DNA of 64,000 nt from Carya illinoinensis (taxonomy: Eukaryota; Streptophyta; Magnoliopsida; Fagales; Juglandaceae). The position numbers and the translations under genes were made by a program. Numbering within the stretch: position 1 is the first letter of the stretch; every line of letters begins with the position of its first letter. Positions 1 through 64,000 of the stretch are shown here, piece by piece. The DNA is taken from positions 2,480,001 through 2,544,000 of the forward strand of contig NC_056765.1 in the NCBI RefSeq assembly GCF_018687715.1. The letters are read 5' to 3'. The notes beneath the pieces were generated by a model, which ran no database searches, had not been told where the DNA came from, and was given only the letters and a program-made list of their open reading frames with translations.

Positions 1-560
1 TGACAACTGATGGCAGCGGGGAGGTGAAGCACAATGTGGAGAGGAGAAAGATAAATGGTGCAAGGTGTTGTGGAGTGTGGCTGTGAGGAATGGGAATTGC
101 GAAAGTGAAAGGGGGAAAAGGGGGGGGGGGTCTTGTGTTTTGGACCACTTCTTCACGAAATGATGTCGTTCTGCTTTCAAGCAGAATGACGTGTTTAGTT
201 ACTTTAGTAAGGGTCATGCATTTTGGCCCCCCTTTTGAATGAAACGATGTCGTTCCTCTTGAAGTGAACAACATCATTTTGATTCTGTGAAATTAAAAAA
301 AAAAAACTATCAAAGTTCGGAACCAACATGGACTCTGGACTCTGACTCCGATTAGGGCAACTCTGACTCCGATTTCTTTTTCTGAAAACTTGAAGTATTC
401 TGTCAAAGTCGAAGTGCTGTCGGAGTTCAAATAGAGTCAGAATGGGTGGATTTTTTGCCCACCCCTATGGTCACATGGATAATGAACGTAATATCTACAC
501 TAACTAACAAATAATTTTATTTTTATTTTTATTTGTTTTATTTTATTATTATTTTTTTAA
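1..560. other. Non-coding flank with a hAT-like fragment
   Basis: No gene is visible. There is a G-run near 121-130. The stretch at about 230-480 is rich in short GACTCCGA / GGAGTC motifs and ends in GCCCACCCCTA, resembling the CACCCCTA ends of the two hAT elements elsewhere in the window. A diverged copy of the same stretch lies at 47990-48239, so it belongs to the duplicated block upstream of the DUF247 genes. No target site duplication was found for it. Confidence 0.45.
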
Positions 561-1008
561 AGATCAAAAGCTCTCGTGTTGTGTGGGAGATCGAATCGCA
601 CTTTTTTTCCCCTTTCAACTAATTAGACGTAATTTAATAAAGCAAAGTAAAGAATTAAAGGCGAAAATGAGAGTACAACTTTCTTGCTACATATATATAA
701 ACACGATCGAGTTGTGCAAGGATCGAGGATGATACATGCAACATATAATATTATCAAGCAATGATCAGATAGCGGCCACGCGGAGTTGCTTTCCAGCCAA
801 CTATCTCATTCCGTCCTGGCTGTGGCATTTAAGATCAGGCTCTCGATCGATCTCAAGTGTACAAGAAGTTCTTTCGAGCATCATTTGAAAGTGTTGATCT
901 ATTCTACCTCTCTGCAGAGTATGCAAGTTTGTAACTCCGATTATAACAGTTCTTAATTATTTTTTCCGATTTGCACAAACACACACTTAGGTATCCAAAT
1001 ATATATAT

Positions 1009-1044
<36 letters not shown>

Positions 1045-1395
1045 TCCTATCGATTCTACAAATTATCCAATTACTTTCTTGCCAATAATTAATTTGTAGA
1101 AATTAAGTGTAATTTTAACAAATAAGATGTGGCAAGGCTGCAATGTTATTTCATACAAATTAAATCAGGTATCCTACAAATTAAATTATAATTCTTATCA
1201 ATTTATACACACTACGACTCTATAATATATGATCTAGCATTAGTCTAAAGCAATATAATAACTAAAAAAAGTATTACAAGAATCGATTACATTGGCTATA
1301 TATATATATATCTTCAAAAGATTGTGATCTATTGATCCGTCGACCACTGATCATGTAGGCAAAAGGAAGCAGTACTTGGACTGGAGATTACAATG
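561..1395 (+). repeat. Duplicated DUF247 upstream block, copy 1
   Basis: This block begins AGATCAAAAGCTCTCG and runs to the start codon of the broken DUF247 copy. The same order of sequence occurs at 48701-49645 before the intact DUF247 gene, and partly at 46302-47990. Shared landmarks are a GATCGAATC(G/A)CAC motif, an AATTTAATA(A/C)AGCAAAGTAAAGAA segment, a GGCCGC-like patch, and a TCTTCAAAAGATTGTGATC stretch just before the ATG. It therefore carries the ancestral promoter and 5' UTR of the gene family. The Copia insertion at 1396 separates it from its coding region. Confidence 0.8.
801..911 (-). other. Conserved short minus-strand reading frame, copy 1
   Basis: On the minus strand, 36 sense codons followed by TAG are preceded by CTGCAG, which could be a 3' splice acceptor. 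The peptide includes RGRIDQH and EIDREPDLKCHSQDGM. The same frame and stop position are kept in two further copies (about 47650-47765 and 48950-49060). It may be the last exon of an unrelated gene carried along with the duplicated block, or a non-coding stretch that happens to stay open. I do not recognise the family. Confidence 0.35.
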
Positions 1396-1634
1396 TGTTG
1401 GAGTATAGCATCCAAGATTGAACAAATGGAATTGAAGTCTAAAGCAGTACGCGTTAAATTGAAAGAAGAAGAGTTAGTTAGTTAGTTAGTCATTTTACTT
1501 CTTTCTTGTACTTATATATATACAAAGTTCTATTTGTAATTAATTCAATTCAGTCAATACAAATACATTTTCTCAGTTTCCAAGTTTCTCTCTTTTCATC
1601 CCTCTATTTTCTTAATTCCATCTTAAACTTAACA
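1396..1634 (+). repeat. 5' LTR of Copia 1
   Basis: It starts TGTTGGAGTATAGC and ends AACTTAACA, 239 bp. The copy at 6202-6469 has the same ends. It contains a GTTAGTTAGTTAGT run and a short TA tract near 1514, where a TATA-type promoter would be expected. Confidence 0.93.
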
Positions 1635-1646
1635 TGGTATCAGATT
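1635..1646 (+). other. Primer binding site of Copia 1
   Basis: TGGTATCAGATT directly follows the 5' LTR. It matches the usual plant primer site for initiator methionine tRNA (TGGTATCAGAGC) except at the last bases. Confidence 0.88.
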
Positions 1647-1764
1647 GAGAATAATTTTGCTTCCGCAACTTCACTTTTTGATACGATTACAGAGTTCTTT
1701 GATCCGAAATCTTTGTAATCTCCGACCATTTTTTTTTTCTTGCATTTCTTGGAAATTTCCAGAA

Positions 1765-2800
1765 ATGAGTTATGATGATGATGTATCTGTTCATTCCTCT
1801 CACCTTCGTCAAAATCCTTTGGACGATTCCTCTAGTCCATACTACTTGCATCCAAGTGATAATCCTGGTGCGTTGCTTGTTTCAGAAATCTTTGCTGGTG
1901 ATAATTACATTGCGTGGAGTTGATCGATTATCATTGCGTTAACTGTTAAGAGCAAAGCTGCATTTATTGATGGATCAATCCTTGCTCCTCTTGCTGATCA
2001 ACGTGTTCTTCACACTGCTTGGCTTCAAGCCAATAATCTGGTACTTTCTTGGCTCATGAACTCCATATCGAAAGAAATACAAAGTAGTCTTCTTTATGTT
2101 GCCTCTACTGTCAATTTATGGAATGAATTGAAGACCAGATATTTGAGAAGTGATGGTCCTAGAGTTTTTCATCTTGAAAAATCTCTAAGTTCCATTACTC
2201 AAGGTTCTTTAACAATTACTGAGTACTTCAGTTCGTTTAAGACACTTTGGGATGAATATCTCAATTACAGACCCTTTCCTACTTGTAGCTGTGGGAAGAT
2301 GGCTTCATGCACTTGCAACTTGTTTTATTTTTTGCTTATGAGACAACATTCTGACTATGTATTAAAGTTTTTAGTTAGTTTAAATGACTCTTATGCTTCA
2401 ATATAAGGAGTCAATTACTTCTCTGTTCTCCATTGCCAAGCATGGCAAAGGTATTTTCCTTGTTGATTCAAGAGGAAAGTCAACGACAATTACATAATTC
2501 TGTTGAGCATGAAACTCATGCTTTGTTGGTCAAGCAAATTAATCACCAGCCTAAATTCTCGAAAGACAAGTCAAAGAGATCCTCCCTATACGGTACTCAC
2601 TGCGGGTACAATGGACACACTGTGGAGAAATGTTTCCAGTTGCATGGCTATCCCCCTGGTTGAACTGGACCCAAAGGAAAGCACCATTCACCTATTGCAA
2701 ATGTAGCTATTTCCAATGAAGAGGTCTAAATTTCCAACAGTAATGAGAACCAAAAGTTTTCTTTAACTCATGAGGAATTTACTAAACTTTTAGCACTTGC
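1765..2800 (+). pseudogene. Copia 1 gag, broken
   Basis: Starting at ATG 1765, the product matches plant Copia gag: an N-terminal segment with the FAGDNYIAWS motif, a UBN2-like middle (about 2056-2400), and a zinc knuckle region near 2600-2660 with CGYNGHTVEKCFQLHGYPPG. A TGA at 1921 interrupts it where an Arg codon is usual after WS, compatible with CGA to TGA. An extra TA near 2402 shifts the frame. The first Cys of the CCHC knuckle is absent. A further stop lies at 2661. The protein would form the virus-like particle shell; this copy cannot make it. Confidence 0.85.
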
Positions 2801-2804
2801 TAAT

Positions 2805-5800
2805 TTGAATACTCCACCTACTCAAACAAATCCCACACCAGCTGTGAATCTTGCCACTTCTTATTTCTTTGGTAACTCTCTAAACTTTTCTTGTTTTTCT
2901 GTTTCTTCAATCCTAAAGCATGAAATTTCATGGATATTAGACACTGGTGCAACAAATCATATGATCTGTTCACCTCTTTCGTATTCTTTTACACCTAAGC
3001 CCATTAATACTCTCATCAACCTACCTAATGGCCAATTAGTTTCTGCCACCTACATTGGCACCATTTGCCTCTCTGACACATTATCTATAAATAATGTGTT
3101 ATGTGTTCCTAGCTTTTCCTTCAATTTGCTTTCAATCTCAAAATTAACCAAAGATACTAATATATCTGTTTCTTTCTTTAACTCTTATTGCCTTTTACAG
3201 GACCAATCAGCAAAGAGGATGATTGTGATTGCTCATGAAAAACATGGACTTTACCACTTTAAACAAGTTACTACCTGCACCAAGAATAAGTTTCATTTTC
3301 TACCTCTTGCTTTAGCTATTACCCAACACCATTTAGATATCTGGCATAACAGATTAGGCCATGTTTCTGTTTCTAGCCTACATTTTCTTAGACAATTAGA
3401 ACCTTCCATATCTCTTGATTCAAAAAATGTTTGTGATACATGTCATTTTGCAAAGCAAAGAAAGCTTTCTTTCCCCGTTTCTTAGACAAATTCAAATAAT
3501 ATGTTTGATTTGATACATTGTGACATATGGGGCCCTTTTAGTGTTGTCTCTTATTCTGGTGCCAGATTTTTCTTTACAATAGTTGATGATTACACATGCT
3601 GTGTTTGGGTATATATGCTCAAGGCAAAATCTGAAGTTTCCTCCATCTTAAAAATGTTCTGTAAAATGGTGGAAACACAATTTAGTGTTTCTGTCAAAAT
3701 TCTCAGGTCAGACAATGGGTCTAAATTTCTTATTCCTCAATTCTATCATGATAATGGCATATTACATCAAAGGAGTTGTGTGGAAACTCCATAACAAAAT
3801 AGTGTTGTGGAGAGGAAGCATCAACACCTACTAAACACTGCTCGAGCTCTAATGTTTCAAGCAAACCTCCCTTTAACCTTTTGGAGTGATTGTGTGTTGA
3901 CAGCAGCACACATCATAAACATAATACCTACTCCTCTCCTTAAAAATAAAACACCTTTTGAAATGCTCTTCCATAAAGCTCCTCATCTTTCTCATCTAAA
4001 AGTATTCGGATGTCTTTGCTTTGCATCAACTCTTTTAAATCACAGGCATAAATTTGATTCAAGAACTTCAAAATGCTTATTCTTAGGATATCTCTCTAAT
4101 ATCAAAGGATAAAAATTGCTAGATCTAAACACAAACAAAATATTCATTTCAAGAAATGTAATACTCTATGAAAGCCATTTTCCTTTTAAAGCCCTACCAC
4201 CTAATTCTAAGGCTAATTCTTTTTTATTTCCACCAAATACTCCTGCTTCAGAATTTTCTTTCTTTTTTCCTGAAACTCCCTCAAATCCATCTTCCAATGC
4301 ATCAAATCCACCAATTGAACAAATGCCAAGCACTGAAACACAAAGTGAACTGAATTGTCCAAATGCTATGCAAGAACCAAACTTTTCTTCCATTGAATCA
4401 ACTGTCAATACTGAATCCTCTGGTGATCAACATTCTCAAAATGTTGATCATTCTTAGCAGCTGAGAAGATCCTCAAGAATGAAACAAACACCTATGTACT
4501 TGCAGAATTATTTTTGTGGTTCTGTCCAAAATGTTATACAGGCAAATTCTTCATCTCCTCATGCTGCTTGTTCTCCTAACAAAGGTATTTTCTACCCCAT
4601 CTCTGAATTTATATCTACAAGTAGACTGTCTTCATCTCATAAAGCCTTTTTAGTATCACTTTCAGCCTCTCAAGAACCCAAAACCTTTAAACAAGCTATC
4701 CAAATACCTGAATGGCAAGTTGTTATGCAAAAAGAAATAAATGCCTTAGAGTTAAATAAGACTTGAAAACTTGTTACTCTTCCTAAACACAAACAGACCA
4801 TAGGCTACAAGTGCGTATTTCGAATTAAATATAAAGCAGATGGTACTATAGAGAGACACAAGGCTAGATTGGTAGCTAAAGGCTACAATCAACAAGAGGG
4901 ATTGGATTTTTTTGACACTTTTTCTCCAGTAGCAAATGTTACTTCTATTCGGTTAATCCTAGCCATAACTGCCATTAGAAATTGGCTTCTTCACCAACTG
5001 GATGTAAATAATGTTTTCTTACATGGTGACTTACATAAGGAGGTTTATATGGAATTACCTCCTGGTATGGCTCAAAAGGGAGAAAGAAAAGTTTGCAAAC
5101 TTCTTAAGAGTCTTTATGGCTTAAAACAAGCTAGTAGACAATGGTTTGAAAAACTGTCAAGGGCCTTGCTTCAATATGGTTTTGTCCAAGGTAATTCAAG
5201 TTCTTCTTTGTTCATCAAGAGGTCTGAATCATCTTTCATAGCTATACTGGTCAATGTGGATGATGTCCTATTGGTTAGTGATAGTTTGATTGAAATTCAA
5301 CTGCTCAAAGATTTCTTACATAACAAGTTCACAATTAAAGACTTGGGAGAACTCAAATATTTCCTTGGCTTGGAAGTGGCAAGGTCCAAGAATGGAATCT
5401 CAATATGCCAAAGGAAATATGCTCTTGATATACTTCAAGATACTGGGATACTTGCTGCTAAGCCTGCTGCATTCCTAATGGAATCCACTGGAACAGATTC
5501 TGCCTTGTATGATGATCCATCAGCTTACAGAAGAATGATTGGATGATTGTTGTATTTAATCCTCACCAGACCTGATCTTGCTTATTCAGTTCAAGTTTTA
5601 AGTCAGTTTCTTTCCAAGCTAGCAATCAGTCATTATCAAGCAGCCACTAAAGTTCTTAGATATTTGAAAGCAACACCAGGACATGGATTATTTTTTCCCT
5701 CATCATCAGAATTGCAATTGAAAGCCTTTTCAGATAGTGACTGGACAGGGTTCATTAACACTCAAAAAAGTGTAACAGGGTTTGCTATTTTTCTAGGCAA

Positions 5801-6176
5801 CTCACTGGTTTCATGGAAAAGTAAGAAACAGGCAACAATAAGTAGGTCATTTGCAGAGGCAGAATATAGGGCCATTGCATCAACAACATGTGAAATTCAA
5901 TGGCTTCTTTATGCCTTGCAAGATTTGGGCATTAATCATTCTCAGTCAATAATGCTTTATACAGACAGCAAAGCAGCCTTATCTATAGCAACAAATCATG
6001 TTCAACATGAGAGGACAAAGCACATAGAAATAGACTGTTATCTTATCAGAGAAAAATTGCAGCAAACAGTCATCAAGCTATTTCATATTCCTTCAAGATT
6101 ACAGCTGGCATATATATTGACAAAACCTTGGTTCTCTCCCATTTCATCACACTTTACGCAAGATGAACATCATTAA
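2805..6176 (+). pseudogene. Copia 1 pol (protease-integrase-RT-RNase H), broken
   Basis: The domains follow in one frame: protease near 2929 (WILDTGATNHM), pre-integrase near 3330 (IWHNRLGHVS), integrase core 3501-3960, reverse transcriptase 4869-5480 and RNase H about 5700-6100 (SFAEAEYRAIA). In-frame stops lie at 3483, 3792, 4110, 4455, 4764 and 5544. Several fit single C-to-T or G-to-A changes, for example at the conserved ETPQQN and at a W before KLV. The RT active-site Tyr before VDD is Asn (codon 5253-5255). The element could only move with help in trans. Confidence 0.88.
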
Positions 6177-6189
6177 TATCCATGTTCAT

Positions 6190-6201
6190 CTTGAGGTGGG
6201 G
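6190..6201 (+). other. Polypurine tract of Copia 1
   Basis: CTTGAGGTGGGG immediately precedes the 3' LTR, the expected place for second-strand priming. Confidence 0.75.
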
Positions 6202-6315
6202 TGTTGGAGTATAGCATCCAAGATTGAACAAATGGAATTGAAGTCTAAAGCAGCACGTGTTAAATTGAAAGAAGAAGAAGAGTTAGTTAGTTAGTTAGTA
6301 ATTTTACTTCTTTCT

Positions 6316-6357
<42 letters not shown>

Positions 6358-6469
6358 GTTCTATTTGTAATTAATTCAATTCAGTCAATACAAATACATT
6401 TTCTCAGTTTCCAAGTTTCTCTCTTTTCATCCCGAGTTCCATTTTCTTAATTCCATCTAAAACTTAACA
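6202..6469 (+). repeat. 3' LTR of Copia 1
   Basis: Begins TGTTGGAGTATAGC and ends AACTTAACA. At 268 bp it is longer than the 5' LTR, mainly because of a TG/TA microsatellite at about 6317-6352. The last base lies next to CAATGGCCGAG, so any transcript starting in this LTR and reading out would meet the pseudogene ATG almost at once. Confidence 0.93.
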
Positions 6470-6471
6470 CA

Positions 6472-6574
6472 ATGGCCGAGGCCCCTTCTATACATTTGAG
6501 CGAGGCTGCTGCTGTATAGATTAATATAGAGATGGAAGAGCTTACTGCTTTGCTCTTTGACACTGAACCCTTGA
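6472..6574 (+). pseudogene. DUF247 pseudogene, N-terminal fragment
   Basis: It matches the first codons of the intact DUF247 gene at 49646 (MAEAPSI, then the MEELTA...LFDTEP segment). It has an in-frame TAG where the intact copy has CAG, and a 51-nt in-frame deletion between two GAG triplets. It stops at CTTGA, where a solo LTR is inserted, and continues at 15104. Function is lost. Confidence 0.9.
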
Positions 6575-7246
6575 TGTAACACTTGAGTCCAGTGTGAGAC
6601 CGTTTTAAAGAATTTTTGGATTTTTATTGTATGTGTGAAAAGCCCATTTGAGTTTTCAAATGTTTTTTTTCCCTTCTTCTTTCTTTTAATTACACTACGG
6701 GCCTAAAATCTCTATTTTGGTGTCTTATGATTTTTTGAATTTGGGTTTGATATTTAATTACACTACGAGCCGAGATATTTTTTTTTTTGTTATGGGGCCT
6801 ACCCAATCACCCTTAAACCCAAACCAATTCCCGTGAGAACCATTTATCAGAATCTTATCCATGCACATCTCAACACCTTTTTTTTTTTTTCCAGGCATGC
6901 ACGTCTCTCAGACATCTTTTTTTTCCCTCATCTAGGGTTTTCAATCATCTTTATAAATACACTTATTGTCCCTCAAAGAAGTTGCCGCAGCCTTAGTTTT
7001 CAGTGAATCTAAAACCACTGCTCAGCCCCTGTTTTGCATGAATAAAACAGAGCATGGCCTTCCTCCTTCGTAAGTTTTCCAGCCACTCACTGTAAGCCTT
7101 TGTCTCTTCCTCTCACATTCCCATGATTTCTCTCTCGTTAGCTCTTATATTTTTTTTCTCTCTCTCTCTCTCTTTCATGCTCAACTGCTAGAGTTTTCAC
7201 CACTGGGGTTCTGCCTTGACCCGTCTCGCTAGTCACCTTTGCTGCT

Positions 7247-7778
7247 TGTAACAAACCCCTTGTTTACTGGAAAATAGGCTCTTTTGAGGAGAGCACCTCC
7301 AAGTAGAAATGATAGGTAGAGAGGAAAAAGAGGAAATTAGGTTTGCATTACTTTTCAAGTGGAAAACTACAGACCTGGCGGCACCTTCTATAAGGTCACC
7401 ATGCTTACACTCAAAAACGTAAATGGGCCATGGGCCACTAACTGGACTGGACTTTAAATTAAAGCTGACTTACAAACATCAAATAAAACACAAACTCTCA
7501 AATTAACATAGCTTCTGGCTGAATAGGACCCTTAATTCCTCAACCCAGCTGGACTTTAAACAACCCATGCCCAAGGCCCAGCCCGGCTCAATTCACTTCC
7601 TAACACGTGCATTGACCCTTGATCGAAGCTTCTTCCTTCAATTTTGCGCAGCACTTCATGTCAGACTTAGACTTAGGTTGCGAAACACATCCTCTTTTCT
7701 GTCGCCGCTACCTTCTATCTTCCATGATTCTCCACATTCTCCACACGTTGCCTCTAGCTTCCTTGGCCGGTTGTTACA
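7247..7778 (-). repeat. 3' LTR of the chromodomain Gypsy
   Basis: 532 bp; in plus orientation starts TGTAACAAACCCC and ends GGTTGTTACA. The copy at 12425-12947 is closely similar. The adjoining minus-strand polypurine tract is rc of CTCCATTCCCCATTAA at 7779-7794. Confidence 0.9.
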
Positions 7779-7790
7779 CTCCATTCCCCA

Positions 7791-8261
7791 TTAAAAAACC
7801 TTGCCCTCTAGGTGGGAAAAATCCTCTTGAAGCTTGAAATAGACCTCCCAAGTCGCATTTGCAGCATCCTGGCCATGCCACTTCACGAGCAGCTCGTCCC
7901 TTGCTTGGTTCCCAGCCTTGACCATGCGCCTCCTTATCACTTCCTTTGGTTCTGGATGGAGTACACCGTGAACGTCCACAGGTGGCAGTGACGGAATAGC
8001 TACTATTTTCGAACCAATTTTTTTCTTCAACTGGGATACGTGGAAGGTGGGGTCTATGCGTGAGGATGGAGGAAGATCCAAGGTATAAGCCATGCCCCCC
8101 ACCTTTTTCAGCACTCGATATGGCCTGAAATACCTAGGAGCTAACTTCAGGTCCCTTTTATGGGACACCGTCGTTTGATGGTATGGCTGCAATCTGAGGT
8201 ATACTAGATCTCCTTCTTCAAATTGTTGTTCCCTTCTTCTAAGATCTGTATATTTTTTCAT
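7791..8261 (-). pseudogene. Gypsy integrase C-terminus and chromodomain
   Basis: A 156-codon open piece of pol. The first half resembles the integrase C-terminal region (VYLRLQPYHQTTV, LKLAPRYFRPYRVLKKVG). The second half is a chromodomain-like stretch (ELLVKWHGQDAANATWE). In chromoviruses this domain steers integration toward particular chromatin. It is separated from the integrase core by stops between 8262 and 8447, so it is part of a broken polyprotein rather than a gene of its own. Confidence 0.85.
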
Positions 8262-8447
8262 CCTGTTTTAAGCACTTTGTAAATTTTGTTTGAGAATGTT
8301 GAGCATTTGGTCTCTATTGTACAAGACTTGGTCCACTGATTCCATTCGTGAGGTGCCAAGGATGTAGTCCATTACACGGGGTGGGGGGTACCCATAGAGA
8401 GCCTCATAGGGTGTGACCTTAGTTGACAGATGCTGAGTGGAATTGTA

Positions 8448-9512
8448 CTACCACTCAGCTAGAGGTATCCACACTGACCAGTCCTTCGGTCGGTCTCCCG
8501 TGAAACATCGCAAGTAATTCTCCACTGTTTTGTTGACAACCTCCAATTGTCCATTAGTCTGAGGATGGTATGATGTGCGCATAGCCATCTGGACACCCTG
8601 TAACTTGAATAATTCTTGCCAAAATTGACTTGTGAACGTAGTATCCCTGTCGGACACTATGGATTGGGGCATTCCGTGTAACTTAAAAATGTTCTTCATA
8701 AATGAATCCGCGACTGTTTTGGCTGTGTATTGGTGCTTTAAGGGTACAAAATGACCATACTTAGTCAAGCGGTCAACCACCAACCACAAACTGTTGTAAC
8801 CATGGGAGTTAGGTAAGCCCTCAATAAAATCCATGGATATCTGGGTCCATGGTTGAGAGGGTATAGGCAAGGGTTGCAGCAACCCATTTGGAAAAAAATT
8901 ATCAGCTTTGACCCTTTGGCACAGGTCACATGCCCTAATGAACTGTTTGAGATCCCTCTTCATCCCAGGCCAATAAAAGTCTCTTCTCATCCTATGGGCA
9001 AATTTATTGTAGCCTGGATGTCCCCCCCACGGGCTGCTGGGGGTTAGCTCCAGTAGCTTGTTTTTAAACTCCACTTGATCAGGGATATACAATCTGTTCT
9101 TGTATAATAACAGCCCATCTCTAACTGAGTACTTGGGCCCCATTTTGCCATCTGAACAATTCTGTAACAAGTTTTTCACGTGCACATGACTCTCATACGC
9201 CGCTTTCAATTCGTCCACCCATTCTACACTAGGGAAGGTGATTAGCATCAGTGTCTCTTCTTCCCACTTATCCTTCCTTGATAAGGCATCCGCTGCCCAG
9301 TTTTCAGCCCCTCGCTTGTACTCCACAATAAAATCATAACCTAGGGGCTTGGTGATCCACCTTTGTTGCATAGGGGTGCCCACTTTTTGGTCCATCAAAT
9401 GTTTGAGACTTTGTTGGTCTGTCTTCACTACAAAGGTTCTTCCCAACAAGTACGACCTCCATTTCATGACCACTAAAACAAGAGCAAACAGTTCCTTCTC
9501 ATAGGTTGACAT
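8448..9512 (-). pseudogene. Gypsy RNase H and integrase core
   Basis: A 354-codon piece. The N-terminus carries RNase H sequence (STYEKELFALVLVV, KTDQQSLKHL). Next come the H2C2 zinc region of integrase (HPGYNKFAHRMRRDFYWPGM, then CDLCQRVK) and the catalytic core with DFIEGLP, SDRDTTF and HPQTNGQLEVV. The DDE residues are visible. The frame ends within the integrase near 8448; RNase H sequence upstream is in another frame. Confidence 0.87.
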
Positions 9513-9705
9513 AGAGAGATCTTCCCTTCAATGCTTGACTGAAAAATGCAATTGGTTGCCCCCTTTGCATCAAAACTGCCCCTATCGCTGTTCCCGATGC
9601 ATCACACTCAATTGTGAATGGCAGTGTGAAGTCGTGCAATGCTAACACCGGTGGTTGTGTAACCACCTCCTTAAGCTTGCAAAAGGCCTCTTTAGGATCT
9701 GCAGA

Positions 9706-10425
9706 CTATAGAAACCCATCTTTTTTCATACTAGTCAGCGAGGCTACAATCTCCCCATAGCCTTTTATAAACCTACGATAGTAGCCTGTTAAACCCAAGA
9801 ACCCTCTCAATGCCTTTAGGGATGTTGGTAGGGGCCACTCCACCATCACCTTTAGCTTGTCGGGATCCGCCTTGACTCCCATTGCTGAAATCACATGGCC
9901 TAGGTAGGCCACTTCCTTGCAACCAAAGCAGCACTTTGATTTCTTTGCAAACAACTGGTGTTGTTTTAGAGTCTCTAAAGCAACTCTTAGGTGGTTGACA
10001 TGCTCCCTTTTAGACTTGCTGTAAACAAGAATATCGTCAAAGAAAACAAGAATAAATTTTCTTAGAAAGGGCCGAAATACCTCATTCATGAGACTTTGAA
10101 ATATGGATGGAGCGTTGGTAATCCCAAAAGGCATTACTAAGAACTCATAGTGTCCCTCATGAGTCTTAAAAGTAGTTTTTGGCACATCATCGTGTTTAAC
10201 CCAAATTTGGTGGTAGCCGGACCTCAAATCCAGCTTTGAGAAAAGTACTGATCCATGCAACTCATCCATTAATTCTTCCACCACAGGAATAGGGAACTTA
10301 TCCTTGATAGTAATGCTGTTCAAGCCCCTGTAATCAACACACAACCGCCACGTTCCATTTGCCTTCCTCACCAATAACACCGGAGACGAGTAGGGGCTTC
10401 GGCTTGGCCTGATTACCCCTGTCAT
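9706..10425 (-). pseudogene. Gypsy reverse transcriptase
   Basis: A 239-codon piece with the canonical RT blocks: WRLCVDYRGLN, KLDLRSGYHQI, VMPFGITNAPS, the active site FFDDILVYS, and GFLGLTGYYRRFI at the thumb. Catalytic Asp residues are present. Length and spacing fit the RT domain of Ty3/Gypsy. It is separated from the protease piece by stops at 10426-10632. Confidence 0.9.
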
Positions 10426-10632
10426 TAGTAACTCCTGAACAATTTTCTCAATCTCATCTTTTTGGTAATAAGGGTAACGGTATGGTCGTATGGAAATGGG
10501 CTTGGTCTCGGGTATTAGGTTGATAGCGTGGTCGTGGGTACGGGGGGGTGGAAGGCCTTTGGGTTCAAAAAATACTTCATCAAACTGCTGTAACAGATTT
10601 TTTATAGGGGCTGGAACTTCATTTTTGGCCCG

Positions 10633-11487
10633 CTATTCCAGAATGTTTTCATCTTCTAACAATTGTAAAATTATCCCCTTATTTTCCAGCTTGTTTAGTT
10701 TAGTCAAAGGACCCTCCTCAATCATTTTAGCTGCTGTTAGGCCTTGCAACTTAACCTCCTGACCCCCATAGGAAAACTGCATGGTCAGCATTTCGAAATC
10801 CCATAGCACCTTCCCAAGCTCTTGAAGCCATTTAATACCCAACACCATGTCACAACCAGCCAATACCAACACTAGTAATTCCAAGAGAAAAGTAGTCCCT
10901 TGAATTACAACCCTTACTCCCTTGCAACTTCCTTCACTAACAATGAATTCCCCATTAGCAAGTCTCACTTTCACAGGCTCTTGATTTTTCCATGGTATGT
11001 TGGTTGTTTTGAGTATAGCAGGATCTAAGAAGTTGTGGGTGGAGCCCGTATCAATCAGTATGGTAATCCATTGATAAATTTCTGGTTTGGTTTTGGTGGT
11101 GCATAGGTCTAAGGTTGGGATGGGTTCTTCTTTGGTTTCACAAGGTTCTTCCTCAACTTTCCCACTCTTCTCACTGTCCAATGCTATATCATCCAACATG
11201 TACAATCTTGGATTTTGACATTTATGGCCCGGTGCCCATTTAGAGTCACAGTGATAGCATAGACCCTTTTCTCTCCCGTCTTTCATTTGGCTCTGGTTTA
11301 TTTTGTGGATGGTCAGATTTGGTTTGAGTTTGGAGTTCTCGGTTGGATGGGGTTGTGGGTTTTTTAAGATTCCAGGGGCGGGTGAATATGTTAGGCTGGG
11401 TCTTGGGTATTTCTTGGAGATGTTTGCTTTTTCTTCTTGGATTCTCACCAAGCCAAAGGCTGAGATCAGGTTTGTGGGATTAAACAT
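10633..11487 (-). pseudogene. Gypsy zinc knuckle and aspartic protease
   Basis: A 284-codon piece with a nucleic-acid-binding knuckle (CYHCDSKWAPGHKC) near residue 78 and a retropepsin active site ILIDTGSTHNF near residue 145. It belongs between gag (11490-11915) and RT (9706-10425) in the same element. Confidence 0.87.
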
Positions 11488-11489
11488 TT

Positions 11490-12392
11490 TTATGTCAAAC
11501 GAATATCATCCCTTAAACCACTCACAAAGCAACTGAGCTTGTAGGCCTCCGATAACTCACGAAACCTGTTCGATAGAGTTTCAAACTTAGATTGGTAATC
11601 CACCACAGTACTCGATTGTCTTAGCTCAGTTAACTCCTCTATAGCGTCGTCATAAATGTTTGGACCAAACCTAATAAGCAGAGCCTTTGTAAAGGCATCC
11701 CAGTTTGGGATGTGCCCACTGTCTTCCATCTCTTGAAACCAGATTAGTGCCTTACCATCCATGTAAAAAGAGGCCAACTTGACTCTATTTTGTGGAATGA
11801 CATTGAAAAACATAAAGAAATGATTTGCTTTGTAAATCCAACCTGTAGGGTCATCTCCATTAAAAAGAGGAAAGTCAAGTCTCAACACTTTTGGCTGCAT
11901 CTGTGTCTCACCCACTTGTATGATGTTTAGGTTCTGTTGTTGCTGTTGAAAAGCTTGCTGATGTTGCTGAAAAGCCTGCTATTGATGCTAAAAAATCTGT
12001 TGCTGAAAGTTTTGTTGCTGTTGCTATTGTTGTTGCTGAAAGTTCTACTGCACATAGGCCTGTTGTTTGTGTAGGTGTTGTTGTAGCTGCAGGTTACCCG
12101 CTTCATCTAATGGTGGGGGTCCCTCAAACGGTTCAGAAATAGAGCTGCTACTAGGATTCCTTTTCTGCATTTCAATAGTGAGGATGGCCAGTTGTTGGAC
12201 AATGGCCTCATTTTGTTTTTTTAGGGTAGCCATGTCGTTGTCTACATTAGATAACCTAGCATCAATAGATTTTTTAATGTCTTGATATTGCGCATCTGTA
12301 GACTTTTTTATTTCTTGATATTGAGCATCTGTAGCTTTTTTTAGGGCATTGAACCCATCTTGTAGTTGATTTAGTCTAGTTTCTTCAGCCAT
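11490..12392 (-). pseudogene. Gypsy gag, broken
   Basis: Two open pieces. 12045-12392 is the N-terminus, with a repeated DAQYQEIKKS / DAQYQDIKKS segment likely to be coiled-coil. 11490-11915 holds the retrotransposon gag fold (FPLFNGDDPTGWI, IWFQEMEDSG, RFRELSEAY). Between them (11916-12044) lies a Gln-rich stretch from CAG/CAA repeats that contains stops. The product would be the structural gag protein; this copy is interrupted. Confidence 0.82.
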
Positions 12393-12405
12393 CTTCTTTA
12401 CAGGA

Positions 12406-12424
12406 TGAGTCTCTTGATACCACT
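12406..12424 (-). other. Primer binding site of the chromodomain Gypsy
   Basis: On the minus strand TGGTATCAAGAGAC follows the 5' LTR after one or two bases. It is a methionine-tRNA-like primer site. Confidence 0.8.
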
Positions 12425-12947
12425 TGTAACAAAACCCTTGTTGCAGGCTCTTTCGAGGATAGCACCTCCAAGTAGAAATGATAGATAGAGAGGAAAAATA
12501 GGAAATTAGGTTTGCCTTACTTTTCAGGTGGAAAACTACAGACCTGGCGGCACCTTCTATAAGGTCACCATGCTTACACTCAGAAACGTAAATGGGCCAT
12601 GGGCCACTAACTGGACTGGACTTTAAATTAAAGCTGACTTACAAACATCAAATAAAACACAGACTTTCAAATTAACATAGCTTCGGGCCGAACATGACCC
12701 TTAATTCCTCAACCCAGCTGGACTCTAAACAACCCATGCCCAAGGCCCAACCCAGCTCAATTCACTTCCTAACACGTGCATTGATCCTTGACCGAAGCTT
12801 CCTCCTTCAGTTCTGCGCAGCACTTCATCTCAGACTTAGACTTAGGTTTCGAAACACATCCCCTTTTCTGCTGCCGCTACCTTCTATCTTCCACGATTCT
12901 CCACATTCTCCACACGTTGCCTCTAGCTTCCTTGGCTGGTTGTCACA
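12425..12947 (-). repeat. 5' LTR of the chromodomain Gypsy
   Basis: 523 bp, same ends as 7247-7778 (plus-strand TGTAACAAAACCC ... GGTTGTCACA). Differences are scattered substitutions and short indels. Confidence 0.9.
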
Positions 12948-15103
12948 CTGCTTTTGGGTAAGCCTCTACAAACTGTCACCGCCCAACCTTTTTCTCTCTT
13001 GGTATTTCTGTGTTCTATAATAATTGTTTTGATCTAAAAGCTTCCGTAAGCCTAGTATTTGCTAAGGATGGATCTTTTACCTTCATACCCTTGGTTAGTG
13101 AACTTGGCAAAAATTTAGAGTTTCCGGTTTTTTTTTTTTTTTTTTTTTTCCTTTGGGCTTAACTTTATTTTATTTTATTTTATTTTATTTCTATTGGTTT
13201 GAGTTAACTCTTTTATTTTGGTGAAAGATTTTGGACTTGGACCATAAACTATTTTTTTTTTTTTTTTGGGTCTAGTGGTATTACTTTAGTTTCACTGTTT
13301 TTAATGCTTTAGTGGATTGGATTTAGTATTTTTTTTTAAAGGGGCTTTATTTTATTTTAATTTTTGTTTCATAATATTTCAGAAACTTTTTGTTGTTTAA
13401 CAGAAAATATATTGAAGGTTTTAATTATATTACTTGGTGTTATTTTTACGGTTGGATTTTTGGAAATATTCTGTAAGTGTTCAATCTCTTATTTGTTTTA
13501 ACACTTTGAGCCTATTAGATGAATGCTTGATTAAATTATGTTTTCAAGTAAAATTATGTTAGTAAATTTCTTTTAAGAGAGAAGGTTTTCGAGACTTACT
13601 TATTTTGGGAATCTAAAATGATTAAAGTATTATTCCAATTTATAAAATGATATTAATATGTTGGATATTTTAAGATATCTTTACTAGTTTTTATTTCCGT
13701 GTTAGCAGGATATTTATTCGATTATGAGAATATTGAGGAATTTAGAAAGTGAAACTATTTTTGGGTTAAGAAAAATTTTAGGCTTTGAAGAATTAAAATG
13801 GGTGTTTCAAGTGTAAATACGAGTTATAAGTTTATTTGGAGATTTATTCAAGTTAAATGAATTTTTATAGGTGATGATTGATTTTTCATTCAGCACTGTC
13901 GTGAGGAAGTTTGGATAAGCTAAGAAATTCAGGTAAGCAGGGTTCCTATGCTAGATTTTGCATAAAATAAATGAACTGAGGTTGATTTTTGGAAAAGTAT
14001 GCATGTTTTGCTATGAAAATAATTTTGAAACACCTCAGTTATTTGTTTTGCATTACTCATGAAATTTTGATTAAGAATAAGACATTTGCTGGCATGACTG
14101 GTTTAGATATGAGCTATTTTGGTATTTGATTTCTGAGCTATGCAAAAGAGAGCGAATATGAAATTTTGTGCATAAATCATATTTTTGTGATCTGATTCTG
14201 TCATGTTCTGAAAATGTTTTGTATTCGATATTATATGATGTGATTTTTGAAAACCTCTGGCATAACATTTTGTTTCTGTTTCAGTTATGTTCTGACCTTA
14301 CCACGAGTGTAAAATTGTGGCCTCTGTTCAGGTTGGTACCAATTTTTTTGTTTTCGGTGCACCCACTTTGGAAGCAAAGTGGTTTTCTGCGTGGTCTTTC
14401 CTGTATGCACACTCGGGGCTTTGAGAATAACAAGGGGAAGATTCACATTCTCTTTCTGCTCGGTTAGCCGTCGGGGTTTGCACAACCCTACTACGGAGGT
14501 TAAACATGGACTTCTGTTATGATGTGATATTTCAGTTATGCTGTGCCGAAGGAACTTTGAATAAGAATATTTTCCTGAAAATTTTGCTCTTATATTTTTT
14601 TGATAACATGTTCTGATTCTGCATTCTGAAAGTGAAACTATTTTGTTCTGCATTTTTTTAACTCTGTAAATGCTCATGTTTACACACTAGTATATGTTTT
14701 CTACTTACCGAGTTGTTGATAACTCACCCCTCATCTCCAAATATTTTTCAGATAATTTTGATGGTTCAACGGGAGATCAAGAGTAGGAAGTTTTAGCAAG
14801 TTGTGATGATCGTAGTGGAATAAGTGCCTGAGGGTACAAGTGCTTTTGAGAGTCGTAGTTAGTAAATTGATTTATTTTTAGATATTTGATTTGATGAGTT
14901 AAGGATATTTTCGAGTCCTTGGGGAGTTTTTAATTTATATTATTGAGAAATTCTTTGTAGTCCCTATGAAGGAACATTGATATTTGGGTTGTGTGAATAA
15001 ATGAATATTTTATGGAGTTTTCTGAATTTTATAGTTGTGTTATTGAAGTTGATATTAAGTAATAAGAGCTAACTCTTCGGACCTCTGGGAACGGGGCATT
15101 ACA

Positions 15104-15337
15104 CTTGAGGCCTTTCAAGTGGCCCGAGCTTTGCATCTACAGGGTCCCAAAGAACTCTGAGTTTTCAGGGACAAAGAAATTAAACAATTCACTCCAAGGC
15201 TAGTTTCAATAGGCCCCTTTCACTATGGCAACCAAGAACTGTAGGGAATGGAGAACGTGAAACTCATATATTTCAAGGAATTCTGTTATCGGACTAGGAA
15301 CGCTGAGCATAATCGTGTAAAGTTCACTGCAGATAGA
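15104..15337 (+). pseudogene. DUF247 pseudogene, second fragment
   Basis: It resumes the DUF247 frame after the solo LTR. The text corresponds to KWPELCIYRVP...LVSIGPFHYGNQEL in the intact protein, starting with the duplicated CTTGA. A TAG replaces CAG after NQEL. The match to the intact gene ends at GCAGATA(G/A)A near 15337, where LTR sequence of the next element begins. The same GCAGATA motif occurs in both partners, suggesting a microhomology junction. Confidence 0.88.
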
Positions 15338-15631
15338 ATCTATCACGAGGACGTCTCCTCACGAATTGCTGACATTTCACGATATAACTCTTTTCTGCAG
15401 TGACTGATTTTTATTCAGCTTTTGTTCTGGATAAATGCATATCCTTATGGACCCGATTTTTACTTAAATGACTTATCTAAACAACCTCTAAAACTTCTAG
15501 ATAAACTCAATGTTGTTTACAGATAAAGTCGACAGTTATTTTACATTCATAAAAAAATTACAAATATAATGATAAGATAAATCTTATCATTTAGTCATCT
15601 AATTGTAGCCAAGTTTTGCCTTTATAATCTC
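15338..15631 (-). repeat. Truncated 3' LTR of the gag-only Copia
   Basis: It matches about 20905-21200 of the other LTR. The distal part, equivalent to 20309-20900, is missing at the DUF247 junction. The adjoining CTCCCCTTTGGCGG (minus-strand CCGCCAAAGGGGAG) is a typical polypurine tract. Confidence 0.8.
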
Positions 15632-15639
15632 CCCTTTGG

Positions 15640-17740
15640 CGGATTGGTGACAAAACCAATTTGATGAATGTAATATAAAACCTGTCAAAAGCACAAACAA
15701 TAAACCAAGAAACCGAGTAAAAGTTCCAAGCAAATAATCAAGAATAAAACAATAATGACATAGAACAATGTTCTAATCCAACATCAAATTTATGTCCAGC
15801 AAAATAAACAAATATCATTCAACTCCCCCTAACAAATTCATTTAAACAAGTTCATTAAACTCCCCCTCAACAACACACTTACTGAAACTCCCCCTAAATT
15901 TCACAATACCAAAATATTTCAGCATATTTCAATTTGCTCTTCCAATACTCCCCCTTTTTATATGAATCTGACAAGACTCATAAGAGAATATAAATTATTT
16001 ATGTGTGTCAAGATGAAAGACATGATGAACAACTCCCATTTGTCCCAGATTTTCATGGATTAAATGTACCTGATGTATGAGCATGAATGTATGTCAAACA
16101 ATGAGCAAATGATTGAGACAACTTAGTTGAGATAAAAAATCAAACACTTGGTATGCATTGGGATAAAACTAAAATGTGTAATCCCATAACTCACCAAAAA
16201 TCGCCATCAATACATGCATGAAATCAAACCATATGAGCATATATTTTAGATTTTAAGATATTTTAGCCCCAACATCCAAACAACAATCAAAATCCCAATC
16301 TCCATATATATAGGTGCTGAAACTTAGAATTGGAAAGAGAGAATGATTTGATTAAACTCTAAATCTTACCGTGATGGAGAATCTTTAGTCAACAAACTTG
16401 GAAGTATTTCTCCCAAGAAAATTGAATAAGATGTGTATAAGATAAGGAGGGCTAGGGCTCGTGTATGAAGAGTGCAACGTGTTTGGGTGTGTTCCCGTGC
16501 AAGTGAAGGGGCAATTATGTCGGGGAGCTGGGCACATCTTTGTGACTTAAGTCAGTTAAACCGTGCACGTGCTTTGTGCCTTAGAGTCCCACTAGGACTT
16601 ATGCCAATAAAGTAGAAATCAAGTCCCAAACTTCTACTTCAGAATCACAAATACCCAACACTGACCTAATCACAAAATATATTTTATATTTTTATCACTT
16701 TATTTATTTTAAATAAAATACTAAGTAAATAAAAAATGAAAATAAAAAAACTAAAAAATTAATCTTTTTCTTATATATATAAACAATGAGGAAAATAACA
16801 TGTTTTGATGCATCTCAATTCAAACATAGTGTCACTCAAAAAACAAATTCATTACAGTATACTATCTTATTTGCAACAATCACCATGGATGTTCACTCCT
16901 CATAAGATCATCAATATCAAAGTTCATGTGAGTGTGTGAGTGAGCAAACTTATATAAGGTAGCAACTATTTATTATTTTTTTTTCTCTTCAATATATTTT
17001 TATAATATTATCCATGAATATTTTCTTCTTATAGATGCTCCCGAGAGATTGTCACACATCTCAAAGTCAAACTTTATGCTAGGGCCTTGATACATGAGTG
17101 TCTTCTCCAAATATTAGTTTGCACAACCCCCTTTTTCTATTTCCATTTTTGTTACTCATATTTTTTTACAATGATTAGAACAACGATTTTTTTTCTATAA
17201 GAAATTAAGGGGATAGATACGTGTAGGGTGTTTGTCTTTTTCCGCAATGATTTAATACTGAGTTTTTTATATGAATCAATTATTTATGTTTGGCCAGGAG
17301 AGATCTCTTTGTTGTTGTACTAGGTTCAACTAGTATTAGTCAATTCAAGGCATGAACTTCCTCTATGATGAGCATCTCATTAAACATTATAAACTTTAAT
17401 TTTTATAAGCATACATATAAATTCCTCATAGTGCTTTGTAAATGAACTTTGTCAACATAATCCATAGGGTTAGTATGCATAAAGTGAATTGCACAAAGTA
17501 GAAAGATGCATAGGTTCAAGAATTTATTAAGTGAGAACACAAGTGTTCAAACTTTGACATATCAAGCATGCACTTTCCTTGAAGAAAAACTTGAACCAAA
17601 CCAGAAAAAGAGTAAAAAAAAAATATATTTTTTATTCAAAAACTGAAAAAATAGAAACATAAAAGCAAAATAGAAAAATAAAATGTATGTCCTAGACTAA
17701 TGCAATAATATAAATAATGCAAGAACATGCAAGTAGTCCT
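15640..17740. other. Internal non-coding part of the gag-only Copia
   Basis: AT-rich, with repeated ACTCCCCCT motifs on the plus strand (about 15822-15960). I see no open frame resembling integrase, RT or RNase H on either strand. It probably holds decayed remains of the element's 3' half. Confidence 0.55.
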
Positions 17741-17745
17741 ATTAA

Positions 17746-18060
17746 TTAATGTGATATGGCATCTTCTTTGACCACCCACTTTGTTTTAAATTTTTGCCTA
17801 TTCTTTTCATCAACACCACTTTGTATGATCTTTTCTTTATTTTGAAAGTAAAAATATGCTACTTCACCAAGTTTGAGACTTAAGAAGTTGATTTGTTGAC
17901 TCATATCACAAACTCGATTCTCTAGACTATTACCTTTTCTTTTTGGGTTTCTTTCACCTTCAATTTTATGCACTTTATTCAAGTTAAAGTAATATGACCT
18001 TATATGACTCACAACACCACAATGATGACAAGTAGGAATAAACTTACCTTGAATAAGTTT
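17746..18060 (-). pseudogene. Copia gag/pol junction with a degenerate zinc knuckle
   Basis: The minus strand reads CHHCGVVSHIRSYYFNL, the remains of a CX2CX4HX4C knuckle whose last Cys is now Tyr. This knuckle precedes the protease in SIRE/TNT1-like Copia polyproteins. It is followed by a Lys-rich stretch and a short helical segment (MSQQINFLSLKLGEV). The open piece ends at 17746 without protease motifs. Confidence 0.65.
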
Positions 18061-18268
18061 TTTTGAGGTTGATTTTCCATGAGGCTTTTAAAAAATATTT
18101 GAGTTTGAAGCGACTTCTGTTGGATTATCCACAACTTGGCTTCATTCGACAAAGACAATATCCTTAGAGGTAGTGGCAGTGGATGATGATGTTGTAGGAT
18201 CTTTGTCTTGGGAAGTTGTATATCCTAGGCCAGATCTATCACAACTCGACTTGTGAAAACTCAACATC

Positions 18269-18736
18269 TCATCTAATTTCTATGTTACTATCTTTTGCTT
18301 GCACATCTGAAACTTTTCTAATTTTTTTTAGTACAGCCTTTTGATCCTTTAATCTTGATACTTTAACACCAGAAATTTCTAATGTCTTAGAAATATTATT
18401 TTTCTCATTCTCCACAACAGTAAATCTATTGTAAAGCTCCTTGTTGAGTTTCCTTAATTTGATCACCTCTTTATACACATCATTGTATGCTTCCTGTAAA
18501 CATAATTCTTGGTCAGCAGCAACAAGTGATACATCTAAATCACTGTAATTACAACCACTTTCAGATTTTGCTAGTGCAATCTCAGAAAAATCATTCACAA
18601 TTGTAGAAAAAACCAAAAAAGATTTTTCCATATTAGAAGATGAGTTTGAACTTTCAGAATCAGAACTGTCACTTAGTGTGACATTCAATGCTGTTCCTTT
18701 ACTTTTGTTGAAATCTGAACATTTATCTCTTATATG
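18269..18736 (-). pseudogene. Copia gag, C-terminal part (downstream of the hAT insertion)
   Basis: The minus strand starts with the second half of a zinc knuckle (HIRDKC). It continues into a Ser/Asp-rich linker (SDSSDSESSNSSSN) and a Leu/Lys/Glu-rich coiled-coil-like segment (EVIKLRKLNKELYNRF). It is the continuation of 19388-20210; the hAT element 18737-19387 lies inside the knuckle. The apparent longer frame into the hAT is a read-through shadow. Confidence 0.82.
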
Positions 18737-19387
18737 TAGGGGTGTAAAAAAAATCGATAAACCGGTAAACTGGACAGGACAAGACCAAACCGGTGGGATT
18801 GGTCCAGTCCCGAGTTTGATTCGGTCTGGTACCGGTTTTATTTTCTTAAAACCAGTCAAAATCGGTCCAATTCCGATTTTTCTTTTTCTAAAACCGGACC
18901 GAACCAGTTTATATATATATATTTTTTATAATTTTTTATATTGTATATAATATTTATATATAATATATAACTATATATAAAATAGTTTTGTATTATATGA
19001 TAAATTACTAATTAATATAATATTAAATTTTAAAATCTTATATCATTTTGTTTATTATATTAATAGTTATATTAATACTATATCAATATATATTATAATA
19101 TACTATAATATATCATTATAGTCTATAATACAATTATAATATATATTATAATATACTACAATATATTATCACTATAGTATTATATACTATAATATGCTAT
19201 ATTATATAATATATTATATAAGTACATTAAAACCAATAAAACTGGACTGAACCAAACTAGAAGCCGGTAAAATCGGAGTACCGGTTTAGGAGGATAACCG
19301 GTGCTTAATCAGTTTTGAAAAATGCAAAACTGGTGCATACCGGTTCGGTCCTAAATTTTATCTAAAACCGGACCGGTTACACCCCTA
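18737..19387. mobile_element. Non-autonomous hAT element, 651 bp, TSD CTTATATG
   Basis: It begins TAGGGGTGTAA and ends TTACACCCCTA (perfect 11-bp terminal inverted repeats), and is flanked by CTTATATG at 18729-18736 and 19388-19395. An 8-bp TSD with TAGGGGTG ends is the hAT signature. Next to the ends are CCGGT / ACCGG-rich arms; the core is almost pure A+T. It has no coding capacity. It lies inside the Copia gag zinc knuckle and split it. Confidence 0.95.
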
Positions 19388-20210
19388 CTTATATGACCAT
19401 ATCCTAAGCATTCATGGCAGTTTTCTTTATCAATTTTTTTAGATTTTTCTTTATTCCATTTTTCATAATAATTTTTCTTTGTAGAAAATTCTTTACCTCT
19501 TTTTTGCTTTCCACTAGACTTTTTATTAAACATGAATTTTCTGAACTTTTTTGCTATGAAATTTATATCTTCATTGTTAAAATTTTCTTCATTAGAAAAA
19601 TCATCTTGATCATCTTTTACTATTTTGAAAGCAATGGACTTACATTTTCTTGTTTGAGGAAGTGAGAATTCATATGTTTGTAAGGAACTGACCAGCTCTT
19701 CAACCTTTATTGTATCCAAATCCTTACTTTCCTCAATGAAAGTAACCTTAGGCCGAAATCTTTTAGGTAAGGACCTCAAAATCTTCCTCACGAGTCTTGA
19801 ATTCTCTACGTTCTCATCGATATTAAACTTGAAATTCACAATATCATGCAGTTTAGTATAAAAATCATTAAAACTCTAATCTTTCAACATTTTAATCTCT
19901 TCAATTTTTGAGGTTAACATCTGCAATTTAGAATTTTTTACTATTCTTGTGCCTTCATGTGTAACCTCTAAAACATCCAAAACTTTTTTAGCAATATCAC
20001 ACATGGAGATTCTTTTAAATTCTTCGGGGGATACCACCATGAAAATAACGTTAACTCATTTTCTATTCCAATTGCAATTGTTGATTTCATCTTTCATCGA
20101 AGCATCTATAGATGTCATAGGTTTAGTTCATCCTCGTTCAATCGAATGCTATATACGTTCATCCAAAGACTTGTGGAAAGCCCTCATACGAACATTTCAA
20201 TAAGCATAGT
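19388..20210 (-). pseudogene. Copia gag, N-terminal part
   Basis: The minus strand encodes UBN2-type gag: DIAKKVLDVLEVTHEGT near 19960, then VRKILRSLPKRFRPKV and LVSSLQTYEF. A Lys-rich tract and the first half of a zinc knuckle (CHECLGYGHI) follow at the hAT junction. An in-frame stop near 19875 and decay toward the N-terminus show it is not functional. Confidence 0.83.
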
Positions 20211-20290
20211 TTTCTCAATCGAAGTGTGGTGGAACATATAATGACGTCGACATGATCTACAAGGACACAGATCACACTCGGATGAGTGAA

Positions 20291-20308
20291 CCTGTCGCTG
20301 ATTCCAAT
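20291..20308 (-). other. Primer binding site of the gag-only Copia
   Basis: Minus-strand TTGGAATCAGCGAC directly follows the 5' LTR, a variant of TTGGTATCAGAGC. It sets the inner edge of the LTR. Confidence 0.7.
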
Positions 20309-21200
20309 TGAAATTCCCAATGTATCCCTGTGAAACCACAAAATTGTCTACCAATTTTCTTGAACAAATTGATCCGATCTCAATATTATAATTATTAAAC
20401 GAATCAAATACTCAAAGAAAAAAAAAACTTACATAACACAACGATTGGTTACAAAGGGAAACCCTTTTAAAAAACTCTTTAAAGGTAAAACCCTACAGGG
20501 TAGCTAAGTCCAGGAAAGTCAATCTTATTGTTTGAAAATCAATTACAAGTACTTCTCAATTACAAAACCTTTGTAACCTAACTCTCTTACTTGTCTAGAC
20601 AAATGACCTATTTTTTATCTACTGCAGTAGCAGCCAGAACCTCTAGCTATTTTCAAACTATTGAGTTCTCTCCTGGAACTCTAGTGGCTGAAATCCAATC
20701 AACGATCCTTCACACTTCAAGCACAATCATATTCAAAGAGAGATCACAAATATGAAAATTTATTAAGGAATTTTCTCACAAAAATATGCACTAGAAAGTG
20801 TTCCAGAAAATATGTAGATCTGAATCTATGCAGATCCTAACTATTAGGATCCCTTAGATAAACAATCTGGAAATAGTTTCAGTTATAGTAGGATTCTACT
20901 GACAGATAAAATCTGTCGTGAGGACGTCTCCTCATGGATTCTTGACATTTCGCGATAACTCTCTTTTGCAGCGACTGGTTTCAGTTCAGCTTTTGTTTTA
21001 GATAAATGCAGATCCTCATGGATCTGATTTGTACCTAAATGACTTATCTAAATAGAATCTAAGACTTCTACATAAACTCAATGTTGTTTAGAGATAACAT
21101 CAATAATTATTTTACATTTATCCAAAAATTACAAATACAATGATAAGATAAATCTTATCATTTACTCATTTAATCCTAGCCAACTTTTACCTTCACAACA
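20309..21200 (-). repeat. 5' LTR of the gag-only Copia
   Basis: About 892 bp. On the minus strand it starts TGTTGTGAAGG and ends GGGAATTTCA. Its far part matches the truncated LTR at 15338-15631, and its near part has another stray copy at 21510-21702. Confidence 0.78.
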
Positions 21201-21509
21201 TGGATTCCGATTTGGGTTAGTTTTTTACAAGATTACATATTTTGTTTCTATGCAATAATTGGGATTTTACCTTTCATATAATCTCAAATTTACTTAGCTA
21301 TTGGAGCCCGACTTGTGGATTTCAGAGCTTAGTTTCTAATTTTATCAATATTCCTTACTTTCAAAGTCTTCTTTCTACTTTGCATATTTTTCAATTTCAA
21401 TCCTTAATTTCCGTTGATTAACTCACGGTCAGAATAATTCTTATTTTCTCCGACATCATTAAAAATTGTTTACATTACATACAAACAACTCTATTTATGA
21501 AAATATTAG

Positions 21510-21702
21510 TGAAATTCCCAATGTACTGCTGTGAATCCAAGAAATTAACTACCAATTTACTTGAAAAAATTGGTTGGATCCCAATCTTGTGATTATATAA
21601 TCAATCAAATACTTGAAGTAAAGAGATAAACTTACATGAAGTAAAAATTCATTACAAAAGGGTAACCTTTTAAAAAACTCTTTAAAAGTAAAACCATAAA
21701 TG
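21510..21702 (-). repeat. Fragment of the same Copia LTR family
   Basis: TGAAATTCCCAATGTA, the paired ACAAAAGGGTAACC / CTTTTAAAAAACTCTTTAAA(A/G)G motifs and the spacing match 20309-20500. The fragment breaks off at about 21702. 21201-21509 between it and the full LTR holds nothing I recognise. Confidence 0.7.
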
Positions 21703-22240
21703 GGTCGGTAATGAGAAAACCTACTTAATTAACCTGAATCAACATGTTTTGACCCATTTAAATTTTACTACAAAATCATTACAATTTTATTATTATTGAA
21801 TTGTGATATTAGTATTTCTTAGTATGCTTATGTTTTTATTATTGGAATTATAATTCTGGACCTATGCTCATATTTGTTATTGTAGGATTTGTAATATTAG
21901 TTTTATTATATGTTAAAATTTTAAAAATATTGATATATATTTTTTGTTAGTTGATAGTCTTAATTTTTTTTAAGATATTGTGGCTAGTAATAAATATATA
22001 TTTTAACTTTTATGTGAAATTAGGTCAAATGTGTTATACGTGTTAGTTCATCCTATTTACATAAAATGGGTTCAAATGACTTGTATCAAGTTGACTTATT
22101 TCTAATTACTTATTAAATGGGTCAAAATGGATAAGATGACATGACCTGTTCTCTAAACGGGCTGGATTTAGGGCTTGAGACATTGACATGTTTAGCTCAA
22201 TGGGTCGGGTTCAGATTGACCTATAGAATCGAATATTCAT
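21703..22240. mobile_element. Possible fold-back element with GACCCATTT arms
   Basis: Near 21752 the sequence reads TTTTGACCCATTTAA and near 22111 the inverse TTAAATGGGTCAAAA. ATGGGTCGG and TGGGTCGGGTT motifs also face each other near the edges, and the middle is AT-rich. This is the shape of a MITE, but I could not define ends or a TSD. Confidence 0.4.
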
Positions 22241-22496
22241 GATTTAAGACAACACCAAAATGACTTGAAAACATGAATTGTCACCCCGAGTGGCAGCTAG
22301 AGAGAGAATATTGGCCAGCCAAATTAATTAGGGTTGGTATTTACTACATGAAATTGCATGGATTAATTATGTAAATAATTGTAGAGAGATTCATTTGTAA
22401 TTTGATTAGTCATATATATTGAGGTATATATATAGCGTTATATATATAGTCATCAAATTAGGAAAACAGTACACACACACACACACTCATATATAT

Positions 22497-25400
22497 CACT
22501 ACAAGAGATACTGCTTTTTGAGGCCAAATTTTTTTGCGGCCCCAATTATTTATTTGCAAAAAGTCAAAAATCACTGTTGCAAGGTATTATTTCAGGCGAA
22601 ACATGGAATCTCCGTGAAAACACACTTTTTACGACGATATATTATCATCATAAAAATTATATCTGCAATTGAGTGCTTATTTTCCGTCGCTACCCACTTT
22701 CACCGCAAAACAATATTTTAAATAGCGATACATATCACGACAAAAATAAACTCACTTAAAAGGATATGTAATTTCCATCGAGTACATTAATCGTCGTAAG
22801 GGAACGTTGTAATTTTGCCTGAAGTTAATATTATTGCAGCATGAAATATTACTAATAAAACTCATTGATATTTCCTTTCTACGCTTCAAAATGTTGCCTA
22901 ATTTTTGTTTGGCTGCCCTGATTCTCTCTCTCTCTCTCTTCTTTGTGAAATTGTTGTCATCACTCCGATCATCGTGAGCCTACTGCTATGCTATTGCGTC
23001 TTTGCCTTTAAAAATTCAAGCTCGTATCTCTCTCCTCCAACTGATCTCTCTAACTCTCTCTATATAAATCTCACTCCTGCCCTCTCTCTCTGTCTCTGTC
23101 TCCTTCTCCCTTCATGATTAGGTAGTCCCTCCGTGTCGCCGAACTAGCCCCTAGCAGTGCGCCACCTCCTGCGGTAAGTTTTCTCCTGCTATCTTTGATG
23201 TACTCTTCCTTTGGTATATATAATTATATATATATATATATATATATAGACCCATGAGTTCTAGCTCAATGGTTGTCCAATATGTACCCACACAATTCAA
23301 CAATCCAATTTCATAGAGAATTCAATTAATTTCATAGCAGCTACTGCCATTTATCTTCAATCCCTTTCAGCTATTGAAAGTAATTCATCATCTTTTTTAA
23401 ACAATAATTTATTCTCAATCTTTTTAACTTAGTATTTTTCTGCTTTGATTATTAGACTAAGGCACGATATTATATTATCCTTGCTGAAACTGTGAAGCTG
23501 AAATGTGTCAGATAGCAACAAGTTTAACACATCAAACCTTTGTTTCACTGTGGTAGAAAAAATTTGAAGAGCATTGAACAGAGGAAGGGGTTAACCAACT
23601 AATGTATGTGCTCATCAAGTTTCTTTGTGTCTTGATGATTATGCTTGAAAAGACTCAGATTCAATTCTTTTCATATTGGCCTCTTTTACTCATTAACATT
23701 ATGTTGTTAATTGAACAACATAATTTGCATAGGCTAACAACTCCCTCCAAAATCAAATCAAAGACTTTATATTCGTTGGTCTAATTTAGATACAAAAAAA
23801 CATAGCATATTTTGCAATGGTTTTCATGCTGTCTTTGCTTTGTTTTTAGAGAACCAGACATCACATATGTATTTAAAGACATACATGTGATTGATCAACT
23901 GGGTTATGTCCCACTTTGATGATTGATCAATTTCTCATACGGCCTACTCACAATCAACATTTACACAATGCTTGACATGATTCTTCATCCATGGTATTTA
24001 AAAAAAAAATATGTAATTTGCTTAGTGCAACATATCAAGGTCCATATGTAGCTCCCAAGATTTTGAGTTTTGTATTTAATAAATAGGTTTTTCTTTTTGT
24101 GGGAAGATTATTTGGATCACTTTAATGATCCAAAACTTGTTCCCATGGTTTGTACTTATATAAATTCTGATAAAAAAAAAAAATCACCTTATAATGCTGG
24201 TTTACAAATGATCCAGCTAGCTACCTATAACTATAATAATCCAAAAACTTCTATGATTCTTATGGTTATGTGGTGTGAATTAGTGGAATTATATGATTAA
24301 AGAGCAAGTTACTTTATTTCTCAAAACTTATCACCGATTGGATTCATACGTATCCTCTACTTAACTATAATCTAACTACTTTTCCATAACATGGTTTTCT
24401 TGTAGATGGACAAGAGTTGGATGCATATCACTGATAGAATAAAATCAAGAGAATATGCCAAAGGTGTTAAAGAGTACATTACTTTGCTTGATCTCATGCT
24501 ATTGACTATGTTGAAATTCGTTGTCCATGTAGACTGTGCTCAAATAATTCTTGGCTACCTATAAGTATGGTAGAATGTCACTTGTTCATTAAAGGGATTG
24601 ATCCAAATTACACGGCATGGATATTCCATAGTGAGTAGGAAGTTTTATTTGTTAGTGATGATGATGATTTGCATGAAGCCGAACCTAATGATGAATACAT
24701 TGATGACATTGATGTCATTTTGGATGACATTCGGGCTGGGAGTTTCAGAGATGTTGCTTCAACTGAGTCATTCCATGCTGAGGGTGCCACTCCGGTCGAA
24801 ACTGATTCAACCAAATCTTTTGACCAGCTCTTACTTGATGCCCAACGTCCTCTTTATGTAGGTGGTAAAATTTTTTCAAAACTTTCATTCATTGTCAAGT
24901 TGTTGCACATTAAAACTATTGGTGGTTGGAGTGTAAAGTCATTCGACATACTTCTTCAATTATTGAAGTCAACTTTTTGTAAGGCTCTTTTGCCTAACTC
25001 ATATCAAGAGTCACACAACTTACAACAAGGCCTTGGCTTTAATTACAAAAAAATACATGCTTGTTTGAATGATTGCTTACTTTTTTGGGAGGAAAATGCA
25101 AATAAAGAAGTGTGTCCTATATGTAAGGTGTCAATGTGGATCTTCAGCACAAAAAAGGAACGAGGAATTCCTCAAAAGGTTATGCAATATTTCCCGTTGA
25201 AGCTACGGTTACAAAGATTATTTATGTCGAATAAAGCAACATTTGATATGAGATGGCATAAAGATCGACACGTCCATCATCAGAGTATTCTACAACATCT
25301 TATCGACTCTAAGACATGGATGGCATTTGATAAAGACCATGCTTGGTTTGAGAAAGATGCTCGGAATGTGAGTCTTGGTCTAGCTAGTGACAATTTCAAC

Positions 25401-25750
25401 CTGTTTAATAATTTGAGTAAATCTTACAGTATATGGCTAGTGATTCTTGTCCCTTATAACTTGCCCCCTGGTTATGCATGAAAGATCCATTTTTCATGAC
25501 TCTTTCCATTTTTCATGACTTCACTTCTGATTCTTAGACCAAGACCACTAAGAAATGAAATTGATGTTTATGGGAAAATGGTGTAGATACATACGATGCA
25601 ATGGTAGCCCAGACATTTCGTTTGCATGTAGCTTTATTATGTACAATCAATGACTTTCTTGTATACGGAAACCTCTCTGGGTAGATCACTAACGGAAAGT
25701 TGGCATGTCCATCATGCAACAAGAAACTAATTCTAAGTGGTTGACATATA
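22497..25750 (+). mobile_element. CACTA DNA transposon, 5' part
   Basis: It starts CACTACAAGAG, the conserved CACTA/En-Spm terminus. Subterminal sequence rich in short repeats follows (GACGA, CGTCGT and GCGG motifs at 22530-22830). A decayed TNP2-type transposase follows on the plus strand. The 3' half and the opposite terminus are missing: from 25751 the sequence is a minus-strand Copia. A CT-rich stretch at 22920-23115 and a TA repeat at 23220-23250 lie in its 5' region. Confidence 0.8.
24406..25745 (+). pseudogene. TNP2-like CACTA transposase, broken
   Basis: ATG 24406 follows a CTTGTAG that could be a splice acceptor. The start (MDKSWMHITDRIKSREYAKG) matches the transposase-associated zinc domain of plant CACTA elements. 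The longest open piece, 24669-25481, contains PNSYQESHN, KIHACLNDCLLFW, CPICKVSMW and LGLASDNFNLFNNLSKSYS of the TNP2 core. It shifts frame at CCCCCTGGTT near 25470 and continues in decayed form to about 25745 (TINDF, GKLACPSCN). It would cut and move the element; this copy is dead. Confidence 0.85.
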
Positions 25751-25775
25751 GCTGAAAACATTGTTATATTGGTCA

Positions 25776-28040
25776 TTATTGTTTCCTTAATTTGTGAGCG
25801 ATCATTGCTGGCAACCAGAATATCGTCAACATAGACAAGAACAAGAGTGACACTGGTAGAAGTAACCAAGGTGAATAAAGAATGGTTTGCCTGAGATTGA
25901 GAAAAACCTGCATCAAGAAGCACAATAGTGAACAATAACCAGGAGGGGGAGTCATGTAAAATTCCTCATCAAGGTCAACATGTAAGAAGGTGCTATTGAC
26001 GTCAAGTTGGTGAATGATCCATTGGCGAGAAGCAGTGACAGCCAACAAACACCGAACAGTAGTCATCTTGGCAATAGGAGCAAAAGTCTCATGATAGTTG
26101 AGGCCTTCAACTTGAGTATAGCCTTTAGCGACTAACCAAGCTTTGTTTCTTTTGACGGAGCTATCTGCGTTGAGCTTAGTTTTGAACACCCATTTGCAGC
26201 CAATGGGTTTCTTTCCAAGGGGAGGGGCTCAAGTGTCCAAGTTTAATTATCTTCAAGAGCAATAACTCAACAGGCATGGTATCGTGCCAATGGGCGTGAC
26301 GAATAGCAAAGGAATAATAGGAAGGGTTAGCATAAATAGCGAGAACATTTAAAAAAATAAGATGAGAATGTGAGAAACGAGAATAAGAAAGAAAAGCAAA
26401 TAAAGGGTGATCAGTACCTGAGGTCGATGTGGCGGATGAAGATGCAGTGGACTCGGTGTGTATGGTCAGGCATATATAGTCCTGAAGATATGCGGGTATA
26501 CTAGTGGTGCGACGAGGACCAGTAGGAGGAAGAGGAGGAGAATGAGAAGGTTCAGAAATAGTAGTAGAAGATTGGGGGGGGGGGGGGGATGGTAAAATGG
26601 GTTCAGGAATAGGGCGAGGGAGGATAGGTGGAGATGTGGGTGAAGAATGAGGAATGTCCTGGAAAGGGAACTGATATTTGTGAAAGGTGATATCATGAGA
26701 ATAAAAAATGGCCTGAGTGTCTAGGTTGTAGAGTTTTTATGCTTTATGAGTGCTGGGATAACCAAGAAAGAGACACTTAGAGGCACAAAGAGAAAATTTG
26801 TCGCTGGCAACTTGAAGAGTTTGGACATAACAAAGACAGCCAAACGCTCGGAGATGGTCATATTTTGGTGGGGTATTGAAGAGAAGTTCAAAAAGGAGAT
26901 TTATTTTGAAGAATGCAACTGAGTGTGCGGTTGATGAGATATGTAGTGGTGGGGACACATTCACTCTAAAATTTCAGAGGTAAGTGAGCTTGAAAATGCA
27001 GACTGTGAGCGACATTCAAGAGGGGCCGATGTTTACATTCCGTAACACCGTTTTGTTATGGAGTTTCAACACAGGTACGTTCATGAATGATGTTATGATT
27101 GTGAAGATAATTTTGAAATTTGTGAGAAAGAAATTCTTGGACATTGTCAGTGCCAATAATTTTAATGGTGGTGTTGAATTGATTTTGGATGAGAGCAAAG
27201 AAATGCATAAGATGAGTGTATGCTTCCGATTTATAGTGAATGAGATAGATCCAAGTGGTGTGAGAAAAATAATCAACAATGGTAAGAAAATAATGAGCAC
27301 CACAAATAGAAGAGGTATGATAGCCACCCCATATATCACAAAAAATTCTATTAAAAGCCGTAGCACTTTTATTAGCATGAATAGAAAAATGTAGTCTAGT
27401 GTGCTTAGAACGAGCACAAATATCAAAATCAAAGATAACACAAGAATTATTGAAAAGACTAGGAATGACTAAGTGGGAAGGGTGACCTAGGCATTGGTGC
27501 CATAAAATTTTATTCGCAGTAATCTGAGTAGAAAGTGCCATGGTGGGTGGTGACCGGTACACATAAAGTCCATTGCAAAGTTCACCAGCCCCAATTAGCC
27601 TTGTCGAGTACGGTCCTGAAAAGAAACAGTGAAAGAAGAAAAAGAGATAATGCAAAAATTAGTATGAGTGAGCTTAGGGATAGAAAGAAGATTAAAAAGG
27701 AATTGAGAGACAAAAAGGACATTGTGTAAAGTGAGGTGTTCGGCTAGAATACATGTGTCGACACCCTCAATTTTAATTAAATGGCCATTTGGTAAAGTGA
27801 CCATCCAGTCATGAGGTAAAGGAACCGGGGAAGTAAACAAGGTGTGGTCATGGCAGAGGTGGTCGGTGGCCCCACTATCCACCACCCAGTCACGGTGGCT
27901 GTCAAATAGTGGAGTGGCAGATACATTACCGACGAAGTGGGTAGTTGGATTGGTCGGTTTGAGTAGGTCAAGCAGCATTGGTACAACTTTGGCATCAAAC
28001 CAAGGATAGGGGAGGAGATGAAGGCTTGGTGAGCCATCGG
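25776..28040 (-). pseudogene. Copia 2 pol, broken and truncated
   Basis: The protease motif WVVDSGATDHLC lies near 27880, pre-integrase ILWHQCLGHPS near 27500, and integrase core DIWGGYH...TIVDYFSH at 27100-27350. RT runs from 26189 ([27 protein letters not shown]) to the active site YVDDILV at about 25820. A deletion between PPPGY and LLDAGFSQ removes the middle of RT, and there are multiple frameshifts. A G-run lies at 26576-26589. It is non-functional. Confidence 0.83.
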
Positions 28041-28105
28041 CGATGAAGAAGAAGGAAGTTTTTCGAAGAGGAAGGGCTACTATCTACTGCAGAGCTCGCG
28101 CTCTA

Positions 28106-28890
28106 CTAGATACCCAATAAGCCACCAACATCAGTCACAGGTGTGACCAGTCTTCCCGCATTCGGCGCATAGTAGGTGGTTTTTGGAGGGCCACTAGAGT
28201 GAGTGGGGAAGATGTGTGCTAATTCCGACATTGCTGTTGGCTTGACGTTGAGGAGACGATGTTGTTCTTCCTGAAAAGGAATGAAGAAAATTTTGGTGAT
28301 GGGGGGAAGTGTTTCCATGGCTAAAATTTGGGTTCTGAGTTGGGAAAATGAATCATTGAGGCCAAGTAAAAATTGGTAAACTTTCTCCTCTTCAGCTTGT
28401 TACTGCAATTCTTTGAGGTCGTTGGTTTTTTGTAAGTGTTTGAGTATCCCAAATTTGCTTGACTTGGTTGTAATAGTCATGAACATAATGGTTGTGTTGC
28501 TATGGGGATGATCGCTCATGCTTGAGATGGTAAATCCTGACATTGTTAGCATGGCAAAATTATAATTGAAGATCAAGCCACACTTCTCGATGATCGGTAT
28601 GGAATTCAAGGGAGTTGCCTATGGGGGGGCTAACGCAATTTAGGAGCAATGTAAATGACCATATCTTTAGTTTGGTTCCATTGTGTGTAATTTGTAGAGG
28701 TGGGTTCGGGTGGGGAAAGGGTGCCATCAACGAAAACTAGTTTGTTTTTGGTGTTAAGGGCAAATGTCATGGCTTTTTGCCATTTAGGAAAATTGTCACC
28801 GATGAGAAGGCTGGAGACAAGGATGAGACTAGGAGAGTTGGAGGGACGAAGGAGGTATGGAGAGGAAGGAGGGTTTGAGAAAGAAGCCAT
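28106..28890 (-). pseudogene. Copia 2 gag, broken
   Basis: The N-terminus at 28890 (MASFSNPPSSPYLLRPSNSP) and FPKWQKAMTFALNTKNKLVFVDGT match the plant Copia gag N-terminal domain. A decayed UBN2-like part follows, in several frames, to about 28106. Confidence 0.8.
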
Positions 28891-28927
28891 GGGAACGTGA
28901 GATAAGGGATCGGTTAAGCTGATACCA

Positions 28928-29142
28928 TATCAAGAATTCAATCTTTGTATTTTTGAAACTTGAATTGTACATTGAGAAAATGATCAAATAAATAGATACA
29001 AGGAATAAATCTATCTAAGGTAACTAATTGAGTATGGTATCAATTTACAATTACAAAATCAATGGCTAATTTCCTAAAATCGTGGTTTTACAAAATTGGA
29101 GAAGATCTCTATTTGATTTGTGGTAAGTGAGTTGTCAATACA
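28928..29142 (-). repeat. 5' LTR of Copia 2
   Basis: About 215 bp between the primer site (minus strand TGGTATCAGC from 28927) and the DUF247 junction. On the minus strand it begins TGTATTGACAAC. There is no second copy in the window because the element's 3' end is lost. Confidence 0.7.
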
Positions 29143-29249
29143 TGTCAAGCGTGTATTTCCCTGATATTTGGAGAGGTAATGCAATTGTGGTTGGGCTAAT
29201 TATCCTGGGATTCACTTTTTGGAATTTTCTTAGGCCTTATGTTTCATAG
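29143..29249 (+). pseudogene. DUF247 pseudogene, C-terminal fragment
   Basis: It encodes the tail of DUF247: VYFPDIWRG, then a hydrophobic membrane segment (VVGLIILGFTFWNFLRPY), ending in TAG. It aligns with 51013-51120 of the intact gene. The central part of the gene, corresponding roughly to residues 130-450, is missing between 15337 and 29143, so this is one pseudogene scattered over 22.8 kb. Confidence 0.9.
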
Positions 29250-29451
29250 ATGTCTAATATTTTGGAGTACTTTGCTTCAATGGATCAATCCCTAACCTCC
29301 ATCTTAATATCTTCTACCGGATTCTTTCATCATGTTGTTTGTAATATGTTGCTAAAATACTAAGGAAATCATGATTTTATTTAATAATTACTTTCTTTCT
29401 CGAGCTTGCGGGACTGTAAGTACTTTTGGTTGAATTTGAGCAAATTCCCAG
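29250..29451. other. 3' flank of the DUF247 pseudogene
   Basis: No gene or recognisable repeat. It differs from the 3' flank of the intact gene after the stop codon. Confidence 0.5.
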
Positions 29452-31282
29452 TATAACACCCAAGACCAAGCCAAGCATGAGTTTTATTTTAGGTTAACTT
29501 GTAACGGTAGCCATCTCGGGATTTAACAAGTATTTTTTAAATAGGCTAAAGACCCAAAATTTATCTTGGCAGAATATAGATATATTTTTTATTGGATTTG
29601 ATAATTAGGTTGAAATCATTTGAAATTTTATGGACCAAGTGGAATATTTTTTCATTTGATAATTGGTCCGAAAAAATTACGGGACAAGTTGAGTTATTTT
29701 AGTTATTGAGCTGAGGTTCATTTCTACTTATTAAATACTCAACCCATGAAAATATAGACGAAGCAATGAGATTATTTTGGACCTCCCTAACTGGCCTAAC
29801 CTCGTTGTTAAAACCATTCACTACCCAAGACGTGGGCCCAACTATTTAGAAATGGACCCAAAAGCCAAGCCCGTGAGAACCGGGTCTAGACTCTTCGCAC
29901 GTTTCCACTCCTTGCACACCTCCTTCCCACTAGGGGCGACACTGTATATATACACCTTACACCCTTCACGCATAGACCCACATGCATGTAATTCCTGGAT
30001 CTTCAACCTAGAGCTAGGGTTGCTGCAACGTTTCCATGATTTCTAACCAGCAAGCATTTTTTTTTTCAGACCACGGCAAGTCTCTCCCCATAGTGTAGTG
30101 AAGCAAGCCATCAATGGCAAAGAACACCCCTATACCAGATGCTATTTTACCAAGGACCCTGCACCACTGATAGATCATGGCCAACCTCACCACCAGTACA
30201 CGGAATCAACCATCCCTCAAGCCCTTCCTCATGATTCCCCCCCATCCAACCACAAACTGCAGCCACCCATGTACAAAGGAAACAAGCCACAGATTGTACC
30301 GTTGCCCTCCAAGTTCAGGGAGCAACTGACAAGCCACCTTAACATTGTTGAAGCTTGTGAGAGAAATGCGCATACCAACCATATGAAGAAAGACACAAGG
30401 AAAAACAGAGACTAGTGGAAACGAAAATATTCTTCTTCCTTCCATGAAATGTTTACACAGTGTGAATTCCTTTTTATAGACACAATTCTGTCAATAGGAA
30501 ATGTAGCATCAAATGAAGTAATGACAACTGTACAAGAAACGGTTACAACAAATATTCTAGAATTCTCAGACTTATTTGTGCATGCTGGAGGAATTGTTTT
30601 CGTCTTGTTGTGCAGGCTCTATAGCCTTAAGAAACATGCACTCAAGCCTCCACCCTACACCACCATTGAAAGGTGAAGACCCACTCCACTTCTACCCCAA
30701 GCCACAGACCGAGAACCATATAAAGTAGCCTAGCCACACATGCAATACCAACAACCAGTTGCCAACCGTTATCCATTGCTGTCCCTGCACCACCCAACCC
30801 GTGTACGTCCACTCATTGCCACCCTACACCACGAGTCTACCATGCACGAGAACCACCCAAGGCTGCCGGGAATCCCGCCGTGAGCCTCTATTTCACCACA
30901 TGAAAAATAGAGCGTGGCCCACTCCCACGTAAGCCTTTCGTGATTCTTCCATCGCCACGTTGGAGGAAACTAGTCTCAAATTGGATGCTTCACCATCATT
31001 GTCCGTTGGCACCTATAAAGGCCAAACACCAAGAATCACGACCTTACACAACCACCTGCACCAAGAACCCAACAAGGCTTTGTTTCTAGCAACCTTAACA
31101 GAGCAAGCAGAACACCACAAACCAGCAACTGTCACCATCTCTAGTGTTGCACTACACCCACATGACCGTACGTAAGCCGCCAGAATCAACCCCCACATGT
31201 CACGGCTTCAAATCAACTCTCACGGCAGCCACCACTTTTAAGACTACACGGTAGGCCTCACGTTCTCCACGTTAACTCTCTC

Positions 31283-31288
31283 TTTCAT

Positions 31289-31341
<53 letters not shown>
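31283..31341. repeat. (CT)n microsatellite
   Basis: About 29 uninterrupted CT units inside the long Gypsy LTR. Confidence 0.95.
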
Positions 31342-31347
<6 letters not shown>

Positions 31348-31510
31348 CATGCTTTGTCACCCTAGGCAGCCACCGTCGCTCACCCACGCAGGAGGTTCAT
31401 GGTCGAACCCATGACCCACACGTCACATGGCTACGCTGCCAATAAGCATTCATCCTCCACTTCACTTGTTAAAAAGTTACGCACTCAGAAAGTTACACGC
31501 ATGCCCTTAG

Positions 31511-31928
31511 TGTTAAAGTATCTACTGCAACCACATCAGATCCCTCAAGCTCCCAGCCCTATAGATTGTGCACACAATGAGTGTCCAAGAAGTACCATTA
31601 CCAATATGGCAAGAGCACCTCTTCAAGATCATGACAGCAAGCCTCCAAACAGCAAGCCTTGCAAATATGGAAGCTCACACTTAAGGCAAATCTTTGCAAG
31701 AATCATGGATCCTACAAAATCTGCTATATAACTCTGTAAGCCCATTGATTCAGCAAATCAATCTTATTTATGTTAATTGTATCATTTACTTCCTTGTATA
31801 GAAAATAATGTGCATCTCTCAAGAGTGTATCTTTTGATTCTTTTATTGACTTGTACAAACTATATAATGAATATACAATATACTAGTTTGATGAGTTAGC
31901 CAAAACCATTTTTCTATGATTTTGTTCA
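31511..31928 (+). repeat. 5' LTR of Copia 3
   Basis: Starts TGTTAAAGTATCTACTGC and ends GATTTTGTTCA. TGGTATCAGAGC (31929-31940) follows directly. Confidence 0.94.
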
Positions 31929-31973
31929 TGGTATCAGAGCTGTATTCAGCTCACGCTTATACTTCCTGCTTCA

Positions 31974-32700
31974 ATGGCTTCTCCAAATACTACTTCTGCT
32001 GCTCCTTTTGTTTTTCCATCCTTTACCCAATTAACTGGGGTTAAACTCGATGGAAACAACTACTTGCAATGGCTATCTCAACTAGTTCCTGTTATAAGAA
32101 GTCATGATATGATGGGCATTGTGGATGGTTCTAAACCATGCCCTACCACTTTGATCTCTAATGCTCAAGGCAAAGAGATTCCAAATCCAACTTATGCTCT
32201 ATGGATAAAGAAGGATCAACATGACCATATCTGAATCGGTGCTTTCCACAATTTATGGATTGCAAACTTCTCACCAAGTGTGGGTTGCCCTTGCCAATCG
32301 ATTTGCATCACAATCTAGATCTTGTGTCTCTCACCTAAAGATACAATTGTAGTGCCTTTCTCAAGGTACCAAATCATGTTCTGAATACCTGCAAAGTGCC
32401 AAAGTTCTAGTAGACCAACTTGCTGCAGTTGGCAAACCCACTGAGGATGAGGACTTAATTTCCTTCACTATTGGTGGCCTTAATCCTTCCTTCAATGGAT
32501 TTATCACTTCTTTCTCTCTTGATACAAGAGACAATCCTCTAACATTTCTTGACTTTCAAGATGAGTTACTTAGTCATGAAATGCTCCTCAAACAACAAAC
32601 TCCTTCTCCTGATCCAACAAACTTTGCTCTATTTATGCCAAAGTCCCAACTCCTCACAACAAAACAGATTTCCTTCACATAATGGAGCACCCCACTTCCA
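31974..32700 (+). pseudogene. Copia 3 gag, broken
   Basis: ATG 31974 gives an N-terminus rich in Ser/Thr/Pro, then LTGVKLDGNNYLQW, typical of plant Copia gag. A TGA at 32232 and frame changes interrupt it. The UBN2-like middle (32240-32640) is readable in other frames. Confidence 0.8.
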
Positions 32701-32837
32701 CAAGAAAGGTAAAAATCCTCAACATACAATTAACCTCCAAGAAATGGGCCCTTTAAACCCTCTGCAGGTTCAGCACCTAAGCCACCACAGCAAAACAATG
32801 CTCAAAAACTTCAGCAACACTAGCAGGCTGTCATGTC

Positions 32838-33658
32838 AAATTTGTGGAAAAACCAGCCATACATCTATTGATTGCTTTCAAAGGACGGATTATTCCTATC
32901 AAGGAAGGCATCCTCCTTCTCAGCTTGCTCCCATGGTGGCTCACACCAACCAAGCATTGGATGAACAACCTTGGTATGTTGATAGTGGTGCCAATGTGCA
33001 CATTACCAATGACTTGGAGAACTTGACCATCCAGCAACCTTTTCAAGGTCATGACACAATTACAGTTGGCGATGGAGTTGGAATTCCTATCCAAAACACT
33101 GGTTCTTCCATCATTCACTCATCTACATCTCGTTTTCATCTTAAAAATGTGTTGCATTGTCCACAGGCCGCGGCCAACTTGCTTTCTATTAACAAATTCT
33201 GTTTTGATAACAATTGCTATTTTTTCCTAACCTCTTCTCGTTTCTTTTTGAAGGACAATCAGACCAGAGCCATACTCTTGGAAGGCAAAGTTGAGAATGG
33301 GTTGTACCCCTTGCGGTTTCAAGAATCTTTATTAAAAAATAAGCATGTTTTTACTGCCTTTATTGGATTAAAGACCACTCTTCCTATGTGGCATTTTAGA
33401 CTAGGACATTCCTCATTTGTACTAGTCTCTCAAATAATAAAAGATTATCATTTACCACTCTCTCATGCAAATGATAATAAGAAGTGATTTTGTGATTCAT
33501 GTCAGCTTGGTAAAACTAAAAAGCTTCCATTTTCTACCTCTCACAGGATCTCTACTGCTCCTTTAGAACTAATTCATAAAGATTTATGGACCTCTCCTAT
33601 CTCTTATGTTAGTGGCTGCAAGTACTATATAATATTTGTGGATGACTTTTCACGCCAC
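32838..33658 (+). pseudogene. Copia 3 zinc knuckle, protease and start of integrase
   Basis: The knuckle CQICGKTSHTSIDC is followed by protease WYVDSGANVHIT, pre-integrase MWHFRLGHSSF and the first integrase strand (DLWTSPISYVSG, IIFVDDFSRH). A TGA lies at 33485. The reading breaks at CACGCCAC, the hAT target, and resumes at 41005. Confidence 0.87.
33651..33658. repeat. 8-bp TSD of hAT element 2, left copy
   Basis: CACGCCAC, identical to 40997-41004 on the other side of the element. Confidence 0.95.
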
Positions 33659-33668
33659 TAGGGGTGAG

Positions 33669-33822
33669 TTCGGTCCGGTCCGGGGAGGTTTTGCGGACCG
33701 GACCGGAACTATTCGGTCCAGGGTTTTCCCACCCTGGACCGGACCGAACTCCATCAGGACCGGTCCGGTCCGGTCCTATTCGGTCCGGTCCGGTCCGGTC
33801 GGTCCATTCGGTCCAAGGTTGA
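33669..33822. repeat. GGTCC-repeat arm, left
   Basis: Tandem GGTCC/GGACC pentamers with interruptions. The right arm (40815-40986) has the same motifs in opposite orientation. It is GC-rich between AT-rich sequences. Confidence 0.9.
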
Positions 33823-33930
33823 CTTTTTTTTTTATTTTTTTATCTAATGACATTTTTTTTTAATATTTATGTAATTATATTGTAATATATTTAATATATA
33901 TACATATAGTATTATATATATATATATATA

Positions 33931-33987
33931 TTAGTAATATGCTAATACTATTAGTCTATTAGTAATAATACTATAACTAATAAATAT
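33931..33987. repeat. 57-bp direct repeat flanking the virus, left copy
   Basis: Starts TTAGTAATATGCTAATACTA and is identical base for base to 39276-39332. A TA-rich tract precedes both copies with small indels, so the similarity extends further left. Confidence 0.93.
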
Positions 33988-33988
33988 T

Positions 33989-36900
33989 TATCTTACACAA
34001 GAACAAAGAATAAGAATATTAAGTGCCTATAAGCATGATGAAAATCTGCAGGAGATTAAGACAGAAGATGGTCAACCTATAGAAGATGCTGTTAATACTC
34101 TAATATTTATATTAACAAAACATTTTGTAGGTGATCCTTCCCAATTTAAAGAAAGAACTAGTGATTTATTAATCAATTTAAGATGTCCTAGATTATCTGA
34201 TTTTAGATGGTATAAAGATGTTTTTCTAACTAAAGTTATGATCAGAGATGATTGCCAACAACCATACTGGAAGGAAAAGTTCATAGCCGGACTTCCATAT
34301 TACTTCGCCCAAAAGGTACGAGAATCTTTAGTAAAATCAGATGGTACTATTGATTTTATTAATCTTACGTATGGAGATATAATATCTTCTATTAATAGAA
34401 CTGGTCTGACTATGTGTAATGATATAAGATTAAAAAAGCAAATGGAAAAAGAAAAGAAATTTGCTACAAAAGAATTAGGTACCTTTTGTGAACAGTTTGG
34501 TTATTCTCCATTATTAGCTCCTTCTACAAGACACAAAAAAGGAAAAAGAATTTATAAAACTTATCCAACTAAGAAAAGAAATTATAAGAAACCAGTAAAG
34601 AATACAAAAAAGTTTAATAAAAAGAAAAAACAAATTGTATGTTATAAATGTGGAAAGGTTGGACATTATGCATCAAATTGTAAGGTTAAAAAAGAAATTA
34701 ATGAATTAGATATACCTGAAGAAGTAAAAGAAAAATTATTAAATATCTTTATACAATCAAGTGAAGAAGATGAAATTTCTTCAGAAGAAGATGAAATTTA
34801 CCAATTAAAAGAATCAAGTTTTTCAGAACAATCTTCTGATAACAAGTCAGAAGAAGATGAAATTCATGTTCGTAATTGTTTAGATAGAAATAATTGTATC
34901 TGTAATAAAACTATTAACGTATTATCGTCACATGAAAATATTATATTAGAATTAATAGATAAAATTAATAATCCACAAGAAAGAAAAGAATATTTAGAAA
35001 AATTAAAAGATACTTTTAGTAATCCCAAGACTTTTGAACTCAATTCAACCCCCTCATCATATGATTTTATGGAAATAGTAAATAGATTTCAATCAGAAAA
35101 ACAAAATATTACTTTAAAAGATTTACATCAAGAAATTAATGAAATAAAGAAAGAAATTAGAAATTTGAAAGCTTCTAACACCAAACTTGAAGTTTCTAAT
35201 GAACAATTATTACAAGAAATTATACTATTAAAAATAGATAAAAATAATGACACTCATAAAAAAGAGCAAGGAGAAAGCTCAGTAAAAATTACAAAAGAAG
35301 AATCAGATAATTTTATAAACATACTTAATAAAATGAATTTTCAAAAATGGTATACTGAAGTAACTATTTCCATTAATGAAGAATTCTCTTTTTCTGCAAT
35401 AGCCTTATTAGATACAGGTGCAGATTTAAACTGCATACAAGAAGGAATAATACCCTCTAAATATTTTGAAAAAACAAAAGAGACATTATCTCAAGCTAAT
35501 GGAGCAAAATTAAATATAAATTATAAATTATCAAATGCACATATATGTAATAATGGAATTTGCTTTAAAACAACATTCATTCTAGTAAAAAATATCAACA
35601 CCAAAGTAATATTAGGAAACCCATTTCTTGCTTTACTTTACCCTTTCTCTGTAACAGAAGAAGGAATTTCTACTAAAATATTAGGAAAAGAAATTCAATT
35701 TAAATTTTTATTCCCTCCAGTCTCAAGAGAGATTAATTCCTTAAAAGAAGCATCATTGACTAAAGAAATTAATTTTTTAACAAAAGTCAAAATCAAAAGA
35801 AAAGAAAAACAAATAAATTTCTTAAAACAAGAATTAAAATACAAAAGAATTGAAGAACAATTAAAAGATCCTTTATTAATCCAAAAAATTAATAATTTCA
35901 AAAATATAATTGAAAACGAAGTATGCTCTAATTTACCTAATGCTTTTTGGAGTAGAAAACAACATATAGTCGAATTACCTTATGAAAAAGAATTCTCTGA
36001 AAAGAATATTCCTACTAAGGCCAGACCCATTCAAATGAATAAAGAATTATTAGAATTCTGTAAACAAGAAATTAATGATCTATTAACTAAAGGACTTATT
36101 AGAAAGAGCAAATCACCATGGAGCTGTGCTGCTTTTTATGTACAAAAACAAGCAGAATTAGAAAGAGGTGTTCCTAGATTAGTTATAAATTATAAGCCTT
36201 TAAATAAAGTTTTACAATGGATTAGATACCCTATTCCTAATAAAAAAGATTTATTATCCCGACTTTATGCTGCTACTATATTTTCAAAATTTGACATGAA
36301 AAGCGGATTTTGGCAAATCCAGATTGCTGAAAAAGATAGATACAAAACTGCATTTACAGTCCCTTTTGGACATTATGAATGGAATGTTATGCCTTTCGGA
36401 TTAAAAAATGCTCCTAGTGAATTTCAAAATATTATGAACGAAATATGTACACCTTTCACCCATTTTTCTATAGTTTATATAGATGATGTATTAATATTCT
36501 CTTCATCAATTGAACAACATTGGAAACATTTAAATACCTTTGTTCAAATCATTAAACAAAATGGATTAGTAGTTTCATCATCTAAAGTCAAATTATTCCA
36601 AGACAAGATTAGATTTCTTGGACATGATATTTATCAAGGAACTATTACCCCAATAAGTAGGGCCATAGAATTTGCTAATAAATTCCCTGATGAAATAAAA
36701 GATAAGCAACAACTACAAAGATTTCTAGGAAGTTTAAATTATGTTGCTGATTTTTATCAAGCACTTAGACCTTTATGTGAACCATTATTCAAGAGATTAA
36801 AAAAGAATCCACCTCCATGGACAGAGGAACATACAAATATTATAAAACAAATAAAGGCCCATGTTAAGAAATTACCATGCTTAGGACTCCCATCACCTGA

Positions 36901-37324
36901 TGCCTTTAAAATTGTTGAAACAGATGCCTCTGATCTTGGTTATGGAGGAATTTTGAAACAAAAATTATCAGATGGAAAAGAACAGATTACTCGATTTCAT
37001 TCAGGATGCTGGAATCCTGCTCAAAAGAATTACAGTACTATTAAAAAAGAAATTTTAGCTATTGTATTATGCATTTCTAAATTTCAAGATGATCTTTTGA
37101 ATCAAAAGTTTTTACTTAGAATTGATTGCAAATCAGCCAAGGAAGTTTTAGTAAAAGATGTTAAAAACTTGGCTGCTAAACAAATTTTTGCAAGATGGCA
37201 AGCTATTTTAAGTATTTTTGATTTTGATATTGAGCATATTAAAGGAGATTCTAATTCTCTTCCTGATTTTCTATCCCGAGAATTCTTACAGGGAAAATCA
37301 TGTCTTCCTCAAAGTCCAGAGTGA
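33989..37324 (+). CDS. Caulimovirid polyprotein, 5'-truncated (coat-protease-RT-RNase H)
   Basis: Open from 33989 to TGA 37322-37324, about 1,110 codons; the first in-frame Met I list is 34238. Numbering from that Met: a coat-like region with WKEKFIAGLPYYFAQKVR (about 9-26), a basic Lys-rich tract, a CX2CX4HX4C zinc knuckle at 135-148, acidic EED repeats (about 175-210), a coiled-coil-like region (about 300-345), protease DTG at 392-394, RT with catalytic YIDD (Asp 749/750), and RNase H with Asp 896 and later acidic residues. Codons are strongly A/T-ended, unlike the neighbouring Copia. The N-terminal movement and coat portions are missing, so it is a fragment despite its intact catalytic motifs. 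Confidence 0.9.
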   Translation, partial: YLTQEQRIRILSAYKHDENLQEIKTEDGQPIEDAVNTLIFILTKHFVGDPSQFKERTSDLLINLRCPRLSDFRWYKDVFLTKVMIRDDCQQPYWKEKFIAGLPYYFAQKVRESLVKSDGTIDFINLTYGDIISSINRTGLTMCNDIRLKKQMEKEKKFATKELGTFCEQFGYSPLLAPSTRHKKGKRIYKTYPTKKRNYKKPVKNTKKFNKKKKQIVCYKCGKVGHYASNCKVKKEINELDIPEEVKEKLLNIFIQSSEEDEISSEEDEIYQLKESSFSEQSSDNKSEEDEIHVRNCLDRNNCICNKTINVLSSHENIILELIDKINNPQERKEYLEKLKDTFSNPKTFELNSTPSSYDFMEIVNRFQSEKQNITLKDLHQEINEIKKEIRNLKASNTKLEVSNEQLLQEIILLKIDKNNDTHKKEQGESSVKITKEESDNFINILNKMNFQKWYTEVTISINEEFSFSAIALLDTGADLNCIQEGIIPSKYFEKTKETLSQANGAKLNINYKLSNAHICNNGICFKTTFILVKNINTKVILGNPFLALLYPFSVTEEGISTKILGKEIQFKFLFPPVSREINSLKEASLTKEINFLTKVKIKRKEKQINFLKQELKYKRIEEQLKDPLLIQKINNFKNIIENEVCSNLPNAFWSRKQHIVELPYEKEFSEKNIPTKARPIQMNKELLEFCKQEINDLLTKGLIRKSKSPWSCAAFYVQKQAELERGVPRLVINYKPLNKVLQWIRYPIPNKKDLLSRLYAATIFSKFDMKSGFWQIQIAEKDRYKTAFTVPFGHYEWNVMPFGLKNAPSEFQNIMNEICTPFTHFSIVYIDDVLIFSSSIEQHWKHLNTFVQIIKQNGLVVSSSKVKLFQDKIRFLGHDIYQGTITPISRAIEFANKFPDEIKDKQQLQRFLGSLNYVADFYQALRPLCEPLFKRLKKNPPPWTEEHTNIIKQIKAHVKKLPCLGLPSPDAFKIVETDASDLGYGGILKQKLSDGKEQITRFHSGCWNPAQKNYSTIKKEILAIVLCISKFQDDLLNQKFLLRIDCKSAKEVLVKDVKNLAAKQIFARWQAILSIFDFDIEHIKGDSNSLPDFLSREFLQGKSCLPQSPE

Positions 37325-38631
37325 AAACCAAATCCTCCTATGCCAAATCACCTTCTCCTCCTTATCCTTCACCCTGTCCTTCCGTCACACCAAAACCCTA
37401 TACAGTACTAGGGACATTACCACAAAACATTAGGCCATCCTATAATCCATTTTCACCATTATCCTCTTCAAAATTACCCACATACTCAAAAGCTGTTTCT
37501 TCTACTAGTTCTTCTCCTTCTCAAATTATTAATCCTCCACCTTTATCTCAGCCCTCTGTAACTCCTATTATCTTTAAATCCCATTGGCATCCAGTCTTTC
37601 CTATTGAATCAGAATTACAGCATCTATCTGAACCTCAAAAATTACTTGACGCTTTTCTATTACCAGATTGGCATTATGTTCCCCAGAACATTACCAAGAC
37701 TCAGAACTTTTATGAATTTATTTTAGTAGACACTGATTCTATTATTATCTCTGAAATCCCTTGCTCTTTACAATCTCAACCTTCTCCACCTGCAACTCCG
37801 ATCATTGCATTCCACAAAGTTACTATTAAACAGGTTCTTACCTTAGAACAGTGGGGAAAAAGCCCGTACTTGACGAGAAGATTTTCTCAGCCATATGATC
37901 CTCCTTATTTCGATTACTACGATTATCAACAAGCATGGAACAAAACGTTCTTACGACAGAATAAGAATTTGCGCCATTCCTGGTTTCTCCATTTTGATAA
38001 ATTACAGGAAATTAAGACTCTACCGCGATGGTTCCTATTATGGTGGAATCAATTTGGACCAGAATCTCTCATTCTTCCTCCACCTCTCCAGGAGAGTCTT
38101 CAGGCTTTCACATTACAGAATGATTGTCCACCTTCATTATCACACTGTTCACCACTTCTCCTTTTCTTTCTTAAAACAAAATTAAATTGGATCATGAAGT
38201 GGGAATATGTCATCAAACCTCATCCTTCTCTCAAAAATATTATGTTCTTGGCCCGCCAAGTCTCTGTAAAATGGTGGGAAAAGTATAATTATGATCATGT
38301 TGTAAAAATGTTCTCAAAAATTACCAAGGCTCCTGAGGTTCTTGTTCAGAGAAGCAGATTCCAAGCTCAATTAGCAACAATTACCAATAAAAAAGACTTG
38401 AAAAAATTAGCAGAAGCAATGTCACAAGTATCAGACAGTGATGAAGAAGAAGACCATCAAGTCAGATTATCTCCAGCACAGCAGACAACATCATCGCCAC
38501 TACAGCAGGCCTCTCCATCCCAACAGGCCTCTCATTCTCATGACAACTCACCATATTATCCCTCACAGATGATGGATTCTCAAGATCCGTATGAATTGGA
38601 ACTGGCAAATTATGACCCTCAGATTATGTAA
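37300..38631 (+). CDS. Caulimovirid ORF2-like protein, 443 aa, function unknown
   Basis: ATG 37300 lies 25 nt before the end of the polyprotein frame, in a different frame. The N-terminal third is rich in Ser, Pro and Tyr. The middle is Trp- and Pro-rich (SHWHPVFP, LPDWHYVPQ, LPRWFLLWWNQFG). The C-terminus is acidic then Gln/Ser-rich (SDSDEEEDHQ). I see no membrane segment, zinc knuckle or known enzyme motif. Position and size fit the uncharacterised second ORF of florendoviruses. Assignment rests on context rather than on sequence recognition. Confidence 0.7.
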   Translation: MSSSKSRVKTKSSYAKSPSPPYPSPCPSVTPKPYTVLGTLPQNIRPSYNPFSPLSSSKLPTYSKAVSSTSSSPSQIINPPPLSQPSVTPIIFKSHWHPVFPIESELQHLSEPQKLLDAFLLPDWHYVPQNITKTQNFYEFILVDTDSIIISEIPCSLQSQPSPPATPIIAFHKVTIKQVLTLEQWGKSPYLTRRFSQPYDPPYFDYYDYQQAWNKTFLRQNKNLRHSWFLHFDKLQEIKTLPRWFLLWWNQFGPESLILPPPLQESLQAFTLQNDCPPSLSHCSPLLLFFLKTKLNWIMKWEYVIKPHPSLKNIMFLARQVSVKWWEKYNYDHVVKMFSKITKAPEVLVQRSRFQAQLATITNKKDLKKLAEAMSQVSDSDEEEDHQVRLSPAQQTTSSPLQQASPSQQASHSHDNSPYYPSQMMDSQDPYELELANYDPQIM

Positions 38632-38836
38632 TTCCAAAAGATTATCGTCCTTTTCTTCCATTATCAGAACACTGTTTAAGATGCTCGTCACTGTTCAAGA
38701 TGCCCGTCAGTCAAGAATCATCCAGCTGTCTAGTTACTGTTTAGCCGCCCATGTTTAATAAATGTAGCCGCCTATTTACTGTGTATGAGTCACTGTACAT
38801 GTCAGTAATATTATTGTAAGGTACTGTTTTGGAGTC

Positions 38837-38844
38837 TATAAATA
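38837..38844 (+). promoter_or_regulatory. TATA box of the pararetroviral promoter
   Basis: TATAAATA in TCTATAAATAGGCAG, 200 nt after the ORF2 stop, at the place of the pregenomic RNA promoter. Transcription would be expected to start about 25-35 bases downstream. Confidence 0.8.
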
Positions 38845-39000
38845 GGCAGTTTGTAAGTGAGGAAAGGCATTCAGAAATTCTCATCTGAAGCCAATCCTAG
38901 TCCCTCGTCACTCTCAAAACTTCTCTCTTGTAAACTCCTTTCCATGTCTCCTGCCTTTCAAACTTCTGAGAATTAATCTCCTTGTAAGTATTATGTTTTC

Positions 39001-39006
39001 AATAAA
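39001..39006 (+). terminator. Poly(A) signal of the pararetroviral RNA
   Basis: AATAAA about 160 nt downstream of the TATA box and upstream of the primer site. Pararetroviral transcripts pass this signal once and end at it the second time, giving a terminally redundant RNA. Confidence 0.75.
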
Positions 39007-39144
39007 ATTGAGTTTATCTTATTTTGATCTTTACTTTTATTCATGCCTTTACTTCCTGCACTTCATTTATTTGTTTATATTCTATAATCTATTAATATAT
39101 CTATTATATTAGCTATTATATATATATATCCTGGTATACGTAGT

Positions 39145-39156
39145 TGGTATCAGAGC
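39145..39156 (+). other. tRNA-Met primer binding site of the caulimovirid
   Basis: TGGTATCAGAGC is the exact match to the plant initiator-tRNA primer site. Here it follows a poly(A) signal and is not next to an LTR, as expected for Caulimoviridae. It marks the conventional genome start, so the integrated segment is circularly permuted. Confidence 0.88.
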
Positions 39157-39275
39157 CAACGGTTATTATATATATATATAGTTATTATTATATTTATTTT
39201 ATTTTATTATATATATATATAGTTATTATTATATATATACTATATATATATATAGTATACTATTATATATATATA

Positions 39276-39332
39276 TTAGTAATATGCTAATACTATTAGT
39301 CTATTAGTAATAATACTATAACTAATAAATAT
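39276..39332. repeat. 57-bp direct repeat flanking the virus, right copy
   Basis: Identical to 33931-33987. The following sequence is AT-rich host (hAT core). Confidence 0.93.
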
Positions 39333-40814
39333 ATATAATAATAACTATACTATAACTAATAACTATATATAATAATAGTAATAGTGATAACTATATATGT
39401 AACTATATGTAATAGTAATACTAATAACTAATACTATTAATCTATTAGTACTAATAACTATACTAGTATTAATAACTAATAACTATACTAGTATTAATAA
39501 CTATAACTAATAACTATATGTAATGATAGTAATACTATATGTAATACTATATTAAATAATAGTAATACTCTTATTACTAATACTCTATGTAGTTATGGTG
39601 ATTTAATACTAACATATTATATATTAAGCTAACTATATTAATACTATTATAAATTTACAAATATATGATATATTATAATTTATTCTATAACTTTTATAAT
39701 ATGTTAATACATTATATACATATATTTTTGATCGGTTATACTAGTACTATATATTATAGTTAATAGTTATACATTAAAGAATATAGTAATACATTGATAC
39801 TAAATATATATAGTTATAGACTTATAATGATTTAGTTATTATGAATTTATGATTAGTATAACTATATAATTGTATTGGTATTAGACTATTAATAATTCAA
39901 TTTGGCTATATTATATTAGTAATATTAGTTATGTTGAATCAATTAGTTAGTATAACTATATTCTACATCATTAATATTAATATAAATATTAGTATTAGTT
40001 ATAACTATATAGCCTATATTAGAATTGAGTTTTAGAGTATATAATAGACTAATAGTATTAGTACAACTATATAAGTATATTGTATAGCTATATATTAGTT
40101 TTAATTATAGTGATTAGTATAATTATATAATAGTAGACTATTAGTATAACTATATATTAGTATTAGTTACTATTATGGTGATTTAGTATATTATAATTTA
40201 TATATTATATTTATACTATAACTCTTATAATATATTAATATATACTAGTACTATATATTATAGTTATATATTAAATAATATAATAATACATTCATACTAA
40301 ATATATATAGTTATATTTCTAGTGATTTAGTTATTAACTTATTATGATTAGTATAACTACCCAAATTATAATAGTATTAGACCATTAATATAGCTATATA
40401 TTAGTAATATTAGTTATGGTAAATCAATGCTTTAGTATAACTATATAAGTATTAACTATAATGATTTTTATATATTCATTAAATATAAGTATAGTGATAT
40501 TTAAATTATATTAATTAAAGTGATAAATATATTATATAGCTATACATAGTATTAATTATAGTGATTAGTATAACTATATAAATTATATAATAGTATATTA
40601 GTATTAATAGTAGACTATTAGTATAGGTCACTATAGCTATTGTTGAAGTATTAGTTATAGTGATTTAGTATAACTATATTAGTATAACTATAGTCTATAT
40701 TAGACTATTAATATTTTTTTATACCATATATAATTATATAATTAATAATTTAATTATATACAACTATTATATCAATAATATATATAAATAATATATATAT
40801 TTTTTTTATTTCTA
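39333..40814. repeat. AT-rich core of hAT element 2
   Basis: 1.5 kb of nearly pure A+T with many variants of AGTATAACTATATA and TTAGTTATAGTGATTTAGTA. No coding frame. The core of the small hAT element (18950-19220) has the same character. Confidence 0.8.
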
Positions 40815-40986
40815 TTCGGTCCGGTCCGGTCCGGTCCGGGGTGAAAAACTCCCGGACCGGGACCGGACCGAATCTTTTCGGTCCCTTTAAAATGGGACCG
40901 GACCGGACCGGACCGAATTGGGTCCGGTCCGGTCCGGTCCAAACAGTGCCGGTCCGGTCAGTTTTGCCGGTCCGGACCGGCCGATG
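40815..40986. repeat. GGTCC-repeat arm, right
   Basis: CGGTCC and GGACCGG pentamer arrays in inverse orientation to 33669-33822, ending at the CTCACCCCTA terminus. Confidence 0.9.
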
Positions 40987-41004
40987 CTCACCCCTACACG
41001 CCAC

Positions 41005-43520
41005 ACTTGGTTTTATCCTCTTCGAACTAAAGCAAAAACCTATGAGTATTTTGTTAAGTTCAAGACTCTTGTAGAAACTCAATTCTCATGTAAAATCAAA
41101 AAGTTGCAAACTAATGGAGGAGGGGAGTATAATTCACTTCAATTTCAATCCTTTTTGACCCAAATTGGCATTATGCATCGTAAATCTTGCCCCCACACCT
41201 CACAAAAAAATGGATTGGCTGAAAGAAAACTCCATCATATCCTTGAAACAGGCCTCACTCTTCTTGCCTATTCAAGCCTTTCAAACACCTATTGGGTTGA
41301 TGCCTTCCTCGCCTCTGTTTACATCATCAACAGGTTGCCTACTGCTGTTCTTACCCACAAATCCCTGTATGAAAAACTCTTCAAAATGGTGCCTAATTAT
41401 TCTGTATTCAGGGTCTTTGGTTGTAAATGTTTCCCTTTACTTCGACCTTACACCACTCACAAGTTAGAATATCAGTCCAAAATCTGTATTTTTCTTGGCT
41501 ATAGTCCTGCTGGCTATCATTGTCTTGATCCATTTTCAAGTAGAGTTTATCTCTCTAGACATGTCATTTCTGATGAAAGATCCTTTCCCCTTTCCAGCAA
41601 AGGAACATGCTATACTGCAACTGCCATCCAAGATTAATGCTGCTACTGATCATCCTTTTCAACTCTCTGTAAGTTTTCCTCCTGCTAATACCGTTACCAT
41701 TGCTTCTGAAAATTCTAGCACTGCATTACCTATCTCTCATTACATCCATAACTCTCAGTCTTTGAGTCCCTCATTGTCTCTTGACCCTTCCCCACCTTAC
41801 TCAGCCCCTACAGATGCTACTTTTGACCCATTACCACATCCTGTTAGCAATTCTACTCCTCACTTATCTGAATTAGCAGTTGAGGTCTCAATTTCCCATC
41901 CAATGCAAACTAGGTCACGTACTGGTTCTCTTCAACCCAAATCATTCCTAGATTTCCAGCTTTATTACTCCACTAGATATCCTCTTCTTGCCTTACAAGC
42001 TCAATCTTCACCAGTTGAACCTACTTGTTTCTCCAAGGCCATTGCTGATCCATGCTTTGGAAAGATGCCATGTCTCAAGAGTTTGCTGCTCTTCTCTCCA
42101 ATGACACATGGACACGTTGTCCAAGACCACCCCATCAAAATGTTATTAGAAATAAGTGGGTTTACAGAATCAAACAGCACTCTGATGGGTCCATAGATAG
42201 GTTCAATGCACGCTTAGTTACTAAGGACTTTGAGCAACAACTTGGCATTGACTACACAGATACGTTTAGTCTAGTTGTTAAAGCATCTACCATTCGCATT
42301 GTGTTGGCCCTAGCAGTACATTTTCATTGGCCCATTAGACAACTTGATGTGTCTAATGCTTTCCTACATGGAACCTTAATGGAAGAAGTGTTCATGGAAC
42401 AACCTCAAGGGTTTGTTGATGCTCAACACCCAGATTATGTTTGCAAACTTCATAAAGTAATCTATGGTTTAAAACAGGCCCCAAGAGCCTGGTTTCACTG
42501 CTTGTCTTCCTCATTACTTGATCTCGGGTTCATAGCATCCTTGGTTGACACCTCCTTGTTTGTCTTTATTCAAGGGGAAATCAAGGTCTTCATGCTCATA
42601 TATGTGGATGACATCATTGTCACTGGTACTCATAACTCTGTTATTTCCTCTCTGATTTCTCAGTTGCAGCAAAGGTTTCCTCTCAAGGACTTGGGGTCAC
42701 TTAGCTACTCCCTTGGCGTTCAGGCCACAGGATCAGCTACTGGCTTGCACCTCTATCAATCTAAATACATTCACGATCTTTTGCATCGTACTCGCATGAT
42801 TGGAGCCAAACCAACTAGCTCTCCTTGCCCTTCTAGTTCCAAGCTATCCAAATATGATGGGGATGTGCTTCCTGACCCATCTGAATATCATCAAGTTGTT
42901 GGATCCTTGCAATATTGCACGTTGACACAACCCAACATTGCCTTTTCAGTTAACCAACTCTGTCAACATATGCATTGCCCCTCAACTACCCATTGGTCAG
43001 CTGTTAAACGTGTTCTAAGGTACCTAAAAAGCTCTAATGATCATGGTCTCTTTTACTCTCCTGGCAGCCTTCATCTTCAAGCCTTTTGTGACTCTGATTG
43101 GACAGGGAATCCGGATGACTGTCGTTCTACCTCTGGATTTGGTATTTTTCTTGGCAACTCTTTAGTCTCTTGGAGTGCCAAGAAGTAGGTGGTGGTGTCT
43201 CGGTCCAGCACAGAAGCTGAGTACCGAGGTATGGCCATCACCACTACTGAATTGTTCTGGCTTCGCATGCTTTTTAAGGATCTTCATATCCCTCTCATAT
43301 AGCCACCTATACTTTGGTGTGACAATGTTAGTGCCCTTGCCCTTGCCTCTAATTCGGTGTTTCATGCACGCACTAAACACATAGAGGTCGACTATCACTT
43401 TATCCGTGAAAAAGTATTGAATGGTGACATTCTTCTCAAGTTTATTTCGACTAATGATCAATTGGCTGATATTTTCACTAAGGGTCTCTCCTCTGCTAGA
43501 TTCTCTCTTCTCAAGTCCAA
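41005..43520 (+). pseudogene. Copia 3 integrase remainder, RT and RNase H
   Basis: The integrase continues after the hAT (TWFYPLRTKAK, SQKNGLAERKLHHILE). The position of the second catalytic Asp reads TNGGGEY, with Asn encoded at 41113-41115. RT at about 42170-42720 has the intact active site YVDDIIVTG and LKDLGSLSYSLGV. RNase H follows from 43070 (CDSDWTGN) but has a TAG at 43186-43188 and another near 43300. The final segment ends ADIFTKGLSSARF before the right LTR. Confidence 0.88.
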
Positions 43521-43559
43521 GCTCTTGGTTCAACCTCTTCCCATTCGCTTGTGGGAGGA

Positions 43560-43976
43560 TGTTAAAGTATCTACTACAACCACATCAGATCCCTCAAGCT
43601 CTAGCTCTACAGATTGTGCACATAATGAGTGTCCAAGAAGTACCATTACCAATATGGCAAGAGCACCTCTTCAAGATCATGACAGCAAGCCTCCAGATAG
43701 CAAGCCTTGCAAATATGAAAGCTCACACTTAAGGCAAATCTTTGCAAGAATCATGGATCCTACAAAATCTGCTATATAACTCTGTAATCTCATTGATTCA
43801 GCAAATCAATCTTATTTATGTTAATTGTATCATTTGCTTCCTTGTACAGAAAATAATGTGCATCTCTCAAGAGTGTATCTTTTGATTCTTTTATTGACTT
43901 GTACAAACTATATAATGAATATACAATATACTGGTTTGGTGAGTTAGCCAAAACCATTTTTCTATGATTTTGTTCA
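43560..43976 (+). repeat. 3' LTR of Copia 3
   Basis: 417 bp, same ends as the 5' LTR. It is followed by the element's own primer site (TGGCATCAGAGC, one change) and gag start instead of flanking DNA. Confidence 0.93.
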
Positions 43977-44055
43977 TGGCATCAGAGCTGTATTCAGCTC
44001 ACGCTTATACATCCTGCTTCAATGGCTTCTCCAAATACTACTTCTGCTGCTCCTT
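43977..44055 (+). repeat. Stub of a second Copia 3 internal region
   Basis: Nearly identical to 31929-32007, including the primer site and the gag ATG with the ASPNTTSAA codons. It breaks at CTGCTCCTT, after which Gypsy LTR sequence resumes. Confidence 0.9.
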
Positions 44056-45228
44056 AAAAAGTCCAGGTAAGCAGAGTTCTTATAAAAGAAAGGACTGAGG
44101 TTGATTTTATGAAATATGCATGATATGTTTTGAAAAGAAATGTGAAAACAACCACAACCATGTATTCTGCATTACTCATGAAACTCTATATAAAAAGGAA
44201 GTATTTTCTGTCATGATTGATATAGACATGAGTTTATTTTTGAAATTCTATTTTTGAACTGTGAAAAAATGAAGCGAATATTAAAACTAAAAATTTGTTC
44301 ATGTGATGCGAAAATATTCTGACTATGTTTTTGAATATGTGAATGATCTAAATCTGTTTAGTGCTTTGTTTTGATATGATGTGCCATCTGAAAACCTTTG
44401 GCATGATTTTCTGATTCTGTATCTCTACCTTATTTTGCTATGTTCCTAATTTGTTTCTATTAAGGTCTAGCCATGGGTAATAATAGTGATATGCGACCCA
44501 ACCACGAGTGATAATAGTAGCATACGATCTAGCCATGGCATACGGCCTCACCACAGGTATAATGGTAGTTTACAACCTTATCCCTTAAACATGGTATGTA
44601 TCTATCCTTATGTGATGCTCTGATATGATATGAAGATAATGTCTCAGATTATGATGTGCCAAAGGACTTTTGAATAAGATTGTTTCTGAAAGTTACACTT
44701 TGATATTTTGATACATGTTTTAATTCTGCATTTTAAGAGCAAATGTTCTGATTTTTGCATTCTTAAGGTAAATGTTTTATTCTGCATTTTGAACTCTATC
44801 AATACTCATGTTTACATGTTAGTAGATGTTCTCTATTTATTGAGTTATTAATAATTTACCTCTTATCTTCACAATATTTTTTAGATAATTTTGATACTTT
44901 GGCTGGGAGTCAAGAGTAAGAAGTGTTAACAAGGTTTGATGGTTGTAGATGAATAAGTGTCAAATGGTACAAGTATTTATTGGGGAGTCTTATTTAATAG
45001 ATTTATTATTTTATTTATTTTGGTGTTTTGAGTCATGGATATTTTTTAGTCTTTGTGGAGATTTCAATTTATTTTATTGAAGTATTTCTTTGGTATCTTG
45101 CTGGAAGAACATATATATATGATTGGAATAAATGAATTTATAATTTATTCGGAATTTAATTATTTTATAGAGATGATCTTAAGTGACAGGGGCTAACTCT
45201 CTAGACCTTCGGGACCAGGGCATTATGA

Positions 45229-46300
45229 TTGGTATCAGAGCTAGGTTTGAGATTCTGAAGACTATAACATATGAGGTTTTGGATATCTGTGGGTTTAGGA
45301 AGTAACTTCATATTTGAGATGTAGAAATTTGAAGATTAAGAGATGATTATGTGGATATTTAATGTTTGAGATTCAGCAAGCTCTATTGGTTGAGTTTTGG
45401 AAATCTAAGATTTAGAGATTTTGCATACTTTAAATATGATTTTGGGGATCTGAGGACTTAAATTTTGTAGATGGTAATAAATGAATTTTCATGACATTTC
45501 GGATTTTATATCCGGTAGACTTACCTTGTGGACTATAGAAAATGATTTTTGATAAGGTTTAAGATTTAGATTTTGAAGGTGTACATAAGCATGATTGAAA
45601 GCCGGATTTGAGGTTCTATAGGCTTTAATAGATATGGTTTTGGATTTCTGCGGACTTTATTAAATAATTTCAAATTTAATGTTGAATTCTATGTACATCA
45701 AAAGATAATTCTTTTGATGTTTAAGTTTGAGAGTCTGCAAACATCAATAGAGGGGTTTTGGATTTTGAGGACTTAAGGAAATAATTTTCAGATTTAATGT
45801 TTCGGAGACATCGAGAGATTTTTTTTTTTTTTTTAATGAGATCTAAATTTTAGAATTTTACATCATTAAGAAAAGATTTTGTATAAGGTTCAAGGTTTTA
45901 GTTAGGTTCTGTGTATTTTAGCTTATGAGGATATAGATCTTGTAGACTTCAAGAAATGACTTTTATGAGATTGATGGTTTCGAATGCTGCAAACTTTAAG
46001 AAGTATTGTCGATAAGATTTTAGGATTTGAATTTTGTAGACATCAAGAAATATCTCCTTTGAGATTTTAGATCCTATAGGCTTTAATAATGAGTTGGATG
46101 AAATTTAAGGCTCTAGATTTTGCAGACCTTAAGCTAAAATTATTTTAATATTTAAGGTGATAGACTTTGCAGATTTTTAAGCAATTGATTAATATTATTA
46201 TCGAATTAGGGGTTATAGGTTCAATAGGTTTTAAGAAATGGTTATTTCATATTTAAGATTATTGATTGCAGTTTGAGAATGAAAGAGAGCATGTGAGACT
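45229..46300 (+). other. Primer site and non-coding leader of the long-LTR Gypsy
   Basis: TTGGTATCAGAGCTAGG at the start is the primer site. The remainder is a degenerate series of GATTTTG(A/C)(G/A)GACTT-like phrases without an open frame, probably a decayed 5' leader. gag-pol is absent because the element is cut off where the duplicated DUF247 upstream block begins. Confidence 0.6.
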
Positions 46301-46452
46301 ATAGCGTGTGTGTGGATTTGCGAGATCGAATCACACTATTTTCCCCTTTTTATATAAGATGCCTAAGCAATTTAATAAAGCAAAGTAAAGAAATAAAGGC
46401 GAGAGTAAGAGTACAACTTTATTTTTTAATAATGGACAAGATATCTCTTTAT

Positions 46453-46734
46453 TATTAAGGTTAAAATAAATAATAAAAAAATTCATTTTTTCTCATAAAC
46501 TTAAACTTTTAGAATAAGTGGTGATTATACATGGTATTAGAATAGAGATCTTGAGTTCGAATTCTGACTCTATATTCTACCTTATTTAATTAAACATTTC
46601 ACGCGTTAGGTTACGCTCATTGATCGAGAGAGAGTCTGGCCCACACGTGAGAGGGAGTATTAAGATATAAAATAAATAATAAAATATACATATTTCTATC
46701 AATTTAAACTTTTGGAATAAATGCTGACTTCACA
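46453..46734 (+). mobile_element. TRIM element, 282 bp, TSD TTTAT
   Basis: Two 77-79 bp direct terminal repeats (46453-46531 and 46658-46734) begin TATTAAG and end ACA. The first is followed by TGGTATTAGAATAGAG, a decayed methionine-tRNA primer site. Purine-rich GTGAGAGGGAG precedes the second. TTTAT flanks both sides (46448-46452, 46735-46739). It has no coding capacity. The internal GAGTTCGAATTC resembles a tRNA B box but fits the TRIM reading less directly. Confidence 0.8.
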
Positions 46735-47515
46735 TTTATAAGTTTCTTATATCTAAAAAAATATTGGCAAGCAAATCTTGAAATTAGTCGACGAGGTGTA
46801 CTTACGAATGCGTGGGACAGCAAATTAAGTAGCGTTTTGAGGAATCTGATTAATGAAACTAAAGAAGGGGGATATCGAAATTAAAGAATTATGTTTTAAA
46901 AAATATCATCTATTATCATTTTAATTATTATTTAATTTCCTTTGTGACATCAAATTATTGGAAGATGATAAAGTAAAACTTAATAAACATTTTTCTAATA
47001 ATTTAATATATTAAGGGATGATGATAGGATGATGATTCATATATAACACTTATCTTATCATGTTCATCATGCATGCAATTAATATATAGCACTTCTCTTA
47101 TATATGTTCATCATACAACAGGCATGTGTGGCTTATCATGAGAGATCAGAGATCGATCAGTTGTTAATTGCATGCCATATATCTCGTGAGGCCATGCATA
47201 TAAATCAACCTGAAATTTTTTATTGCAAACCAAAAAGGAAGAGAGAAAGACTGAAGCAAGCAGGTAGCAGAACAATGAAATTTTTACCTTGCATGTTGAT
47301 ATTCATCAAGGAAGTATCACTTGTAACCTGAGATGTATAAGAAAAAGAGAAGATCAAAGTATGTGAATTTGTGACATGCAGTGACGATGAGGAATTAAGC
47401 TGTGTTCGGTTAATTTAGCCGAGAAAAAGTGTAGAAAAAAGGCTGTCATGATGTTCTGTGCTTGTTTTGCTTGTGTTTGTGTGATCTTCAGAGAGAAGCT
47501 AGCGGGAGATCAGAG
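46735..47515. other. Unassigned insert in upstream block copy 2
   Basis: AT-rich, no recognised gene. A 75-codon open frame at 47104-47331 has no motif I recognise. Confidence 0.4.
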
Positions 47516-47649
47516 ATGTCGCATTCTATTTACATATATATATATATATATATAAACACGATCCAGTAGTGAAAGGAGGACGCAGATACATGCAATATAT
47601 AATATTATCAATCAATTATGATCAGAAAGCGGCCGCGGGGACCTGCTCG

Positions 47650-47765
47650 CTAGCTAGCTAGCTCATTCCGTCCTGGCTGTGGCATTTAAGATCAGGCGCT
47701 CGATCGATCTCAGGCGTACAAGCATTCCTTTCGAGCATGATTTGACGGGGTTGATCTACTCTACC
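47650..47765 (-). other. Conserved short minus-strand reading frame, copy 2
   Basis: Same frame, length and TAG as at 801-911; the peptide reads QIMLERNACTPEIDRAPDLK and then CHSQDGMS. Changes from copy 1 include synonymous and replacement sites, with no frameshift. Confidence 0.35.
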
Positions 47766-48239
47766 TCTGCATATCTCTGTTTTTTAATTTTTAATTTTTA
47801 ATTTTTTTGAGAAATTATTGATTTTCACCTCCTATTATCACAGTTCCTATTTTTTCCGATTTGCATATATATATACACACACACACATATTCCTATCAAT
47901 TCTACAAATTATCCAAATTTGTTATTTAATTATGATGCATATTATAAATCATGTGGTAGCAGTTCAAGGTAGAAATCACGCATATTATATATTCCTCTTG
48001 AAGTGAACCCGATTAAGTGAATTTTTATTTTTTAAAAAACAAAAACTATCGGAGTTTACAGTCAACTTGAACTCCGAACTCCGACTCCTATTAGGATAAT
48101 AACTTTGACTCTTATTCCGATTTCTAATAACTCTAACTCTATCGGAGTCGAACTGCTGTCAAAACTCAGAAGGAGTCAGAGTGGGTGGAGTTTTTGCCCA
48201 CACCTATGGTCATGAGGATAATGTAGGTAATATTTACGC

Positions 48240-48650
48240 TGTTAGAAACCCATTAGATAGAACTCACCCTTGAAAACCGGCTTGTAAGGGAAGGGTGCCT
48301 AGGGACTTATAAACCGCCAATTAATCTCATACTTAGTTAATATGGGATCATAACAACCACCACGCTTCGCTCCTGACGTCCATGACGGTCCCAGCACTCA
48401 CATGGCCGAGCTAGTTGTGAGCTAGGTCTTTCCTAGCCTTGAATGAATACTGCCATGCTGGCATCATCCCCCATGCCGCATAATTGCAACTGTCGCAACA
48501 TGGCCCATACATGAGGTGTCTCTGATACTATATGTTATAAACCCACTAGGTGTAGAACTCATTATTGAAAACCAACTTGCAAGGAAATGGTGCATAGGGA
48601 CTTATAAACCACCAACCAATCACATACTTAGTTGACGTGGGATCATAACA
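48240..48650 (-). mobile_element. TRIM element, 411 bp, minus strand
   Basis: Direct terminal repeats at 48240-48355 (116 bp) and 48533-48650 (118 bp), both TGTTA(G/T)AAACCCA ... GGGATCATAACA. On the minus strand TATAGTATCAGAGACACC follows the right-hand repeat, which is a primer site, so the element reads leftward. The interior (177 bp) has no coding capacity. No perfect TSD is seen: TACGC on the left against CACTA on the right. The undisturbed equivalent at about 497-507 (ATCTACACTAAC) shows the site before insertion. Confidence 0.85.
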
Positions 48651-48700
48651 CACTAACTTACAAAATAAGCTAGTGTGGGATCATATATTCTTTTCAAAAA

Positions 48701-49645
48701 AGATCAAAAGCTCTCGTTTTGTGTGGGAGATCGAATCACACTTTTTTCCCCTTTTTAATTAACTAATTAGATGCTTACGCAATTTAATACAGCAAAGTAA
48801 AGAAATAAAGGCGAAAATGAGAGTACAGCTTTGTTGCTATATATATAAACACGATCGAACACGATCGAGTAGTGCAAGGAGGATGCAGATCAATGCATTA
48901 TATAATATTATCAATCAATGATCAGAAAGCGGCCGCGGGGAGTTGCTTACTAGCTAGCTCATTACGTCCTGGCTGCAGCATTTAAGATCAGGCTCTCGAT
49001 CGATCTCAGGCGTACAAGCATTCCCGAGCATGATTTGAAGGTGTTGATCTATTCTACCTCTGCAGACTGCAACTCTTAACACTTTTTGTTTTTTTTGGTT
49101 GAGAAATTATTGATTTTCACCTCCTATTATTACAGTTCTTATTTTTTCCGATTTGCGCGAGCGCGCGCACATATATATATATATATATATATTCCTATCA
49201 ATTCTAAATTTTATCAAAATTTGTTATTTAATTATGATGCATATTATAAATGATCACGTGGTAGTAGTTAATTCAAGGCATATAGGAAAGTATAAATTTC
49301 TTGCCAATAATTTGTAGAAATTAAGTGTAGCTTTAATAAATAAGACGTGGCACGGCTGCAATGTTTCATACATTGATTAATGTTTTATTATATGGAACTA
49401 CTGCATTTTACAGGTAAATTTTAGGAAACTCTAAGTATTACATGCATGATCAGTTCGTACTATTGATAGAGGTACAAAATTATATAATCTAGCACTAGTC
49501 TAAAGAAATATAATAACTAAAAAAAGTATTACAAGAATCAATTAAATTGGCTAGCTATATATATATATATATATCTTCAAAAGATTGTGATCTATTGATC
49601 TGTCACTCATGTAGGAAAAAGGAAGTAGTTGGACGTGAGATTAAA
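48701..49645 (+). promoter_or_regulatory. Upstream block and likely promoter/5' UTR of the intact DUF247 gene
   Basis: Third copy of the block at 561-1395, directly joined to the intact gene. It contains a G-box CACGTG at 49255-49260, absent at the aligned place of copy 1 as far as I can align, and TA repeats at about 49170-49195 and 49552-49574. CTCATGTAG just before GAAAAAGGAAG (about 49608-49630) could be the 3' splice site of a 5' UTR intron. Confidence 0.55.
48950..49060 (-). other. Conserved short minus-strand reading frame, copy 3
   Basis: Same frame and TAG as copies 1 and 2. It differs by a 3-nt deletion (ER replaced by G) that keeps the frame, and by His-to-Cys and Gly-to-Val changes. 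It is preceded on the minus strand by CAGTCTGCAG, a possible splice acceptor. Confidence 0.35.
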
Positions 49646-51124
49646 ATGGCTGAGGCCCCTTCTATACAGTTGAGCGAGGCTGCTGTTGTACAGATTGATA
49701 TAGAGGGCGCTGCTGCTTTTGTAGAGAAGGCAGAGGATGCTACTCATGATGAAGAGATGGAAGAGCTTACTGCTTCGCTCTTTGACACCGAACCCTTGAG
49801 GCCTCACAAGTGGCCCGAGCTTTGCATCTACAGGGTCCCCAAAGAACTCCGAGTTTTCAGGGACAGAGAAATTAAACAATACACTCCAAGGCTAGTTTCA
49901 ATAGGCCCCTTTCACCACGGCAACCAAGAACTGCAGGAAATGGAGAAAGTGAAACTCAAATATTTCAAGGAATTCTGTTATCGGACTAGGAACGCCAAGC
50001 ATACTCTTGTAAAGTTCGCTGCAGATAAAAGATGCGAAGTCGAGAGATCGTATTCAGAAATGTTTGACATCGATCATGATAAGTTCTTGAGAATTATCCT
50101 ACTGGATGCTGTCTTCATCGTGGAGCTCTTCTGGAGGTTCTCTAACTCTCAAACTCATGTTCATGGAAACGATTCGATTTTGAGTAAACCATGGCTGATA
50201 CATGCTATAAGGCTTGACTTCCTATTACTCGAGAATCAGCTCCCATATTCTTTTCTCGACGAATTCTTCCCAAATTTTGGTAATTTTTGTCCTTCTACCT
50301 TTCTTGAGCTTGCCTGTAAGTTCTTTTGCTTGAAATTTAAGGGCGAGATTCCAATGGAATTGAAGGAAGTAAAACATTTCACTGATTTGCTGCGAACATT
50401 TCACATTCTTCCGATCCTAAAAGCTGAGAGTAATGATTGTAGTGAAAGGCCTAGTACTGGCCGTGAACGGACTAAAGCTCTGAACAGTGCAAAAAAGCTG
50501 GATGAGGCAGGAGTGCATTTCAAGGCGATAGTTTCAAAAGAAGTAGGCTTACCCAGCATAGAATTCCGGAAGATGAAGGGCATGGAAAACTGTCCGTGCT
50601 TCAATTTCTCGTGGCTTTTGAATTGCTTCCCTTGCCTCAAACGCCTTTCAATTTTGGAGCGTACGCAGCCATGCCTGGAAATCCCACAATTGGAGATAAC
50701 AACCGGAACTGAAATTTTTTTCCGAAACCTAATTGCCCTGGAGCTGTGCCATTATCCATCGGAATCTCATAATTACTTCTGTCATTACATTTGCCTGTTG
50801 GATTTTCTCATCAGCACTGAAAGAGACGTGGAACTACTTGTTGACAAAAGTGTTATCATCAACCGTCTAGGTAGTAATGCAGCAGTGGTGACTCTAATTA
50901 AGGGACTGGATTCGCCGATTGTCACTATTAATAATTCCTGTTACAAAGACAGCATCCGTCGAATGAATCAGCACTGTAAGAACCCTTGGAATCGGGTCGT
51001 GGCAACCATGTCAAGGGTGTATTTCCCTGATATTTGGAGAGGTACTGCAACTGTGCTTGGACTTATTATCCTGGGTTTCACTTTCTGGAATTTTATTCGG
51101 CCTTTTGTACTGTGGAAGCATTAA
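49646..51124 (+). CDS. DUF247 domain protein, intact, 492 aa
   Basis: A single uninterrupted frame. I choose ATG 49646 (AAAATGGCTGAG) because it aligns with the ATG of the pseudogene copy; an upstream in-frame ATG at 49547 adds residues from a TA repeat. Family blocks in order: YRVPKELR and YTPRLVSIGPFHHG (about 70-95), LLDAVFIVELF, LLENQLPYSFLDEFF, the variable linker with the HFTDLLRTFHI block, then LEIPQLEIT...FFRNLIALE and NRLGSNAAVV. The end has a hydrophobic membrane segment, TVLGLIILGFTFWNFI, near residues 470-487. DUF247 (PF03140) proteins are plant-specific and mostly uncharacterised; some in grasses map to self-incompatibility loci. Length is normal. The function here is unknown. 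Confidence 0.95.
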   Translation: MAEAPSIQLSEAAVVQIDIEGAAAFVEKAEDATHDEEMEELTASLFDTEPLRPHKWPELCIYRVPKELRVFRDREIKQYTPRLVSIGPFHHGNQELQEMEKVKLKYFKEFCYRTRNAKHTLVKFAADKRCEVERSYSEMFDIDHDKFLRIILLDAVFIVELFWRFSNSQTHVHGNDSILSKPWLIHAIRLDFLLLENQLPYSFLDEFFPNFGNFCPSTFLELACKFFCLKFKGEIPMELKEVKHFTDLLRTFHILPILKAESNDCSERPSTGRERTKALNSAKKLDEAGVHFKAIVSKEVGLPSIEFRKMKGMENCPCFNFSWLLNCFPCLKRLSILERTQPCLEIPQLEITTGTEIFFRNLIALELCHYPSESHNYFCHYICLLDFLISTERDVELLVDKSVIINRLGSNAAVVTLIKGLDSPIVTINNSCYKDSIRRMNQHCKNPWNRVVATMSRVYFPDIWRGTATVLGLIILGFTFWNFIRPFVLWKH

Positions 51125-51157
51125 CATCGGCCTTTTGTACTTTGGAAGCATTAACAT
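51098..51157 (+). repeat. 30-bp tandem duplication across the DUF247 stop codon
   Basis: CGGCCTTTTGTACT(G/T)TGGAAGCATTAACAT occurs twice in tandem, so the last codons and the TAA are repeated in the 3' UTR. The protein is not affected. Confidence 0.9.
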
Positions 51158-52492
51158 CGGCGGTGTAATGTTTGTTCAACTGCTTTGCTTTTAGTTGCTG
51201 AGTTCCCCGGCATCTTTACAGGTTCTACCTATATATATTTTTGTTGCACGTTTGGGTGCTTTTTATTAGCATCCATAGGTGAGTATCTGTTCAAAGACTG
51301 TCTGTACTCCTGCAGAATTCTATGCTATATATGCTGTATACGCCGAATGATCATATTATCTGTATGTTTTTTTTAAAGAGGTATGTGGTGCTAATTTCAT
51401 TAAGGAAAACACTATAGACACAAAGAAATTCCATTAAAAGATCCCACATACTAATTAATATCACACTACCAGTAGGCCACGTCTCCCCCCCACCCCCCAA
51501 CCCCCCTCTTTTTTTTTTTTTTTTAATCCCCATGATCTCTGTGGCTCTCCCTCTCCCTCTCCCTGCGCTTGCCATCGCGATCAGGGATCACCTTAGGGTG
51601 GACAAAAGCCGCCAGAGGTCCAAGTAGCACTGTCGGCAGGGACATGGGAGCGTGTTGTCACGACTAGCACAGTTAGGGTGTGGTCGCGATGAGCTTGCGT
51701 GGCTGGGGTGGTCATGGCTTGCGACCAACGGCAGTCGTCCGTTGACTTGGGTGGTCAGGAACCATCTCAAAGGGGGCATACATTACCGGTGAGGGAAATG
51801 GAGACGGAAAGGGGAGGAGGGGAGAGTCGAGGTCGCGGTCGTGGCGAGGCTAGGCGGTCGCGGTTTGCGTGGCCAATTACCGTCGTTTGGTGTTGGGAGA
51901 ACCACCCCAAGGGGGCAGATATTGCCAATGAGGGAAAGGGTGAGGGAATGGGAGGAGGGGAGAGGCATCGAGAGTGGGGGGGGAGAAAAAGAGAAAAAAA
52001 AGAAAAGAAAAAGAGACGTGGCACCCTACCATCATTGTGTGAAATTTTTTTGTCAGATTTCTTTGTGTCTCTAGCAACTCTCTTTTATTAATAAGCCTAA
52101 CTTTCAACTTCAAAATATTTTTGAAATATTTGGCCTGGGCTTTCTCTCTAATACTATTGGCAAGACTTGATACGCCTGGTCCTCAAGCCTTGGAGTACCC
52201 AGAACATGGGCCGACCCAATGAAAGGGGAAAATATTCTCTTCCAGATCCATATATATATATATAATTAGAATTTCTGATTATGAAATATTATTTGACTAC
52301 ACAGTTTAGATCTTTCAATGAGTTCATATAATTCTATTTTATATACCGACCTTCTAAGTTCTCACAGTTTATCAGAAAACGATCTGTTTTAATTATTATT
52401 TGAACTTGAGGGTCTGAGGATATGCTAGAGATATGATCAACACATAGCGCGAGTTATATAGCATTAATTAATGTTGCTCATTTAGACTCACA
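51151..52492 (+). repeat. 1.34-kb tandem duplication, unit A
   Basis: It begins TTAACATCGGCGGTGTAATG and is repeated from 52493. It includes a pyrimidine-rich stretch, a GC-rich part (51540-51970) with two internal diverged sub-repeats (CAAAGGGGGCATACATTACC against CCAAGGGGGCAGATATTGCC, about 145 bp apart), and an AT-rich end. Open frames in the GC-rich part differ between units and are not conserved, so I see no gene. Confidence 0.88.
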
Positions 52493-53809
52493 TTAACATC
52501 GGCGGTGTAATGTTTGTTCAACTGCTTTGCTTTTAGTTGCTGAGTTCCCTGGCATCTTTACAAGTTCTACCTATATATTCGTGTTGCAAGTTTGAGTGCT
52601 TTTTATTAGCATCCATATGTGGTGTCGGTTGAAAGACTGTCTGTACTCCTACAAAATTCTATGCTATGTTGTATACGCCGAATGACCATATTATCTGTAT
52701 GTTTTTATTAAAGAGGTATGTGGTGCTAATTTCATTAAGGAAAACACTATTGACACAAAGAAATTCCATTAAAAGATCCCACATACTAATTAATATCGCG
52801 CACTACCAGTAGGCCACGTCTCCCCCCCAACCCCCCCCCCCTTTTTTTATCCCCTTGATCTCTGTGCCTCTCCCTCCCCCCCTCCCCGCGCCTACCATGG
52901 TGATCAAGGATCACCTTAGGGTAAACAAAAGCCGCCAGAGGTCCAAGTAGCACTGCCGGCAGGTACATGGGAGCGTGTTGTCACTGCTGGCACGGTTAGG
53001 GTGTGGTCGTGGTGAGCTTACGTGGCTGGGGTGACGTGGCTTGCGACCAACGGCAGTCATCCGTTGACTTGGGTGGTCGGGAACCACCTCAAAGGGGGCA
53101 TACATCTCCGGCGAGGGAAATGGAGAGGGAATGGGGAGGAGGGGAGAGTTACGGTCGCAGTCGTGGTCATGGCAAGGCTAGGCAGTTGCGGCTTGCGTGG
53201 TCAACTACCGTTGTTCGGTGTCTGGAGAACCACCCCAGGGGGGCAGATATTGCCAATGAGGGAAAGGGTGAGGGAATGGGAGGAGGGGAGAGGCACATAG
53301 AGGGGGGGTGAAAAAAGAAAAAGAGACGTGGCACCCTACCATCATTGTGTGAAATTTGTTTGTGAGATTTCTTTGTGTCTCTAGCAACTCTCTTTTATTA
53401 ATAAGCCTCACTTTCAACTTCAAAATATTTTCGAAATATTTGGCCTAGGCTTTCTCTCTACTAATGTGGGCCAAACTTGGTACGCCTGGCCCTCAAGCCT
53501 TGGAGTACCCAGAACATGGGCCCAGCCCAATGAGAGGGGAAAATATTCTCTTCCAGATCCATATATATATATATATAATTAGAATTTATGATTATGAAAT
53601 ATTATTTGATTGCACAGTTTAGATCTTTCGATGAGTTCATATAATTCTATTTTATATACCAAGCTTCTAAGTTATCACAGTTTATCAAAAAATGATCTGT
53701 TTTAATTATTATTTGAACTTGAGGGTCTGAGGATATGCTAGAGATATGATCAACACATAGTGCAAGTTATAAGGCATTAAGTAATGTTGCTCATTCAGAC
53801 TCACATTAA
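52493..53809 (+). repeat. 1.34-kb tandem duplication, unit B
   Basis: Second unit, about 1,317 bp, diverged from unit A by many substitutions and small indels. It ends in ACTCACATTAA, where unit A runs into unit B. Confidence 0.88.
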
Positions 53810-54239
53810 ATCCTCAAATTAGGACAAAAAATTTAAAGGGAGCTTCAATGCATCCTTATTCTATACACTATTAATTTATTATAAGAATAATAAAACTAGG
53901 AGAAATGATAATTAGAGTCGTGGAATATGCAAGCGCACGCAAGTTTTTTGAAAAATTAAGCAAATATGAAATCTACATGATAAAAAAACTAATGCTTCAA
54001 AAGTAGACCCCACTCTTTTTTAAAAAAATTACAAGACCCTTATACACACTACAACTGTATCTAGCATTAGGACTGTTCAGCCGACCCTGAATCTGATTTT
54101 TCTACGTTCTGGCCCAGATTAAATCTAGGCCGTAATCCGGATTGCAAAACCCGAACCTATGTAGTCCGGGTACGGATTCAAAATCCAGGTACCGGATTAG
54201 GATTAAAAATGCGGTACCTGGTTTCCATTAATTCCCCCC

Positions 54240-54244
<5 letters not shown>
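53810..54244. other. Non-coding spacer with CCGGGTACGGATT motifs
   Basis: No gene. 54070-54230 is enriched in CCGGATT / AATCCGG / GGTACC motifs in both orientations, suggesting a decayed fold-back element, but ends are not visible. Confidence 0.4.

Positions 54245-54245
<1 letters not shown>

Positions 54246-54297
<52 letters not shown>
54246..54297. repeat. (CT)n microsatellite
   Basis: About 26 uninterrupted CT units. Confidence 0.95.
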
Positions 54298-54300
<3 letters not shown>

Positions 54301-57300
54301 TAAGATTCTAAAAACCCTAGTTGCCGTCGCTCTTCAGACTTCATCTTTACTTCATTCTCAGCCATGCCTGATATTGCAACTCTAAAACCGATTAACCCGT
54401 GCTTAAACCCTATACATTTGAATTCAACTCGGTTTTTCTTTTGGGTTATGCGATTGCATTTAGCCACAAGCCCACAACTCACTCCCAACCTTCGCCTCCC
54501 TTCTTCTTGACTCACTCAAAAATGAGTAGCACTAATGCTATCCCAAGTGCAGGAGGATGTCGTGTAATAATTAGGAATAAATTCCTAGATCGTCTCCTCA
54601 GGGAAAAGTTGCTTAAAATTAAACTTGTTGAAAAAATGTGAAAAACTTCACAAAGAGAAAATAATATGATGGTATATGCAATGGATGAAATAGGGTACTA
54701 GTCATGGACTAGATTCATGTCTGTTGAATTTTTTTGTTTGTTGGATTGGAATTTAAAGGACTTATAAATTAAACTCAGAAATTAATAAAACTAAATTAAG
54801 CATTAAACTAAATTAGAAAGTAATCGACAAAACATGAACGGAAAATTTAAAATGCCCAAAACTAAGATTCTAGAATTCATCTTTGTAATTAAATTACGAA
54901 TTAAAATAACATATAACAGTTGTAATTACTATTAAATGAAAACTTAAAGAAATAAGAAAAATAAATAACACGAAATAAGTAAACAGAAACTTAAAAGTAT
55001 TCTATAAACTTTAAACTGAAGTTAAATAAAATAGGGAACGAAAAATCTAAACGAAAATGTCCTTTCACGATTCGATTGAAATTCGAAACGAAAAGGAACA
55101 ATTTCTTACGTATAAAAACTCTAGAACAATTCCTCTGCTCTTCACGTATGATATTCAAAAAAATCAAAAACAAAAACAAAAGCTTAAAATCAAATCTTTC
55201 TTGCAATAAATTAAGGTAACACAATTAATTTAGAACTTCTAAAACAATTCCTTTTATTGTATGAAACAAACTAGTAATGAAACAAACTAGAAATGAAACA
55301 AACTAGAGATGAAACAAACTAGTAACTTAATGGAAATTAAGGTATTACACTAAATGAAATACAATTCTAGAACAAATATTAATGCACTAAAAAAAAATGC
55401 TAAAACAACAAAGCTTTGAAACTTAAAAGGAGAAACAAAATTTCTTAAAACAAAAAGGAGCTAATTCTTTCAAGTAAATAGCAGAAAATTGTGTGTTGAC
55501 AAGTGTTTTTCTAAGATTGAGTTGTCCTCAATTGTACTCAATTGTACTCTAAAATGTTCCCTTTTGTTTTCGGTTGTGCACCTCATTTTATAGCCAAACA
55601 TCTTGGCTACTTCATCTCTCATTCAATTGGTTTTGCATTCACACCCAACAACCAAGTCTTCAATCTTGCTTTTATACTCATTTTCGGCCTTGCATTCCTC
55701 TTTCTTTATTTTGTGTCTTGCATTGCATTCCTCTTTCTTTTGCCGTGTCTTCCATTGCATTCCTCTTCAATTATTTTATTCAATTGGTTTAGTAATTCAA
55801 ACCAAACAACAAAGTCCAACATGCCTAACTTCTTATTCAACTCTTGCCTAACTCTTTGTTCGGTTTCTTCATTTTGTTTCTCCAATTTGTTTCTTCAATT
55901 TCAGCACATGTTCCTTCATTCACCTACTGCTTTGACCGGTCCAAATTCCCTCACAATTCATTCCAGCACATGCCTCCATTCCGTCCATCAATACATATAT
56001 GTCAAGTAGGCGCCAAACTCCCCCAAATGCAATTCACTCCAGCCGATTTCTTCAAGAGTCAAGCACGGCTTCTTCCTTTGATTGCAAACTCGAGCACGGC
56101 TTCTTCCTTTTTCTCAATTAATTCCAGCACAACACATTAAGCACAAGCAGATCATGCACCTAACACCAATCATGGCATCTCCCCTTTCACACTTTTATTC
56201 AAGTTGGTGCTGCCTCAATTCGGTACATTCCTCCAATTCCAATTCAATTCAGCCGAATTCTCTTATCTCTTCTTGGTTTAAGCCTCCTTTTTGGACTTGG
56301 GTTGAGTTGGTGGGATGAAGTGCATACGGCACTCTTCAATCTAGAAGTGGTCATCAATTCAATATGTCTTTCCATGCCATGTGTATAGGACCTACAAGTC
56401 AAAATTCATTGTTTTGAGTCATGCATGCGTTAATGACTTTCAATCTATTAAAAAAAATTTAACATATGGATCACACACAAAATTTATCTCATACTAAGCT
56501 TTCTAAATAAAATATGCATATGAATAAACATTATCCAATTATATCTCAAGTTATAAAATTAAGCATAAACTCATGCTATTAATCAATTTAAATCATAACT
56601 TGCATTTATTCTTATTAACCATTTTTTCATTTAAAACCAATAATAATGTCATGATGAATTTAAAATACATTGGTTTTAAATAACTAAAATATGCAATATC
56701 TCAGCTCAATCACTTCTATGCGGGCGAGATCTCAGTTGCGAATGTCATGTCTGGGTTTTCTTCATGCATGGGTATATTTTCTTTTCTCTATTTTTTTGTT
56801 CTCTCTTTGGTGATTTAGAGTTTTTTTTTTCTTTAGGGAATATTTGAATGTTTGAGAAGTATTCAGTTGTGATGGGTTTTAGAGTTTGGGTTTTAGAGCT
56901 AGAGCTTGTCAAGCACTGGTTTTTGTCCACCTAACTTGACCAAAACAATTAAAAGCCCATGTTACGAACCATGTAACCTATGTAGCTAGCTGTGAATGGG
57001 TTAGGGGAGGATAGAGGAAGTAGAAGAGTAGTGTTATTGTCATTATACATAAGCATAGAAGAGAGGTGAAAACAAATGGAAAGATTTTAGTTGAGATGGT
57101 GAGGATAGGTCAGGGAGACTAGCCTCCTTCTCGAATTTGAAATATGTAAAACTAGTTGTATGGGTGTTTTAAGGAAAAAATATTTAAATGCTAAAAATAG
57201 GAAAAGCAAACAAAATAACAAATCGTGATAAGCCGTGCTTTAGAAAGTCTCTTCTTTAGCCTTGGATTTTTGGAGTTATAACTCAAATCTGACTAGCATT

Positions 57301-57700
57301 GTTTTTGGGTCGTTACATTTATTCTGTTTCTCTATTTCTTTTGTGGGGTTTCTTGAAAAATGTACTCATACTTACTTTTTCGATTTTTGATTAAGCTTGC
57401 GGGAGTTCTGGGACTATATGGATTTGTTTGTTTTTGTTGTGGTTTTTTTGGTTTTTTCTCTGTATGTATGAAAAACATTGTTAAGCACCACCTAAAAGAC
57501 ATATTCTGTAAAAAAAAAAGAACCAAAAAAAAAAATTAAAAAAAAAAACCAAAGAAGCTAACTGTGAAAATACTTGTTGTCTTTTAATTTTGTGATTATA
57601 TTTGGTTATTCTCATGATAAATATAGATATTAGTTTAATGATAGATGAAATTAGTAGTTGATTTGAGCCTTACATATCAATATCGGGTCAACCCAGTAAA
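54298..57700. other. Non-coding region, possible minus-strand LTR remains
   Basis: No convincing gene on either strand. A minus-strand TATA-like GGCTATAAAATGAGG (about 55583-55597) followed by a C/T-rich plus-strand stretch (55600-56330) suggests an LTR on the minus strand. A 17-bp unit (ATGAAACAAACTAG) is repeated about four times at 55261-55325. The short frame at 54522-54641 (MSSTNAIPSAGG) has no family I recognise. Confidence 0.35.
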
Positions 57701-57708
57701 CAAATCTT

Positions 57709-58516
57709 GCATGTCATGGGTAGGATAGCGTTGAAGCATAAGGTGCTTGTGTAGGAAAAGCAGGGTTGTCAGCCTTAATTCTTCAATGTATTTGCTAGTT
57801 TGTGAATGGTTTCAGCCAATATGATGCAAAATGTTTTGACAAAAGTGCAAACAACAGACTAATATACATACTTGTAGTTGCATGTCATGGGTAGGATAGT
57901 GTTGAAGCATAAGGTGCTTGTGTAGGAAAAGCAGGGGGGTCAGCCTGAATTCTTCAATGTATTTTCTAGTTTGTGAATGGTTTCAGTCAATATGATGCAA
58001 AATGTTTTGACAAAATTACAAACAACAGACTAATATACATACTTGTAGTTGCATGTCATGGGTAGGACAGTGTTGAAGCATAAGGTGCTTGTGTAGGAAA
58101 AGCAAGGGTGTCAGCCTTAATTCTTTAATGTATTTGCTGGTTTGTGAATGGTTTCAGTCAATATGATGCAAAATGTTTTGACAAAATTACAAACAACAGA
58201 CTAATATACATACTTGTAGTTGCATGTCATGGGTAGGATAGTGTTGAAGCATAAGGTGCTTGTGTAGGAAAAGCAGGGGTGTCAGCCTTAATCCTTCAAT
58301 GTATTTGATGGTCTGTGAATGGTTTTAGTCAATATGATGCAAAACGTTTTGACAAAAATACAAACAACAGACTAATATACATACTTGTCGTTGCATGTCA
58401 TAGGTGTTAGCCTTAATTCTTCAATGTATTTGCTGGTTTGTGAATGGTTTAAGTCAATATGATGCAAAATGTTTTGAAAAAAGTGCAAGCAGTAGACTAA
58501 TATACATACTTGTAGT
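57709..58516. repeat. 171-bp tandem repeat, about 4.7 copies
   Basis: Copies start at GCATGTCATGGGTAGG at 57709, 57880, 58052 and 58222, with a fifth, internally deleted copy at 58393. Spacings are 171, 172, 170 and 171. Each has AAGCATAAGGTGCTTGTGTAGG and CAACAGACTAATATACATAC. It has no coding frame. Confidence 0.95.
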
Positions 58517-59060
58517 TACTCAAATATGGTTATGCCCATTATTTCAAATAATAAAATGGACTTAATAGGTACATGCCATTCCATTTAATAGGTACATCAT
58601 GAAACAATTTTTAGAAATAATTTGATGGACCATCTTTAGCTCTATGCAAATATAAGAAGACCCATAAGGAAACCAATCAAGTGAATACTTCTTTTATTTC
58701 CTTTTTAAGCATGCTGTGAGAGATCAAATGTATTGTTTGGTGGTAGCATTTTTCTTCCCAAAAGCTTTGCAGCTAACATATTTTAATCTTTTATGCAGGC
58801 ATGCTCATAATTCAAGCGGAGAACACAAGGAATCTTTCTTCCTTTTTTGCTTTGTAAAAACATCATGCATGCGATGCATGTGTACTTCTAACACGCATGT
58901 GTCCTTGTGGTGGGACTTTTACAAAATGATTTTAGAAAAAGAGACGGAAATTATTGATCCTTTCAAAACTTTTTCTCTTTCCTTCATAAGGTATAAAAGG
59001 TTATAAGTTCTAAATAAAAACATACTCTACAAGTTAAAAGAGAGTTTGCAGGGAAAATCT
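58517..59060. other. Spacer without a recognised gene
   Basis: A 96-codon open frame at 58716-59006 has a CRHAHNS / CMRCMCTSNTHVS stretch but no recognisable domain; I do not call it a gene. Confidence 0.4.
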
Positions 59061-59590
59061 TTAATTTAAAATAAAAGTCCTTTTACAAAAATTCCCTTCC
59101 CTACATTACAAAAATTTGCCTAGGGGTTAGTCACTCTTCCCTTGGGCCGTGTCCGTCTTGCCGCTTTATCCTACTTTGTCCCTAAGAGGGGGAGGGACAT
59201 ACATAGAAACTAAAGTGAGTCGAATACTCAGTAAGTCTTACTTCATATAGTCAAAATATAATAACATAGTTTTTCAGTCATGCATTCACATTCACCTGCG
59301 TACTTTACATAAAACATACATTTCATTGAAAACGTTACAAGATGGAGTTTTTCTTTAAAAATGTTTTCCTTTCATAAAACATTTCCCACACCGTACAGTT
59401 ATTCATAAAGAAACTAAAGCATACATGCATTCATTCATTCTTTTCACTTTCTTCTGTCGGTACACACTATCACGTCCAGTGTATTGGGGTTAGCGATCTT
59501 TTGAACCCAAATTCCGCCCGTCGCCATAGGTTGGGAATCACTTTCGGTCAGGGGGTAGTACTGGATGAACTATCAGTACTACTTACCCGA

Positions 59591-61862
59591 TGTGACATCC
59601 CATTTTTATGTGTATTTTCACTGAAGGAGTATTTTAATTTAATTAAAATATTAGTTCTTTTATTTTAAATTATTGTATTTTAATTGGATTTATTTAGTTG
59701 TAATATTTGTTTTGTGGAGCTTTCTTAATATTAATTATCGTTTTGATTTTAAATTGCTGTGTAATTTATTTTAGTTTGTTTTTGGATTTAAAATCTAGTT
59801 GTTAGTTTTTACTAGTTATTTATTATATTTTAGCTTGATATGGTGTTTAAATTAATTTTAGTCGTTTTATAGCTTTTAAAATTGTTTTCGTCGGATCAGT
59901 TTCTGGACTCCAGAGGTGAGGATTGGACCTCATTTCTTTTCCCCATCTTTTTTTTTTCTCTTTTTCTTTTTCCCTTTTCTTTTTCTTTCTCTTTTTCTTT
60001 CCTTTTTCTTTCCTTTTTCTTCTTCTTTCTTCTCCAGTTCTTCTCTCGTGCGCGACACTCTCTCTCTCCTCCATTTCTGCCTGTTTTCGTTCCACCGCCC
60101 AGAACCGCTGCTCGCCGGCGACGTGGTCGACACCACCCACCCAGAAATCTTCCCCTCCGGCCGGCGCACCTCCCCACCAAATTTCACCTCCATCCGAGCC
60201 ACTGTTAGCCGCCACAAGCTCCTCCAAGCCGCACGGTTTTTGTGCTTTTCCGCCGCCGTCGTTCTACCTCCGGTCACCATCTCTTCATCACTCCATCACC
60301 TACCTCTTGCCATCCTAAACCATCCATTTTCAGCTCCGATCCATTGCCGGAGCAGCTCCCACGAGCTCATCCTTGTTTTTGTCGTTTTTCACTTCCACTG
60401 CCATTTCCACCACCACCCACGGCCAACTCTCACTTCCATTAGCTTCATAAACACCTTTAGGCCTTCCCTATCAATCTCAAGTCTTGGTTTGTCCCCGTTT
60501 GAAAGTGGGTATTTTACAACCCACGGCCACAGTGTATTTTATACTGTTACGTTGCTTTTTCTCCGCCGTTTGCAGCTCCTTGATCCTTCAAAAATTATCA
60601 TATAGCGCTGTAAGTATTTTCTAAACTCTATTTTAGATTTAAATATATTATTACTTTTTCAATAAATTCATTGACTGGTTGGTTATTCCGGACTGAGTCC
60701 GAGGAGTCAGGGGTCGGATGGATTTGAGAACGAAGTTGTTTCTTATTGTTGATATTGTTATTTGTTGGATAAATTGTGTCTTGAGGCATGCATTGCATGG
60801 TGCATTCATGTGCATGTTTTAAATTGAGAAAATTTGATTTTATCAGTATAAATGGATTTTCGGGTGCGTGTGTATCACGACCCCAAGCTGGGATGGGGTA
60901 TTATCTCGGTGGAGCTCCTCTGGTCACTCGAGAGTGGATAATACTGAGTGACATCCCCTAGGTTGTCGCTGGGCGACGACCGGATTGCACGATACGGTAA
61001 CGCTGTCGTGTCGACTCCGTGGTCCCTAGGCTGGCGGGGACTAGAGGATGGCTTGGTCCAGGTACGCGCTGGGCGCGAGACTGGGTATCGCTCGTTTAGG
61101 TGTCACATGCGTAGTCGTTACCTGCGGTGTGGCACAGGAGCCAGAGTGTGCAGATGATCCCTAGGGGAGATCATGGTGCACGCAATAAATTGGAACGAGT
61201 TTTGGATATTGGATACGGGTCATTTTCTGGAAAAATAGCGAGGTTTTGTTTGAGGTTATTGTGATCCATTTTCTGGAAAAATGGTGGTTTTCTTGATTTG
61301 GACTATTATCTGGGATAATGGCAAGGATTTGTTTAAAGGATATGTTTTGGGCCAAAATGGGATTTTGGCGTGCGTGGAAAAATGTGGATTTATGGAATAT
61401 ATGCATTTGGCATTCTTTCGTGCATATTGTTGAGTTTAATATATTTTTATCTTGTGGCGTTTGGAATATTACTTACCTGCGGCACCATTTTGCTACCGTA
61501 GATTTTGATGCAGATGTTGAGGAGGATGAGGAGGCTGAGCTCGAGGAGGCGGCTCCTCCAGAGTTGACTTAAAGTCTTTGATGTTTAAAAATATTCTCTA
61601 TCAGTTTTTATGGCTTGTATTTTGGTTTGAAACAATATTTGAGACTTGTAATATTTTATTATGTATGGTTTAAACGAGTTTGTATTAAACAAAAATTCTG
61701 GTACTTAGTTATAAGACTTTTATTATCCGCTGCGTGTTTTTATTGTACACTTGTTGCATGTACACACACTTGGCACTTGGCGATAGGATGGTGACCCATG
61801 TTGTCATCATCCCGACGCTTCGATTTTCCACGTGTCCGTACGTGGGAATTGGGGGCGTCACA
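59591..61862 (+). mobile_element. Gypsy-type solo LTR, 2,272 bp, TSD CCCGA
   Basis: It starts TGTGACATCCC and ends GGGGGCGTCACA, flanked by CCCGA at 59586-59590 and 61863-61867. No primer site, polypurine tract or coding region lies next to it. Inside are a long TTTTTCTC pyrimidine tract (59940-60070), a GC-rich leader-like part (60090-60440) and ATTACTTACCTGCGG near the end. The 229-codon frame at 59916-60605 is low-complexity and not called a gene. Confidence 0.92.
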
Positions 61863-62589
61863 CCCGACATTGCAATCTGCCCTTCTTTTGGTACCATCAT
61901 TCAGTCATAGTTGTTACTTATTTTCATACATTAAAACTTTCAATCCTTTCCTTTTCATTCCTTTCATCAGTCCATTCATTACACAAACATTGTTTAAAAG
62001 GATAAGCTTAAACCCCAACATTTAAAACATTCTTTAAAAGCATAAACATGAGCATCCTCATAAACATCAATTCGTGCAATTATTTAAAAATCCATTTTAT
62101 AGCCTCCTTTAAAATCCCTTTCATAGCATCATTTAAAGATAAATTTCAATCGCATCACTTTAAATATCATTTAAAAGCATTGAGTATAAATCTTAACATT
62201 TCTTTTCATGGGAAATAAGAACAATAGATACTATATATAACATCCATTCACATGATTGTAACTTATTACTTTGGGTGTGGAAAAAGGGGCTGCCACGTTA
62301 GATGGCAACCTACATGCATACATAACCTCACGTATTCCATTCCTCAAGTGCATAACTTAAACTTAGAAAATACACTAACTACTCTTGACTTTGGACTTCT
62401 TTCATCCAGACATACCCTTTCATCCCATTCCATTTTCTATGCTTTCCTTTATCACGTTTCTTAATTCTCCGGATTGTAACTTGTGACCCACTTGAGGTCA
62501 CCCTTCCAATACATAGCCTCCTACTCCATGTTCTTATCCTTCAAATGAACTTCCTCGATTAACTTTAAAGGCTAAAACACACCGTCACC

Positions 62590-63480
62590 ACCATCATTTT
62601 CTCTACTAAACCATCCACTTCGATGCATAACTTGGACCAACCAGGCTACACATTTCAACCTTAGACAACACTTCCTTGCACCCTTAACCATACATAATAT
62701 ACAACTTTTAGCCAACCTTGAGGCTTAACATCATATACACTTTCTTAGGACAAATTATTTATTACATATGATAAATCTGTCTGGCCAACCAATTTATACA
62801 TGTACCTCACCCCTTTTATCATCTAAGATTAACATATAATCCACTAAATGCCGGCTTGCTTACACAAGCTTCATACACTCCAATGCTAACATCCAACTCA
62901 AATCTAACCAATACCTCACTGTACACAGCACCTCCAAGCAACATAGCTTATCCCGACACTTCACCCAACCCACATGATATACAAACATGTCATCACCACA
63001 TCGCATCAAATAACTTTACACAGTTCACAACTCCATATTGTACAGTGATCACATCACATCACATAGCACCCGACCATTACACAGACTACATATCACCCCA
63101 TCCTTCACACGACACGACTTCACATCACACTTCTATTACTTCACAACACACTGCCACATCACCCACTATATCACACGGTACAACACCTCATCACTTCAAA
63201 TTACACAACCATGACACAAACCTCACACTCCGTAGTCAAATCACAACAACACAAAAGTGCCCCACACTTCAACTACGTCGCCACGGAACACACTTAACAA
63301 CTACATGATCATCCCAACACTTCAAAGCACAGCCATCCCAACACTTCACGCTTAACCCTTTCACTTCAAACTACTTAAAATCACACCACAACTGCACAGT
63401 AGTGCCCCACTTTAACTACGTTGCCACATCACAATCACTTCATTCATAGATCACAACACAAAAAAAATTCACAATATTCC
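62590..63480. repeat. A/C-rich low-complexity tract
   Basis: Dense ATCACATCAC, CACTTCA and CAACAC phrases on the plus strand, with a local repeat (AGTGCCCCAC(A)CTTCAACTACGT near 63255 and again near 63402). The open frames are compositional. No gene is supported. Confidence 0.7.
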
Positions 63481-63499
63481 ATTTCAACTTCACAAACAT

Positions 63500-64000
63500 A
63501 GTAATTCTTGTGATAAAGAGATAGTGATTTATACCCACAATTTACTGGGCTGAAATGTAGTTGTTACTTGCTGGTTCTTCACAGTAGACGACTTAGGGCT
63601 GTGAAACAGGGGGTAAAGAACTCACAGGGAAAGGGGGATGCAATGAATGGTTGGTTTGCTTGGGATAGGCAGCGGCTGAGTTGGTTTTCCTTGATGTTCG
63701 TGGGGGTTCTCAGTGGTTGATGGCTGGTGGCAGGGCTTTTGAAGGGAACAAGGATGTCACGTGGGGTGCAAGACTCAGGTTGTGCGATGGGCATCGTGGT
63801 GCTGGATGGCCATGTAAGTTGAGGCAAAGAGATCGATGGCCCCATAGTGTGGCAGTGCACAATGACATGGGAAGGTTCGGGCCACTAGTCAAGAGAGACA
63901 GGGGAGTAGAAGGAAAGCTATGGGGGCTGGGGGCAAGGGGCCGTTGGGTGGAGGTGGCACTCCACCTGGAAGGAGGCTCATGGCGTCTCGGTGCCACGAT
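63500..64000. other. Window end, no gene called
   Basis: G-rich on the plus strand and C-rich on the minus strand, like the GC-rich leader part of the solo LTR at 59591, but without a match I can define. The overlapping minus-strand frames are unconvincing. Confidence 0.35.

Follow-up and report, generated by a model that had tools for sequence, protein, structure and literature searches.

A caulimovirid segment in the TA-rich core of a pecan hAT-type element, probably captured once and in place

A 64,000-nucleotide stretch of the Carya illinoinensis genome (the window) was found to contain a non-autonomous hAT-type unit, at 33659 to 40996, which interrupts a Copia retrotransposon within its integrase and, counting the viral DNA that it carries, is about 7.3 kb long. 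The viral part occupies 5.22 kb, from 33988 to about 39208-39211. The combined data strongly suggest that this segment was captured a single time, in place, in the TA-rich core of one hAT copy during the repair of a chromosome break. The features of the locus are given below in order of position.

31511 to 31928, plus strand: Copia 5' LTR, with TG...CA ends followed by TGGTATCAGAGC; compared with the 3' LTR
33651 to 33658: left copy of the 8-bp target-site duplication (TSD) CACGCCAC, within the Copia integrase frame
33659 to 33668, plus strand: left terminal inverted repeat (TIR) of the hAT unit, TAGGGGTGAG, a perfect 10-bp inverted-repeat match
33671 to 33820: left subterminal arm of CGGTCC/GGACCG repeats
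33821 to 33987: left TA-rich hAT core, closing with the 69-bp unit D1 (33919-33987)
33988 to 37324, plus strand: viral ORF1, 5'-truncated and without the movement-protein part; protein homology from codon 33989
Domains within ORF1: coat protein (CP), 34148-34468; zinc knuckle, 34637-34684; retropepsin, 35360-35554; RT, 36167-36631; RNase H, 36818-37213
37300 to 38631, plus strand: viral ORF2, 443 aa, no assigned function
38632 to 39144, plus strand: viral non-coding region, as read from the sequence
39145 to 39156, plus strand: presumed primer-binding site TGGTATCAGAGC, also present in virus copies L047 and L052
39157 to 39211, plus strand: start of the viral leader; right viral end at 39208-39211, then a TA-rich junction
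39212 to 40796: right TA-rich hAT core, with the 69-bp unit D2 at 39264-39332
40797 to 40986: right subterminal arm of inverted CGGTCC/GGACCG repeats
40987 to 40996, minus strand: right hAT TIR, the reverse complement of TAGGGGTGAG
40997 to 41004: right copy of the 8-bp TSD CACGCCAC
43560 to 43976, plus strand: Copia 3' LTR

Because removal of the unit together with one TSD copy restored the Copia integrase frame (...FVDDFSRH/TWFYPLRTK...), the hAT-type insertion is well supported. An 8-bp duplication on both sides, this frame-restoring empty site, and short TIRs common to a dispersed family (40 scored places sharing the right part, the best 40 of 2831 candidates) are the characters on which the assignment to hAT is based. 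When the window was searched for the arm motif CGGTCCGGTCC with up to one mismatch, 22 of the 23 matches fell within the two arms of the unit, against 0.04 matches expected window-wide. No transposase frame was shown by the 33659-40996 unit. Plant non-autonomous hAT elements and hAT MITEs carry an 8-bp TSD, short TIRs, an AT-rich core and no transposase frame, and occur as dispersed copies, and the element in the window resembles them in each of these respects. MITEs are typically under about 0.8 kb; the virus-free form of the present element, estimated by adding the lost core to the hAT sequence that remains, is about 2.2 kb and thus exceeds that size, and the copy in the window is in addition loaded with virus.

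The viral segment is truncated at its 5' end and starts inside the coat-protein region. A domain search of ORF1 identified CP (PF22909, 2.8e-11), RT (5.5e-23) and RNase H (6.1e-26), and a zinc knuckle and a retropepsin were also found. A single frame with CP, retropepsin, RT and RNase H, together with TGGTATCAGAGC at 39145-39156, which we take to be the caulimovirid tRNA-Met primer-binding site, places the segment in the Caulimoviridae; most likely it represents a putative florendovirus. In florendoviruses the ORF1 polyprotein also holds the movement protein. ORF2 gave no Pfam family above cut-off, and a match to ICA69 in the viral-domain search was weak (E 0.0038) and below the family cut-off. 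Among the 21 database relatives of ORF2, the closest was 99% identical, in Carya illinoinensis, and the three species named were all plants. To our knowledge, florendovirus ORF2 has no detectable homology to other caulimovirid proteins. Presumed non-coding motifs of the virus are a TATA-like box (38837-38844) and AATAAA (39001-39006). From the window alone, the right viral end had been placed at the primer site; this placement was rejected when copies L047 and L052 were seen to run past it, and the end is now set at about 39208-39211, so that the segment extends beyond the primer site. A collection of viral contigs gave 11 pattern matches, none of which was confirmed. The preliminary description of this locus had proposed a hAT-type unit with perfect 10-bp TIRs and an 8-bp TSD, inverted GGTCC arms, and caulimovirid domains in the core. 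All of these were borne out, and the approximately 5.3 kb of viral DNA that it placed there is indeed present, at the slightly smaller size of 5.22 kb.

The hAT family was searched with the 1657-bp right part of the element, and the best 40 of 2831 candidates were scored. The nearest other place was 98% identical over these 1657 bp. When the left sides of six relatives were examined, all six were virus-free at the corresponding place; the left TIR was exact in three and had one mismatch in three, and the 8-mers preceding it were six different ones. Moreover, no listed virus place came within 20 kb of any of the other 39 scored hAT places, the closest pair lying 422 kb apart. After D1, the core is picked up again at 103-104 bp in relatives L078-L080 and at about 96 bp in L077. 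By comparison with these virus-free relatives, roughly 95-135 bp of hAT core is missing from the copy in the window, and the virus stands in its place; the position of the right junction is blurred by TA runs. These sisters, up to 98% identical and sharing the same core, uphold the earlier proposal that the hAT element, itself non-autonomous, existed before the virus entered it.

The divergence between the two Copia LTRs is 3.4% (14 of 417 aligned positions), that of the nearest hAT relative is 2% (best 40 of 2831), and that of the nearest virus copies, among those scored, is 0.13-0.65%. Since divergence falls in this series, an insertion order of Copia, then hAT, then virus fits the sequence data. 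The replaced stretch of core suggests end-joining capture at TA-rich DNA. In the sequence of events that we propose, a virus-free hAT element of about 2.2 kb would have interrupted the Copia retrotransposon with an 8-bp TSD, and a break would later have occurred in its TA-rich tandem core. The broken core and a viral DNA molecule may then have been joined by non-homologous or microhomology-mediated repair, a pathway that we infer from anatomy alone, and the joining would have cost the roughly 95-135 bp of core. The hAT ends would thus be passengers, the source of the landing site and not of the virus. Integration of florendoviruses into TA repeats through break repair has already been proposed, according to the available parts of PMC4241990 and PMC10377300.

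Copies of the virus elsewhere in the genome were then compared with that in the window. The best 40 of 1577 candidates were scored at the left edge and the best 40 of 1660 at the right edge, and the listed virus places formed 49 neighborhoods besides the window. Among the best 40 of 1577, hAT and virus were joined in one match only in the window. The other 39 left-edge matches were all viral: for 35 the match began at the viral edge in the window and for one it began 6 bp further in, whereas L003, L022 and a copy on C5 reached deeper into the query's TA-rich part. The flanks of these last three consisted of an inverted viral piece or of other TA-rich DNA, with no GGTCCGG arms in the stretches examined. 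Of 29 loci followed 1.5 kb upstream, 20 were viral nearly throughout, seven were partly viral or rearranged, and two broke near the viral edge of the window. At the right edge, 14 other matches continued beyond the viral edge of the window, as far as query position 637-701, with an identity of 85-91% (best 40 of 1660); four of them (L049-L052) sit in other TA-rich sequence, and none of the remaining ten lies near a scored copy of the window's hAT family. As a separate observation, L003, L022 and L032, three copies from a set ranked by match length and not a fair sample, depart from viral sequence within about 5-10 bases of the left viral edge in the window, following a purine-rich tract, and at that break L003 joins an inverted piece of viral leader.

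A second virus copy, L014, was found in another hAT-type MITE. It has a 32-bp repeat, and its left TIR was looked for and not found; a TIR and TSD search of 13 copies, the window's among them, detected a hAT-type pair in the window only and did not pick up L014. Against a background of 0.84 arm motifs per 800 bp, a clear excess on both sides was seen in two copies, the window (42 and 48) and L014 (4 and 7), in a sample of 16 left and 10 right stretches, nine copies having both sides; because some of the left stretches (at least L006, L007 and L015) are still viral, the real sample is smaller. From these two separate cases, TA-rich hAT cores might be regarded as recurrent traps for florendoviral DNA. 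Both transposon ends can survive capture, and the trapped virus would therefore be potential cargo for hAT transposases, an incipient plant counterpart of Teratorn. We consider this view doubtful.

It is also rather improbable that the virus entered the hAT element elsewhere and that a hAT transposase supplied in trans later carried the 7.3-kb unit into Copia. The TIRs are both perfect and the TSD is intact, as such a jump would leave them, and cut-and-paste transposition leaves no sibling, so that the window copy could have brought the virus into Copia. hAT dimerization domains are abundant in the genome: 150 were scored out of 2712 candidates, and many of them lie in open frames of 711 or 731 aa. 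Of three transposase loci examined for an autonomous partner, the candidate is a transposon at C1:37833208-37839137 (L084/L086), whose ends, TAGGGCTGAGC, are one base off the TIR over ten and whose 8-bp flanks, ACCCTGTT and ACCCAGTT, agree at seven of eight positions. However, its subterminal repeats are of TCGGA type and not GGTCC arms, and the other two loci (L083 and L085) lack a matching TIR. Moreover, no sibling composite was found among the scored matches (best 40 per search, of 1577, 1660 and 2831, a depth at which a decayed second composite could escape), and the virus, judged by divergence, is far younger than the insertion of Copia, which makes the jump less likely. The preliminary description had put forward a composite able to spread viral DNA, with a passive landing site as its fallback. 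The former finds no support in these searches and the latter is the best fit: the result comes close to the single passive insertion that unrelated flanks and a hAT family otherwise free of virus had been expected to signify, within the best 40 scored per search.

A perfect 69-bp direct repeat surrounds the virus, D1 abutting its left edge and D2 lying 52 bp beyond its right edge, and it was first adopted as a target-site duplication made by fill-in of a staggered break upon viral insertion. In keeping with this, the window's left flank has just 8-15 bp in common with the flanks on the right of seven other copies, and in mammalian cells small tandem duplications arise by fill-in at breaks with 3' overhangs (PMC8355091, available part). 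Yet alignment placed both D1 and D2 in all six virus-free relatives (L077 was also read directly); because these relatives already hold both units, the repeat predates the virus and is no target duplication, and this explanation was rejected as very improbable.

As for the hAT ends themselves, the whole window was scanned for inverted repeats of 10 bp flanked by identical 8-mers. This yielded 88 matches, most of which fall in (TA)n runs and four in a CA-repeat, and 20 shuffles in 200-bp blocks gave four in total. Matches with G or C in the TIR were the 33659-40996 unit, 18737-19387, 7267-10689 and 39113-40593, the last inside the TA-rich core. Although TA runs also yield such repeats, a chance origin of the unit's ends was rejected as practically negligible, given the family of 40 places sharing the right part (best 40 of 2831), the left arm shared by all six relatives opened, and the precise empty site in a coding frame.

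According to the available part of Geering et al. 2014 (PMC4241990), endogenous florendoviruses carry an ORF1 with CP, protease, RT and RNase H and, downstream of it, an ORF2 of unknown function, occur in high copy number, and insert into TA-rich DNA, gaining or losing short stretches of sequence in the process. The window copy is similar in ORF plan, copy number, TA-rich target and sequence gain or loss; it differs from what is described there in that the TA-rich target is an identified hAT core and that virus-free sisters provide the empty state in the same genome. In Teratorn of medaka, as far as the accessible text of PMC5601938 describes it, a herpesvirus is fused to a piggyBac transposon; the fusion is present at 30-40 copies per haploid genome (subtype 1), has a transposase of its own and has been shown to transpose. 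The two are alike in that the terminal repeats of a DNA transposon enclose virus DNA, whereas the unit in the window is single among scored matches, lacks a visible transposase frame and consists only partly of virus; no further copies sharing its virus/transposon junctions were found among the best 40 scored per search. In the open-access literature, searched by title or beginning of the abstract, no caulimovirid inside a hAT element or transposon was found, and a search for papers on pecan and Caulimoviridae returned none.

If composites were ever mobilized, viral DNA would gain an infection-independent route of spread, an idea that this locus does not show and makes testable. The locus also illustrates that a flanking direct repeat can mimic a target-site duplication. 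Taken together, it offers a close before-and-after view of pararetrovirus capture, in which the virus-free sisters of a multi-copy transposon show the prior state.

In the pecan genome (674 Mb in 17 contigs, with the window on contig C14), the integrase of a Copia element is broken at 33659-40996 by an insert with perfect 10-bp terminal inverted repeats (TIRs), an 8-bp target-site duplication (TSD), inverted GGTCC-rich arms and a TA-rich core. The integrase frame was regained when the insert and one TSD copy were omitted. Because of these ends, arms and core together with the regained frame, the insert is a hAT-type insertion, as the preliminary description had proposed; the viral domains it had reported in the core were also found. 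The features concerned are as follows.

31511-31928 and 43560-43976: Copia long terminal repeats (LTRs), differing from each other at 14 of 417 sites
33988-37324: viral ORF1 open frame, with CP, zinc knuckle, protease, RT and RNase H domains
37300-38631: viral ORF2, following ORF1
18737-19387: second hAT-type element (651 bp), TIR TAGGGGTGTA, TSD CTTATATG

Directly after the Copia 3' LTR (43977-44055), another primer site is present together with the opening codons of gag, which could be the remnant of a shortened tandem LTR-internal-LTR array. Elsewhere in the window, a satellite-like tandem array (57707-58517; period about 171 bp, copies 89-95% identical) was observed, and at 7267-10689 the inverted repeat CTGGAAAATA (10 bp), flanked on both sides by the 8-bp direct repeat CTTGTTTA, is possibly another DNA transposon, or chance.

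Downstream of ORF2 lie a promoter-like region and then the tRNA-Met primer site at 39145-39156. The closest relative of ORF2 was CIPAW_11G040600 of Carya illinoinensis (99% identity). The RT region had 444 relatives at E <= 0.001; the named species among the best 120 of these were plants, and many rows were nameless. Protein homology starts at codon 33989, which aligns with residue 698 in a relative of 1750 aa; this relative also carries a movement-protein domain. Judged against it, about 2.1 kb of polyprotein frame is therefore absent. PMC10377300 describes a two-ORF layout for florendoviruses, which the window's viral part shares, and this part is probably florendovirus-like.

Relatives of the hAT element were sought with its right 1657 bp, and the best 40 of 2831 candidates were scored. 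Window aside, these were 88-98% identical to the query, and none of the other 39 places had a virus place from either junction search within 20 kb (across 15 contigs, the virus places listed, apart from the window, make up 49 neighbourhoods). Six relatives were opened at the left side: arm and core were present there and virus absent in 6/6, the TIR had at most one mismatch, and the preceding 8-mer differed in each.

The perfect 69-bp repeat on both sides of the virus (33919-33987 and 39264-39332) was rejected as a target duplication made by integration, both units being already present in virus-free relatives. Between the first unit and the start of the right-flank alignment, the window has 103-104 bp fewer than relatives L078-L080 and about 96 bp fewer than L077; because TA runs blur the alignment, core loss is given as roughly 95-135 bp. 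The virus was thus inserted with a deletion and no visible target duplication.

Divergence was 3.4% between the Copia LTRs and 2% over 1657 bp from the nearest hAT relative (best 40 of 2831); the viral part differed by 0.13-0.65% from 20 of 29 fetched copies and by 1.4-3.1% from the other nine (over 1.0-1.8 kb, gaps ignored). An arrival order of Copia, then hAT, then virus fits these values, although we only infer it, since the three divergences are of different kinds.

A composite able to spread viral DNA had also been proposed. When a query made of the hAT left end and the adjoining 373 bp of virus was compared with the genome (best 40 of 1577 candidates scored), the window matched at full length. 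Among the 39 other main rows, 35 had 33988 as their starting point and another began 6 bp further in; these 36 were 98-100% identical and spread over many contigs. In the other three (L003, L022 and a C5 copy) the match took in some of the query's TA-rich part. The virus of L003 adjoins a viral piece in inverted orientation, that of L022 and the C5 copy joins other TA-rich DNA, and GGTCCGG arms were absent from the fetched flanks of all three. With the right end plus virus (best 40 of 1660), identity was 100% throughout in the window only; nine other rows ended at 39208, and 14 reached query position 637-701 at 85-91% identity. The four of these 14 that were opened (L049-L052) were all surrounded by different TA-rich DNA: a repeat bearing AACGTTCGAACGTT-type arms for L049, L050 and L052, and another hAT-type MITE for L051. 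None of the remaining ten was within 400 kb of any scored copy of the window hAT family. A second unit joining this hAT to virus was therefore not found among the scored rows of either search (best 40 each), and the spreading composite was not borne out. That the composite itself moved by cut-and-paste, leaving no sibling behind, is improbable, and no sign of such movement was seen. hAT transposase domains are plentiful (best 150 of 2712 candidates scored, many in 711- or 731-aa open frames), and one such transposon ends in TAGGGCTGAGC, similar to the TIR of the composite, but its subterminal repeats differ.

Another virus copy, L014 (C6, near 183 kb; L014, L051 and L059 at about 176.7-189.9 kb), sits within the TA-rich core of a separate hAT-type MITE. 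That MITE is related to the 651-bp element at 18737-19387, which has ACCGG/CGGTC-type arms and a TA-rich core without virus. Alignments of the L014 flanks to the MITE beat 100 of 100 single-base shuffles (left 105 versus 76, right 166 versus 86.5), and a 32-bp exact direct repeat adjoining the virus is common to both flanks; the outer left TIR of the MITE was not found in them. In three copies (L003, L022 and L032) viral sequence ends within about 5-10 bases of the window's left viral edge, 33988, immediately following a purine-rich tract, which might hint at a preferred viral end. By eye, L022, L049, L050 and L052 apparently share one TA-rich repeat with different virus junctions, and AACGTTCGAACGTT-type arms stand beside it in L049, L050 and L052. 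The upstream ends of L009 and L027, on different contigs, share an apparently non-viral sequence with different viral left edges; several virus copies may therefore also sit in another repeat family.

The hAT-virus composite is real, and both its ends look complete. In the open-access papers searched, no caulimovirid inside a hAT element was found; Teratorn (PMC5601938) is a known precedent of virus DNA within a DNA transposon, like the window composite. Virus capture at TA repeats through break repair, and the closeness of such insertions to transposable elements, are already published (PMC4241990, PMC10377300). Given the virus-free hAT relatives and junctions confined to the window among the scored rows, the fallback reading of the preliminary description, a passive landing site, is favored: the composite most likely arose when florendovirus-like DNA was passively captured, once, at a TA-rich site that was by chance a transposon core.
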